A stretch of 39,135 bases of DNA, from the IMG/VR virus record IMGVR_UViG_3300032286_000279, positions 1-39,135 of that record. The stretch is one strand, 5' to 3'. Positions within the stretch are counted from its first letter, which is position 1. Every line of letters begins with the position of its first letter. The stretch is from a virus. The notes under the pieces were generated by a model. That model did not search any database. It was given only the letters and a program-made list of their open reading frames with translations, and was not told the DNA's origin. A program made the position numbers and the translations under genes. Shown here in pieces: positions 1 to 39,135 of the stretch.

Positions 1-339
1 GATGGTGCAACCGATTTTGAACATTGGAAAGCCTATGACTATGATTCACTAAAAGAAACATATGTTAAGTTGGTTGTATTGAATAAACAGAACCCGTATT
101 TGTTCGACCATGTGGTTGATAACCTGTATAAAGTTGGTGTTGCCGATATTTCGATTGTAGAAGATTTTTCTGATACCTTAATCGACAACGACCAAGAGAT
201 TGTAGACCAAGCAGAAGATACAATGACAATTTTATCTAAGTATATTGACAACCTTGAACTTGATGTTGAACCTGATAAATTAAAAAACTTAATGAGAGAA
301 CTCTATATTGAGGCTCTAAACACGGAAGTCGCAGACTAA
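1..339 (+). CDS. 47: Recombination endonuclease gp47 (Mre11/SbcD-like), C-terminal part
   Basis: The frame is open from the first base and ends with TAA at 337-339, so only the last 112 residues are present and the true start lies upstream. The fragment shows none of the catalytic metallophosphoesterase motifs, which sit in the missing N-terminal part. Identification therefore rests mainly on position: its stop codon overlaps the ATG of gp46 (TAATG), the arrangement of 47-46 in T4-like phages. In the family, gp47 is the nuclease subunit of the gp46/gp47 complex, which resects DNA ends for recombination-dependent replication and helps degrade host DNA. The visible tail is acidic and helical, consistent with the C-terminal region that contacts the ATPase subunit (inference). 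Confidence 0.75.
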   Translation, partial: DGATDFEHWKAYDYDSLKETYVKLVVLNKQNPYLFDHVVDNLYKVGVADISIVEDFSDTLIDNDQEIVDQAEDTMTILSKYIDNLELDVEPDKLKNLMRELYIEALNTEVAD

Positions 340-2051
340 TGATTTTATTTCGTAATGTGAGATGGAAAAATATATTAAGCACCGGCAACTATTGGACAGA
401 AATCAAATTAGACACCAACACAAATACTCTTATTGTTGGTGAAAACGGTGCAGGTAAATCTACAATGCTTGATGCATTGTGTTTTGCTTTGTTTGGTAAA
501 GCATTTCGTGCTATTAATAAACCACAACTTATTAATTCTATCAATAACAAAGATGCGGTAGTTGAAGTTAATTTTGATACAGGTAATAAATCATATAAGA
601 TTATTCGTGGTATCAAACCAAATATATTTGAAATCTATTGTAACGGTGAACTGGTTGACCAAGAAGCCGCTTCAAGAGATTACCAAGAACATCTTGAAAA
701 GTTTATTCTCAAACTGAATTATAAATCATTCACACAGATTGTAATTCTTGGTTCAGCTTCATTTACACCTTTCATGCAATTAAAACCAGGTGACCGCAGA
801 GAAATCATTGAAGATTTACTTGACATTCAAATCTTCTCTACCATGAATAGTTTGGTGAGAGAAAGGTTATCAAATAACAAAGATTTGATGGCAAACAAGA
901 AACATGAAATTGAATTGAACAACCAAAAGTTCGAGATGCAGAAAAAGCATATTGATGAGTTGAAACAAAACAATGAAGAAAAGGTAAGAGAACATGAAGG
1001 TGAGATTGAGTATAATCTTCAGGTAGTAACTGATATGTTAGCCAATGTTACAACACTTACGGCTGAAACAGAAGAATTGCAATTGGTTGTGGCATCGAAG
1101 ATTGAAACTGAAACTAAAGTTAAACAAATTACCAAGATTGAATCACAGATTGAAAACAACCTGTCAAAGTTTAAAAAGGACATTGGTTTCTTTCAGACAC
1201 ATGATGATTGTCCAACATGTAGGCAATCTATTGATGAATCGTTTAAGGTAGAAGAACTTAAAACTCTCGGTAACAAAGTTACTGAATGTCAACATGGGCT
1301 TACTCAATTAGAACAGAAACTATTAGAAGAACAATCCAAGTTAGATACAATTAACAATGTACAGAAACAAATTCAACGCAAACAGGTTGAGATTGCAACC
1401 AACAGTACAACAGTAACAGAAACAAATAAGTATATTACCAAACTTAGGAAACAAGTTGAAGAACTTAAAACATCTAAGACAGTAACCGATAAAGAAGAAC
1501 TTGAGTTGAAAGTCATTACCGATACATTGACGGCTTTGAAACAAGAACTAAAGAATTATATTGACGAGAAAACCTATTATGAAGTGGCAGGTAACCTGTT
1601 AAAAGATACTGGTATTAAAACCAAGATTGTTAAACAGTATTTACCTATCATCAATAAGTTGGTAAACAAATATCTAGCCTCATTAGATTTCTTTGTGAAC
1701 TTTAACCTCGATGAATCATTTAAAGAAACAATCAAATCAAGGCATCGTGATGAGTTTACTTACAATAACTTTTCAGAAGGTGAGAAACAACGAATTGATA
1801 TGGCATTGATGTTGACTTGGCGTGCTGTTGCCAAATTGAAGAACTCTTCCAACACTAACTTATTAATTCTTGATGAGACATTTGATTCAAGTCTCGATGC
1901 AAGTGGTACAGAATATCTAATGAATATTTTGCATATGCTTGAAGATGTGAATATCTTTGTAATCTCCCATAAAGGTGATATACTACAAGATAAATTTAGT
2001 AATGTAATACGATTCGTAAAAGAAAAGAATTTTTCAAAGGTGAGTAAATGA
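339..2051 (+). CDS. 46: Recombination endonuclease subunit gp46 (Rad50/SbcC-like ATPase)
   Basis: This 570-residue protein has the complete Rad50 layout. Walker A is GENGAGKST at residues 34-42, and a long coiled coil runs from about 170 to 430. A zinc-hook CPTC (Cys291, Cys294) sits at the coiled-coil apex, the ABC signature FSEGE is at 478-482, and Walker B LLILDE at 508-513. Length is close to T4 gp46 (560 aa). With gp47 it forms the ATP-driven end-processing nuclease that makes 3' single strands for UvsX. Its ATG overlaps the gp47 stop and its end overlaps the deformylase start by 4 bases, which indicates translational coupling. Very sure. Confidence 0.96.
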   Translation: MILFRNVRWKNILSTGNYWTEIKLDTNTNTLIVGENGAGKSTMLDALCFALFGKAFRAINKPQLINSINNKDAVVEVNFDTGNKSYKIIRGIKPNIFEIYCNGELVDQEAASRDYQEHLEKFILKLNYKSFTQIVILGSASFTPFMQLKPGDRREIIEDLLDIQIFSTMNSLVRERLSNNKDLMANKKHEIELNNQKFEMQKKHIDELKQNNEEKVREHEGEIEYNLQVVTDMLANVTTLTAETEELQLVVASKIETETKVKQITKIESQIENNLSKFKKDIGFFQTHDDCPTCRQSIDESFKVEELKTLGNKVTECQHGLTQLEQKLLEEQSKLDTINNVQKQIQRKQVEIATNSTTVTETNKYITKLRKQVEELKTSKTVTDKEELELKVITDTLTALKQELKNYIDEKTYYEVAGNLLKDTGIKTKIVKQYLPIINKLVNKYLASLDFFVNFNLDESFKETIKSRHRDEFTYNNFSEGEKQRIDMALMLTWRAVAKLKNSSNTNLLILDETFDSSLDASGTEYLMNILHMLEDVNIFVISHKGDILQDKFSNVIRFVKEKNFSKVSK

Positions 2052-2614
2052 GTGAAATGTTAACAATTGATACCTCGGCCGGTTTGGTTAAAGAGGAAAG
2101 AATAGAACCACTTCCATTGTTTGGTGAAAACAGTACAATGTTGAGTATGGTAATGCCTGAATACACCGATCCACTTCCTAATCCTGTGATGACAAATCTG
2201 GTAAAACGATTGAGATTTACTATGAAAATGTATGGCGGCATAGGTCTATCGGCTAATCAATGCGGTGTATATGTAAGAGCATTTGTTATTGGTGCTGGTG
2301 ATTATGCCATGACCTGTATTAACCCAAAGATACTTGAATCATCGGCAGACTTAATAAAAGACAATGAAGGTTGCCTCTCTTTTCTAGGTTTGTATGTTAA
2401 AATAGAAAGACCATCGTGGGTCAGAGTAGAATATACTGATGAGAATGGCGAAACTAAACAAACTAAACTTGAAGGTTTAACCGCAAGATGTTTCGTACAT
2501 GAACTTGACCACATGAATGGTACGAAATTTGTTTCACATGTTGGTCCCGTTGCCTTGCAGATGGCCAAAAAGAAACAATCTAAATTAATGAAGAAATATA
2601 CGAGATTAAAATAA
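2048..2614 (+). CDS. def: Peptide deformylase
   Basis: The 188-residue protein carries the three peptide deformylase motifs in order: GIGLSANQ at 64-71 (motif I), EGCLS at 107-111 with the metal ligand Cys109 (motif II) and HELDH at 151-155 (motif III, two His ligands and the catalytic Glu). It removes the formyl group from N-terminal methionine of new proteins. Deformylases are recurrent auxiliary genes of aquatic T4-like phages, where they are thought to support rapid protein maturation. The N-terminus has an extra segment before motif I, and all catalytic residues are intact, so it is probably active. The start overlaps gp46 by 4 bases (ATGA) and its stop overlaps the next start. Confidence 0.93.
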   Translation: MSEMLTIDTSAGLVKEERIEPLPLFGENSTMLSMVMPEYTDPLPNPVMTNLVKRLRFTMKMYGGIGLSANQCGVYVRAFVIGAGDYAMTCINPKILESSADLIKDNEGCLSFLGLYVKIERPSWVRVEYTDENGETKQTKLEGLTARCFVHELDHMNGTKFVSHVGPVALQMAKKKQSKLMKKYTRLK

Positions 2615-3945
2615 TGAGTGATGTTGATAATGTGAAAGACCAATGGGAAAAGTTCTTAGATGAGAACCCAGCTGATAGTTTACCTGTTGTTGATGAGGAC
2701 ATCTTGCGTGAAAGAATCATTAAAGAATTAACATATGTCTCTAAGATGGATGTTAAAGAATATACACTCTATCAAAAGTGGCATGAGATTCATTCTAAGT
2801 TTCCTACCGAAACTGTTAATACAGTCTTTGGCGATGAAGAAACTTTCTTACAGAATCCTACACAAGCAAAACATATTCAAGAAGCTAAAAGCAACATTTG
2901 GATACCTGAACATCCAGATTCTTACCTTGATTTAGAACCCGTACTTGAATACACCGATGATTCAGGTTCTGCCACTAAAACTGGCCTTGATGGTTCTATT
3001 ATTAAATATGATACCGAAAGAAGTAAAGACTTATCAATCAAGTGTAATGCTTTAAAATCATTCATTACGAATGGCCGCAATAATAGTAATATTGGCCGTA
3101 ATCTACACTTTGTTGTGAAAGATAACAAGACAGGTAAGTATCTTGGTGTAATTACAATCTCTTCTGATTTTCTTGATTTAACTCCAAGAGATAAACACAT
3201 TGGTTGGGAGAGAGGACCTAAAACACAAGGTGGTATGATTAACCATACAGGTATTGGTTCTTCTATTGTACCAACACAACCACTAGGTTATAATTATGTT
3301 GGTGGTAAGTTATTATCATTATTGTGTTTATCTGATGAAGTGCAAAGATTGTGGAAGAAACAGTATGGAGATGTTATGGTTGGCGTAACAACTACATCAC
3401 TATATGGTAACACTAAAGCTAATGGTTTATCTCAATACGATGGTTTAGATTATTGGGATAAGATGGGTTTCACCTCAGGTTCAGTATCATACGAACCAGA
3501 AAAAGAAACAATTTATATGATTAGAGATTGGTTGAAGTCTAAACATACTCGTAAATATTTCGAATGGTATGTGGCAACTAAACCAGGTGGCCAACCATAT
3601 AAAAGAGACCATAAGAATCGTTCATTACAATATGCATGGTCTCAGTTAAAAATTCCTAAAGAAATTACTCGTTCAGACCATGCTCGTGGTATTTACTTTA
3701 GTGAACTATATACCAATACAAATGAATTTTTGCGTGGTGAAATTAAAGAGAATCAACTGGTTAAAAAGTTTGATTCCAGTTATGAAGCTCTTGTAAAAGT
3801 TTGGAAAGAAAAACATGCCCGTGGCCGTATTGGTTTCTTGAAAAAGAAAGATAAAGTTTCCCACGACATTTTGTTCCTCGATGATTTGATTTATATGAAT
3901 TGGGAAGAAACAAGAGCAAAGTACCTTAATCAAGTCGGTAGATAA
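2614..3945 (+). CDS. DruA-like (DUF4338-like) protein, paralogue 1
   Basis: The 443-residue protein has a core (about 160-300) whose pattern resembles the DUF4338 family, which includes Druantia subunit DruA: IGW at 196-198, a block IVPTQPLGYNYVGGKLL at 218-234, a YG at 251-252, TTSLYG at 260-265 and YW further on. The N-terminal 100 residues are acidic and unassigned. A second gene in this window (24923-26038) shares the same core blocks, so the two are paralogues. Such proteins are common in T4-like phages, and their activity is unknown to me. No classical nuclease motif was recognised. It overlaps the deformylase stop by one base (TAATG) and is followed by a weak terminator. Family call moderate, function open. 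Confidence 0.55.
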   Translation: MSDVDNVKDQWEKFLDENPADSLPVVDEDILRERIIKELTYVSKMDVKEYTLYQKWHEIHSKFPTETVNTVFGDEETFLQNPTQAKHIQEAKSNIWIPEHPDSYLDLEPVLEYTDDSGSATKTGLDGSIIKYDTERSKDLSIKCNALKSFITNGRNNSNIGRNLHFVVKDNKTGKYLGVITISSDFLDLTPRDKHIGWERGPKTQGGMINHTGIGSSIVPTQPLGYNYVGGKLLSLLCLSDEVQRLWKKQYGDVMVGVTTTSLYGNTKANGLSQYDGLDYWDKMGFTSGSVSYEPEKETIYMIRDWLKSKHTRKYFEWYVATKPGGQPYKRDHKNRSLQYAWSQLKIPKEITRSDHARGIYFSELYTNTNEFLRGEIKENQLVKKFDSSYEALVKVWKEKHARGRIGFLKKKDKVSHDILFLDDLIYMNWEETRAKYLNQVGR

Positions 3946-3953
3946 TAACATTT

Positions 3954-3976
3954 GCCTTAAAAAGGCTTGATTTTTG
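3954..3976 (+). terminator. Weak intrinsic terminator after the gp47-gp46-def operon
   Basis: GCCTT (3954-3958) pairs with AAGGC (3962-3966) around a three-A loop and is followed by the T-rich stretch TTGATTTTTG. The stem is only 5 bp, so read-through is likely. It lies just after the stop at 3945 and immediately before a separate promoter, which fits a transcription-unit boundary. Confidence 0.5.
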
Positions 3977-3995
3977 ATTCAAAGTAGTTTATAAT
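3967..3995 (+). promoter_or_regulatory. Sigma70-type promoter for the small RNA pair
   Basis: TTGATT (3967-3972) and TATAAT (3990-3995) are separated by exactly 17 bases. The predicted transcription start at about 4002 falls just before the first structured RNA at 4007, suggesting a dedicated RNA promoter. The -35 has two mismatches to consensus. Confidence 0.6.
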
Positions 3996-4006
3996 ATAGT
4001 TATTAT

Positions 4007-4073
4007 GCGGTGTGTAATAGTACGATGTGAGATACCCTCTTATATTATCTGAGCATAGCAGACCACCGCTCCA
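4007..4073 (+). ncRNA. Small structured RNA 1 with tRNA-like termini
   Basis: The ends pair as GCGGTG (4007-4012) with CACCGC (4064-4069), a 6-bp acceptor-like stem followed by T and an encoded CCA (4071-4073). Inside, a 4-bp hairpin TCTG/CAGA (4048-4062, 7-base loop) sits where a T-arm would be, but its loop is not T-loop-like. AGATA/TATCT (4030-4050) is an alternative helix. At 67 bases it is shorter than a normal tRNA and no standard cloverleaf or anticodon can be drawn. Together with its neighbour, which has the same end layout, it may be a decayed or highly reduced tRNA, or another small stable RNA. It lies directly downstream of a promoter. Confidence 0.4.
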
Positions 4074-4076
4074 AAT

Positions 4077-4144
4077 GCGAGGTGTTTTAGAACAGGTTAG
4101 GTGACCAATCTACCCGCTAGGTGCAAATCCTAGGCCTCGCTCCA
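4077..4144 (+). ncRNA. Small structured RNA 2: tRNA-like with good acceptor and T arms, reduced D arm
   Basis: A 7-bp acceptor stem (GCGAGGT 4077-4083 with GCCTCGC 4134-4140) is followed by T and an encoded CCA (4142-4144). Directly inside is a perfect T-arm: CTAGG/CCTAG around the 7-base loop TGCAAAT, one change from the usual TTCRANY pattern. The D-arm position holds only a 3-bp hairpin (GTT/AAC, 4084-4093). An anticodon-like stem GGT-AGG/TCTACC (one bulge) surrounds the loop TGACCAA, which lacks the expected U33, so no anticodon is assigned. The total of 65 bases before CCA is too short for a standard tRNA. It resembles D-arm-reduced tRNAs, or could be a decayed tRNA or a tRNA mimic. Confidence 0.5.
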
Positions 4145-4188
4145 CTCTTTACTGGTAAGACTTCCAGAGTGTTGTTTCCATACAACAC
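4143..4188 (+). other. Tandem hairpins between the RNA pair and the CobT promoter
   Basis: CACTCT (4143-4148) can pair with AGAGTG (4166-4171). Next to it, GTGTTGT (4169-4175) pairs perfectly with ACAACAC (4182-4188) around a 6-base loop. The two helices share bases 4169-4171, so they are mutually exclusive at the junction. No T-run follows, so a classical intrinsic terminator is not supported. They may mark the 3' processing end of the RNA pair. Confidence 0.4.
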
Positions 4189-4194
4189 AGCTGC

Positions 4195-4223
4195 TTGACA
4201 TTTCGGTATACCCATGTTATAAT
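4195..4223 (+). promoter_or_regulatory. Consensus sigma70 promoter with extended -10, upstream of cobT-like gene
   Basis: TTGACA (4195-4200), a 17-base spacer and TATAAT (4218-4223) preceded by TG-T (4215-4217) make a perfect consensus with extended -10. The spacer contains the self-complementary octamer GGTATACC (4205-4212), a possible operator. The predicted start lies about 30 bases before the ATG at 4258, leaving room for the AGGA ribosome site. Confidence 0.88.
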
Positions 4224-4257
4224 GGTGTATAAATTGTGAAATAGGAACTTATATATT

Positions 4258-6663
4258 ATGGCATTTACAGTAGAACAAAAATCTCAACTAGCCAAGCTAA
4301 TGGCTACAGAAAATCTCCGTGTAGAACACCAAAAAATTAGTACAGCTAAATTTGATACTAAAAACCGTGTTTTATATCTCCCAATTTGGCAAAACATGAC
4401 TGGTACTCTTTATGACCTACTTTGTGGGCATGAGGTTGGCCATGCACTTTATACTCCGCCAGAAGGTTGGCATGATGTTGTTAGCGACAAATCAAAAGGT
4501 CGCAATTATAAATCATTCTTGAATGTGGTTGAAGATGCCCGTATCGAGAAAAAAGTTAAACGCAAATATCCAGGCCTTAAACCTTCCTTTCAAACTGCTT
4601 ATTCAGAATTGATGAAGCGTAACTTTTTTGGTATTAATGACCGCAATATCAATGATATGCCTTTTATTGACCGTTTAAATCTTTATAGTAAATCACAATG
4701 GTCTGCCACTTGGATTCAATTTACCAATGAAGAAACTTTCATGGTTGATAAAGTTCAAAATGCCGAAACATGGGCTGATGTACTCCGTATTACAGAAGAA
4801 ATTTATGAATATTCTAAGGATGAACAGTTTGAAATGGCCACCCAAATGAATGATTTTGAATTTGCTGAAGATGAATACGGCGATGGCGATTATGACATTG
4901 AAGAAGGTGATGGTGGTGACTTAGAAGAATCCGATGGCGGTGAAGAAACCAAGAATGATGATGCTGAAAATACCAAAGAGTCCGATAAGGCAGATAAAAA
5001 ACAAGAGAAGAAAACTCAAGCTAATTCATCCAAAAAAGATGATGAAGCTGAAAATGATGAATCTGATGAAGATGATTCCGATGGTGAAGCCAATCGTTTT
5101 AAGGATTCGCAAGAGTCCGATTTCGACCAATATGATCCTGAATGTGTAACAGATGATTCATTCCGTGAAAAAGAATCTTTATTGTTAGATGAAAAATGTA
5201 AACCATATGTTTATGTTAACTTACCTAAACCTATTTTAAAGAATATCATTACACCTGCAAAACGTGTACAAGAACAATTAACCAACTTTTACAAGTATGG
5301 TGTTCCAACTTCAGCATATGTTAGTGATAGAAAATTGCCGTTATCTGAAGCAACCAAGTGGGTCAATGAGTTTAAACAAAAAAATGAAAGATATGTTGGT
5401 CTTTTGGCCAAAGAGTTTGAAATGCGTAAGGCAGCTAAAGCATTTTCTAAATCAAAATTGTCTGATACTGGTGATATTGATATTGGCAAGTTAGCTGGTT
5501 ATAAATTTGATGACAATATTTTCCGTAAGGTGATGTTGACACCTAAAGGCAAGAACCACGGTTTGGTTCTGTTACTTGATAAGTCTGGTTCAATGTCAAA
5601 GAATATGGCTGGTTCTATTGAACAGATTTTGGTTCTAACTATGTTCTGCCGTAAAGTGAATATTCCTTTTGTAGTATATGGCTTTGGTGATTCTGCTGAG
5701 GCACATATTGAAGATTTAGGTATCAAACATAATGAAGAAGAGAGATTAAGATATACTTCCGAAAAACATGTTTCTTTTGAAGAAAAAGATGGTAACATTT
5801 ATTTTGGTACAGTTCGTTTGCGTGAATACCTCAATTCAAGTATGAGTAATGTTGAATATACTCAAAGTATGCGTAATATGATTATCTTGAAAAAATCATA
5901 TGAGTATGAAGATAAACTTAATATTCAAAGACCTGAAAGTGAACACCTTTCTAATACACCATTAACACAGGCAATTTATGCATGTGGTTATATTATGAAA
6001 GATTTTCGTAAGAGGTTTAATCTTGATTTGTGTAGTTTAATTATTATACATGATGGTGATGCTGATAATACATCCAGTCAATGTGTAATGCGTGAGAGAA
6101 CAATCTCAACTGGTGAAATTCGTAAATGGACTGGCTCTGAAAGATTATATACTGGTGGTACGAATGTGGTTGTTCGTGATTATTCCAATAAATTTGAAAC
6201 CACTTTAAGTAGTGATTACAATGTTTATGATAGTATGAATGCCGCTGTTTTAACATGGTTCAAACAAACAACTGGTGCTAAAGTATTTGGTTTCTTTTTA
6301 ATGGGTACCGATAGATATCATAAGAATACTTTAATCAATCGTTATGTTAGTCCTGAAGGTCAAACACTTTCCGATTTGCGTAAAGACCTTGTTACTAAAA
6401 CTGGTGCTTGGATTGGTAATGATTTGGAAGTACAATTAGTTAAGAAATTTAAAAGTGAAAAATTTATAGTTTCTTACCCACATGGCTTCAATTCATTTTT
6501 CTTTGTACTTGGTGGTAATGATTTGAAAACTGAAGAAGAAGAAATTGAAATTGATGGTAAAGTTACCTCAAGTAAATTGAAAACGGCATTTATGAAATTC
6601 AATAAAAAGAAGGCATTAAACCGTGTACTAGTCTCCAAGTTTATACAAGGTATAGCGGCCTAG
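4258..6663 (+). CDS. CobT-like von Willebrand factor A protein with N-terminal HExxH motif
   Basis: This 801-residue protein has three parts. The N-terminal region has HEVGH at 58-62, the zincin-type HExxH metal site. A highly acidic, low-complexity middle (about 195-285, runs of Asp, Glu, Ser) resembles the acidic linker of CobT. A VWA domain begins near 430 with the MIDAS motif DKSGS at 441-445. CobT pairs with the CobS ATPase in aerobic cobaltochelatase, and the next gene is CobS-like, so the two probably act together as an AAA+/VWA remodelling pair. No CobN subunit is present here, so a cobalamin role is not shown. It has its own consensus promoter and an AGGA ribosome site. Start at the ATG directly after TATATATT. 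Confidence 0.8.
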   Translation: MAFTVEQKSQLAKLMATENLRVEHQKISTAKFDTKNRVLYLPIWQNMTGTLYDLLCGHEVGHALYTPPEGWHDVVSDKSKGRNYKSFLNVVEDARIEKKVKRKYPGLKPSFQTAYSELMKRNFFGINDRNINDMPFIDRLNLYSKSQWSATWIQFTNEETFMVDKVQNAETWADVLRITEEIYEYSKDEQFEMATQMNDFEFAEDEYGDGDYDIEEGDGGDLEESDGGEETKNDDAENTKESDKADKKQEKKTQANSSKKDDEAENDESDEDDSDGEANRFKDSQESDFDQYDPECVTDDSFREKESLLLDEKCKPYVYVNLPKPILKNIITPAKRVQEQLTNFYKYGVPTSAYVSDRKLPLSEATKWVNEFKQKNERYVGLLAKEFEMRKAAKAFSKSKLSDTGDIDIGKLAGYKFDDNIFRKVMLTPKGKNHGLVLLLDKSGSMSKNMAGSIEQILVLTMFCRKVNIPFVVYGFGDSAEAHIEDLGIKHNEEERLRYTSEKHVSFEEKDGNIYFGTVRLREYLNSSMSNVEYTQSMRNMIILKKSYEYEDKLNIQRPESEHLSNTPLTQAIYACGYIMKDFRKRFNLDLCSLIIIHDGDADNTSSQCVMRERTISTGEIRKWTGSERLYTGGTNVVVRDYSNKFETTLSSDYNVYDSMNAAVLTWFKQTTGAKVFGFFLMGTDRYHKNTLINRYVSPEGQTLSDLRKDLVTKTGAWIGNDLEVQLVKKFKSEKFIVSYPHGFNSFFFVLGGNDLKTEEEEIEIDGKVTSSKLKTAFMKFNKKKALNRVLVSKFIQGIAA

Positions 6664-6679
6664 TGTTGTTTTTAAGCAA

Positions 6680-6707
6680 CAGGCTGGTTGACAAATCCAC
6701 CAGCCTG
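6680..6707 (+). repeat. 9-bp perfect inverted repeat spanning the cobS promoter -35
   Basis: CAGGCTGGT (6680-6688) is the exact reverse complement of ACCAGCCTG (6699-6707), extendable by one A-T pair. The arms overlap the first base of the -35 box and end just before the extended -10, so the -35 sits in the centre of the dyad. It could be an operator, or a hairpin in read-through RNA from the upstream gene; no T-run follows. Confidence 0.75.
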
Positions 6708-6716
6708 TGTTATAAT
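6688..6716 (+). promoter_or_regulatory. Consensus sigma70 promoter with extended -10, upstream of cobS-like gene
   Basis: TTGACA (6688-6693), 17-base spacer, TATAAT (6711-6716) with TG-T at 6708-6710. It is a perfect consensus inside the 89-base gap between the CobT-like and CobS-like genes, so the ATPase can be made independently of its partner. Confidence 0.88.
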
Positions 6717-6752
6717 GGTATTTGATTAAATGAATATGGAGTTTTATATATT

Positions 6753-7952
6753 ATGAGTAAACGTGTTGAAATTCGTGAAATGTTTATGAATGCTTTGATT
6801 GCCTCTGGTAAAAGTGAGATTACTGTCCAAGAAATTAAAGATATTTGTTCCAAGAAAAAAATTGCCCATCCATACTGGTTTACTAATGATGAAGAAAATC
6901 GTATAAGCCGTGGTCTCTATAAAGTTCCGGGTTCTACACAACCTGTGGAAGTTCCTCAAACAATTGAAATGCAAGCACAGGTTATCCCTATGGTGAAAAA
7001 AGTATCAAGTGAAGGTACTAATCGTATCGTTAATGTTGTTACCGATTTAGATATTACTGATTTGGTTCCTAAGGCATATAAAAATTATGTACCATTTGGT
7101 AACTTTGATGATGTTCTCTCTATCGTTCAATCAAATCGTTTCTTCCCTGTTTTTATCTCTGGCCATTCTGGTAATGGTAAAACAATGTCAGTAGAACAAG
7201 CTTGTGCCAAGGCAAAGCGTAAATTTATTTGTATCTCAATGACACCTGAAACCGATGAAAGTGATTTACTTGGTAACTATGTTTTGATTGATGGTAATAT
7301 GGAATGGCGTGATGGTCCCGTTACCACGGCTGCTCGTCAAGGTGCGGTACTTTGTATTGATGAAATTGATTATGGTGCTCAAAATCTTTCCTCATTACAG
7401 CGTGTACTTGAAGGCAAACCATTCATGTTGAAAAAGAAAGGTGAGTTGATTGTACCTGCCTCTGGTTTTACAGTATTCGCTACTGCCAATACTAAAGGTA
7501 AAGGTTCTGATGATGGTCGTTACATGTTTACTAATGTGCTTAACGAAGCTTTCTTGGAAAGATTCCGTAACACCATGGAACAAGATTGGCCTACTGTAAA
7601 GGTTGAAAAGAAAATTATCAGTAAAGAACTTACTGCTGTTGGTAAACCTGATGATGATTTTGCCGACAAATTAGTTACTTGGGCAGATGTTATTCGTAAA
7701 ACTTTTGCCGATGGCGGTTGTGATGAAGTGATTTCTACTCGCCGTTTGGTACATATTGTAGAAACTTTCGGTATCTTTGGTGATAAGATGAAAGCACTTG
7801 GTATGTGTTTAAATCGTTTTGATGATGACACCAAAGCGTCCTTCCTTGATTTGTACACTAAGGTTGATAGTGGTGCGACAGCTGAGCAGATTTTGGCACC
7901 TGAACCAGAACCTGAAATTGAACAACCGGTAAATGAACAAGTGCCTGTATAA
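6753..7952 (+). CDS. cobS: CobS/MoxR-like AAA+ ATPase
   Basis: The 399-residue protein has an N-terminal segment of about 100 residues, then an AAA+ core with Walker A GHSGNGKT at 137-144, Walker B VLCIDEID at 199-206 and an arginine-finger-like ERFRN region near 270. The order and length match CobS, the ATPase of aerobic cobaltochelatase and a frequent gene of T4-like cyanophages. The preceding VWA protein is its likely partner; MoxR-type ATPases act with VWA proteins to remodel target proteins. The last 20 residues are Pro/Glu-rich. A GGAG ribosome site lies 11 bases before the ATG. Real substrate unknown, since phages with cobS often lack the rest of the pathway. Confidence 0.85.
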   Translation: MSKRVEIREMFMNALIASGKSEITVQEIKDICSKKKIAHPYWFTNDEENRISRGLYKVPGSTQPVEVPQTIEMQAQVIPMVKKVSSEGTNRIVNVVTDLDITDLVPKAYKNYVPFGNFDDVLSIVQSNRFFPVFISGHSGNGKTMSVEQACAKAKRKFICISMTPETDESDLLGNYVLIDGNMEWRDGPVTTAARQGAVLCIDEIDYGAQNLSSLQRVLEGKPFMLKKKGELIVPASGFTVFATANTKGKGSDDGRYMFTNVLNEAFLERFRNTMEQDWPTVKVEKKIISKELTAVGKPDDDFADKLVTWADVIRKTFADGGCDEVISTRRLVHIVETFGIFGDKMKALGMCLNRFDDDTKASFLDLYTKVDSGATAEQILAPEPEPEIEQPVNEQVPV

Positions 7953-7965
7953 CATTTACCACAAA

Positions 7966-8060
7966 TAATTGTATTAGTGTGATACAATTATACTTAATTA
8001 GATGAGATTGTATTTTACAGTCTCATTTAACACCCCGTTTTTAATTTGATATGAAAACGG
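7966..8060 (+). promoter_or_regulatory. Hairpin-rich leader and possible promoter before the DUF262-HNH gene
   Basis: This 147-base gap holds three inverted repeats. TAATTGTAT (7966-7974) pairs with ATACAATTA (7982-7990), 9 bp. An 11-bp hairpin with a TTT loop spans 8002-8026 (ATGAGA to TCTCAT, one G-U pair). CCGTTTT (8035-8041) pairs with AAAACGG (8054-8060). A candidate extended -10, TGA-TACAAT (7980-7988), overlaps the first dyad but has no good -35. If it is used, the second and third hairpins form the leader of the next mRNA. None is followed by a clear T-run. Confidence 0.5.
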
Positions 8061-8099
8061 ATCTTTGTAAGACCTTAACTTAATATGAGGAATCTAAAA

Positions 8100-9485
8100 A
8101 TGTCTTTATCTATAAAAGCAGTAAAAGTAACCGTTGGAATTGACCGACACTATAAATTAATTAGTGATAAAATCACAGCGTTTCGTGTGAAAACGAAATT
8201 AGACAAATCTTTCAACCGTTCTGGTTGTTGGGATAGTAATCAAAAAAGTAAATATATTACTTCACTAATCATTGGACAGGCACCATCTAAAATCATTGTT
8301 GCCAACATTGAAGAATGTATAAAACAAATCCAAGAAGATACTGCTGATTTTGAATATTTCCAAAATTATATTAATCAGGGATTTGATAAAGTTGCAATTG
8401 ACGGTAATAATCGTACAGAAGCAATTTCCGATTACTTAGAAAGTAAAGTTGCCATTCAAAATGGTACTTATGACCTTCCTGGTAATAATCCTGTGGTTAT
8501 TACCAACAATAATAACACTTTTAAAACACATCCAAAAACTTTCAAAGAACATATCCGTGATAATGTAATGCTCACTATCTGTGAATACATTGTTGCTTCA
8601 CGGGAAGATTTATCCCGTTTGTTTATTAACATTAATGATGGTTATACATTAAATGACCAAGAACGCCGTAACGCTATTCTTGTTCCTTTTGCCGATTATG
8701 TTCGTGAAACTTCAAAGAAATATGAAAAAGCATTCGAACATATCTTTAAAAAAGGTAATGACCGTTTGAAAATTGATGAACAAATTGTCAACTTAACTGT
8801 ATGCGGTGCTTTCGGACCTTCTCATGGTATTTCTAAGAAAGATAAATTTGATGCCTATACCGATGGTTCATTAGTTTCGTTATATGTCAATAAAAAAGGT
8901 GGCAACAAAGACATTGTTGATACACTATCATTAATTCAAAAATATGGTCACAAAGGTTTTAAAGAAACTTCAACATTAACTAATTTGTTTATGTTAGTTT
9001 GTCATATCAATAAGATGAAAATTAAAATCTTAGATAATGAGGCTTTTTTCAAATGGTTTATGGCAACAGAAAATAAACGTGTTGCTAATATCGACCGTAA
9101 AATTGTTACCTTGGATAATGGAACTGAGTTGAATTATATTTCAATTGGTGCTGCCACATCTAGTAAGTTTTTACCTGCTCGTTTGGATGTTATCTTAGAA
9201 GATTTCCAAAAGATTAAACCAGGTATCGTTACTGAGGTTGATGTTGAGAGATTGGCAACTAATATTCAACGATATCAATGTTGGGTTCAACAAGAAGGTG
9301 TATGTCCTCAAACTGGTAAAATAATTCCAGAAGATGAGGTTCAAAATCACGGTTTATGGGAAGCTGACCATGTTATTCCATATTCTAAAGGCGGTAAAAC
9401 AACCTTAGATAATCTTGAACTTGTATGCCGTAAATACAATCGTTCTAAGGGTAATAAGATTGTAAAAGAAACAATTGCCGCATAA
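8100..9485 (+). CDS. DUF262-like (GmrS-type) protein fused to an HNH nuclease domain
   Basis: The start is placed at ATG 8100 because TGAGGA about 8 bases upstream is a good ribosome site; an in-frame ATG at 8085 sits on that site and would add five residues. The 461-residue protein has an N-terminal half like DUF262/ParB-type proteins: WDSNQKSKYITSLI at 44-57, IDGNNR at 100-105 (position of the DGQQR motif of GmrS) and LFININDG with ERRNAI further on. The C-terminus is an HNH domain: Cys402, ADH at 422-424, Asn438, Cys443 and Asn447. In GmrSD-type enzymes a DUF262 NTPase domain works with a His-Me nuclease against modified DNA. Here it could attack host or competitor DNA, or act as a homing-type nuclease (inference). 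It belongs to the accessory block. Confidence 0.75.
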   Translation: MSLSIKAVKVTVGIDRHYKLISDKITAFRVKTKLDKSFNRSGCWDSNQKSKYITSLIIGQAPSKIIVANIEECIKQIQEDTADFEYFQNYINQGFDKVAIDGNNRTEAISDYLESKVAIQNGTYDLPGNNPVVITNNNNTFKTHPKTFKEHIRDNVMLTICEYIVASREDLSRLFININDGYTLNDQERRNAILVPFADYVRETSKKYEKAFEHIFKKGNDRLKIDEQIVNLTVCGAFGPSHGISKKDKFDAYTDGSLVSLYVNKKGGNKDIVDTLSLIQKYGHKGFKETSTLTNLFMLVCHINKMKIKILDNEAFFKWFMATENKRVANIDRKIVTLDNGTELNYISIGAATSSKFLPARLDVILEDFQKIKPGIVTEVDVERLATNIQRYQCWVQQEGVCPQTGKIIPEDEVQNHGLWEADHVIPYSKGGKTTLDNLELVCRKYNRSKGNKIVKETIAA

Positions 9486-9489
9486 TCGC

Positions 9490-9518
9490 TTGACAACAGT
9501 TTAAAAACCTGTTATAAT
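9490..9518 (+). promoter_or_regulatory. Consensus sigma70 promoter with extended -10, upstream of winged-helix gene
   Basis: TTGACA (9490-9495), 17-base spacer, TATAAT (9513-9518) preceded by TG-T (9510-9512). An imperfect dyad AACAG (9495-9499)/CTGTT (9509-9513) spans the spacer. The leader from about 9525 to 9594 can form GGTCTC/GAGACC pairing. Confidence 0.87.
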
Positions 9519-9594
9519 TATATCTAATTCGAGAGAAAGGTCTCCTCTTGAATACCACAAACCTTGAGACCACATTTAAATGGAGTATTTCGTA

Positions 9595-9867
9595 ATGAGC
9601 GTTAAATCTAAAGTCCTAGCATACCTGTCTAAAGACAGCCAATATAACACCTTGACAGCACAAAAAATGCAATCAACTTTCGGTGTTGCTAACCCATCAG
9701 CAGTCATCAATGATTTGCGTAACGATGGTAATGCGATTTATTTGAATAGCCGCATTAATGCAAATGGCGAGAAAGTTTCTTTCTATCGTCTCGGCACACC
9801 AACTAAGCGCATTGTCGCTGCTGGTATTGCCGCTGTTCGCCAATCTGGCGAACGTGCTTTTGCCTAA
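9595..9867 (+). CDS. Small winged-helix-like phage protein
   Basis: The start is set at ATG 9595. The ATG at 9580 is part of ATGGAG, whose GGAG is the natural ribosome site for 9595. The 90-residue product reads like a compact helix-turn-helix/winged-helix fold: a helix with KVLAYLSK, a segment TLTAQKMQSTFGV, a second helix SAVINDLRNDG and a beta-wing (AIYLNSRINANGEKVSFYRLG), then a basic, Ala-rich tail. Close relatives are common in large phages. It could bind DNA or control transcription (inference). It is monocistronic, with a consensus promoter in front and a strong terminator behind, so it is probably made in large amounts. Confidence 0.65.
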   Translation: MSVKSKVLAYLSKDSQYNTLTAQKMQSTFGVANPSAVINDLRNDGNAIYLNSRINANGEKVSFYRLGTPTKRIVAAGIAAVRQSGERAFA

Positions 9868-9885
9868 AATAGTTTAGCAAAAGTT

Positions 9886-9930
9886 AGAAGGAGAAGATAT
9901 ATAATAGTATCCTCTCCTTCTTTTTATTTT
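9886..9930 (+). terminator. Strong intrinsic terminator after the winged-helix gene
   Basis: AGAAGGAGA (9886-9894) pairs with TCTCCTTCT (9913-9921), 9 bp, continued inward by GATA/TATC after one mismatch. The 3' arm runs straight into TTTTTATTTT. It lies about 20 bases after the stop at 9867 and separates this unit from the downstream replication genes. Confidence 0.9.
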
Positions 9931-9943
9931 ATGGGTATATAAT

Positions 9944-10759
9944 ATGGAAATTCAAGTCTCAGTTGACGAATTAAGAAAGAAAAAACTTTTTGTCGCTACC
10001 CCAATGTATGGTGGCATGGCACATGGCCTATACATTAAATCAATTCTAGATTTACAAAACACAATGTCAAAATATGGAGTAGAAGTTAAATTCTCATTCC
10101 TGTTTAACGAATCACTTATCACTAGAGCTCGTAACTATTTGGTTGATGAGTTTCTTCGCACAGATTACACACACTTACTTTTTATCGATTCTGACATTAA
10201 CTTTAATGCTCAAGATATTGTAGCATTACTTGCCTTAGATAAGGATGTTGTTGGTGGTCCCTATCCTAAGAAAGCAATTAACTGGAAGAATGTTGCTGAA
10301 GCTGCACGAAAACATCCTGATATGGATCCTAAAGAATTAGAGGGTCTTGTTGGTGATTATGTTTTTAATGTGGTAAAAGGAACTAAATCATTCTCTGTAA
10401 CAGAACCATTAGAAGTGATGGAAATTGGTACAGGTTACATGATGGTCAATCGTACAGTCTTTGACAAAATGCGTGATGCCTATCCAACTATTCATTACAA
10501 ACCTGACCATGTAGGTCAAGCTAACTTTGATGGTACACGGTACATTCATGCTTACTTTGATACAGTAATTGATTATAAAGATTCTATTACTGGTGGTGGT
10601 TCTGACCGTTATCTAAGTGAAGATTATATGTTTTGCCAGATGTGGCGTAAAATTGGTGGACAAATTTACTTATGTCCTTGGATGAAAACACATCACGTTG
10701 GTACATATGCTTTCGCAGGTAATATGCCAGCTGTTGCTAACTTTACAGGTAAACTATAA
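9944..10759 (+). CDS. Glycosyltransferase-like protein (GT-A fold)
   Basis: The 271-residue protein starts with a beta-strand/loop typical of GT-A enzymes (LFVATPMYGG), has RARN near 61-64 and a DSD motif at 82-84 in LLFIDSDIN, the DxD site that binds the metal and nucleotide sugar. A later EDYMFC segment and a His-rich end (KTHHVGTYAF) resemble the C-terminal half of such enzymes. Possible roles are glycosylation of DNA, a virion protein or a surface glycan; no acceptor can be named. It is preceded by a terminator, so its promoter must be in the short gap 9931-9943 or expression relies on read-through. Its stop overlaps the next gene by one base. Confidence 0.75.
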   Translation: MEIQVSVDELRKKKLFVATPMYGGMAHGLYIKSILDLQNTMSKYGVEVKFSFLFNESLITRARNYLVDEFLRTDYTHLLFIDSDINFNAQDIVALLALDKDVVGGPYPKKAINWKNVAEAARKHPDMDPKELEGLVGDYVFNVVKGTKSFSVTEPLEVMEIGTGYMMVNRTVFDKMRDAYPTIHYKPDHVGQANFDGTRYIHAYFDTVIDYKDSITGGGSDRYLSEDYMFCQMWRKIGGQIYLCPWMKTHHVGTYAFAGNMPAVANFTGKL

Positions 10760-11205
10760 TGTCAACTTTTATTTTATCTGAAATTCCAGAAGAAGAGAAG
10801 ATTAAAATAATGTTGGAAAAAGATAGATTGGTTTCTGAAGCTCCTTATCACCCCGGTTATGAAGATGCTTCAAGTAAAGACATTATTAAAGCTTCACAAA
10901 CGGCCACTTCTGGTGGTCGTAAGTTTGATGGTGGTAAACCTCAGTATGGTTTACTTCCACCAAATGCATTAAAAGCAACTGTTGAAATCCTAACATTCGG
11001 TGCCGAGAAATACGAACCGAATAATTGGATACATGTACCTGATTCTAAACGCCGATACTTTGATGCCGCTCAACGGCATTTATGGGATTGGAAAAACGGC
11101 CAACAAAATGACCCCGAATCAGGCAAGAATCACCTAGCACATGCTCTATGTTGCCTCATGTTTCTATACGAACATGATACAATATACTCTGTCGATAAAA
11201 CTTAA
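10759..11205 (+). CDS. dATP/dGTP pyrophosphohydrolase-like protein (DUF5664-like)
   Basis: The 148-residue protein has the hallmark pattern of DUF5664 (all-alpha NTP pyrophosphohydrolase) proteins: GGRKFDGGKPQYGLLPP at 52-68, an acidic ILTFGAEKYEPNNW helix at 77-90, a FDAAQRHLWDW helix and a final HLAHALCCLMFLYE helix. These residues form the four-helix, metal-binding core seen in MazG-like enzymes. The family hydrolyses deoxynucleoside triphosphates to monophosphates and can shape the phage's nucleotide pool. The first 45 residues look like a non-conserved arm. The gene overlaps the glycosyltransferase by one base and lies just upstream of the clamp gene. Confidence 0.75.
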   Translation: MSTFILSEIPEEEKIKIMLEKDRLVSEAPYHPGYEDASSKDIIKASQTATSGGRKFDGGKPQYGLLPPNALKATVEILTFGAEKYEPNNWIHVPDSKRRYFDAAQRHLWDWKNGQQNDPESGKNHLAHALCCLMFLYEHDTIYSVDKT

Positions 11206-11221
11206 TTATGAAGGTATTAAA

Positions 11222-11908
11222 ATGAAATTATCTGATAACACCCTTGCAGTATTAAAAAACTTTGGAAACATCAATTCTGGTATTTACCTCAAACAAGGTA
11301 AAACACTTAAAACTGTTTCTTCCCACAAAAACATCTTGGCGACAGCTGAAATTGCGGATGAAATTCCATCTGATTTTGGTATCTATGACTTGAATGAATT
11401 TCTTTCGGTAGTTTCACTACACAAAGATGATTTAAGCTTAGAGTTTGATTCTAAGAATGTTGTAATCTCTGGCTTAAAAGGTCGTAGTAAAATCAAGTAT
11501 CGTGCTTGTGAACCTACTATGATTGTAACACCACCTGAAAAGAATATCACAATGCCTGATGCTGAGATTTCTTTTGAATTGTCTGCTGAAGATTTCCGTT
11601 GGATTATGGATGCAGCCAATGTTCTTGGTTCACCACAAATCTCCGTTGAATCTGATGGTGAATCCGTATCTTTGAATACTGTTGATACCGCAAATGATTC
11701 AGCACATACCGAATCATTGAAGTTAGATGTAGCTGGTACTGGTAGTAAGTTCAAGATGATTTTCAAAACAGAAAACATCTCCAAGATTCTTGCTGGTGCC
11801 TATGTTGTACAGATTTCATCAAAGGGTATTTCACATTTCTCCAACAAGAAGTTTGCTTTAGAATATTGGATTACCACAGAAGTTGGTTCAACCTTTACAA
11901 AGGGTTAA
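11222..11908 (+). CDS. 45: Sliding clamp gp45
   Basis: The start is ATG 11222, after the GAAGG ribosome site in the gap; the longer open frame from 11141 would run into the preceding gene. This gives 228 residues, the same length as T4 gp45. The N-terminus (MKLSDNTLAVLKNF), the repeated beta-strand layout and the order 45-44-62-regA-43 support the call. As a trimeric ring it tethers DNA polymerase gp43 and, in T4, also activates late transcription. Late-promoter octamers elsewhere in the window fit with that second role. Confidence 0.92.
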   Translation: MKLSDNTLAVLKNFGNINSGIYLKQGKTLKTVSSHKNILATAEIADEIPSDFGIYDLNEFLSVVSLHKDDLSLEFDSKNVVISGLKGRSKIKYRACEPTMIVTPPEKNITMPDAEISFELSAEDFRWIMDAANVLGSPQISVESDGESVSLNTVDTANDSAHTESLKLDVAGTGSKFKMIFKTENISKILAGAYVVQISSKGISHFSNKKFALEYWITTEVGSTFTKG

Positions 11909-11909
11909 T

Positions 11910-12086
11910 ATGAAGTTTAAATATTTTACCAACAAGGATTCCGGCCAATCTTTGGCTGTGAATCCTGATACTGTGAAGTATGTGAAAGAAACACCGATTG
12001 GTGCAACTCTCGTTTTTTATGATGGTGAATTCATTGTATTAAATGATAATTATATGGAAGTTGCAACAAGGCTTAGTGAAGTTTAA
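11910..12086 (+). CDS. Small protein between gp45 and gp44
   Basis: The start is ATG 11910, one base after the gp45 stop; a longer frame begins inside gp45 and is not credible. The 58-residue product (NPDTVKYVKE, then ATLVFYDGEFIVLND) alternates hydrophobic and polar residues like a small beta-rich fold and slightly recalls the FlbD-type small proteins. The GAAGG just upstream of gp44 lies after its stop. It is probably coexpressed with the clamp and the clamp loader. Function unknown. Confidence 0.6.
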   Translation: MKFKYFTNKDSGQSLAVNPDTVKYVKETPIGATLVFYDGEFIVLNDNYMEVATRLSEV

Positions 12087-12103
12087 TTTGATGAAGGATT
12101 TAT

Positions 12104-13036
12104 ATGATGGAAAATTTGTTGTGGGTGGAAACTCACAGGCCTCAAACGATTCGGGATTGTATTCTACCTGAAAGGTTAAAGAAACCTTTTCAGGAATATG
12201 TTAATCAGAAAAACATTCCGAATCTCCTTCTTGCTGGTGGTCCCGGTGTAGGTAAAACAACCGTAGCGAAAGCTATGTGTAAAGAAGTTGGTTGTGATTA
12301 TTTGGTTCTTAACGGTTCTGATGAGAATGGTGTAGATACTATTCGTGTCAAGGTTAGAAACTATGCAACCTCAATGTCTTTATCTGGTGGTAGAAAAGTT
12401 ATCATTATCGATGAGGCAGATTACTTAACACCTAATGCACAAGCAATTCTCCGTAATGCAATTGAAGAGTATTCAGTCAATTGTTCATTCATTTTTACCT
12501 GTAATTACAAAACCAAGATTATTGAACCATTACATTCAAGATGTGCGGTTATTGACTTTACATTAAAGAGTGCTGAGAAGGCCTCGATGGCCAAAGACTT
12601 CTTTGTTCGTATCCGTAGTATTTTGCAAAGTGAAAAAGTTGAGTATGATGATAAGGTAATTGCAGAATTAATCAAGAAATACTTTCCAGACTTTCGCCGT
12701 GTTATCAATGAACTACAGCGTTACTCACAGTTTGGTAAGATTGATACTGGTGTTCTTGCACAGATTGCCAATATCTCCATCTCAGAAGTGGTTAAAAATC
12801 TAAAAGAAAAAGATTTTGGTTCTGTTCGTAAATGGGTTGCAAGTGGTGATTTCGATGCCAATATTGTGTTTCGCCAGTTGTATGATGCTCTATATGACAT
12901 TATGAAACCAGCATCTATTCCGCAAGCCGTTTTAATTCTAGCTGACTATCAATACAAACAAGCGTTTGTTGCTGATGGTGAAATTAATCTTGTAGCGTGC
13001 TTGGTTGAGTTGATGGGCTCTTGCGAGTTTAACTGA
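12104..13036 (+). CDS. 44: Clamp loader ATPase gp44
   Basis: The 310-residue AAA+ protein has Walker A GGPGVGKT at 45-52, Walker B VIIIDEAD at 99-106, sensor 1 FTCN and an SRC arginine-finger motif near 145. Its length is close to T4 gp44 (319 aa). Four gp44 subunits with one gp62 load the gp45 clamp at primer ends. GAAGGA is the ribosome site; a second ATG follows directly (ATGATG), so the start may be 12104 or 12107. Its stop overlaps the next ATG (TGATG). Confidence 0.95.
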   Translation: MMENLLWVETHRPQTIRDCILPERLKKPFQEYVNQKNIPNLLLAGGPGVGKTTVAKAMCKEVGCDYLVLNGSDENGVDTIRVKVRNYATSMSLSGGRKVIIIDEADYLTPNAQAILRNAIEEYSVNCSFIFTCNYKTKIIEPLHSRCAVIDFTLKSAEKASMAKDFFVRIRSILQSEKVEYDDKVIAELIKKYFPDFRRVINELQRYSQFGKIDTGVLAQIANISISEVVKNLKEKDFGSVRKWVASGDFDANIVFRQLYDALYDIMKPASIPQAVLILADYQYKQAFVADGEINLVACLVELMGSCEFN

Positions 13037-14253
13037 TGACTAGCATCGCAGACATTGGTGATTTAGTTCGTGTTCGCAACATGATAAACCGCAGAATTAA
13101 AACTCAAGCTAAAAAAAGAAAAAGAAATAAGATGAAGTCTCGTAGTGAAGCTCGTAAATGGAATAACATGAGTGATTCCACCGCACTTACGAAATACCGT
13201 GAAGATACAACAAAGAATGGATATATGATGGAATTAGATGAATATAAAGGTGATGTTCAAAGTGAATATTTCTTGGCAGCTGCCTCGTTAAACGACCACT
13301 TCATCACCAAAGTTGTTGCTGAAAGAACCGATGCTGGTTTAAATACACACACAGTTAATGAAGAGTTGGTTACAGACCGGATTAAATGGTTTGATTATAT
13401 TGAATCTGATTGGAACTCATACCAACTTATTCAGTATGGTAAAACAGATGGTATTGTTTTTGATAAAGAAGAATTGAATTTCTTTGATTACTCTATCAGT
13501 TCTAATTCTGTTGAAGTTAAGGCATATGGTTCAAGTGAATTTGTTAAGTTCGTACATGAAGATTTGTTAGAGAAGTTTGAAGTGGCTGCATGTCATATTG
13601 AATGGATTTATTCAAGTGATGGTTCTTCTATTAACATTCCTTTAATGCCAGAGAAACTTCCAATCTCCGAAATGTATCCTTTCCTTGGCGATGAAACCGT
13701 GGAAGAATATTATAATCGTTTCATGGATTCTTCTGCTTCAATTCTTTTATTGATTGGTCCGCCAGGAACAGGTAAGACAACTTTCATTCGTGGTCTATTA
13801 CACCATGCACAGAGAAATGCTATTGTTACCTATGATGAAAAGATTTTGGAAAGAGATTATGTCTTTGCTCAGTTTATCGAGGGTGATGCTGGTGTTATGG
13901 TGATTGAAGATGCCGATAACTTTCTAAGACCCCGTGATGAGGGTAATGGAATGATGCATCGTTTTCTAAACGTAGGTGATGGCCTTATCAGTCTCAAAGG
14001 TAAGAAGTTAATCTTCTCCACCAATTTACCATCAGTTCGTGATGTTGATGAGGCTTTGACAAGACCAGGTCGTTGCTTTGATGTGATTAGTTTTGATAAC
14101 TACACATTAGAAGAAGCAAAGATTTTGGCTGGTAAACTTGACATTCCGTTTGACGAAAAAGAGTCTAAATCGGATACATACTCATTAGCAGAGGTGTTTT
14201 ATAAACAACAAAACACCAATCCTAAAAAAGAGAAAAAGATGGGTTTCGTATGA
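13036..14253 (+). CDS. AAA+ ATPase inserted between gp44 and gp62
   Basis: The 405-residue protein starts with a strongly basic stretch (residues 15-45, many Lys/Arg), then an unassigned region of about 180 residues, then an AAA+ domain with Walker A GPPGTGKT at 241-248, a Walker B-like VMVIEDAD near 290, sensor 1 FSTN and a TRPGRCFD arginine-finger motif. The TRPGR pattern is typical of classical AAA proteins such as BCS1 or the proteasomal and FtsH ATPases, not of clamp loaders. It is not part of T4's own 44-62 arrangement. Overlaps at both ends (TGATG with gp44, ATGA with gp62) place it inside the clamp-loader operon, so a replication role is likely but unproven. Confidence 0.8.
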   Translation: MTSIADIGDLVRVRNMINRRIKTQAKKRKRNKMKSRSEARKWNNMSDSTALTKYREDTTKNGYMMELDEYKGDVQSEYFLAAASLNDHFITKVVAERTDAGLNTHTVNEELVTDRIKWFDYIESDWNSYQLIQYGKTDGIVFDKEELNFFDYSISSNSVEVKAYGSSEFVKFVHEDLLEKFEVAACHIEWIYSSDGSSINIPLMPEKLPISEMYPFLGDETVEEYYNRFMDSSASILLLIGPPGTGKTTFIRGLLHHAQRNAIVTYDEKILERDYVFAQFIEGDAGVMVIEDADNFLRPRDEGNGMMHRFLNVGDGLISLKGKKLIFSTNLPSVRDVDEALTRPGRCFDVISFDNYTLEEAKILAGKLDIPFDEKESKSDTYSLAEVFYKQQNTNPKKEKKMGFV

Positions 14254-14636
14254 GCAGTCCCTTTGATTATGTAAATGAGATTCTTTATGGTAAGAAGAAC
14301 CTCATCGTGGATGAATCAACAGAAAAGGACTATGCACCGTTTCTTGTAAACCGAGCATTGTCCTACCATTATGATTGCATTTTGTATGCCAATGAGATGA
14401 ACCAGAGACACCATCTCGATAAAAAGTGTCAAAATTCGTTCCTTATAAATACCGTAAGGTCTCGTAAGAGGCCGTTTGCAAAGTGGGTTAAGTCTGAAAA
14501 AAGTGAAGATTTAGAATGTATCAAGAAAGTCTTTCAATATTCTGACATTAAGGCCAAAGAAGTCCTGCGCCTACTTAGTGATGAACAAATCCAAAAACTA
14601 AAAGAACAAACCGGAATCGGTGGATTAAGGAAATGA
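14250..14636 (+). CDS. 62: Clamp loader small subunit gp62
   Basis: The 128-residue protein, rich in basic and aromatic residues, starts like gp62 proteins (PFDYVNEILYGKKN) and has the conserved YHYDCILYANEMN segment. T4 gp62 is longer (187 aa), and short versions are usual in the aquatic T4-like phages. It is the stator subunit of the gp44/62 clamp loader. Its position immediately before regA supports the call. The ATGA overlap with the preceding ATPase suggests translational coupling. A TATAAATA octamer lies inside it at 14444-14451. Confidence 0.88.
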   Translation: MSSPFDYVNEILYGKKNLIVDESTEKDYAPFLVNRALSYHYDCILYANEMNQRHHLDKKCQNSFLINTVRSRKRPFAKWVKSEKSEDLECIKKVFQYSDIKAKEVLRLLSDEQIQKLKEQTGIGGLRK

Positions 14637-14637
14637 A

Positions 14638-15054
14638 ATGTCCGATATTTTTAAGGGAGTTGGTGTTGAAATAGCACTAGATGATGAGGATGCCTTTTTG
14701 AAGGTTCGTGAGACACTAACGAGAATCGGTGTTTCCTCTAGAAAAGAAAAAGTATTATACCAGTCTTGCCATATACTACACAAACAAGGTAGATATGTGA
14801 TTTTACATTTTAAAGAATTGTTTGCTTTAGATGGTAAACCATCAACAATTACAGATAATGATATACAGCGTAGAAATGCAATTGTAAATTTACTTGAAGA
14901 ATGGAGTCTGTTAAAGATTCTAAAGGAAGAAAAGTCCAAGATTGAAGGTAATTTGGCACCTATTCATCAAATTAAGATTATATCCTATAAAGAAAAAGAT
15001 GAGTGGGAATTAGTCAGTAAATATACAATTGGTAAGAAAAAAACTGATTATTGA
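14638..15054 (+). CDS. regA: RegA translational repressor
   Basis: The 138-residue protein matches the RegA pattern closely: FLKVRETLTRIGV near 20-33, then KVLYQSCHILHKQGRYVILHFKE in pieces, and QRRNAIVNLLEEW near the end. T4 RegA has 122 residues, so this one has a slightly longer tail. RegA binds the ribosome sites of many early phage mRNAs and its own, shutting off their translation. Its own start region (GGAAATGAAATG) overlaps the gp62 stop region, as expected for autoregulated, coupled translation. Confidence 0.94.
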   Translation: MSDIFKGVGVEIALDDEDAFLKVRETLTRIGVSSRKEKVLYQSCHILHKQGRYVILHFKELFALDGKPSTITDNDIQRRNAIVNLLEEWSLLKILKEEKSKIEGNLAPIHQIKIISYKEKDEWELVSKYTIGKKKTDY

Positions 15055-15056
15055 TT

Positions 15057-15064
15057 TATAAATA
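15057..15064 (+). promoter_or_regulatory. T4-type late promoter (TATAAATA)
   Basis: A perfect match to the T4 late octamer lies right after the RegA stop, in the noncoding gap before hsp20. Transcription would start about 13 bases on and carry the structured leader. The clamp gp45 present in this genome is the T4 late-transcription activator. Confidence 0.75.
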
Positions 15065-15074
15065 ATCATACAGG

Positions 15075-15174
15075 CTTCACCTTAGGACCGCTAAGTTACG
15101 AAGCGTTTTAAAGCGGGCATGACGCTACGATGCCGCTGGATCCCGTAACCAGTACACCATGCCTTCGGGATGGT
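15075..15174 (+). ncRNA. Highly structured leader RNA of hsp20 (candidate cis-regulator)
   Basis: The leader is more G+C-rich than its surroundings and can form several helices. CTTAG (15081-15085) pairs with CTAAG (15091-15095). A long-range GTTACG (15095-15100)/CGTAAC (15144-15149) pairing encloses AGCGG(G)CAT (15112-15120)/ATGCCGCT (15130-15137), 8 bp with one bulge. A final hairpin at 15156-15174 is closed by a C(UUCG)G tetraloop. CCTTA near 15080 could also pair with TAAGG of the ribosome site. It does not match any riboswitch I recognise. Placement before a heat-shock gene suggests a thermosensor or stability element (inference). Confidence 0.65.
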
Positions 15175-15208
15175 AAAATGAAACTTGCTTAATTTAAGGA
15201 GATAAAAC

Positions 15209-15628
15209 ATGACTTTGATTCACAATAACTTTTTTCCAATCGATGAGTTGCTTAGAACCTTTCATCTAGAAAATGGAAAACCAACTTTCCCTCATCACAA
15301 TATTATTAAAACCGAAACAGGTTTTACTGTGCAAATGGCATTGGCCGGTTATGGCGATGACAATATAGATATTGAAACTGTGGATAATGTATTACATGTC
15401 CGTGGTAAAATTGAAAACAAGAGTGAAAAGTTGGAATATGTACACCATGGTATTGCTACAAGAGCCTTCCACAGAACCATCGACCTTGGTGCTGTGCTAA
15501 AGGTAACAGGTGCTTCTCTTCAGAATGGTATCTTGTCCATTGAAATGGATAAAATCATTCCTGATGAATTGAAACCTAAGAAAATTCCAATTAATGTAGT
15601 AGGCAATAAACAGTTACTTACCGAGTAA
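15209..15628 (+). CDS. Hsp20-family small heat shock protein
   Basis: The 139-residue protein has the alpha-crystallin pattern: an IIKTETGFTVQMALAGYGDDNIDIE strand series (in parts near 30-55), VLHVRGK near 66-72, and LQNGILSIEM, the family's NGxLxI signature, near 114-123. The tail ends with IPINV, the IxI/V anchoring motif. Small heat shock proteins hold unfolding proteins without ATP; in T4-like cyanophages hsp20 is a recurrent gene and may aid capsid assembly or host protein stability. A good AAGGAG ribosome site precedes it, and the structured leader plus late promoter suggest regulated late expression. Confidence 0.93.
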   Translation: MTLIHNNFFPIDELLRTFHLENGKPTFPHHNIIKTETGFTVQMALAGYGDDNIDIETVDNVLHVRGKIENKSEKLEYVHHGIATRAFHRTIDLGAVLKVTGASLQNGILSIEMDKIIPDELKPKKIPINVVGNKQLLTE

Positions 15629-15638
15629 TTGACTAGTG

Positions 15639-15664
15639 GGTGCGGTTATTTACCGCACCTTTTT
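15639..15664 (+). terminator. Strong intrinsic terminator after hsp20
   Basis: GGTGCGGT (15639-15646) pairs with ACCGCACC (15652-15659), 8 bp around a TATTT loop, and is followed by TTTTT (15660-15664). It lies 11 bases after the hsp20 stop and just ahead of the next promoter. Confidence 0.93.
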
Positions 15665-15672
15665 ATAATTTG

Positions 15673-15681
15673 TGTTATAAT
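15673..15681 (+). promoter_or_regulatory. Extended -10 promoter placed for a leaderless transcript
   Basis: TGT-TATAAT (15673-15681) lies only nine bases before ATG 15691, so the start of transcription falls about 3-4 bases before the ATG. There is no consensus -35 and no ribosome site. It follows the hsp20 terminator directly. Confidence 0.7.
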
Positions 15682-15690
15682 GGTTGCATT

Positions 15691-16620
15691 ATGAAAATTG
15701 CTATCTGTTCAGACCTTCACCTAGAATTCGGTGATATCACCTTACACAACGACCAACAGGCTGATGTTTTAATCCTGAGTGGAGATATTTGTGTTGCCAA
15801 AGATTTGATGGAAGACCATGCAGCTTTTGCCAATAAATCACAAAGAATACATGATTTCTTTAAGAATTGTTGCCTTCAGTTTCCACAGGTTGTATATGTT
15901 ATGGGTAACCACGAACATTATCATGGTGATTTCAAGTACACACATCGCCATCTAAGAGAGATGTTGTATTACTTGGATAATCTACACATCTTGGAAAAAG
16001 AAATCTTTAATTATAAGGATGTTACTTTTATTGGTGGTACTTTGTGGACTGATATGAATAAGGAAGACCCTTTGACATTGATGCATATCAAATCTTCAAT
16101 GAGTGATTTTCATTGTATAAAGAATAGTAATCGTATGTTGAATCGTAAAGTTCCAATCTACGAAGAAAATCTATTATATACTGAAGATGGTAAAAATGGT
16201 GGCCGTTTCATCAAAGATGAAAATGGTGCTATGCGACCAATCTCATACAAGTTTAAGGAAGAACCTAGTAAGTTTTGTCCTGAAGATACAGTAGAAGAAC
16301 ATAAGAAGATGTTGGACTTTATTCGTCATATAACAGAAGGCCAATATAATGAGAAGTTTGTGGTTGTTGGTCATCATACACCAAGTACATTTAGTTGTCA
16401 CCAGAAGTATGCACATGACCAGATAATGAACGGTGCATATCATAGTGATTTGGTTGAATTCATTATGGATAGACCACAGATTAAATTGTGGACTCATGGT
16501 CATACACATGACCCATTTGATTATATGTTAGGCACCACTAGAGTTGTTTGTAATCCTAGAGGTTACGATGGACATGAAGCAAGAGCAGATATGTTCGAAT
16601 TACAATATGTTCAAATTTAA
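15691..16620 (+). CDS. Calcineurin-like metallophosphoesterase
   Basis: The start is ATG 15691, which gives an N-terminus that begins with the first metal motif (MKIAICSDLHLEF: Asp8, His10); the longer frame from 15640 would include the terminator. The 309-residue protein also has GD in LSGDI, GNHEHY, GHHTP and the final THGHTH motif, so the full two-metal phosphoesterase site is present. It probably cleaves a phosphodiester or phosphomonoester; specific substrate unknown. Such enzymes are often fused or linked to nucleotide repair and signalling. No ribosome site is seen upstream, consistent with leaderless translation. Confidence 0.85.
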   Translation: MKIAICSDLHLEFGDITLHNDQQADVLILSGDICVAKDLMEDHAAFANKSQRIHDFFKNCCLQFPQVVYVMGNHEHYHGDFKYTHRHLREMLYYLDNLHILEKEIFNYKDVTFIGGTLWTDMNKEDPLTLMHIKSSMSDFHCIKNSNRMLNRKVPIYEENLLYTEDGKNGGRFIKDENGAMRPISYKFKEEPSKFCPEDTVEEHKKMLDFIRHITEGQYNEKFVVVGHHTPSTFSCHQKYAHDQIMNGAYHSDLVEFIMDRPQIKLWTHGHTHDPFDYMLGTTRVVCNPRGYDGHEARADMFELQYVQI

Positions 16621-16634
16621 TTAAAAGGAAAATT

Positions 16635-17084
16635 ATGTCAGTAACATTAAAAAATTTAGAATCGGCCTTAGCTGGCGAATCTATGGCACATATCAAATAT
16701 CGATACTTTGCTAAGATTGCTCGTGAAGAGGGATTCGAAGATATAGCAAAACACTTTGAACACACGGCAGACCAAGAGATTATTCATGCTTGGGGTCACC
16801 TCGAATTGTTGATTGGTAAACCATCAACTAAAGAGTGTTTAGAAAAAGCAATTGAAGGTGAAACTTATGAATTCACCACAATGTATCCTGAATTTAGAAG
16901 TCAAGCTTTTAGTGAAGGACTTGCTAACGCTAGTAAGGAATTTACCGAACAGATTGAAGAATCTAAAGAACATGCGGAACAATTTAAACAAGTATTAGTT
17001 AAAGCCGAGAAACGATTTGCAGCTTTGGCTAAAATTGAAGAACGACATGCAAATGCTTACAAACAACAACTGGAGAATCTATAA
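16635..17084 (+). CDS. Rubrerythrin-like diiron protein without rubredoxin domain
   Basis: The 149-residue protein aligns with the diiron domain of rubrerythrin: AGES (Glu15), ADQEIIH (Glu48, His51), GETYE (Glu76, Glu79) with TMYPEF, and KEHAEQF with His113. By comparison with the Desulfovibrio protein, the ligand expected at His minus 3 is Ser110, with Glu109 next to it, so one iron ligand may have shifted or been lost. The family reduces hydrogen peroxide using electrons from a rubredoxin centre. Here that centre is in a separate overlapping gene (TAATG at 17082-17086). AAAGGA is the ribosome site. Confidence 0.85.
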   Translation: MSVTLKNLESALAGESMAHIKYRYFAKIAREEGFEDIAKHFEHTADQEIIHAWGHLELLIGKPSTKECLEKAIEGETYEFTTMYPEFRSQAFSEGLANASKEFTEQIEESKEHAEQFKQVLVKAEKRFAALAKIEERHANAYKQQLENL

Positions 17085-17230
17085 TGGAAAAACTGTCAGA
17101 ACATATTTGTGTAGTATGTGGCCATGTTCACGATGAAGAAGTAGAAGGTGTTTGGTCATATTTACCAGAGGATTTTACTTGTCCTGAGTGTGGTTGTGGT
17201 AAAGAAGATTATGAATTGATTGTAAAATAA
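17084..17230 (+). CDS. Rubredoxin
   Basis: The small 48-residue ORF has the two knuckles of rubredoxin: CVVCG (Cys9, Cys12) and CPECG (Cys33, Cys36), followed by GKEDYEL, as in the C-terminal domain of rubrerythrins. These four cysteines hold one iron and shuttle an electron. Its ATG shares its A with the rubrerythrin stop codon, so the two are translationally coupled. Together they reproduce a complete rubrerythrin as two chains. Central tryptophan and Pro-Glu-Asp-Phe before the second knuckle also fit the fold. Confidence 0.88.
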   Translation: MEKLSEHICVVCGHVHDEEVEGVWSYLPEDFTCPECGCGKEDYELIVK

Positions 17231-17243
17231 CTAAAGGTAAAAA

Positions 17244-17903
17244 ATGAAAAAGATTATATCATGTTTAATTGCATTATGTTTTTTAGGAACAGTATTTGCT
17301 AGTGAAGATTCTGGTTCTGGAAGTTCAGGAAGTAATACAAATACTGTTAATGGCACTAACACCAATACTAATAATGTAACCGGTACAAATACCAATACAA
17401 ATAATAATACTAATACGAATAATATTGAAAATTCTAATAAGAATACTAATAGTAATTCGAATCGTAACAATAATACTGCTAATGCTACTGGCGGTAGTGT
17501 AACTGGTAGTGGTAACTCAACGAATCGTAACACTAATAGAGCAACTGCAACTGGTGGTACAGCTAACGGTGGTTCCGGTGGTAGTTCTAATGTGAATGTA
17601 AACAATTCAAGTACGAACAATACACCTAATATTGCTTCATCTGCAATTGCACCTAATATCTTCCATTCGGGTGGTGTTGATTCATGTATGGGTTCATCAT
17701 CAGCTGCTGTGCAAGGTTTGAGTTTGGGTGTTGCTTTAGGTTCAACATGGACAGATAATCATTGTGTGGCATTAAGAGCTTCTGTTCGTTTGAATGAGTT
17801 GGGTGCTAAAAAGACTGCTATGGCACGACTATGTGCTATTCCAGAAATTGCAGATGCATTTAAATTATCTGGTGAATTCGATTGTGGTCCTGAGAAGAAA
17901 TAA
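17244..17903 (+). CDS. Secreted Asn/Thr-rich low-complexity protein
   Basis: The 219-residue product begins with a clear signal peptide (MKK, hydrophobic core, likely cleavage after VFA at 17-19). Residues 20-125 are low complexity, made of NTNT, GTNTNT and similar units, with almost no hydrophobic residues. The C-terminal 80 residues look folded (SCMGSSSAAVQGLSLG, then STWTDNHC and LCAIPEIADAF) and contain four cysteines. The family is not recognised. It would be exported to the periplasm or the cell surface, perhaps for lysis, superinfection exclusion or as an envelope-associated protein (all inference). It abuts the dCMP deaminase gene. Confidence 0.7.
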   Translation: MKKIISCLIALCFLGTVFASEDSGSGSSGSNTNTVNGTNTNTNNVTGTNTNTNNNTNTNNIENSNKNTNSNSNRNNNTANATGGSVTGSGNSTNRNTNRATATGGTANGGSGGSSNVNVNNSSTNNTPNIASSAIAPNIFHSGGVDSCMGSSSAAVQGLSLGVALGSTWTDNHCVALRASVRLNELGAKKTAMARLCAIPEIADAFKLSGEFDCGPEKK

Positions 17904-18332
17904 ATGAAAGATAAGTTCGTATTCGCATACATGGATGTTGCTGAAAGATTTGCTAAGCTATCATCCGCCAAGAGATTGCAGGTTGGTGCCATTGTAGTTA
18001 AAGATGATAGAATCATATCTATTGGTTATAATGGCATGCCTTCTGGTTGGACAAATGAGTGTGAAGATTACATACAGTTATCTGACGATACAATAACGAC
18101 CAAAACTAAACCTGAGGTAATTCATGCGGAAGCAAATGCGATTGCTAAATTGGCCAAAGGCACCGAATCTGGTAATGAATCTATAATGTTTCTCACTCAT
18201 GCACCTTGTATAGATTGTGCCAAACAAATTTATACTGCCGGTATCAAAAAAGTATTTTATAGAAATTCGTATCGAGATTCTAATGGTACAGATTTTTTAG
18301 AAAGATGTAATGTAGAAGTGGAGAAAGTTTAA
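17904..18332 (+). CDS. cd: Deoxycytidylate (dCMP) deaminase
   Basis: The 142-residue protein has the cytidine/deoxycytidylate deaminase zinc site: HAEANA at 74-79 (His ligand, catalytic Glu76) and PCIDC at 101-105 (two Cys ligands). The nearby SSAKRLQVGAIVVKDDRIISIGYNG segment is typical of dCMP deaminases. It makes dUMP, feeding thymidylate synthesis and so the A+T-rich phage genome. T4 has the same enzyme (gene cd). The next small gene overlaps its stop by one base. Confidence 0.92.
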   Translation: MKDKFVFAYMDVAERFAKLSSAKRLQVGAIVVKDDRIISIGYNGMPSGWTNECEDYIQLSDDTITTKTKPEVIHAEANAIAKLAKGTESGNESIMFLTHAPCIDCAKQIYTAGIKKVFYRNSYRDSNGTDFLERCNVEVEKV

Positions 18333-18451
18333 TGGATGTTAGAGAACTTATTGCATTTCTGCATCATATTAAATGTTGGATTCCTTATAGTAATATAACG
18401 ATTAGACAAGAAATTGATAACGTCATTTCACGCCTAAAAGGAAATCAATAA
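18332..18451 (+). CDS. Small hypothetical protein (39 aa)
   Basis: The ATG shares its A with the dCMP deaminase stop (TAATG), the same coupling used by neighbouring gene pairs here. The product, starting MDVRELIAFL and ending ISRLKGNQ, looks helical and amphipathic. No family recognised. GAG and AAAG upstream within the deaminase end provide a weak ribosome site. It is short enough that chance is possible. Confidence 0.4.
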   Translation: MDVRELIAFLHHIKCWIPYSNITIRQEIDNVISRLKGNQ

Positions 18452-18493
18452 TCGTAGTTAACCTAAGTAAATTTATAAAAAGGAATTAAAAGT

Positions 18494-18727
18494 ATGAACA
18501 CCCGTGAAATTCGTGAACTTGCAAAAAAACTAGCAGTAGAATATAAACTTCCAAGAGCCGAAAGGTACGATTTATTTCTCCGTGAGTTTGATAACCAAGT
18601 AGAAGTTCTTGGTTTTGTTCCAGACCCAACAGCTGACATGAAGGATTTTGTTGGTAAAGAAATGTTGTTCCCAAAACGCTGGGTTACTATTGGTGTACTC
18701 GATGGTAACACACCTGTAACAGTTTAA
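18494..18727 (+). CDS. Small conserved-type phage protein (77 aa)
   Basis: Preceded by an AAAAGGA ribosome site. The 77 residues begin with a helical, charged segment (MNTREIRELAKKLAVEYKL) and end in a beta-rich part (KRWVTIGVLDGNTPVTV). No domain is recognised. It lies in the run of small genes before gp43, separated from the next by 11 bases, and is probably cotranscribed with it. Confidence 0.55.
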   Translation: MNTREIRELAKKLAVEYKLPRAERYDLFLREFDNQVEVLGFVPDPTADMKDFVGKEMLFPKRWVTIGVLDGNTPVTV

Positions 18728-18738
18728 ACGGAGAGAAG

Positions 18739-19032
18739 ATGATTAAGTTAATTACATTTAAAACAAACCACACAATCATGGCCAAAACGGAAATTGTGGG
18801 TGATTTAGTTACCGTGAAAGAGCCGGTACAAGTAATCATGCAACCAACGAAGGATGGTCCTAATTTGGCCTTTGCACCATTTTTGGAGTATGCTGCCGAT
18901 TTCAAAACAGGTATTAACTTCAGTATGAATGATGTACTCTGTATTACTTTGCCTATTGTAGAGTTGGAGAATCAATACAATCAAGTCTTTGGTTCAGGAA
19001 TACAGATTGCCTCTGCAATTCCAAATGTGTGA
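18739..19032 (+). CDS. Small protein with possible Sm-like fold, upstream of gp43
   Basis: The 97-residue product has the strand pattern of an Sm/LSm-like barrel: LITFKTNHTIMAKTEIVG, then LVTVKEPVQVIMQPT, and later DVLCITLPI. A conserved-looking C-terminus ENQYNQVFGSGIQIA follows. Its relatives are frequent in T4-like phages of aquatic hosts, where the role is not known to me. If it is Sm-like it might bind RNA. A GGAGAG ribosome site precedes the ATG. The -10 box of the gp43 promoter overlaps its last codons and stop. Confidence 0.5.
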   Translation: MIKLITFKTNHTIMAKTEIVGDLVTVKEPVQVIMQPTKDGPNLAFAPFLEYAADFKTGINFSMNDVLCITLPIVELENQYNQVFGSGIQIASAIPNV

Positions 19033-19038
19033 TATAAT
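19030..19038 (+). promoter_or_regulatory. Extended -10 promoter giving a leaderless gp43 transcript
   Basis: TGA-TATAAT (19030-19038) overlaps the stop of the preceding gene. The start of transcription about seven bases on coincides with the ATG at 19045. No consensus -35 and no ribosome site are present, so either leaderless translation or coupling from upstream RNA must start gp43. Confidence 0.6.
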
Positions 19039-19044
19039 GTTTGA

Positions 19045-21588
19045 ATGAGTAAATACTATACAAACATATCTGTTCAAGGTAACAATATCCTATACCGAGG
19101 TGTAAAGAATGGTCGGCGAGTAAAAGAGAAAATCCCATACTCACCGACTTTATATTTACTTTCCAATAAACCATCTGAATATAAAACATTGTTCAACGAA
19201 CCTGTTGAGCCAATGAAGTTTGAATCTATCCGTGAAGCAAGAGATTTCGTCAAGAAGTATGATGATATTTCCAATTTCAAAATCTTTGGCATGGACCGAT
19301 ATGAGTATGCGTTTATCGCAGACAATCATAAAGGTCAAATCGATTGGGACATTAATGAAGTCTCTGTTGCAATTGTCGATATCGAGGTGGGTTCTGAAAA
19401 CGGATTTCCTGACCCATATAAAGCCAACGAACCAATCACCGCTATCGGCATGCAATATCTCAATAAAGAGATGATTGTATTTGGTTGCGGTGACTATGAA
19501 CTCAAAGGTACCGAAATCTATGTTAAGTGTAAAGATGAGTATGACCTTTGTAAACGGTTTCTACAATATTGGCAAGAGAATTGTCCTGATGTAATTTCTG
19601 GTTGGAACATTGATGGCTTTGATATTCCATATATCATCAATCGTTTCAATAAGATTCTTGGTGAAGATGAAACAAGAAAACTATCTCCATGGAATAATGT
19701 GTGGGATAGAACATTCGTGTTTAAAGGCCAAGAGAAGAAGTCATATACAATCTCTGGTGTGGCTGCACTTGATTATATCGAACTATACAAATGGTATGCG
19801 CCAGGTGGTAAATCACAAGAATCTTATAAGTTGGATAATATTGCCAGCGTAGAACTTGGTGAGAATAAGTTGTCGTATGATGAGTATGATAACTTGAATG
19901 AACTGTATCGATTAAACTATCAAAAGTTTATTGAGTATAACATTAAAGACGTTCAATTGATTGTACAACTCGAAGATAAGTTGAAGTTGATTGAATTGGC
20001 TTTGACCCTTGCTTACGATACTAAATGTAATTACGATGATGTGTTTGCACAGACCCGTATGTGGGATTCAATGATTTATTCCTATCTTTCAGAGAAGAAG
20101 ATTATTGTACCACCACGAATTGTTAAGAGTAAAGATTCCGCATTTGAAGGTGCCTATGTTAAAGACCCACAGGTCGGCATGCATGACTGGATTGCTTCAT
20201 TCGACTTGAACAGTCTATATCCACACTTAATGATTCAATATAACATTTCACCAGAAACATTGGTAGAGCCGTATGATTATTCACCAGAAATGCGTAAGAT
20301 TGTTTCTGACGGTATTACTGTTGATGAAATGTTAGAAAAGAAAATCGACACTTCAGGTTTAAAGGGTGTAACAATTACACCTAATGGCCAATTCTTTAGA
20401 ACCGATAAACAAGGTTTCTTACCAATGATGATGGTAGAAATGTATGAGGATCGGAAGAAGTTTAAGAAGATGATGTTGAAGGCACAACAAGAGTATGAGA
20501 ACGAAACTGACCCTAAAAAGAAACATGAAATAGATAAGTTGGTTGCTCGTTATAATAACCTGCAATTGGCCAAGAAGGTTTCATTGAACTCTGCTTATGG
20601 TGCGATGGGTTCTCAATATTTCCGATTCTATGATTTGCGTATGGCACTTGGTGTTACTACTGCTGGTCAATTATCGATTCGTTGGATTGAGAATAAACTC
20701 AACCAATATATGAATAAACTATTAGGAACCCAAAGTGATTATGTTATTGCTTCAGATACAGATTCGATTTACCTTAAACTTGGCCCGCTTGTTAACAAAG
20801 TGTTTGGTGCGGGAGGCAAAATATCAACACCAGGAATTAAGGTTATCGAGTTCATGGACAAGGTCTGTGAAGAAAAGATACAACCGTTTATTGATACGAG
20901 TTATCAAGAGCTTGCTACATACGTTAATGCATATGAACAAAAAATGCAAATGAAGCGTGAAGCCTTGGCCAACAAAGCATTTTGGACTGCCAAGAAGCGT
21001 TATGTGATGAATGTGTATAACAATGAGGGTGTTCAATACAACGAACCTCAAATGAAGATTATGGGTCTAGAGGTTGTTAAATCATCCACACCATATGCCA
21101 TTCGTGAAAAGATGCGTGAGACGATTCGGTTGATTATTAATACTGATGAAGAAACTGTCCAACAATTCATTATGGATTTCCGTGAAGAGTTCAAGAAATT
21201 GCCGGTAGAAGATATATCTTTTCCCCGTGGTATCAATGGTTTGAGAGATTATTCTGATTCAACTACACTATATAAAAAAGGTACACCAATTCATGTTCGT
21301 GGTGCCATCATGTATAATCACCTGCTTAAAAAGATGGAACTCACTAAGAGATACCCATTGATTCAAGAGGGTGAGAAGTTGAAGTTTACCTATCTGAAGA
21401 AACCTAATCCTACCAAGGAAGATGTGATTTCTTTTCCAGTTCGTTTCCCTAAAGAGTTTGAATTGGAACAATATGTGGATTATGAAACACAGTTTGATAA
21501 GACCTTTGTAGAGCCAATGAAGTTCATTTTAGAATGTATTGGTTGGAGTGCCGAGAAACGAAATAGTTTAGAAAGTTTCTTTGGTTGA
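19045..21588 (+). CDS. 43: DNA polymerase gp43 (family B)
   Basis: The 847-residue protein has the family B signatures: exonuclease motif DIEVG with Asp112 and Glu114, polymerase motif A DLNSLYPHLM at 387-396, motif B KKVSLNSAYGAMG near 512-524 and motif C SDTDS with Asp571 and Asp573. T4 gp43 has 898 residues. It replicates the genome with the clamp gp45 and has 3'-5' proofreading. It follows regA at a distance, because a cluster of small, metabolic and stress genes has been inserted between them. All catalytic residues appear intact. Confidence 0.97.
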   Translation: MSKYYTNISVQGNNILYRGVKNGRRVKEKIPYSPTLYLLSNKPSEYKTLFNEPVEPMKFESIREARDFVKKYDDISNFKIFGMDRYEYAFIADNHKGQIDWDINEVSVAIVDIEVGSENGFPDPYKANEPITAIGMQYLNKEMIVFGCGDYELKGTEIYVKCKDEYDLCKRFLQYWQENCPDVISGWNIDGFDIPYIINRFNKILGEDETRKLSPWNNVWDRTFVFKGQEKKSYTISGVAALDYIELYKWYAPGGKSQESYKLDNIASVELGENKLSYDEYDNLNELYRLNYQKFIEYNIKDVQLIVQLEDKLKLIELALTLAYDTKCNYDDVFAQTRMWDSMIYSYLSEKKIIVPPRIVKSKDSAFEGAYVKDPQVGMHDWIASFDLNSLYPHLMIQYNISPETLVEPYDYSPEMRKIVSDGITVDEMLEKKIDTSGLKGVTITPNGQFFRTDKQGFLPMMMVEMYEDRKKFKKMMLKAQQEYENETDPKKKHEIDKLVARYNNLQLAKKVSLNSAYGAMGSQYFRFYDLRMALGVTTAGQLSIRWIENKLNQYMNKLLGTQSDYVIASDTDSIYLKLGPLVNKVFGAGGKISTPGIKVIEFMDKVCEEKIQPFIDTSYQELATYVNAYEQKMQMKREALANKAFWTAKKRYVMNVYNNEGVQYNEPQMKIMGLEVVKSSTPYAIREKMRETIRLIINTDEETVQQFIMDFREEFKKLPVEDISFPRGINGLRDYSDSTTLYKKGTPIHVRGAIMYNHLLKKMELTKRYPLIQEGEKLKFTYLKKPNPTKEDVISFPVRFPKEFELEQYVDYETQFDKTFVEPMKFILECIGWSAEKRNSLESFFG

Positions 21589-21611
21589 TTGCCGCAATAT
21601 TAAGTATATTG

Positions 21612-21620
21612 TGTTATAAT
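21612..21620 (+). promoter_or_regulatory. Extended -10 promoter for uvsX
   Basis: TGT-TATAAT (21612-21620) in the 55-base gap after gp43. No -35 at the right distance (TTGATT at 21585 is 24 bases away). The predicted leader of about 17 bases contains the AAGGAG ribosome site of uvsX. Confidence 0.65.
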
Positions 21621-21643
21621 TGAATGATTAATAAGGAGTAATT

Positions 21644-22702
21644 ATGAGTTTGCTTGATAAAATTAAAAAGAATTCTACGATTAAAGATAGTGCGATTCTA
21701 TCCAAGTCTAAATTCTTTACCGATAAAGATATGGTACCAACTAGTGTACCGATGATTAATGTGGCACTATCAGGTAAACTTGATGGTGGTATTGTTCCTG
21801 GTCTTACAATGTGGGCAGGTCCAAGTAAACACTTTAAGACTGCCTTCAGTTTGTTGATGGCAAAGGCTTACATGGACAAATATCCAGAGGCCGTATTGTT
21901 GTTCTATGATTCAGAATTTGGAACACCAGTCAAGTATTTCGAAACATTCGGCATCGACATGGAGAGAGTCCTACACACTCCATTAACAGATATTGAACAG
22001 TTGAAGTTTGACATTATGCAACAGTTACAAGATGTAAATCGTGGTGACAAGTTGATGATTATCCTTGATTCAATCGGTAACTTGGCTTCTAAGAAAGAAG
22101 TTGAAGATGCTCTCGATGGCAAATCAGTTGCCGATATGTCCCGTGCTAAACAAGTTAAGAGTTTGTTCCGTATGGTAACACCTCACTTGAATCTCAAAGA
22201 TATTCCAATGGTAGTTGTGAATCACACCTACAAAGAAATTGGTATGTTCCCTAAAGATATTGTTGGTGGTGGTACAGGTTCATACTACTCAGCAGACAAC
22301 ATCTTTATTCTTGGCCGTCAACAAGAAAAAGAAGGCACCGAGATTGTTGGTTACAACTTCATTATCAATGTGGAAAAATCACGGTACACAAAAGAGAAAT
22401 CAAAGATTCCTATTTCAGTAACCTTTGATGGTGGTATCAGTAAGTATAGTGGCCTTGTTGATATTGGTATTGATGGTGGATTTATTTCTAAACCAAGTCC
22501 AGGTTGGTATGCAAAGATTGACCAAGAAACTGGCGAAGTCGGTGATAAGGTTCGTTTTGATGCTACGCAGACAGATGACTTTATGTTACCTTTATTAAAA
22601 TCTACAAAGTTTAAAGAATTTGTAAATCAAAAATATGGAATTGCTTATGGAAACATTATGGGAGAAACTCCAGTTCTGGAAGAAGAAGGTGATGAAGTAT
22701 AA
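21644..22702 (+). CDS. uvsX: UvsX recombinase (RecA-like)
   Basis: The 352-residue protein has the UvsX form of Walker A, GPSKHFKT at 59-66, and a Walker B-like LMIILDS near 145. A GGGTGSYYSAD segment fits loop L2. T4 UvsX has about 390 residues. It coats single strands and drives strand invasion for recombination-dependent replication, using ends made by gp46/47. AAGGAG is an ideal ribosome site. The C-terminal coding region overlaps the next gene by 11 bases. Confidence 0.94.
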   Translation: MSLLDKIKKNSTIKDSAILSKSKFFTDKDMVPTSVPMINVALSGKLDGGIVPGLTMWAGPSKHFKTAFSLLMAKAYMDKYPEAVLLFYDSEFGTPVKYFETFGIDMERVLHTPLTDIEQLKFDIMQQLQDVNRGDKLMIILDSIGNLASKKEVEDALDGKSVADMSRAKQVKSLFRMVTPHLNLKDIPMVVVNHTYKEIGMFPKDIVGGGTGSYYSADNIFILGRQQEKEGTEIVGYNFIINVEKSRYTKEKSKIPISVTFDGGISKYSGLVDIGIDGGFISKPSPGWYAKIDQETGEVGDKVRFDATQTDDFMLPLLKSTKFKEFVNQKYGIAYGNIMGETPVLEEEGDEV

Positions 22703-23006
22703 AGAAGGTGAACAATTCAACTTTATAAACTCGCCAGATAATACGGCAACTGCTATACAACTCCTTATACCTAATTATGAGGATGTTGTATATCAGTACC
22801 ATCAAGCCAGAGTGGTAAATGAAAGTGGTATTCCGAAATTACAATTCGGTTATACTATACTATATCCAGGTAAACACGACATTGATGTATTGAATTCTAG
22901 TGATGAATTTGTTACAATAATGGGAGATGTGTTATCCCAATTAATAATTGATAAAGAGAGTTATGAAATTAGAAACAACGATTCTGAAGAACCTGATATA
23001 CTCTGA
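22692..23006 (+). CDS. Small protein between uvsX and gp41
   Basis: The start is ATG 22692, which has GAAGG upstream inside uvsX; the longer frame deep inside uvsX is not credible. The 104-residue product (VVYQYHQARVVN, KLQFGYTILYPGKHDIDVLN) appears alpha/beta, with an acidic end (NNDSEEPDIL). No family is recognised. It overlaps both uvsX and gp41, which places it within the recombination/replication operon. Confidence 0.65.
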   Translation: MKYKEGEQFNFINSPDNTATAIQLLIPNYEDVVYQYHQARVVNESGIPKLQFGYTILYPGKHDIDVLNSSDEFVTIMGDVLSQLIIDKESYEIRNNDSEEPDIL

Positions 23007-24360
23007 GGAATTTACTAGAAAAGTTTTACCCTTTATTCAAGCTGAATACTTCTCTGATAACAAAGAGAAGATTTTGTTCAATCAAATTTCTGAGTTTGTA
23101 AACAAATACAAAACTCTGCCAACACACGAATCCCTTGTAATTGATTTAACCGAATCAAAAAATCTTACTGAACCTGAAGTGAAAGGTGTCATTGATTTAC
23201 TTGGTGAAATTCAAGAAGGTCGAAAAGAACCAACTGAAATACAATGGTTGGAAGAACAGACTGAAAAGTTTTGCCAAGATAAGGCCATCTATAATGCCAT
23301 TATGGAATCGGTTACTATTCTTGATGATAGAAGTGGTGCGAAAGCCAAGGGTGAGATTCCTAAACTCCTGAGTAATGCTCTTGGAGTTTCTTTTGATTCC
23401 AATATTGGACATGATTACATCAATGATTCCGATTCTCGATTTGATTTCTACCATAAACAAGAATCACGAATTGCTTTTGACATTGATATGTTCAATAAGA
23501 TTACCAAAGGTGGTATTCCAAATAAGACATTGAGTATTTGTTTGGCAGGTACTGGTGTTGGTAAATCCATGTTCATGTGTCATATGGCTGCATCTTGTTT
23601 ATCTCAAGGTTTGAATGTTATGTATATTACCTTAGAGATGGCAGAAGAAAGAATTGCTGAGCGTATCGATGCCAATCTTTTGAATGTAACGATGAACGAA
23701 TTACATTCTATGACCAAACAAGAGTATGACCGCAAGTTTGAAGCACTCAAAAGTAAAACTCACGGTAAGTTGATTATCAAAGAGTATCCAACTGCCTCAG
23801 CTTCTTCATTACACTTCCGTTCTTTATTGAACGAACTACATTTAAAGAAGAACTTCCAACCACAGATTATTTTTATTGATTATCTAAACATCTGTTCATC
23901 AGCCAGAATTAAATCTGGTGCGAATGTGAACAGTTACTCTTATATCAAGGCAATTGCAGAAGAACTCCGTGGTTTGGCTGTAGAGTTTAATCTTCCAATC
24001 GTATCAGCAACACAAACAACAAGAAGTGGTTTCTCCAATTCGGATCCAGGTCTTGAAGATACTTCAGAATCTTTTGGTCTACCTGCAACTGCTGACTTCA
24101 TGTTTGCGTTGATTAGTACCGAAGAACTTGAACAGTTAAATCAAGTGATGGTTAAACAATTGAAGAATCGTTTTGGTGACCCTAACCATTTCAAACGATT
24201 TGTAGTTGGTGTTGATAGAGCCAAGATGAAACTATATGATGCTGAACAATCAGCACAACAAGGTATTACCGATTCTGGCCAAGTTGATGATGGTCCAATT
24301 AATACTTTTGGCAATCGTGAAAGTAAATTCACTAAGAAATTTGAGGGATTTAAAGTATGA
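22963..24360 (+). CDS. 41: Replicative DNA helicase gp41 (DnaB-like)
   Basis: The start is ATG 22963 (KLETTILKNL, as in gp41 N-termini), with GAGAG upstream; an in-frame TTG at 22948 would add five residues. The 465 residues match T4 gp41 (475). Walker A is GTGVGKS at 196-202 and Walker B is in IIFIDYLN near 305. It is the hexameric helicase that unwinds the lagging-strand template with primase. The reading frame overlaps the preceding gene by 44 bases and its TGA overlaps the following ATG. Confidence 0.95.
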   Translation: MKLETTILKNLIYSEEFTRKVLPFIQAEYFSDNKEKILFNQISEFVNKYKTLPTHESLVIDLTESKNLTEPEVKGVIDLLGEIQEGRKEPTEIQWLEEQTEKFCQDKAIYNAIMESVTILDDRSGAKAKGEIPKLLSNALGVSFDSNIGHDYINDSDSRFDFYHKQESRIAFDIDMFNKITKGGIPNKTLSICLAGTGVGKSMFMCHMAASCLSQGLNVMYITLEMAEERIAERIDANLLNVTMNELHSMTKQEYDRKFEALKSKTHGKLIIKEYPTASASSLHFRSLLNELHLKKNFQPQIIFIDYLNICSSARIKSGANVNSYSYIKAIAEELRGLAVEFNLPIVSATQTTRSGFSNSDPGLEDTSESFGLPATADFMFALISTEELEQLNQVMVKQLKNRFGDPNHFKRFVVGVDRAKMKLYDAEQSAQQGITDSGQVDDGPINTFGNRESKFTKKFEGFKV

Positions 24361-24923
24361 TGCCGTTTGTAAGTTATTGGGATAATGTTCTTGATAAAGA
24401 TTATTGTTCAATGTTAATTAATAAATTTGAAAAGAATGTTGAACAACAAGAAGATACCATATTGGAAAACCACAGGTCATTTAAAGAAATTAATCTTAAT
24501 AAAAGTGGTGATTGGGACCAAGAGATTAATAAATTATTAGATGAAATTCAAAATACTTACTTACAAAAGTATATGATAGAACATAAGATAGATTCTACCA
24601 CATGGCCATCACAACTTGGTTTTGAAGAGTTTAGATTGAAAAAATATTTGCCTAATGATGTTGATGAATTTAAATTTCATGTTGATGTGCAAGATTGGCA
24701 ATCAGCATCAAGATTTTTGGTGTGTTTCTTTTATTTGAATGATGTTGAAGAAGGTGGTGAAACTGCCTTTCAACCACATCGTATGTTACCACCTACTGAA
24801 AAGATTAAACCTGTTACTGGTAGATTACTAATGTTCCCACCATTGTGGACACACCCACATGCTGGATTAAAGCCAATTAGTAATGCCAAGTATATTCTTG
24901 GAACTTATTTGAGATATATCTAA
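24357..24923 (+). CDS. 2-oxoglutarate/Fe(II)-dependent oxygenase (prolyl 4-hydroxylase type)
   Basis: The 188-residue protein has the jelly-roll facial triad: HVD with His108 and Asp110, and a distal His at 166 or 168 in PLWTHPHAG. The following FLVCFFYLNDVEEGGETAF segment and KY near 178 are typical of P4Hc-type oxygenases. T4-like phages of aquatic bacteria often carry such enzymes, thought to hydroxylate protein or nucleic acid or to adjust host nitrogen sensing; none of these is shown here. It starts at ATG 24357 (or the next ATG, 24360) overlapping the gp41 stop, and its own stop overlaps the next gene. Confidence 0.88.
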   Translation: MMPFVSYWDNVLDKDYCSMLINKFEKNVEQQEDTILENHRSFKEINLNKSGDWDQEINKLLDEIQNTYLQKYMIEHKIDSTTWPSQLGFEEFRLKKYLPNDVDEFKFHVDVQDWQSASRFLVCFFYLNDVEEGGETAFQPHRMLPPTEKIKPVTGRLLMFPPLWTHPHAGLKPISNAKYILGTYLRYI

Positions 24924-26038
24924 TGAAATTAACTAAAGAACAAGCAATACACGGTGCAAATGTATTCTCCGATTACTTTGATAAGTTTACTCGGATTGAT
25001 GAGTATATGCGTGAACAAAAACTGGCATCTATGTCTGAAAGGTCTCCTGTTTTGTTTGGTATGGGACCTGAAGAAGATTTGTTTTCTGATTTCACAATGT
25101 CACCTGCCGATATGGAGTTTGAAGTTGTAGAGTTACCACAAGACCGATGGGAAATATATTTGAGTATGATTTCTTCACATTCAAATATGACAAGTATACC
25201 TGGTCGTTGTTTACGATTGGCTGTACTTGAAAAGAAAACTCAGAAGTGGGTTGGTTTTATTCGATTTGGTTCACCATTTATTAATTGTAAACCTCGTAAT
25301 GAAATGTTAGGCCAAGTGTTCACACAGTTTGAAGGTGGTGCTCAGAGATTCAATCGATGTGCGGTGATGGGATTTGCCATTGTACCAGCACAACCATTTG
25401 GATTCAATTATCTTGGTGGTAAATTACTGGCTGCCATCTGTACAACACATGAAGTTCGAAAGATGTTGGATAAAAAATATAACATGACAACTTGTTTATT
25501 TGAAACCACCAGTTTGTATGGTTCATCTAAGACAGTATCACAGTATGATGGTATGAAACCTTTGATTCGTTTTAAAGGTTTAACTGATAGTGATTTCTTG
25601 CCTATGTTACACGGCAGTACATATACCGATTTGAAAGATTATATTGAAGGCATTACAGGTGAAGATTTGGCACCACAAGATGCTTCTAGCCGTAAACTGA
25701 AAATCTCCAATGCGATGGTAACTATCATTAAAATGTCACTCAAAGGAACACCAGAAGGTGCTAAATTTAATGCTACCATCGAAAATGCCAAGAATCTTAA
25801 TGAACAGAAACGATACTTCATTTCTGACTATGGTTTTAAGAATACTGTTGACTATGTTAATGGTAAGACTGATAAGTTGATTCCTGGTGAAAATTATGAA
25901 AAACATCATTTGGCTAATGTTATTGAATGGTGGCGTAAAAAAGCGATAAATCGTTACGATACACTAAAAACAGAAGGTCGGATTCGCATGGAACAAGAGG
26001 TTTGGACTAGCGGAAAAGTTATTGACATTATCCGTTAA
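24923..26038 (+). CDS. DruA-like (DUF4338-like) protein, paralogue 2
   Basis: The 371-residue protein shares with the gene at 2614 the blocks IVPAQPFGFNYLGGKLL (153-169), an EVR..KY helix, TTSLYGSSK (195-203) and QYDG (207-210). The N-terminal 90 residues and C-terminal 150 residues differ, so the two have diverged outside the core. The same DUF4338 likeness applies. It overlaps the oxygenase by one base and is followed by a late-type promoter octamer. Function unknown; maybe both act on nucleic acid or host factors (inference). Confidence 0.55.
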   Translation: MKLTKEQAIHGANVFSDYFDKFTRIDEYMREQKLASMSERSPVLFGMGPEEDLFSDFTMSPADMEFEVVELPQDRWEIYLSMISSHSNMTSIPGRCLRLAVLEKKTQKWVGFIRFGSPFINCKPRNEMLGQVFTQFEGGAQRFNRCAVMGFAIVPAQPFGFNYLGGKLLAAICTTHEVRKMLDKKYNMTTCLFETTSLYGSSKTVSQYDGMKPLIRFKGLTDSDFLPMLHGSTYTDLKDYIEGITGEDLAPQDASSRKLKISNAMVTIIKMSLKGTPEGAKFNATIENAKNLNEQKRYFISDYGFKNTVDYVNGKTDKLIPGENYEKHHLANVIEWWRKKAINRYDTLKTEGRIRMEQEVWTSGKVIDIIR

Positions 26039-26047
26039 TTATGTTAG

Positions 26048-26055
26048 CATAAATA
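26048..26055 (+). promoter_or_regulatory. Late-type promoter (CATAAATA)
   Basis: A one-base variant of TATAAATA in the 48-base gap before the next gene. The octamer NATAAATA is known as a late promoter in T4-like phages. It would give a leader of about 20 bases with the GGAG ribosome site. It marks the likely start of a late operon. Confidence 0.6.
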
Positions 26056-26086
26056 CTCAAATAAACAAATAACAATGGAGTATTAA

Positions 26087-27346
26087 ATGGCAGATTCACC
26101 AAAAGAAGGCGAAGCCGCACAAGCGCTATTTTGTGCAATTGCAGACTACTTAGGTTTAGCAAAAGTTAAAAAAGAATTTGTTTTAACTAAACTTCCAAAT
26201 TATAAAGTATTCAAAAAACATTATGGTAAAATTATAGATACTTGTTATGAGGGTACTGATATGCCACAAATTACTCTAAAACAAATTGAAACTTTTTTGC
26301 AAGATGCTGATGGATGGTATGAATCTTCTTTGAATATTGCAAAAAAATTGATGGTGGATATCAAAACAATTAGTGCAAAATTTGCCAGAATTCAAACACC
26401 AAAATTACAAGATATAATTTATGTGCGTGGCGGTGCCAAAGAAAAAGGTAGAGGAGCAAATGCTATGGAAAATATAGCTGCACTTTTTGATGTCGCTAAT
26501 AAAAACGAAAAAAATTATTTTGGTGATATTAACAAATGGAGTCCCGCTGACATATATTTTGTATCAAAAAAAGCAGAAGCTATTATTTTGAAAGAAGTGG
26601 AATTAGCAACCGGTAAATTAGCAAAATCTTATAATTTTGTGGATTTAAATAAAATAACAAGTAATTTGGTTGTAAGTGGCGACTTATTACCACTATCATT
26701 GAAAAAAGCTGAACATGAAGCACATTTGGTTAAAGTAAATTTTAAAAGGTCCGAAGAAGAAGCATATCTAGGTGATATTAAATATTATGGTGTTAGTGAT
26801 TGGAGTAAAAAATATACAAGGCAAAAACCAGTTACGAGAGATATAAAAATTTATTTTAGTAAAGATAAAAAAGACAAACTTAAAATTCGCCACGATCCTT
26901 ATAGTGCAAATTATGGTGTAAATAAAGCCGTAAAGTGTGAAATTGAAGTTACTGGTGCTGGTGGTCGAGGCGGTTCAGTTGTTGGCATACCATTGATAAG
27001 TCAAATCATATCAAAAGTTGATAAAAAATTTGGAGATAATTTGACAAAAGCTTTTAATACTGGTATTGCAAAATATTCCACCGAATTGGAAAAAGCCAAT
27101 AAAAAGTTTAAAGTTAAATCTGGAACAAAATTACAAAGTCCAGCTAAAGAATTGTATGATGAAGAACGAGCAACTTTGAGCGCATTATATGTTTCTAATG
27201 CTATTATGCCTGTAATATATGATTGGTTTAAAACAAATGAAAATGATAAAAAAACTATTATTTTAAATGAAAAAGTCGTACAAAAATTTATTGAATACAC
27301 TTCCAGTAGAACCGAAAAATCAGGTAGATTTGTAATTGCAAAATAA
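26087..27346 (+). CDS. Hypothetical phage protein (419 aa)
   Basis: The protein is Lys-rich and basic, with WSPADIYF near 149-156 and a Gly-rich segment TGAGGRGGSVVG near 290-300. No domain is recognised. The gene looks more A-rich than its neighbours (many AAA codons), which may point to separate acquisition. The late-type octamer before it and its position ahead of other late-looking genes suggest a late role. GGAG is the ribosome site. Confidence 0.6.
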   Translation: MADSPKEGEAAQALFCAIADYLGLAKVKKEFVLTKLPNYKVFKKHYGKIIDTCYEGTDMPQITLKQIETFLQDADGWYESSLNIAKKLMVDIKTISAKFARIQTPKLQDIIYVRGGAKEKGRGANAMENIAALFDVANKNEKNYFGDINKWSPADIYFVSKKAEAIILKEVELATGKLAKSYNFVDLNKITSNLVVSGDLLPLSLKKAEHEAHLVKVNFKRSEEEAYLGDIKYYGVSDWSKKYTRQKPVTRDIKIYFSKDKKDKLKIRHDPYSANYGVNKAVKCEIEVTGAGGRGGSVVGIPLISQIISKVDKKFGDNLTKAFNTGIAKYSTELEKANKKFKVKSGTKLQSPAKELYDEERATLSALYVSNAIMPVIYDWFKTNENDKKTIILNEKVVQKFIEYTSSRTEKSGRFVIAK

Positions 27347-27355
27347 AAGAAAAAA

Positions 27356-28585
27356 ATGAAATTCAAACAATTTTTAACCGAATCCAAAGAAGGTGCTAAT
27401 TTGCATCTCGAACATTTAGAAGATAATGTTCTCAATAATGGAATTAATGGTGCTCGTACTGCCATTAACTTTCTACAATCATTGAGAGACATGTTGGCAG
27501 GCCATGCCGATTCTAAAGTATATACAACTACAAAATGGGATGGAGCACCTGCCGTTATCTGTGGAGTTAATCCAGAAAATGGTAAGTTCTTTGTTGGTAC
27601 TAAATCAGTATTCAATGCTGAACCAAAACTAAACTATACTGATGAAGATATTGATAGAAACCATCCTAATCCAGGTCTTAATAGTAAATTGAAAGTGGCA
27701 CTTGCATATCTACCTAAACTGAATATCAAAGGTATTCTACAAGGTGATATGATGTTTGCTAAAGGTGATATTGATAAGAAAGTTCTTGATGGTAAATCAT
27801 ACATTACTTTTCAACCAAACACGATTACATATGCAGTACCATCAACTTCAGTAATGGCACAAAAAATGATGGCTGCTCAGATGGGTATTGTATTTCATAC
27901 ATCATACGTTGGTAAAAAAATGAGTGCGTTGAAGGCTTCATTCAACATTGATATTGGTCGTTTATCTGCCACTAAAGATGTTTGGTTCCGTGATGCTTCT
28001 TTTGTAGATGCTTCTGGTACTGCCACATTTACTGAAAAAGAAACTGAAGAAATCTCAGCCATTCTATCTGAAGCTGGTCGAGTATTTCAAACAATCAACC
28101 CTAAGGTTCTAAACCTTATTTCTTCTGTTGAAAAATTTAATCTATATATTAAGACATTCAATAATACTAAAGTTCGTGAAGGTGAAGCCATTAGAAATAC
28201 TCAACAACATACGCTTGAGTTAATTCGTTGGGTTGAAGCAAAGCTAAATAAAGAAGTATTGGATGCTAAAAAAGAAGAAACAAAAAGAAAACGCATTACT
28301 GAAAAGAATGAAGTGGTTCGTTTCTTTAGAACAAATGCTACTCAATTGAAGCTCATCTTTGATTTGATGAACCATATTGTTGAGGCCAAAATTAAGATTG
28401 TCCGTAAATTGGAATCAATTAAATCTACCGTAGATACATTCGTTAAGACCGATGATGGTTATAAAGTTACAGGTCCAGAAGGATTTGTGGCAGTTGATAG
28501 ATTATCTGGCGGTGCTTTGAAATTGGTTGACCGATTGGAATTTTCACAACAAAACTTTAACGCTGCCAAAAACTGGAGTAAATAA
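27356..28585 (+). CDS. DUF6267-like protein with ligase-type KxDG motif
   Basis: The 409-residue protein resembles the DUF6267 proteins of T4-like phages. It has KWDG at 60-63 in a context like motif I of the DNA/RNA ligase and capping nucleotidyltransferase superfamily (Lys60 would be the adenylated residue). GDMMF at 130-134 resembles motif III and an FQPNTITYAV strand follows. A clear motif V is not seen. The C-terminal half is helical and charged. If the nucleotidyltransferase reading is right, it may be a ligase-like end-repair enzyme, otherwise an inactive relative (inference). Ribosome site weak (AAAAGA). Confidence 0.6.
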   Translation: MKFKQFLTESKEGANLHLEHLEDNVLNNGINGARTAINFLQSLRDMLAGHADSKVYTTTKWDGAPAVICGVNPENGKFFVGTKSVFNAEPKLNYTDEDIDRNHPNPGLNSKLKVALAYLPKLNIKGILQGDMMFAKGDIDKKVLDGKSYITFQPNTITYAVPSTSVMAQKMMAAQMGIVFHTSYVGKKMSALKASFNIDIGRLSATKDVWFRDASFVDASGTATFTEKETEEISAILSEAGRVFQTINPKVLNLISSVEKFNLYIKTFNNTKVREGEAIRNTQQHTLELIRWVEAKLNKEVLDAKKEETKRKRITEKNEVVRFFRTNATQLKLIFDLMNHIVEAKIKIVRKLESIKSTVDTFVKTDDGYKVTGPEGFVAVDRLSGGALKLVDRLEFSQQNFNAAKNWSK

Positions 28586-28875
28586 TGATTTGGTTATTAT
28601 ACATTTTTCTTGTTGTACTACAACTTTTGGATGCTCTAACTACATTACAAATTCTAAAGATGGGTGGAAGAGAACTCAATCCTATTATGAATTGGTTGTT
28701 TAAAGTGTTTGGAACGCCAACTAATGCTTTTATAGTAAAAGGATTTGTAGTGTCTATTTTTGCCGCATTTTTAACCGTTTCGGCACCTAAGATGTTGATT
28801 TTTGCTATCGATGTTTATGCATTGGTAATTTTGTGGAATGTATACCAAATATATAAATTAAAAACGAGGAAATAA
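28585..28875 (+). CDS. Small membrane protein (DUF5658-like)
   Basis: The 96-residue protein has three hydrophobic segments: residues 2-24, 46-62 and 66-88. The pattern LDALTTLQILKMGGRELNPIM at 15-35, in parts, is the hallmark of DUF5658 (LD..TT....GG.E.NP). It will sit in the inner membrane. Its role is not known. Both ends share an A with neighbouring codons (TAATG), so it is coupled in translation with the genes on both sides. Confidence 0.7.
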   Translation: MIWLLYIFLVVLQLLDALTTLQILKMGGRELNPIMNWLFKVFGTPTNAFIVKGFVVSIFAAFLTVSAPKMLIFAIDVYALVILWNVYQIYKLKTRK

Positions 28876-29156
28876 TGCCTGATATTAAATTTGACCTAAC
28901 GCAAATCATCGAAGAATACGGTGATGATGATTTTGGATTCACCGCAACGGATGAATCAGAATACAATTCTGTTATTGCGGAAAAAGATGAAACTGTAACC
29001 GAATATAAAGAACGATTACACCAAGTAGAAAAATTGGTTCTTCCATTCTTAACAAGATTATTACAGACTGCTGACCAACCTATTATTAAGTGGCCAAATC
29101 GCAAAGCTGCACTTGAAACACAAATTCAAAAGATTTTAAATCTAACAAGAGGATAA
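28875..29156 (+). CDS. Small conserved-type phage protein (93 aa)
   Basis: The acidic N-terminal half (FDLTQIIEEYGDDDFGFTA) and the C-terminal helix (KLVLPFLTRLLQTADQPIIKWPNRKAAL, in parts) fit a small conserved family of T4-like phages. No domain recognised. The gene lies 1 base before the next and shares its start region with the membrane protein stop (TAATG). Function unknown. Confidence 0.6.
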   Translation: MPDIKFDLTQIIEEYGDDDFGFTATDESEYNSVIAEKDETVTEYKERLHQVEKLVLPFLTRLLQTADQPIIKWPNRKAALETQIQKILNLTRG

Positions 29157-29157
29157 T

Positions 29158-29517
29158 ATGTCTGAAGCAGTATTAAGAATTGCGAGAGCAAAAAAGACAT
29201 TGAACGAAGCATCTTATGCCGGTAACATTGGTGTTATGGAACTCGTAAAATTTTATCAAAAGGCAACACCAAGCATGGTCACCGAGTTAAAGCGCTTGAT
29301 TGCACAGAAGAAAGACCGAGAAGCCTGGAAAATGGTCCAAAGTGTTACCGGCATTAAGTTGCATAAATCCGTAAACGAAGCAAAAAATATTAAACCAGAT
29401 ATTCTTCCTGTATCTGGTGCAGGTCAGGATGGTACTGATGATGTTCGTAAGAAATATCAGAGTGTAACACCTGGACAACCTGTACGGTCATTTACTGACT
29501 ATATAAAGGATAAGTAA
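29158..29517 (+). CDS. Small conserved-type phage protein (119 aa)
   Basis: The 119-residue product is mostly helical and basic in the first 80 residues (RIARAKKTLNEA, MVTELKRLIAQKKDREAW), with a flexible Gly/Pro tail (DILPVSGAGQDGTDD, PGQPVRSF). GAGGATAA precedes the ATG as ribosome site. No domain recognised; the motif style is typical of small virion-associated proteins of T4-like phages (inference). Confidence 0.6.
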   Translation: MSEAVLRIARAKKTLNEASYAGNIGVMELVKFYQKATPSMVTELKRLIAQKKDREAWKMVQSVTGIKLHKSVNEAKNIKPDILPVSGAGQDGTDDVRKKYQSVTPGQPVRSFTDYIKDK

Positions 29518-29540
29518 ATAATTAATTAAGTGGAGTTGTT

Positions 29541-30410
29541 ATGAAAGATATAGTGATTGGTGCTGTAACAAATTACAGCTGGGATAAAATTAAGTTTTGG
29601 GTAAATTCATTAGAGGCCTCAGGTTTTGATGGCCTCAAAGTGATGATTTGTTATAACTTAAATTATAGTGTGGTTGAAGAATTAACCAAAAAAGGTTTTA
29701 CCGTTTTTGGTTTTAAGAAAAACGATGAACAAAAGTGTTTGGAATACCCTAAACAGAATTTTAATATTTGTTTGGATCGTTTTTATCATATTTGGTATTT
29801 TCTAAACCAACTTCCCAATAAAGAACAGTATAGATACATCATTTCAACTGATGTGAGAGACGTTATATTTCAAACCAACCCTTCTAAATGGTTGGAGGAA
29901 AATCTTGGCGACAAAAAGATTAATGCTTCTAGTGAATCCATCCGATACAAAGATGAAGAATGGGGTAGAGAAAATTTAAAACTTTCATTCGACCAGGTTT
30001 TATACGAAGCAAACAAAAATAATGTTATTAATAATGCAGGTGTTTTATCTGGTGATTATGAAACAATGTTGGATTTATTCTTAAACATTAGTTTATCTTG
30101 TGGTGCATCTCCAATTAATGTGCCTGGTGGCGGTGGTCCGGATCAAGCAGCTCTAAATGTTTTACTTAATCTAAAAACATATAGAGATGTAACTAGATTT
30201 ACCAATAGCGAAGAAGGTTGGGCAGCACAATTAGGAACTACAGCAGACCCCAAAAAACTTACCTCATATAGTTCCGTATTGACCGAATCATCACCAACAA
30301 TCAATAATGAAGGTAAAGTTACAACTTCAACGGGAAAAGTCTTTACAATTGTACACCAGTATGATAGAATTCCACAATGGAAAAATATTATTGAGGAACA
30401 ATATAAATGA
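29541..30410 (+). CDS. Glycosyltransferase-like protein 1 of the glycan cassette
   Basis: The 289-residue protein has a GT-A-like start (IVIGAVTNYSWDKIKFWVNS) and a STDVRDVIF segment, resembling the metal/nucleotide-sugar site seen in GT-A enzymes, and PGGGGPDQAALN near 195-206 typical of sugar-transfer loops. The acceptor is unknown. It begins a run of seven sugar and methyl-transfer genes ending with UDP-galactopyranose mutase. It overlaps the next gene by 4 bases (ATGA). Confidence 0.65.
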   Translation: MKDIVIGAVTNYSWDKIKFWVNSLEASGFDGLKVMICYNLNYSVVEELTKKGFTVFGFKKNDEQKCLEYPKQNFNICLDRFYHIWYFLNQLPNKEQYRYIISTDVRDVIFQTNPSKWLEENLGDKKINASSESIRYKDEEWGRENLKLSFDQVLYEANKNNVINNAGVLSGDYETMLDLFLNISLSCGASPINVPGGGGPDQAALNVLLNLKTYRDVTRFTNSEEGWAAQLGTTADPKKLTSYSSVLTESSPTINNEGKVTTSTGKVFTIVHQYDRIPQWKNIIEEQYK

Positions 30411-32035
30411 AAAAGAATTTAATTATTTGTCCTGTTGGCAATCCAATCACTTTTGATGATAGGTTTGACAAAGAAAATCATTGGAGATACACTAAAGAGA
30501 ATCGTCTCTATGAAACGATGGTGTTTGCATATTCCGATTTTATGCCAGAAGTAGATAGTTATGACATACTAGCGTTACAAAAAGGATTCAAATGGTCGTT
30601 AGCTAAAGAATGGTTATGTAATAACAAAATAGATTATTCAAAATATGAATATATTGGATTTATGGATGATGATTTAATTACTGATATTGATAATATAAAT
30701 CGTGCATTGACAATAGCCCATGAAAGTGATTCTAAGATTTTTCAAATGTCCGTTACACAAGATTCGGATGAATACTTTTCAATATTGAGAAACAAACCAG
30801 GAATTAAATATACTAAAACAAACTTTGCGGAAGTTATGGGTATATTCATACACAACTCATTGATACCTACCGTATTAGATTTTTGGAATAAGTATGACAT
30901 TTATTGTGGTTGGGGTTTTGATTTGGTATTATGTGATATAACCAAAACAGATGCAACCGTAATACACAAATCACAAATGTATCATCCAGCAAAACCATCA
31001 TCATATGACAAGAATTCTGCTTTTGCTGAGGCTCACAAAGTATTGTTTGAAATTACACCACAATTTATGCGAGATAAGTATAATGAAGAATGGTTTTTTA
31101 GAGACATACAAATAGAAAAACAAATCGTAATGGAGAGAAACATGAAAAGTATTGTAACTGGTGGTGCAGGTTTTATTGGTAGTCACCTCGTAGATAAATT
31201 GATTGAGATGGGACATGAGGTGATTGTTATCGACAATGAATCTTCTACGGTACATGACCATTTCTATTACAATGATAAAGCCGCATATCATAAGATAGAT
31301 ATTGCAGATTATTGTGGTATTCGACCACTATTTGAAGGTGTAGATTATGTGTTTCATTTGGCCGCAGAATCCCGTATTCAGCCTGCAATTGATAATCCGC
31401 TTCTTTGCTTTCAAACTAATGCCTATGGTACAAGTGTAATATTACAATGTTCAAGGGAAGCTGGAGTTAAAAAAGTAATGTACTCATCCACATCTTCTGC
31501 TTATGGTTTAATAAATGAACCGCCACTTGTCGAAACTATGCCTGATGATTGTCTCAATCCATATTCAGTTGCTAAAGTTGCTGGTGAAAAGATGTGTAAA
31601 ATGTACACCGATTTGTTTGGTCTACCAACAGTTATCTTCCGTTATTTCAATGTATATGGTCCAAGAGAACCATTGAAAGGTGCTTATGCACCAGTTGTTG
31701 GTTTGTTCTTACGACAAAAGAAAGCTGGTGAACCAATGACTATTGTTGGTGATGGTACACAACGCAGAGACTTTACTCATGTGGTGGATGTGGTTGATGC
31801 TAACATTCGTGCCATGGATTATAATGGCACTATGCATGGTACTGTTTTTAATGTAGGTACTGGTAAAAATCATTCGGTATTAGAATTAGCAAGGTTGATT
31901 GGTGATAATGTTCAATTTATTCCACCACGAGCAGCCGAATCTAAAGAAACTCTTGCTGACAATTACAAAATTAGAGTTGAATTTAGTTGGCAACCCACTA
32001 AGAAAATAGAAGATTATATTAAGGAGAATTTATGA
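30407..32035 (+). CDS. Fusion of DUF707-like glycosyltransferase and NAD-dependent epimerase
   Basis: Residues 1-235 match the DUF707-like pattern: YIGFMDDDLI near 83-92, then LSVTQ-type strand, NFAEVMGIF and CGWGFDLVLC. From Met246 a complete extended short-chain dehydrogenase begins: TGGAGFIGS (251-259, Rossmann nucleotide site) and YSVAK with Tyr386/Lys390, as in UDP-glucose 4-epimerases. GGAGAG about five bases before ATG 31142 could start the epimerase on its own. The epimerase would interconvert a nucleotide sugar used by neighbouring transferases. ATGA overlaps link it to both sides. Confidence 0.78.
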   Translation: MKKNLIICPVGNPITFDDRFDKENHWRYTKENRLYETMVFAYSDFMPEVDSYDILALQKGFKWSLAKEWLCNNKIDYSKYEYIGFMDDDLITDIDNINRALTIAHESDSKIFQMSVTQDSDEYFSILRNKPGIKYTKTNFAEVMGIFIHNSLIPTVLDFWNKYDIYCGWGFDLVLCDITKTDATVIHKSQMYHPAKPSSYDKNSAFAEAHKVLFEITPQFMRDKYNEEWFFRDIQIEKQIVMERNMKSIVTGGAGFIGSHLVDKLIEMGHEVIVIDNESSTVHDHFYYNDKAAYHKIDIADYCGIRPLFEGVDYVFHLAAESRIQPAIDNPLLCFQTNAYGTSVILQCSREAGVKKVMYSSTSSAYGLINEPPLVETMPDDCLNPYSVAKVAGEKMCKMYTDLFGLPTVIFRYFNVYGPREPLKGAYAPVVGLFLRQKKAGEPMTIVGDGTQRRDFTHVVDVVDANIRAMDYNGTMHGTVFNVGTGKNHSVLELARLIGDNVQFIPPRAAESKETLADNYKIRVEFSWQPTKKIEDYIKENL

Positions 32036-32667
32036 ACAACCATTTAGGCGGACATTATAATTTCACAGCAATGTGTTTACCAACTTTAGATTATATTAAA
32101 GAAAAATTTAATATCAAATCAATGATTGATATCGGCTGTGGACCTGCTGGTATGACGGAGTATGCCAATTATATTGGAATATATGCAATTGGTATTGATG
32201 GTGATACATCTTTAGGTGAGAAACCCTATGTTAAATTCCATGATTATGTTGAAGGTCCATTGGAATTAAATGAAACCTTTGACTTGGCATATTCTACTGA
32301 ATTTTTAGAACACGTTGAAGAAAAGTTTATTAGTCACTTTATGCCTAGTTTTCAGAAAGCACAATATGTTTTTGTTTCAGCTGCACCAAAAGGACAAGGT
32401 GGTTACCACCATGTGAACGAAAACAGTAAAGAATATTGGATTGAAAAATTTGCTGAATATGGATTTGAACATTTACCAGAAGTGAATGATGAAACCTCAA
32501 AAACATTTGATGATAAATTGGTGTATAATAATAGTTTATTTTTTAAGAATAAAACTGATATTGAAGTTACACCAAATAGAACATGTTTTGAGATTGATTA
32601 TGACCATCTTGTAAGAATTACTAATCATTTCCGTGCTGGTTTTGGAGATAAAATAGTTAAAAAATAA
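32032..32667 (+). CDS. SAM-dependent class I methyltransferase
   Basis: The 211-residue protein has motif I MIDIGCGPAG at 31-40, an acidic IDGD loop, and FDLAYSTEFLEHVEE, the SAM-binding and motif IV region. The rest is a typical small class I fold. Its place in the glycan cassette suggests methylation of a sugar or a lipid/protein acceptor. Start by ATGA overlap with the preceding gene. Confidence 0.85.
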   Translation: MNNHLGGHYNFTAMCLPTLDYIKEKFNIKSMIDIGCGPAGMTEYANYIGIYAIGIDGDTSLGEKPYVKFHDYVEGPLELNETFDLAYSTEFLEHVEEKFISHFMPSFQKAQYVFVSAAPKGQGGYHHVNENSKEYWIEKFAEYGFEHLPEVNDETSKTFDDKLVYNNSLFFKNKTDIEVTPNRTCFEIDYDHLVRITNHFRAGFGDKIVKK

Positions 32668-32668
32668 T

Positions 32669-33259
32669 ATGTCAAATATATTCTTAGATTTAGGAACTCA
32701 TTACGGCCAAGGCCTAAGGGAGTTTGTTGATAAGTATCAAATGGATGCAACATGGAATATACACACATTTGAGGCTAATCCTGTTACACATGACATCTTT
32801 ATTAAAGAACATTTACATCTTACACCATGGGTGATATCGCACCATTCAGCTGTTAGTTCTTTTAGTGGAACCCTCCCTATGAACCTAGAAACACCTCCAA
32901 ATGAAGGTGAAACTGGCCAAGGAAGTTCTGTTATATCATTAGACAAATGGAATCCATGGGGTGGTGGTTGCCATGAAAATTTTAAAAGAACGGTTGATGT
33001 TTCATGTATAGATTTATCCGAGTTTATAAGGAAACATTTCGTGGAAACGGATAAGATTATTGTTAAAATGGATATTGAAGGTTCTGAGTATGATACACTG
33101 GAACGATTGATTGAAACGAATGTGATTGATTACATTGATGAAATTTATGTTGAATGGCATCTGAGATACTTTACAAACTGTGATGAGATTAAAGTTCGTG
33201 AAGAAAAGATTATTGAAGAAATTACAAAACGAAACATTAAATTAGAATCATGGAGATGA
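32669..33259 (+). CDS. FkbM-family methyltransferase
   Basis: The 196-residue protein has the FkbM pattern: FLDLGTHYGQG at 5-15, an EANP loop, and KMDIEGSEYDTLERL near 133-147. FkbM enzymes O-methylate sugars and secondary metabolites. No ribosome site is obvious; it starts two bases after the previous stop and may depend on translation from it. Overlaps the next gene at its end. Confidence 0.85.
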   Translation: MSNIFLDLGTHYGQGLREFVDKYQMDATWNIHTFEANPVTHDIFIKEHLHLTPWVISHHSAVSSFSGTLPMNLETPPNEGETGQGSSVISLDKWNPWGGGCHENFKRTVDVSCIDLSEFIRKHFVETDKIIVKMDIEGSEYDTLERLIETNVIDYIDEIYVEWHLRYFTNCDEIKVREEKIIEEITKRNIKLESWR

Positions 33260-34062
33260 GTCAAGGTTATTTATTAGTTGCGTTAGGTAAACAATACATT
33301 GATGAATGTGTATTGTTAGTTAATACCATTCGTAAACAAGGTGATAATAGACCTGTTAGTTTATTGATTCATTCTGATGATACAATTTATGCCAGTAAGG
33401 CTGAAATGTTCGACCAATTGATACATTTTAGTCCACATGGTGATATTTGGAAAGAATGTCAAACTGGATTTGAGAAGTTTTGTTTATATCCAAGATTACA
33501 TTTCAATGATTACTTAATTTATGATGAGACCATTATTGTGGACTCAGATGTTCTATGTCAGGCACCAACAGATAATCTATGGAATTACCTGACAGGCCAA
33601 CCAAAACCTGTTATAATGTTAGGTCGACACGATGATCCTAATTGGCATTGGGGTCATATCAGAGAAGTATCGGCCGCATTTGGTAAACATGTGCCTCATG
33701 TGCATGGTGGATTTTTCTATATTAGAAAAGGTTTAAATACTGGTAAGTTTTTTAATACGGCTAAGGTGATGTTCTATTCTTATGATGATTTTAAGTGTAA
33801 GAGAGCATTTAGAGGTGGTCGTGTGGATGAGATTATATTTGCATTGACACATTCAATGTTGGATGTTCTACCTATTGAATTTGATGATGTGCCTGCTATG
33901 TCTTTTAATTATACACCAGATATAAAGATACCATCAAAGTTACAAACCGAAGGTGGCCAGAATGTTGAAATGACGGACTATATACCTTTCATACACATGT
34001 TTGATAAAATGGGTGGTGAAAACTTTACTGCCTTATATGATAAAATTATGAAAGAAATTTAA
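33250..34062 (+). CDS. Glycosyltransferase-like protein 2 (GT-A fold)
   Basis: The 270-residue protein shows a GT-A N-terminus (YLLVALGKQYIDECVLLVNTIRK, in parts), DSD at 98-100 in IIVDSDVL and HVHGGFFYIRKG near 155-166, resembling family 8-type sugar transferases. An alternative ATG at 33256 overlaps the preceding TGA (ATGA), the coupling used elsewhere here. It probably transfers a sugar in the glycan cassette. An exact, promoter-like site is embedded in it at 33589-33617. Confidence 0.72.
   Translation: MEMSQGYLLVALGKQYIDECVLLVNTIRKQGDNRPVSLLIHSDDTIYASKAEMFDQLIHFSPHGDIWKECQTGFEKFCLYPRLHFNDYLIYDETIIVDSDVLCQAPTDNLWNYLTGQPKPVIMLGRHDDPNWHWGHIREVSAAFGKHVPHVHGGFFYIRKGLNTGKFFNTAKVMFYSYDDFKCKRAFRGGRVDEIIFALTHSMLDVLPIEFDDVPAMSFNYTPDIKIPSKLQTEGGQNVEMTDYIPFIHMFDKMGGENFTALYDKIMKEI
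33589..33617 (+). promoter_or_regulatory. Promoter-like sequence inside a glycosyltransferase gene
   Basis: CTGACA (33589-33594), a 17-base spacer and TGT-TATAAT (33609-33617) match the extended -10 promoters seen upstream, with one -35 mismatch. It lies in coding sequence, so chance is possible. If it is active, it would drive the rest of this gene and the downstream UDP-galactopyranose mutase. Confidence 0.4.
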
Positions 34063-34066
34063 TTTG

Positions 34067-35155
34067 ATGTATGATTATTTGATTGTTGGTGCCGGTTTCT
34101 TTGGTGCTACATTTGCACGATTAGCCACCGATGCTGGTAAGAAATGTCTAGTAATAGATTCTAGAAATCATATTGCCGGTAACGCATACTCCGAACGGCA
34201 AGAAGGTATTGATATTCATGTCTATGGTCCCCATATCTTTCACACTAATGATACCGGCATTTGGAACTTTGTGAATCGATTTGCCGAATTTAACAATTTT
34301 GTATTGTCACCGAAGGCACATGTGAACGGAAGAATGTACTCCTTGCCGTTTAATATGAACACTTTTAACGAGTTATGGGGTTGCACCACACCTCAACAAG
34401 CCAAAGATATCATTGAATCGCAACGATTCAATGGAACGCCATCCAACCTTGAGGAACAGGCTTTAAATTTGGTTGGTTCGGATATCTATAATCTACTCAT
34501 TAAAGGTTATACTCAAAAACAATGGCAAAAACACCCGAAGGATTTGCCTGATTTTATTATCAAAAGATTGCCTTTGAGGTTTACCTACGACAACAATTAT
34601 TTCAATGACAGGTATCAAGGTGTTCCAATTAATGGTTATACCGAGATGTTTAAGAATATGTTGGATGGTATAACTGTACACCTTAACACAGATTACTTTG
34701 CTTCAAAAGAATATCTAGACAAACAAGCCAAGAAGGTGGTGTTTACTGGTAAGATTGATGAATACTTTGATTATGAATTTGGAGAACTAGAATACCGTTC
34801 TTTGGAGTTTGAGCACAAGTGGCATGAGACCGATAACTTCCAAGGTGCAGCTCAAGTAAACTATCCAGACCCTAGTGTTCCATGGACAAGAACGATTGAA
34901 CACAAGCATTTCACCAAGGCCAAGAGTGATGTTACCATTGTTACCAAAGAAATTCCATGTGAATACAATCGGACAAAAGTACCATATTATCCAGTAAATG
35001 ACGCAAAAAACAACGAAATGTATAAGAAATATCGTGATAAATCAGAGGAATTAGACAATGTTATCTTTGGTGGAAGATTGTCCGAGTATAAATACTACGA
35101 TATGCATCAGGTCATCGGTTCAGCCATGGCAACTGCAAAAAAAGAATTACTATAA
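34067..35155 (+). CDS. glf: UDP-galactopyranose mutase
   Basis: The start is ATG 34067; the in-frame TTG before it is less likely. The 362-residue protein begins with the FAD-binding Rossmann motif VGAGFFGA (7-14) and an Asp-Ser-Arg loop, followed by GNAYSE, YGPHIFHT and, further on, GYTQKQW and RLPLRF, all typical of Glf. It converts UDP-galactopyranose to UDP-galactofuranose, the donor for galactofuranose-containing glycans. That implies that the cassette makes, or alters, a galactofuranose-bearing surface or virion glycan. Length close to the bacterial enzyme (about 367 aa). Confidence 0.94.
   Translation: MYDYLIVGAGFFGATFARLATDAGKKCLVIDSRNHIAGNAYSERQEGIDIHVYGPHIFHTNDTGIWNFVNRFAEFNNFVLSPKAHVNGRMYSLPFNMNTFNELWGCTTPQQAKDIIESQRFNGTPSNLEEQALNLVGSDIYNLLIKGYTQKQWQKHPKDLPDFIIKRLPLRFTYDNNYFNDRYQGVPINGYTEMFKNMLDGITVHLNTDYFASKEYLDKQAKKVVFTGKIDEYFDYEFGELEYRSLEFEHKWHETDNFQGAAQVNYPDPSVPWTRTIEHKHFTKAKSDVTIVTKEIPCEYNRTKVPYYPVNDAKNNEMYKKYRDKSEELDNVIFGGRLSEYKYYDMHQVIGSAMATAKKELL
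35087..35094 (+). promoter_or_regulatory. T4-type late promoter (TATAAATA) inside the end of glf
   Basis: A perfect late octamer 89 bases upstream of the ATG at 35183. Placement near the end of a gene, ahead of a structural-looking group, fits late use, though coding-sequence coincidence remains possible. Confidence 0.5.
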
Positions 35156-35182
35156 AATTAACTGCTGTAGAGGCAAGAAAAC

Positions 35183-37525
35183 ATGAGATTTTTAGACTAT
35201 CTGGAAGAACAGAAGGAAAAGCATGCCGTCTTGGCATTTGGTCGGATGAATCCGCCTACTACTGGCCACGAAGTTTTAGTTAATAAAGTTAAAGATGTTG
35301 CCAAGACCTTTGGTGCCTCTCATCATGTTATCTTGTCCCATTCACAAGATAAAGCCAAGAATCCTTTATCTGCTGAACAAAAAGTTAAACACGCACAGCG
35401 TTTCTTTCCAAAAACAAACATCACCGTTGCGACCAAGGAAGAACCAAACTTCCTTACTCAGGCTGCAAAACTCCACAAACAAGGTGTAACACATCTTCAT
35501 ATGGTTGCTGGTTCTGACCGCACCGATGAATACTACAAGTTACTCCACAAATACAATGGTACACATAAAGGTGCCTTGTTCAATTTCAAACACATCAAAG
35601 TACATTCTGCCGGTGAAAGAGACCCCGATGCAGAAGGTACAACTGGCATGTCAGCTTCTAAAATGAGAAGTCATGCTGCTGAAGGTAACTTCAACAAATT
35701 CAAGCAAGGCATTCCTAAACATGTTAAACCAGAACATGCAAGAGAGTTATATACTCATGTTCGTCAAGGTATGGGAATTAAAGAATCTATTATTGATGAT
35801 GAGTTCAATGAAATACTAACTGAAGGTGTACACGATAAAGGTATCTTCAAGGCAGTATTTTTAGGTGGTGGTCCTGGTTCTGGTAAAGATTATGTTCTTG
35901 ATAAGACATTATCTGGCCATGGATTAGTAGAAATCAATTCCGATAAAGCATTAGAGTTCTTAATGGACAAAAACAATCTCGACATGAGAATGCCTGACAA
36001 TCAAACGGCTGCTCGTGATGTTGTTCGTGGTAAAGCCAAATCGATGACTGAATTGAAACAGAGACTTGCTTTGTTTGGTCGTAATGGTCTTATTATTAAC
36101 GGTACTGGTGATGATCCAGAAAAAATTGCAAAGATTAAAGAAAGACTAGAATCATTGGGTTATGATACCTCTATGGTTATGGTCAATACTGCTGATGAGA
36201 TTTCTCGCCAACGAAATGTTGAAAGAGGACAACGAGGTGGTAGAACAGTACCAGAAGATATCCGTAAGCAGAAATGGGATTCAGTTCAGGCTGCTCGTGT
36301 TGAATATGGTAAGTTATTTAAAGATAACTATGCCGAATTTGATAACTCTCAGGATTTAAGAAGTGCGGATCCAGAAGTTGCAAAACAAAAAGAAAAAGAA
36401 TTGATGGACTTGTACAAAGGTGTACAGAAGTTTGTTAAACAACCACCAAAGAATCCATCAGCACAATCGTGGGTTGCTTCAGAGTTGGAAAAGAAAGATA
36501 CTTTACCAATTAAGAAATCTGGTTCAGAGATGGCACCACATCCTAATTCAGGTGCTGCCGAAGAAGCTCGTAGATTGGGCTTACAGTATTATGGATTTGG
36601 CCGTTATGGTACTAAAGGCACGGTGACATATCGTTCCGTGCATGACAAGTTGGTTCAGGTTAGTAAACAAGAACCAAGTAATTTAAAGATGCCAGTTCCT
36701 GGTACATCCATGAGAAAAATTAAAGAGAGTGTTGGCCTAATGTCCGAAGCAATTACTGTTTCGATTACTGCCGATACACCAGAAGAATTAAATCAAGCAT
36801 TTGGTAAACTGTTCAATAAAACAGAAAATGTACAAGAACAAGAATCACCATTGTCCAGTACCGATGCTAAAACTATGTTGACATTAGGTAAAAATACTAC
36901 TGTATCAGAAGTTAATCAAGAAGGTTTTACACTTTCAAATGAAGATATTACCAACATACTAGAATCAAAATATATTACTGATGCTCACGGCAAACCAAGA
37001 ATCTTTATGTTACGCCGTGCAGCTGCTAAAGAAGCACATCAGAAAAACGGAACAATCGTGCCACATACAAATGGCGGATATGTAGTCAAATTAAACGAGG
37101 AGAACCAAAATGTTTCAATTTATCAAAAACCTATTCAAGAAGAAACCAGTAGAAGTGGAAGATATCTCATTGAGAGTACCAATGGCGGAAGTTACTCCAG
37201 AATTTCCAGTAAAGAAGAAGCCTGCGGTTGCGAAGGCAACAACAAAACCAAAATCAGTATCGAAGAAATCAGGCGTAAGCAAAAAGAAGTAAAAGAATCT
37301 ATCGATAAAGGTATTGAACCTGGTCTTTCCATGGCAGGCGCTGGTGAATCCATTGGCCGTGATATGGGTGAAAAGATTAGAAAAGGTAGACTTGGTAAGG
37401 CATCACCAATTGCAGAATTAACTGGTGATTCTACTACACTAAGTATTGGTGACCAAAAAGAAGATGAATTAAAGAAGAAAGGAATTAACCTTTCTTCTTT
37501 TAAAGCGAAGAAGTTTATAGGATAA
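35183..37525 (+). CDS. Multidomain nucleotidyltransferase/P-loop protein
   Basis: The 780-residue protein starts with an HxGH-type nucleotidyltransferase domain (FGRMNPPTTGH at 19-29, as in NMN/pantetheine adenylyltransferases, with TGMSASKMR near 155). A P-loop domain follows from about 220, GGGPGSGKD at 228-236 and ERGQRGG further on, resembling small-molecule or tRNA kinases. Residues 420-500 hold SWVASELE..MAPHPNSGAAEEARRLG. The last 280 residues are low-similarity and rich in Lys, Glu and Ser, and include a CGCEG. The natural start has a weak GAGG ribosome site. A small basic ORF is nested out of frame at 37110-37292. Substrate unknown. Confidence 0.75.
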   Translation: MRFLDYLEEQKEKHAVLAFGRMNPPTTGHEVLVNKVKDVAKTFGASHHVILSHSQDKAKNPLSAEQKVKHAQRFFPKTNITVATKEEPNFLTQAAKLHKQGVTHLHMVAGSDRTDEYYKLLHKYNGTHKGALFNFKHIKVHSAGERDPDAEGTTGMSASKMRSHAAEGNFNKFKQGIPKHVKPEHARELYTHVRQGMGIKESIIDDEFNEILTEGVHDKGIFKAVFLGGGPGSGKDYVLDKTLSGHGLVEINSDKALEFLMDKNNLDMRMPDNQTAARDVVRGKAKSMTELKQRLALFGRNGLIINGTGDDPEKIAKIKERLESLGYDTSMVMVNTADEISRQRNVERGQRGGRTVPEDIRKQKWDSVQAARVEYGKLFKDNYAEFDNSQDLRSADPEVAKQKEKELMDLYKGVQKFVKQPPKNPSAQSWVASELEKKDTLPIKKSGSEMAPHPNSGAAEEARRLGLQYYGFGRYGTKGTVTYRSVHDKLVQVSKQEPSNLKMPVPGTSMRKIKESVGLMSEAITVSITADTPEELNQAFGKLFNKTENVQEQESPLSSTDAKTMLTLGKNTTVSEVNQEGFTLSNEDITNILESKYITDAHGKPRIFMLRRAAAKEAHQKNGTIVPHTNGGYVVKLNEENQNVSIYQKPIQEETSRSGRYLIESTNGGSYSRISSKEEACGCEGNNKTKISIEEIRRKQKEVKESIDKGIEPGLSMAGAGESIGRDMGEKIRKGRLGKASPIAELTGDSTTLSIGDQKEDELKKKGINLSSFKAKKFIG
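37110..37292 (+). CDS. Small basic protein nested out of frame in the preceding gene
   Basis: The 60-residue ORF lies wholly inside 35183-37525 in the +1 frame. GAGGAG (37097-37102) with a 7-base spacing is one of the best ribosome sites in the window. The product has a hydrophobic/basic start (MFQFIKNLFKKK), then an acidic middle and a Lys-rich tail with KKKPAVAKATT and SKKSGVSKKK. That design recalls the short N-terminal-hydrophobic, Lys-rich proteins of many phages. It is either a true overlapping gene or, less likely, chance. The host gene is also open throughout, so both frames would be coding. Confidence 0.55.
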   Translation: MFQFIKNLFKKKPVEVEDISLRVPMAEVTPEFPVKKKPAVAKATTKPKSVSKKSGVSKKK

Positions 37526-37526
37526 A

Positions 37527-38777
37527 ATGGCACAATTTCAAAAAGAAACGGGACTATTAGACCCTAAAATATCCAATCGTTACGAAGTAGTGATGTTGGC
37601 TAATGGTTCTAATGGAAATGTGGTGTCATCTACAAATCCTTTACCGGTATCATTGGGTTCCGAAAACATTACTATTACTGGTAATGTGAATTTTGTTGAT
37701 ACTGTCAATGTGGCCAGTTCACCAGGAAATCCTGTTCATACTCATATCACGGAAGTTGGCACAAGTGATTTATTAACCGTTCCTTATATGCCAATTGGTG
37801 GTAATGTTAATGTGAATAATATTATTACTGTAACAGGTAATGTAACCACCAACGGAACAGTAAACATTGGTAACTTACCTTCAGTTCAAACTGTAAATGG
37901 CACCATTAATATTGCAAACACGGTTCAAGTTAATGTTACTAATTTTCCAGTTACACAAAATGTAACCATTATGAAGAATGGTTTACCTGTTAGTGATACA
38001 GTAGCCTTGCCAACCCGTGTTCTAAATGATGAAGCTTTGATTGCTTATGCTCGTGGTAAAGCTGTGACAGAAGCAGATGTTTTAGGTGCCTATTTGATTG
38101 ACAAGAGTGGTGCTACAAGCACACTAGGCACATCTGCTCTCACAATGACTACCGTTTGGAGTTATAATGGATTATTTCCTTGGACCACATTCACAGGCTC
38201 AGGCGATAAACTCTATATAAAATCTTTGACAGATGACCCAAAAGTGCGTAACAACTCAATCAAGATTGAAGGCTTGGACAGCAACTACAACATTCTAATA
38301 GAGGAAGTGACCTTTGGCTCTAATACCATGGTTGCAGTAAACACTAATAACAACTTTTATCGTATCAATAGAATCTATTTAACAGGCAATAACACAAACA
38401 ATCTGCCGCAAACATATGATATTGAAATTAGATATGGCAGCACATCAGGAACAGTTGTGTCGTATCTCACAGCACCGTGGGCAAGAGGACAGAATTGTTT
38501 CTATACTGTGCCTGTTGGTTATGAAGCATTTTTGTTGAGTTTGAATGGAAACTCTGGTAAGGATGATGAAATCACCAGTAGCCTGTGGACACGAACATTT
38601 AATGGCACTTGGGAACTCAAAAAGAGTTTCAAATTCATTAGCGGACTTTTTGACCACAATTTTAGAACACCTTTACGCATACCTGAAAAGACAGATATAG
38701 AGATTCGTGCATTTGCTTTGGTTGAGTCCAGCAGTATCGGCACAGAGTTTCAATTATTAGTTTTACCAAAGGCATAA
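37527..38777 (+). CDS. Virion structural-type protein with repetitive beta region
   Basis: The 416-residue protein begins MAQFQKETGLLD and then has a repetitive stretch (about 45-145) built on units like ITGNVNF, VTGNVT, GTVNIGN and GTINIAN, a pattern typical of beta-helical or fibrous phage proteins. The C-terminal part (175-416) is beta-rich and likely globular (RIYLTGNNTN, DIEIRYGS). The N-terminus resembles that of the next gene. Tail-fibre, neck or capsid decoration role plausible; exact function unknown. Starts one base after the previous stop. Confidence 0.7.
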   Translation: MAQFQKETGLLDPKISNRYEVVMLANGSNGNVVSSTNPLPVSLGSENITITGNVNFVDTVNVASSPGNPVHTHITEVGTSDLLTVPYMPIGGNVNVNNIITVTGNVTTNGTVNIGNLPSVQTVNGTINIANTVQVNVTNFPVTQNVTIMKNGLPVSDTVALPTRVLNDEALIAYARGKAVTEADVLGAYLIDKSGATSTLGTSALTMTTVWSYNGLFPWTTFTGSGDKLYIKSLTDDPKVRNNSIKIEGLDSNYNILIEEVTFGSNTMVAVNTNNNFYRINRIYLTGNNTNNLPQTYDIEIRYGSTSGTVVSYLTAPWARGQNCFYTVPVGYEAFLLSLNGNSGKDDEITSSLWTRTFNGTWELKKSFKFISGLFDHNFRTPLRIPEKTDIEIRAFALVESSSIGTEFQLLVLPKA

Positions 38778-38780
38778 GAT

Positions 38781-39135
38781 ATGGCACAGTTTAATAAAGA
38801 CTCACAAACATACATTGATGGCCGCAGAGTCCTACACGATGTTGGTATGATTGCCAACAAGAATGGCGATATTGTCACCGCAGACAATCCTTTTCCTGTT
38901 AGTGGTGTAGTATATACTGACCACAGACCAGGATTACACTATTCTTTTAATAATCATAACACAAATGTTCACAGAGGTTGGACCATAGAATCGGACGCTA
39001 TGGTGCCAATGATGAGTATTCGTTGCAAGTCTAATATAAGCACTAGTGCGCTCAATGAATTAGAAGATTACGAATTGGGAAATAATAACGCAAGCGCAAG
39101 TACAATTGTATATGAGTGGTGGCAAGGACCATTGA
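38781..39135 (+). CDS. Structural-type protein, N-terminal part (cut by window end)
   Basis: The frame is open to the end of the window: 118 complete codons, no stop. The first 45 residues match the upstream gene's N-terminus in pattern: MAQF.K, then a Val-x-Met-x-Ala-Asn segment, NG..V and NP.PVS. The rest (FNNHNTNVHRGW, YEWWQGP) shows no repeats yet. This suggests that both carry the same attachment or assembly tag and diverge afterwards. It starts three bases after the previous stop, so they are probably coexpressed. Confidence 0.75.
   Translation, partial: MAQFNKDSQTYIDGRRVLHDVGMIANKNGDIVTADNPFPVSGVVYTDHRPGLHYSFNNHNTNVHRGWTIESDAMVPMMSIRCKSNISTSALNELEDYELGNNNASASTIVYEWWQGPL

Follow-up and report, generated by a model that had tools for sequence, protein, structure and literature searches.

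A widespread phage-borne gene pair encoding a variant rubrerythrin-family diiron protein and a short rubredoxin

Does the presence of a diiron protein gene and a rubredoxin gene side by side in a T4-like phage reflect a rubrerythrin that was split in the phage, and what would such a pair do in an infected cell? These questions arise from a first-pass annotation of a viral DNA stretch of 39,135 nucleotides (IMG/VR record IMGVR_UViG_3300032286_000279; hereafter, the window), which described two ORFs overlapping at a TAATG sequence. Both ORFs are indeed present, and they share a single base (Table 1). In the profile searches that the annotation had proposed, the product of the first gene (rbr) scores 63.2 bits against PF02915 Rubrerythrin (curated cut-off, 22.8 bits), and the 48-residue product of the second (rd), which has a four-cysteine site made up of two CxxC motifs, scores 28.6 bits against PF00301 Rubredoxin (curated cut-off, 23 bits). 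The latter reaches only 15.4 bits against the rubrerythrin tail domain PF21349 RUBY_RBDX, under the cut-off of 26.5 bits. A search of PHROGs gave no match for either the diiron protein or the rubredoxin.

Table 1. Features of the rbr-rd locus in the window.
Feature	Position	Strand	Basis
Rubrerythrin-family diiron protein (rbr), 149 aa	16635..17084	+	PF02915, 63.2 bits; AlphaFold2; Foldseek/VIA matches
Short rubredoxin (rd), 48 aa, C9xxC12 - 20 residues - C33xxC36	17084..17230	+	PF00301, 28.6 bits
TAATG stop/start overlap of rbr and rd	17082..17086	+	Sequence; translational coupling inferred
Shine-Dalgarno-like GGAG ahead of the rubredoxin start, within the rbr coding sequence	17072..17075	+	SD-like tetramer statistics
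Hypervariable segment of the diiron protein between late helix C and early helix D (residues 86-105)	16890..16949	+	Entropy, dN/dS
Residues 126-149, which extend helix D at the C terminus; F128, L131, E135 and H138 invariant	17010..17081	+	Alignment

The neighbours of the pair in the window are T4-like and encode a RegA-like translational repressor, an Hsp20, a metallophosphoesterase, a dCMP deaminase and a DNA polymerase that is ~51% identical to marine cyanophage polymerases. Being host-like metabolic genes inside a phage genome, rbr and rd can be classed as phage auxiliary metabolic genes, and the view that a T4-like phage carries a diiron protein and a stand-alone rubredoxin as coupled genes is supported. 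The gene directly after the rubredoxin gene (17244-17903) encodes a product that begins like a signal peptide and has a long stretch rich in Asn, Thr and Gly; this product matches phrog_20531, whose function is unassigned in PHROGs.

We examined the conservation of the pair in 157 viral loci (L002-L158) obtained by scanning viral contigs with either protein and taking the best 80 loci of each scan; part of these loci overlap one another on the same contig. The diiron gene is present in all 157 and the rubredoxin gene in 155, and the contigs of the two loci that lack it (L029 and L057) both end less than 50 bases past the rbr stop codon. The two genes overlap by 1 nt in 113 loci and by 4 nt in 33 (together 146 of 155), and are separated by a 1-nt gap in one locus and by longer gaps in eight. 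An SD-like tetramer precedes rd in 76 of 78 distinct viral upstream sequences, as compared with 13% of control windows inside rbr, and the four rubredoxin cysteines are 100% conserved in 98 distinct rows. Loss of the rubredoxin ORF or of its cysteines in close relatives, which the first-pass annotation had named as the outcome that would speak against its reading, is therefore not what is found. Comparison with seven relatives yielded dN/dS values of about 0.02-0.12 for rbr and 0.08-0.47 for rd (Nei-Gojobori; some dS values saturated). Given its recurrence in 155 of 157 viral loci, its four invariant cysteines and its conserved overlap, the gene pair is real, under selection and far beyond chance.

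The gene neighbourhoods of the viral loci differ: 96 have the Hsp20/RegA/dCMP deaminase/polymerase surroundings, 15 have gp32, one has both and 45 have neither. Five of the viral loci (L138, L046, L139, L142 and L149) have a gene for an IscU-like iron-sulfur scaffold close to the pair, and the L138 protein scores 179 bits against PF01592 NifU_N. Two gapped loci were read in detail. In both L003 (4450-4593) and L021 (4450-4850), a small ORF that starts in the rbr TAATG overlap lies between rbr and rd, and the end of the inserted ORF in L003 again overlaps the rubredoxin start. Sequence distances of rbr and rd among the phages are uncorrelated (Mantel r = -0.06), so no tight co-evolution of the two proteins is seen; the lack of correlation suggests recombination at the locus.

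AlphaFold2 predictions made with two alignments (mean pLDDT of 94) give the diiron protein a four-helix ferritin-like fold with helices at residues 3-31, 35-60, 65-93 and 97-148. Model residues 1-126 superpose on 4di0 and 8fxd at 1.5 A, and the Foldseek/VIA matches include rubrerythrins of P. furiosus, Sulfolobus and B. pseudomallei. The predicted iron ligands are E15, E48, H51, E76, E79 and H113, the same as the canonical set in a joint alignment, in which H51 is Gln in one sequence. The first-pass annotation had placed a serine, Ser110, three residues before His113, where the last diiron glutamate would be expected, with Glu109 adjacent. This assignment is correct: the column holds Glu in 27 of 27 canonical rubrerythrins and Ser in 55 of 55 other family members, both phage and bacterial. 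The canonical diiron signature of two ExxH motifs plus helix A and helix C glutamates is consequently incomplete, with Ser110 in the second ExxH. Q106, E109 and S110 are invariant across 86 bacterial and 106 viral rows, and since Ser is just as invariant in the bacteria, decay in the phage is ruled out as its origin. As judged from the joint alignment, Ser110 is a family-wide trait that replaces the canonical second bridging glutamate. Because Ser110 stands in place of Glu in every family member, we file the diiron protein as a variant within the superfamily and not as a canonical rubrerythrin.

The consequences of such a replacement have been studied in sulerythrin, in which E126 is the second bridging carboxylate (PMC12851003). 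The E126A variant retains a two-iron site bridged by water or hydroxide, in which a cis (hydro)peroxo ligand is stabilised (PMC12851003). S110 would be the equivalent of E126, a correspondence that comes from alignment to canonical proteins and not from a solved structure of this family. Without the second bridging glutamate, the bridging position is probably filled by water, hydroxide or peroxide.

The anatomy of the locus is richer than first described, in that the diiron protein also has a hypervariable segment and, in a C-terminal extension, a second ExxH that is invariant. In the phages, the mean entropy is 2.20 bits for residues 86-105 but 0.35 and 0.87 for the two flanks, while the corresponding bacterial values are 1.09 against 0.58 and 0.76. 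The phage dN/dS is ~0.58 in this segment versus 0.03 and 0.16 in the flanks, with dS near saturation. Outside the segment, the phage rubrerythrins are highly conserved; within it they are mosaic, as versions of the segment are common to otherwise divergent phage diiron proteins. Ascertainment is ruled out as the cause, since the hypervariability is equally pronounced when only loci retrieved with the rubredoxin are considered.

The stretch past helix D repeats the helix D motif 25 residues on, with E135xxH138 as its ExxH. Every bacterial and viral row has E135 and H138, and the extension is missing from the 27 canonical rubrerythrins of the joint alignment. Both AlphaFold2 runs, which are monomer models, predict a single continuous helix from residue 97 to residue 148, with lower confidence in the extension (81-86). 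A straight helix would put the two motifs ~37 A apart on the same face, by arithmetic with 1.5 A and 100 degrees per residue. We considered whether E135 might belong in the Ser110 column through misalignment; the two AlphaFold2 runs and a gap-free alignment keep H113 in its canonical place and reject this for the single chain, leaving room for the dimer case.

The nearest cellular relatives, which are ~60-69% identical, belong mostly to Burkholderiales and otherwise to other beta- and gammaproteobacteria. Among the best 80 bacterial loci fetched, rbr and rd are separate genes in 79, usually about 20-120 bp apart, and the remaining locus is at a contig edge. The full-length family occurs in 6 of 249 sampled genomes of the phylum, these six including the Polynucleobacter genome used as the sampling centre, and a rubredoxin gene adjoins it in all six; no adjoining rubredoxin gene was detected for the sulerythrin-like proteins that were sampled with them. 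Downstream of rd and on the same strand, 70 of the 81 bacterial loci with enough sequence have a homologue of a NorW-like flavoprotein. The Polynucleobacter reductase, the one examined, scores 322 bits against the NADH:flavorubredoxin reductase NorW, below the equivalog cut-off of 392, and is therefore a NorW relative and not a certified NorW; it has the rubredoxin-binding domain PF18113 Rbx_binding (79.6 bits). The Polynucleobacter locus also has, upstream, a LysR regulator most similar to OxyR, and a LysR homologue is divergent upstream in 17 bacterial loci, a count that LysR paralogues may inflate. Neither a reductase nor a LysR regulator was seen in the stretch around any phage locus, and no relatives of the pair were found on plasmid DNA. 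The proteobacterial operon (Polynucleobacter, L165; Aromatoleum, L162) thus resembles the phage locus in its gene order, its separate genes and its Q106, E109, S110 and E135xxH138 pattern. It differs in the gap where the phage genes overlap, in its downstream reductase and in the rubredoxin itself: 29 residues lie between the CxxC pairs in 78 bacterial rubredoxins, versus 20 in 134 viral loci and 17 in 21, so that the phage loop is 9 or 12 residues shorter. The partner of the shortened rubredoxin could have changed.

These relatives bear directly on the claim of a rubrerythrin split in the phage. Bacteria commonly have fused rubrerythrins, and a fused ancestor could in principle have been broken into two genes in the phage. 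We regard this as highly improbable, because the nearest cellular homologues already have two genes, the small protein matches PF00301 and not the rubrerythrin tail domain, and the comparison of fused and split forms that had been called for uncovered no fused form among the 157 viral loci (best 80 per scan). Since rbr and rd are already separate in the nearest bacterial relatives, where a reductase gene usually follows them, the phage did not invent the two-gene arrangement. Cellular and phage sequences stand apart in the tree (100/100), a separation that says nothing on the direction of transfer. The account that we consider likely is that the pair is part of a bacterial operon for peroxide detoxification, carried by the phage, and that its two products reduce H2O2 with the help of a host reductase. 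Electrons would pass from host NAD(P)H to the host rubredoxin reductase, the product of the third gene of the bacterial operon, which the phage leaves out, and from there to the co-translated phage rubredoxin. The rubredoxin would then re-reduce the phage diiron protein, which would bind iron and, as a peroxidase, reduce H2O2 to water, and the phage would benefit during infection. Which genes were kept is most simply explained if the phage contributes two of the three components and relies on the host for an enzyme already present there. The proposal of a peroxide-reducing pair in the first-pass annotation is thus plausible from the gene pair, homology and operon context, with catalysis and electron flow as its inferred part. 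The peroxide-defence reading draws on the rubredoxin reductase and OxyR-like regulator of the bacterial context, and ferriperoxin, a rubredoxin-less relative, is a peroxidase that works with another reductase (PMC3317640). The conserved canonical ligands and the two irons bound by sulerythrin E126A (PMC12851003) also favour it. Against it count the absence of one canonical bridging glutamate at S110, the uncorrelated rbr and rd distances among phages, the shortened rubredoxin loop and the lack of a reductase in the phage loci as far as their sequence extends.

The missing glutamate raises the question of whether the main role of the pair is something other than peroxide scavenging, with O2 or peroxide reacting at an open diiron site in, for example, an oxidase function or iron handling, and with the rubredoxin donating electrons. 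Q106 and E109 are invariant even though S110 removes the bridging glutamate, changes at sulerythrin E126 alter O2/peroxo chemistry (PMC12851003), and the IscU-like gene near the pair in five viral loci would suit such a role. We nonetheless think it unlikely, given that the reductase and regulator of the bacterial operon fit peroxide defence, that the remaining canonical ligands are all kept and that engineered variants of sulerythrin react slowly with O2 (PMC12851003). A different proposal concerns the site and not the overall role, and is compatible with peroxide detoxification: E135xxH138, from the same chain folded back or from a dimer partner, might complete the diiron site, the S110 helix no longer serving it. 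The invariance of E135 and H138, the repetition of the helix D motif and the lack of a canonical ExxH in its first copy all fit this proposal. It is nevertheless doubtful, as the predicted helix is continuous, although monomer predictions cannot show a dimer, and as solved homologues align to model residues 1-126 at ~1.5 A, placing H113 at its canonical position. Somewhat broader, and put forward tentatively, is the possibility that the family is a natural diiron class without one bridging carboxylate, in which the second ExxH on the helix extension completes a dimer site, forms a further metal site or serves to dock the free rubredoxin, and of which the coupled phage pair has a hypervariable segment hinting at a changing partner.

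Among known systems, sulerythrin and ferriperoxin (PMC12851003, PMC3317640) have, like the phage protein, a four-helix diiron core without a fused rubredoxin, and they match the phage model with a VIA Z of ~14 and an rmsd of 1.5-1.9 A over 125-128 residues; they differ in keeping the second ExxH glutamate (E126) and in having no C-terminal extension. Classical rubrerythrins (D. vulgaris, P. furiosus) share the diiron core and a rubredoxin-type electron donor, but have the rubredoxin domain in the same chain, which the phage protein does not, and Glu at the S110 position. Pelagibacter phage Mosig EXVC030M (L001, MT647606.1) is likewise a T4-like phage with a rubrerythrin. Its protein is of the canonical type, groups with the sulerythrin-like proteins in the tree and has no C-terminal extension, and no rubredoxin gene was detected in the region fetched around it. 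Mentions of viral rubrerythrins are scattered, as in one silage virome genome (PMC10146946), and a search of open-access literature, which omits most subscription journals, yielded no paper describing an rbr-rd pair in a phage.

The gene pair is thus widespread in phages, and its counterpart in bacterial peroxide defence is clear. For enzymologists, it provides a natural case of the loss of the second bridging glutamate, a change that until now has been engineered in sulerythrin. Should the proposed mechanism hold, T4-like phages would contribute the first two members of a three-protein chain and so shield the cells they infect from oxidative stress.
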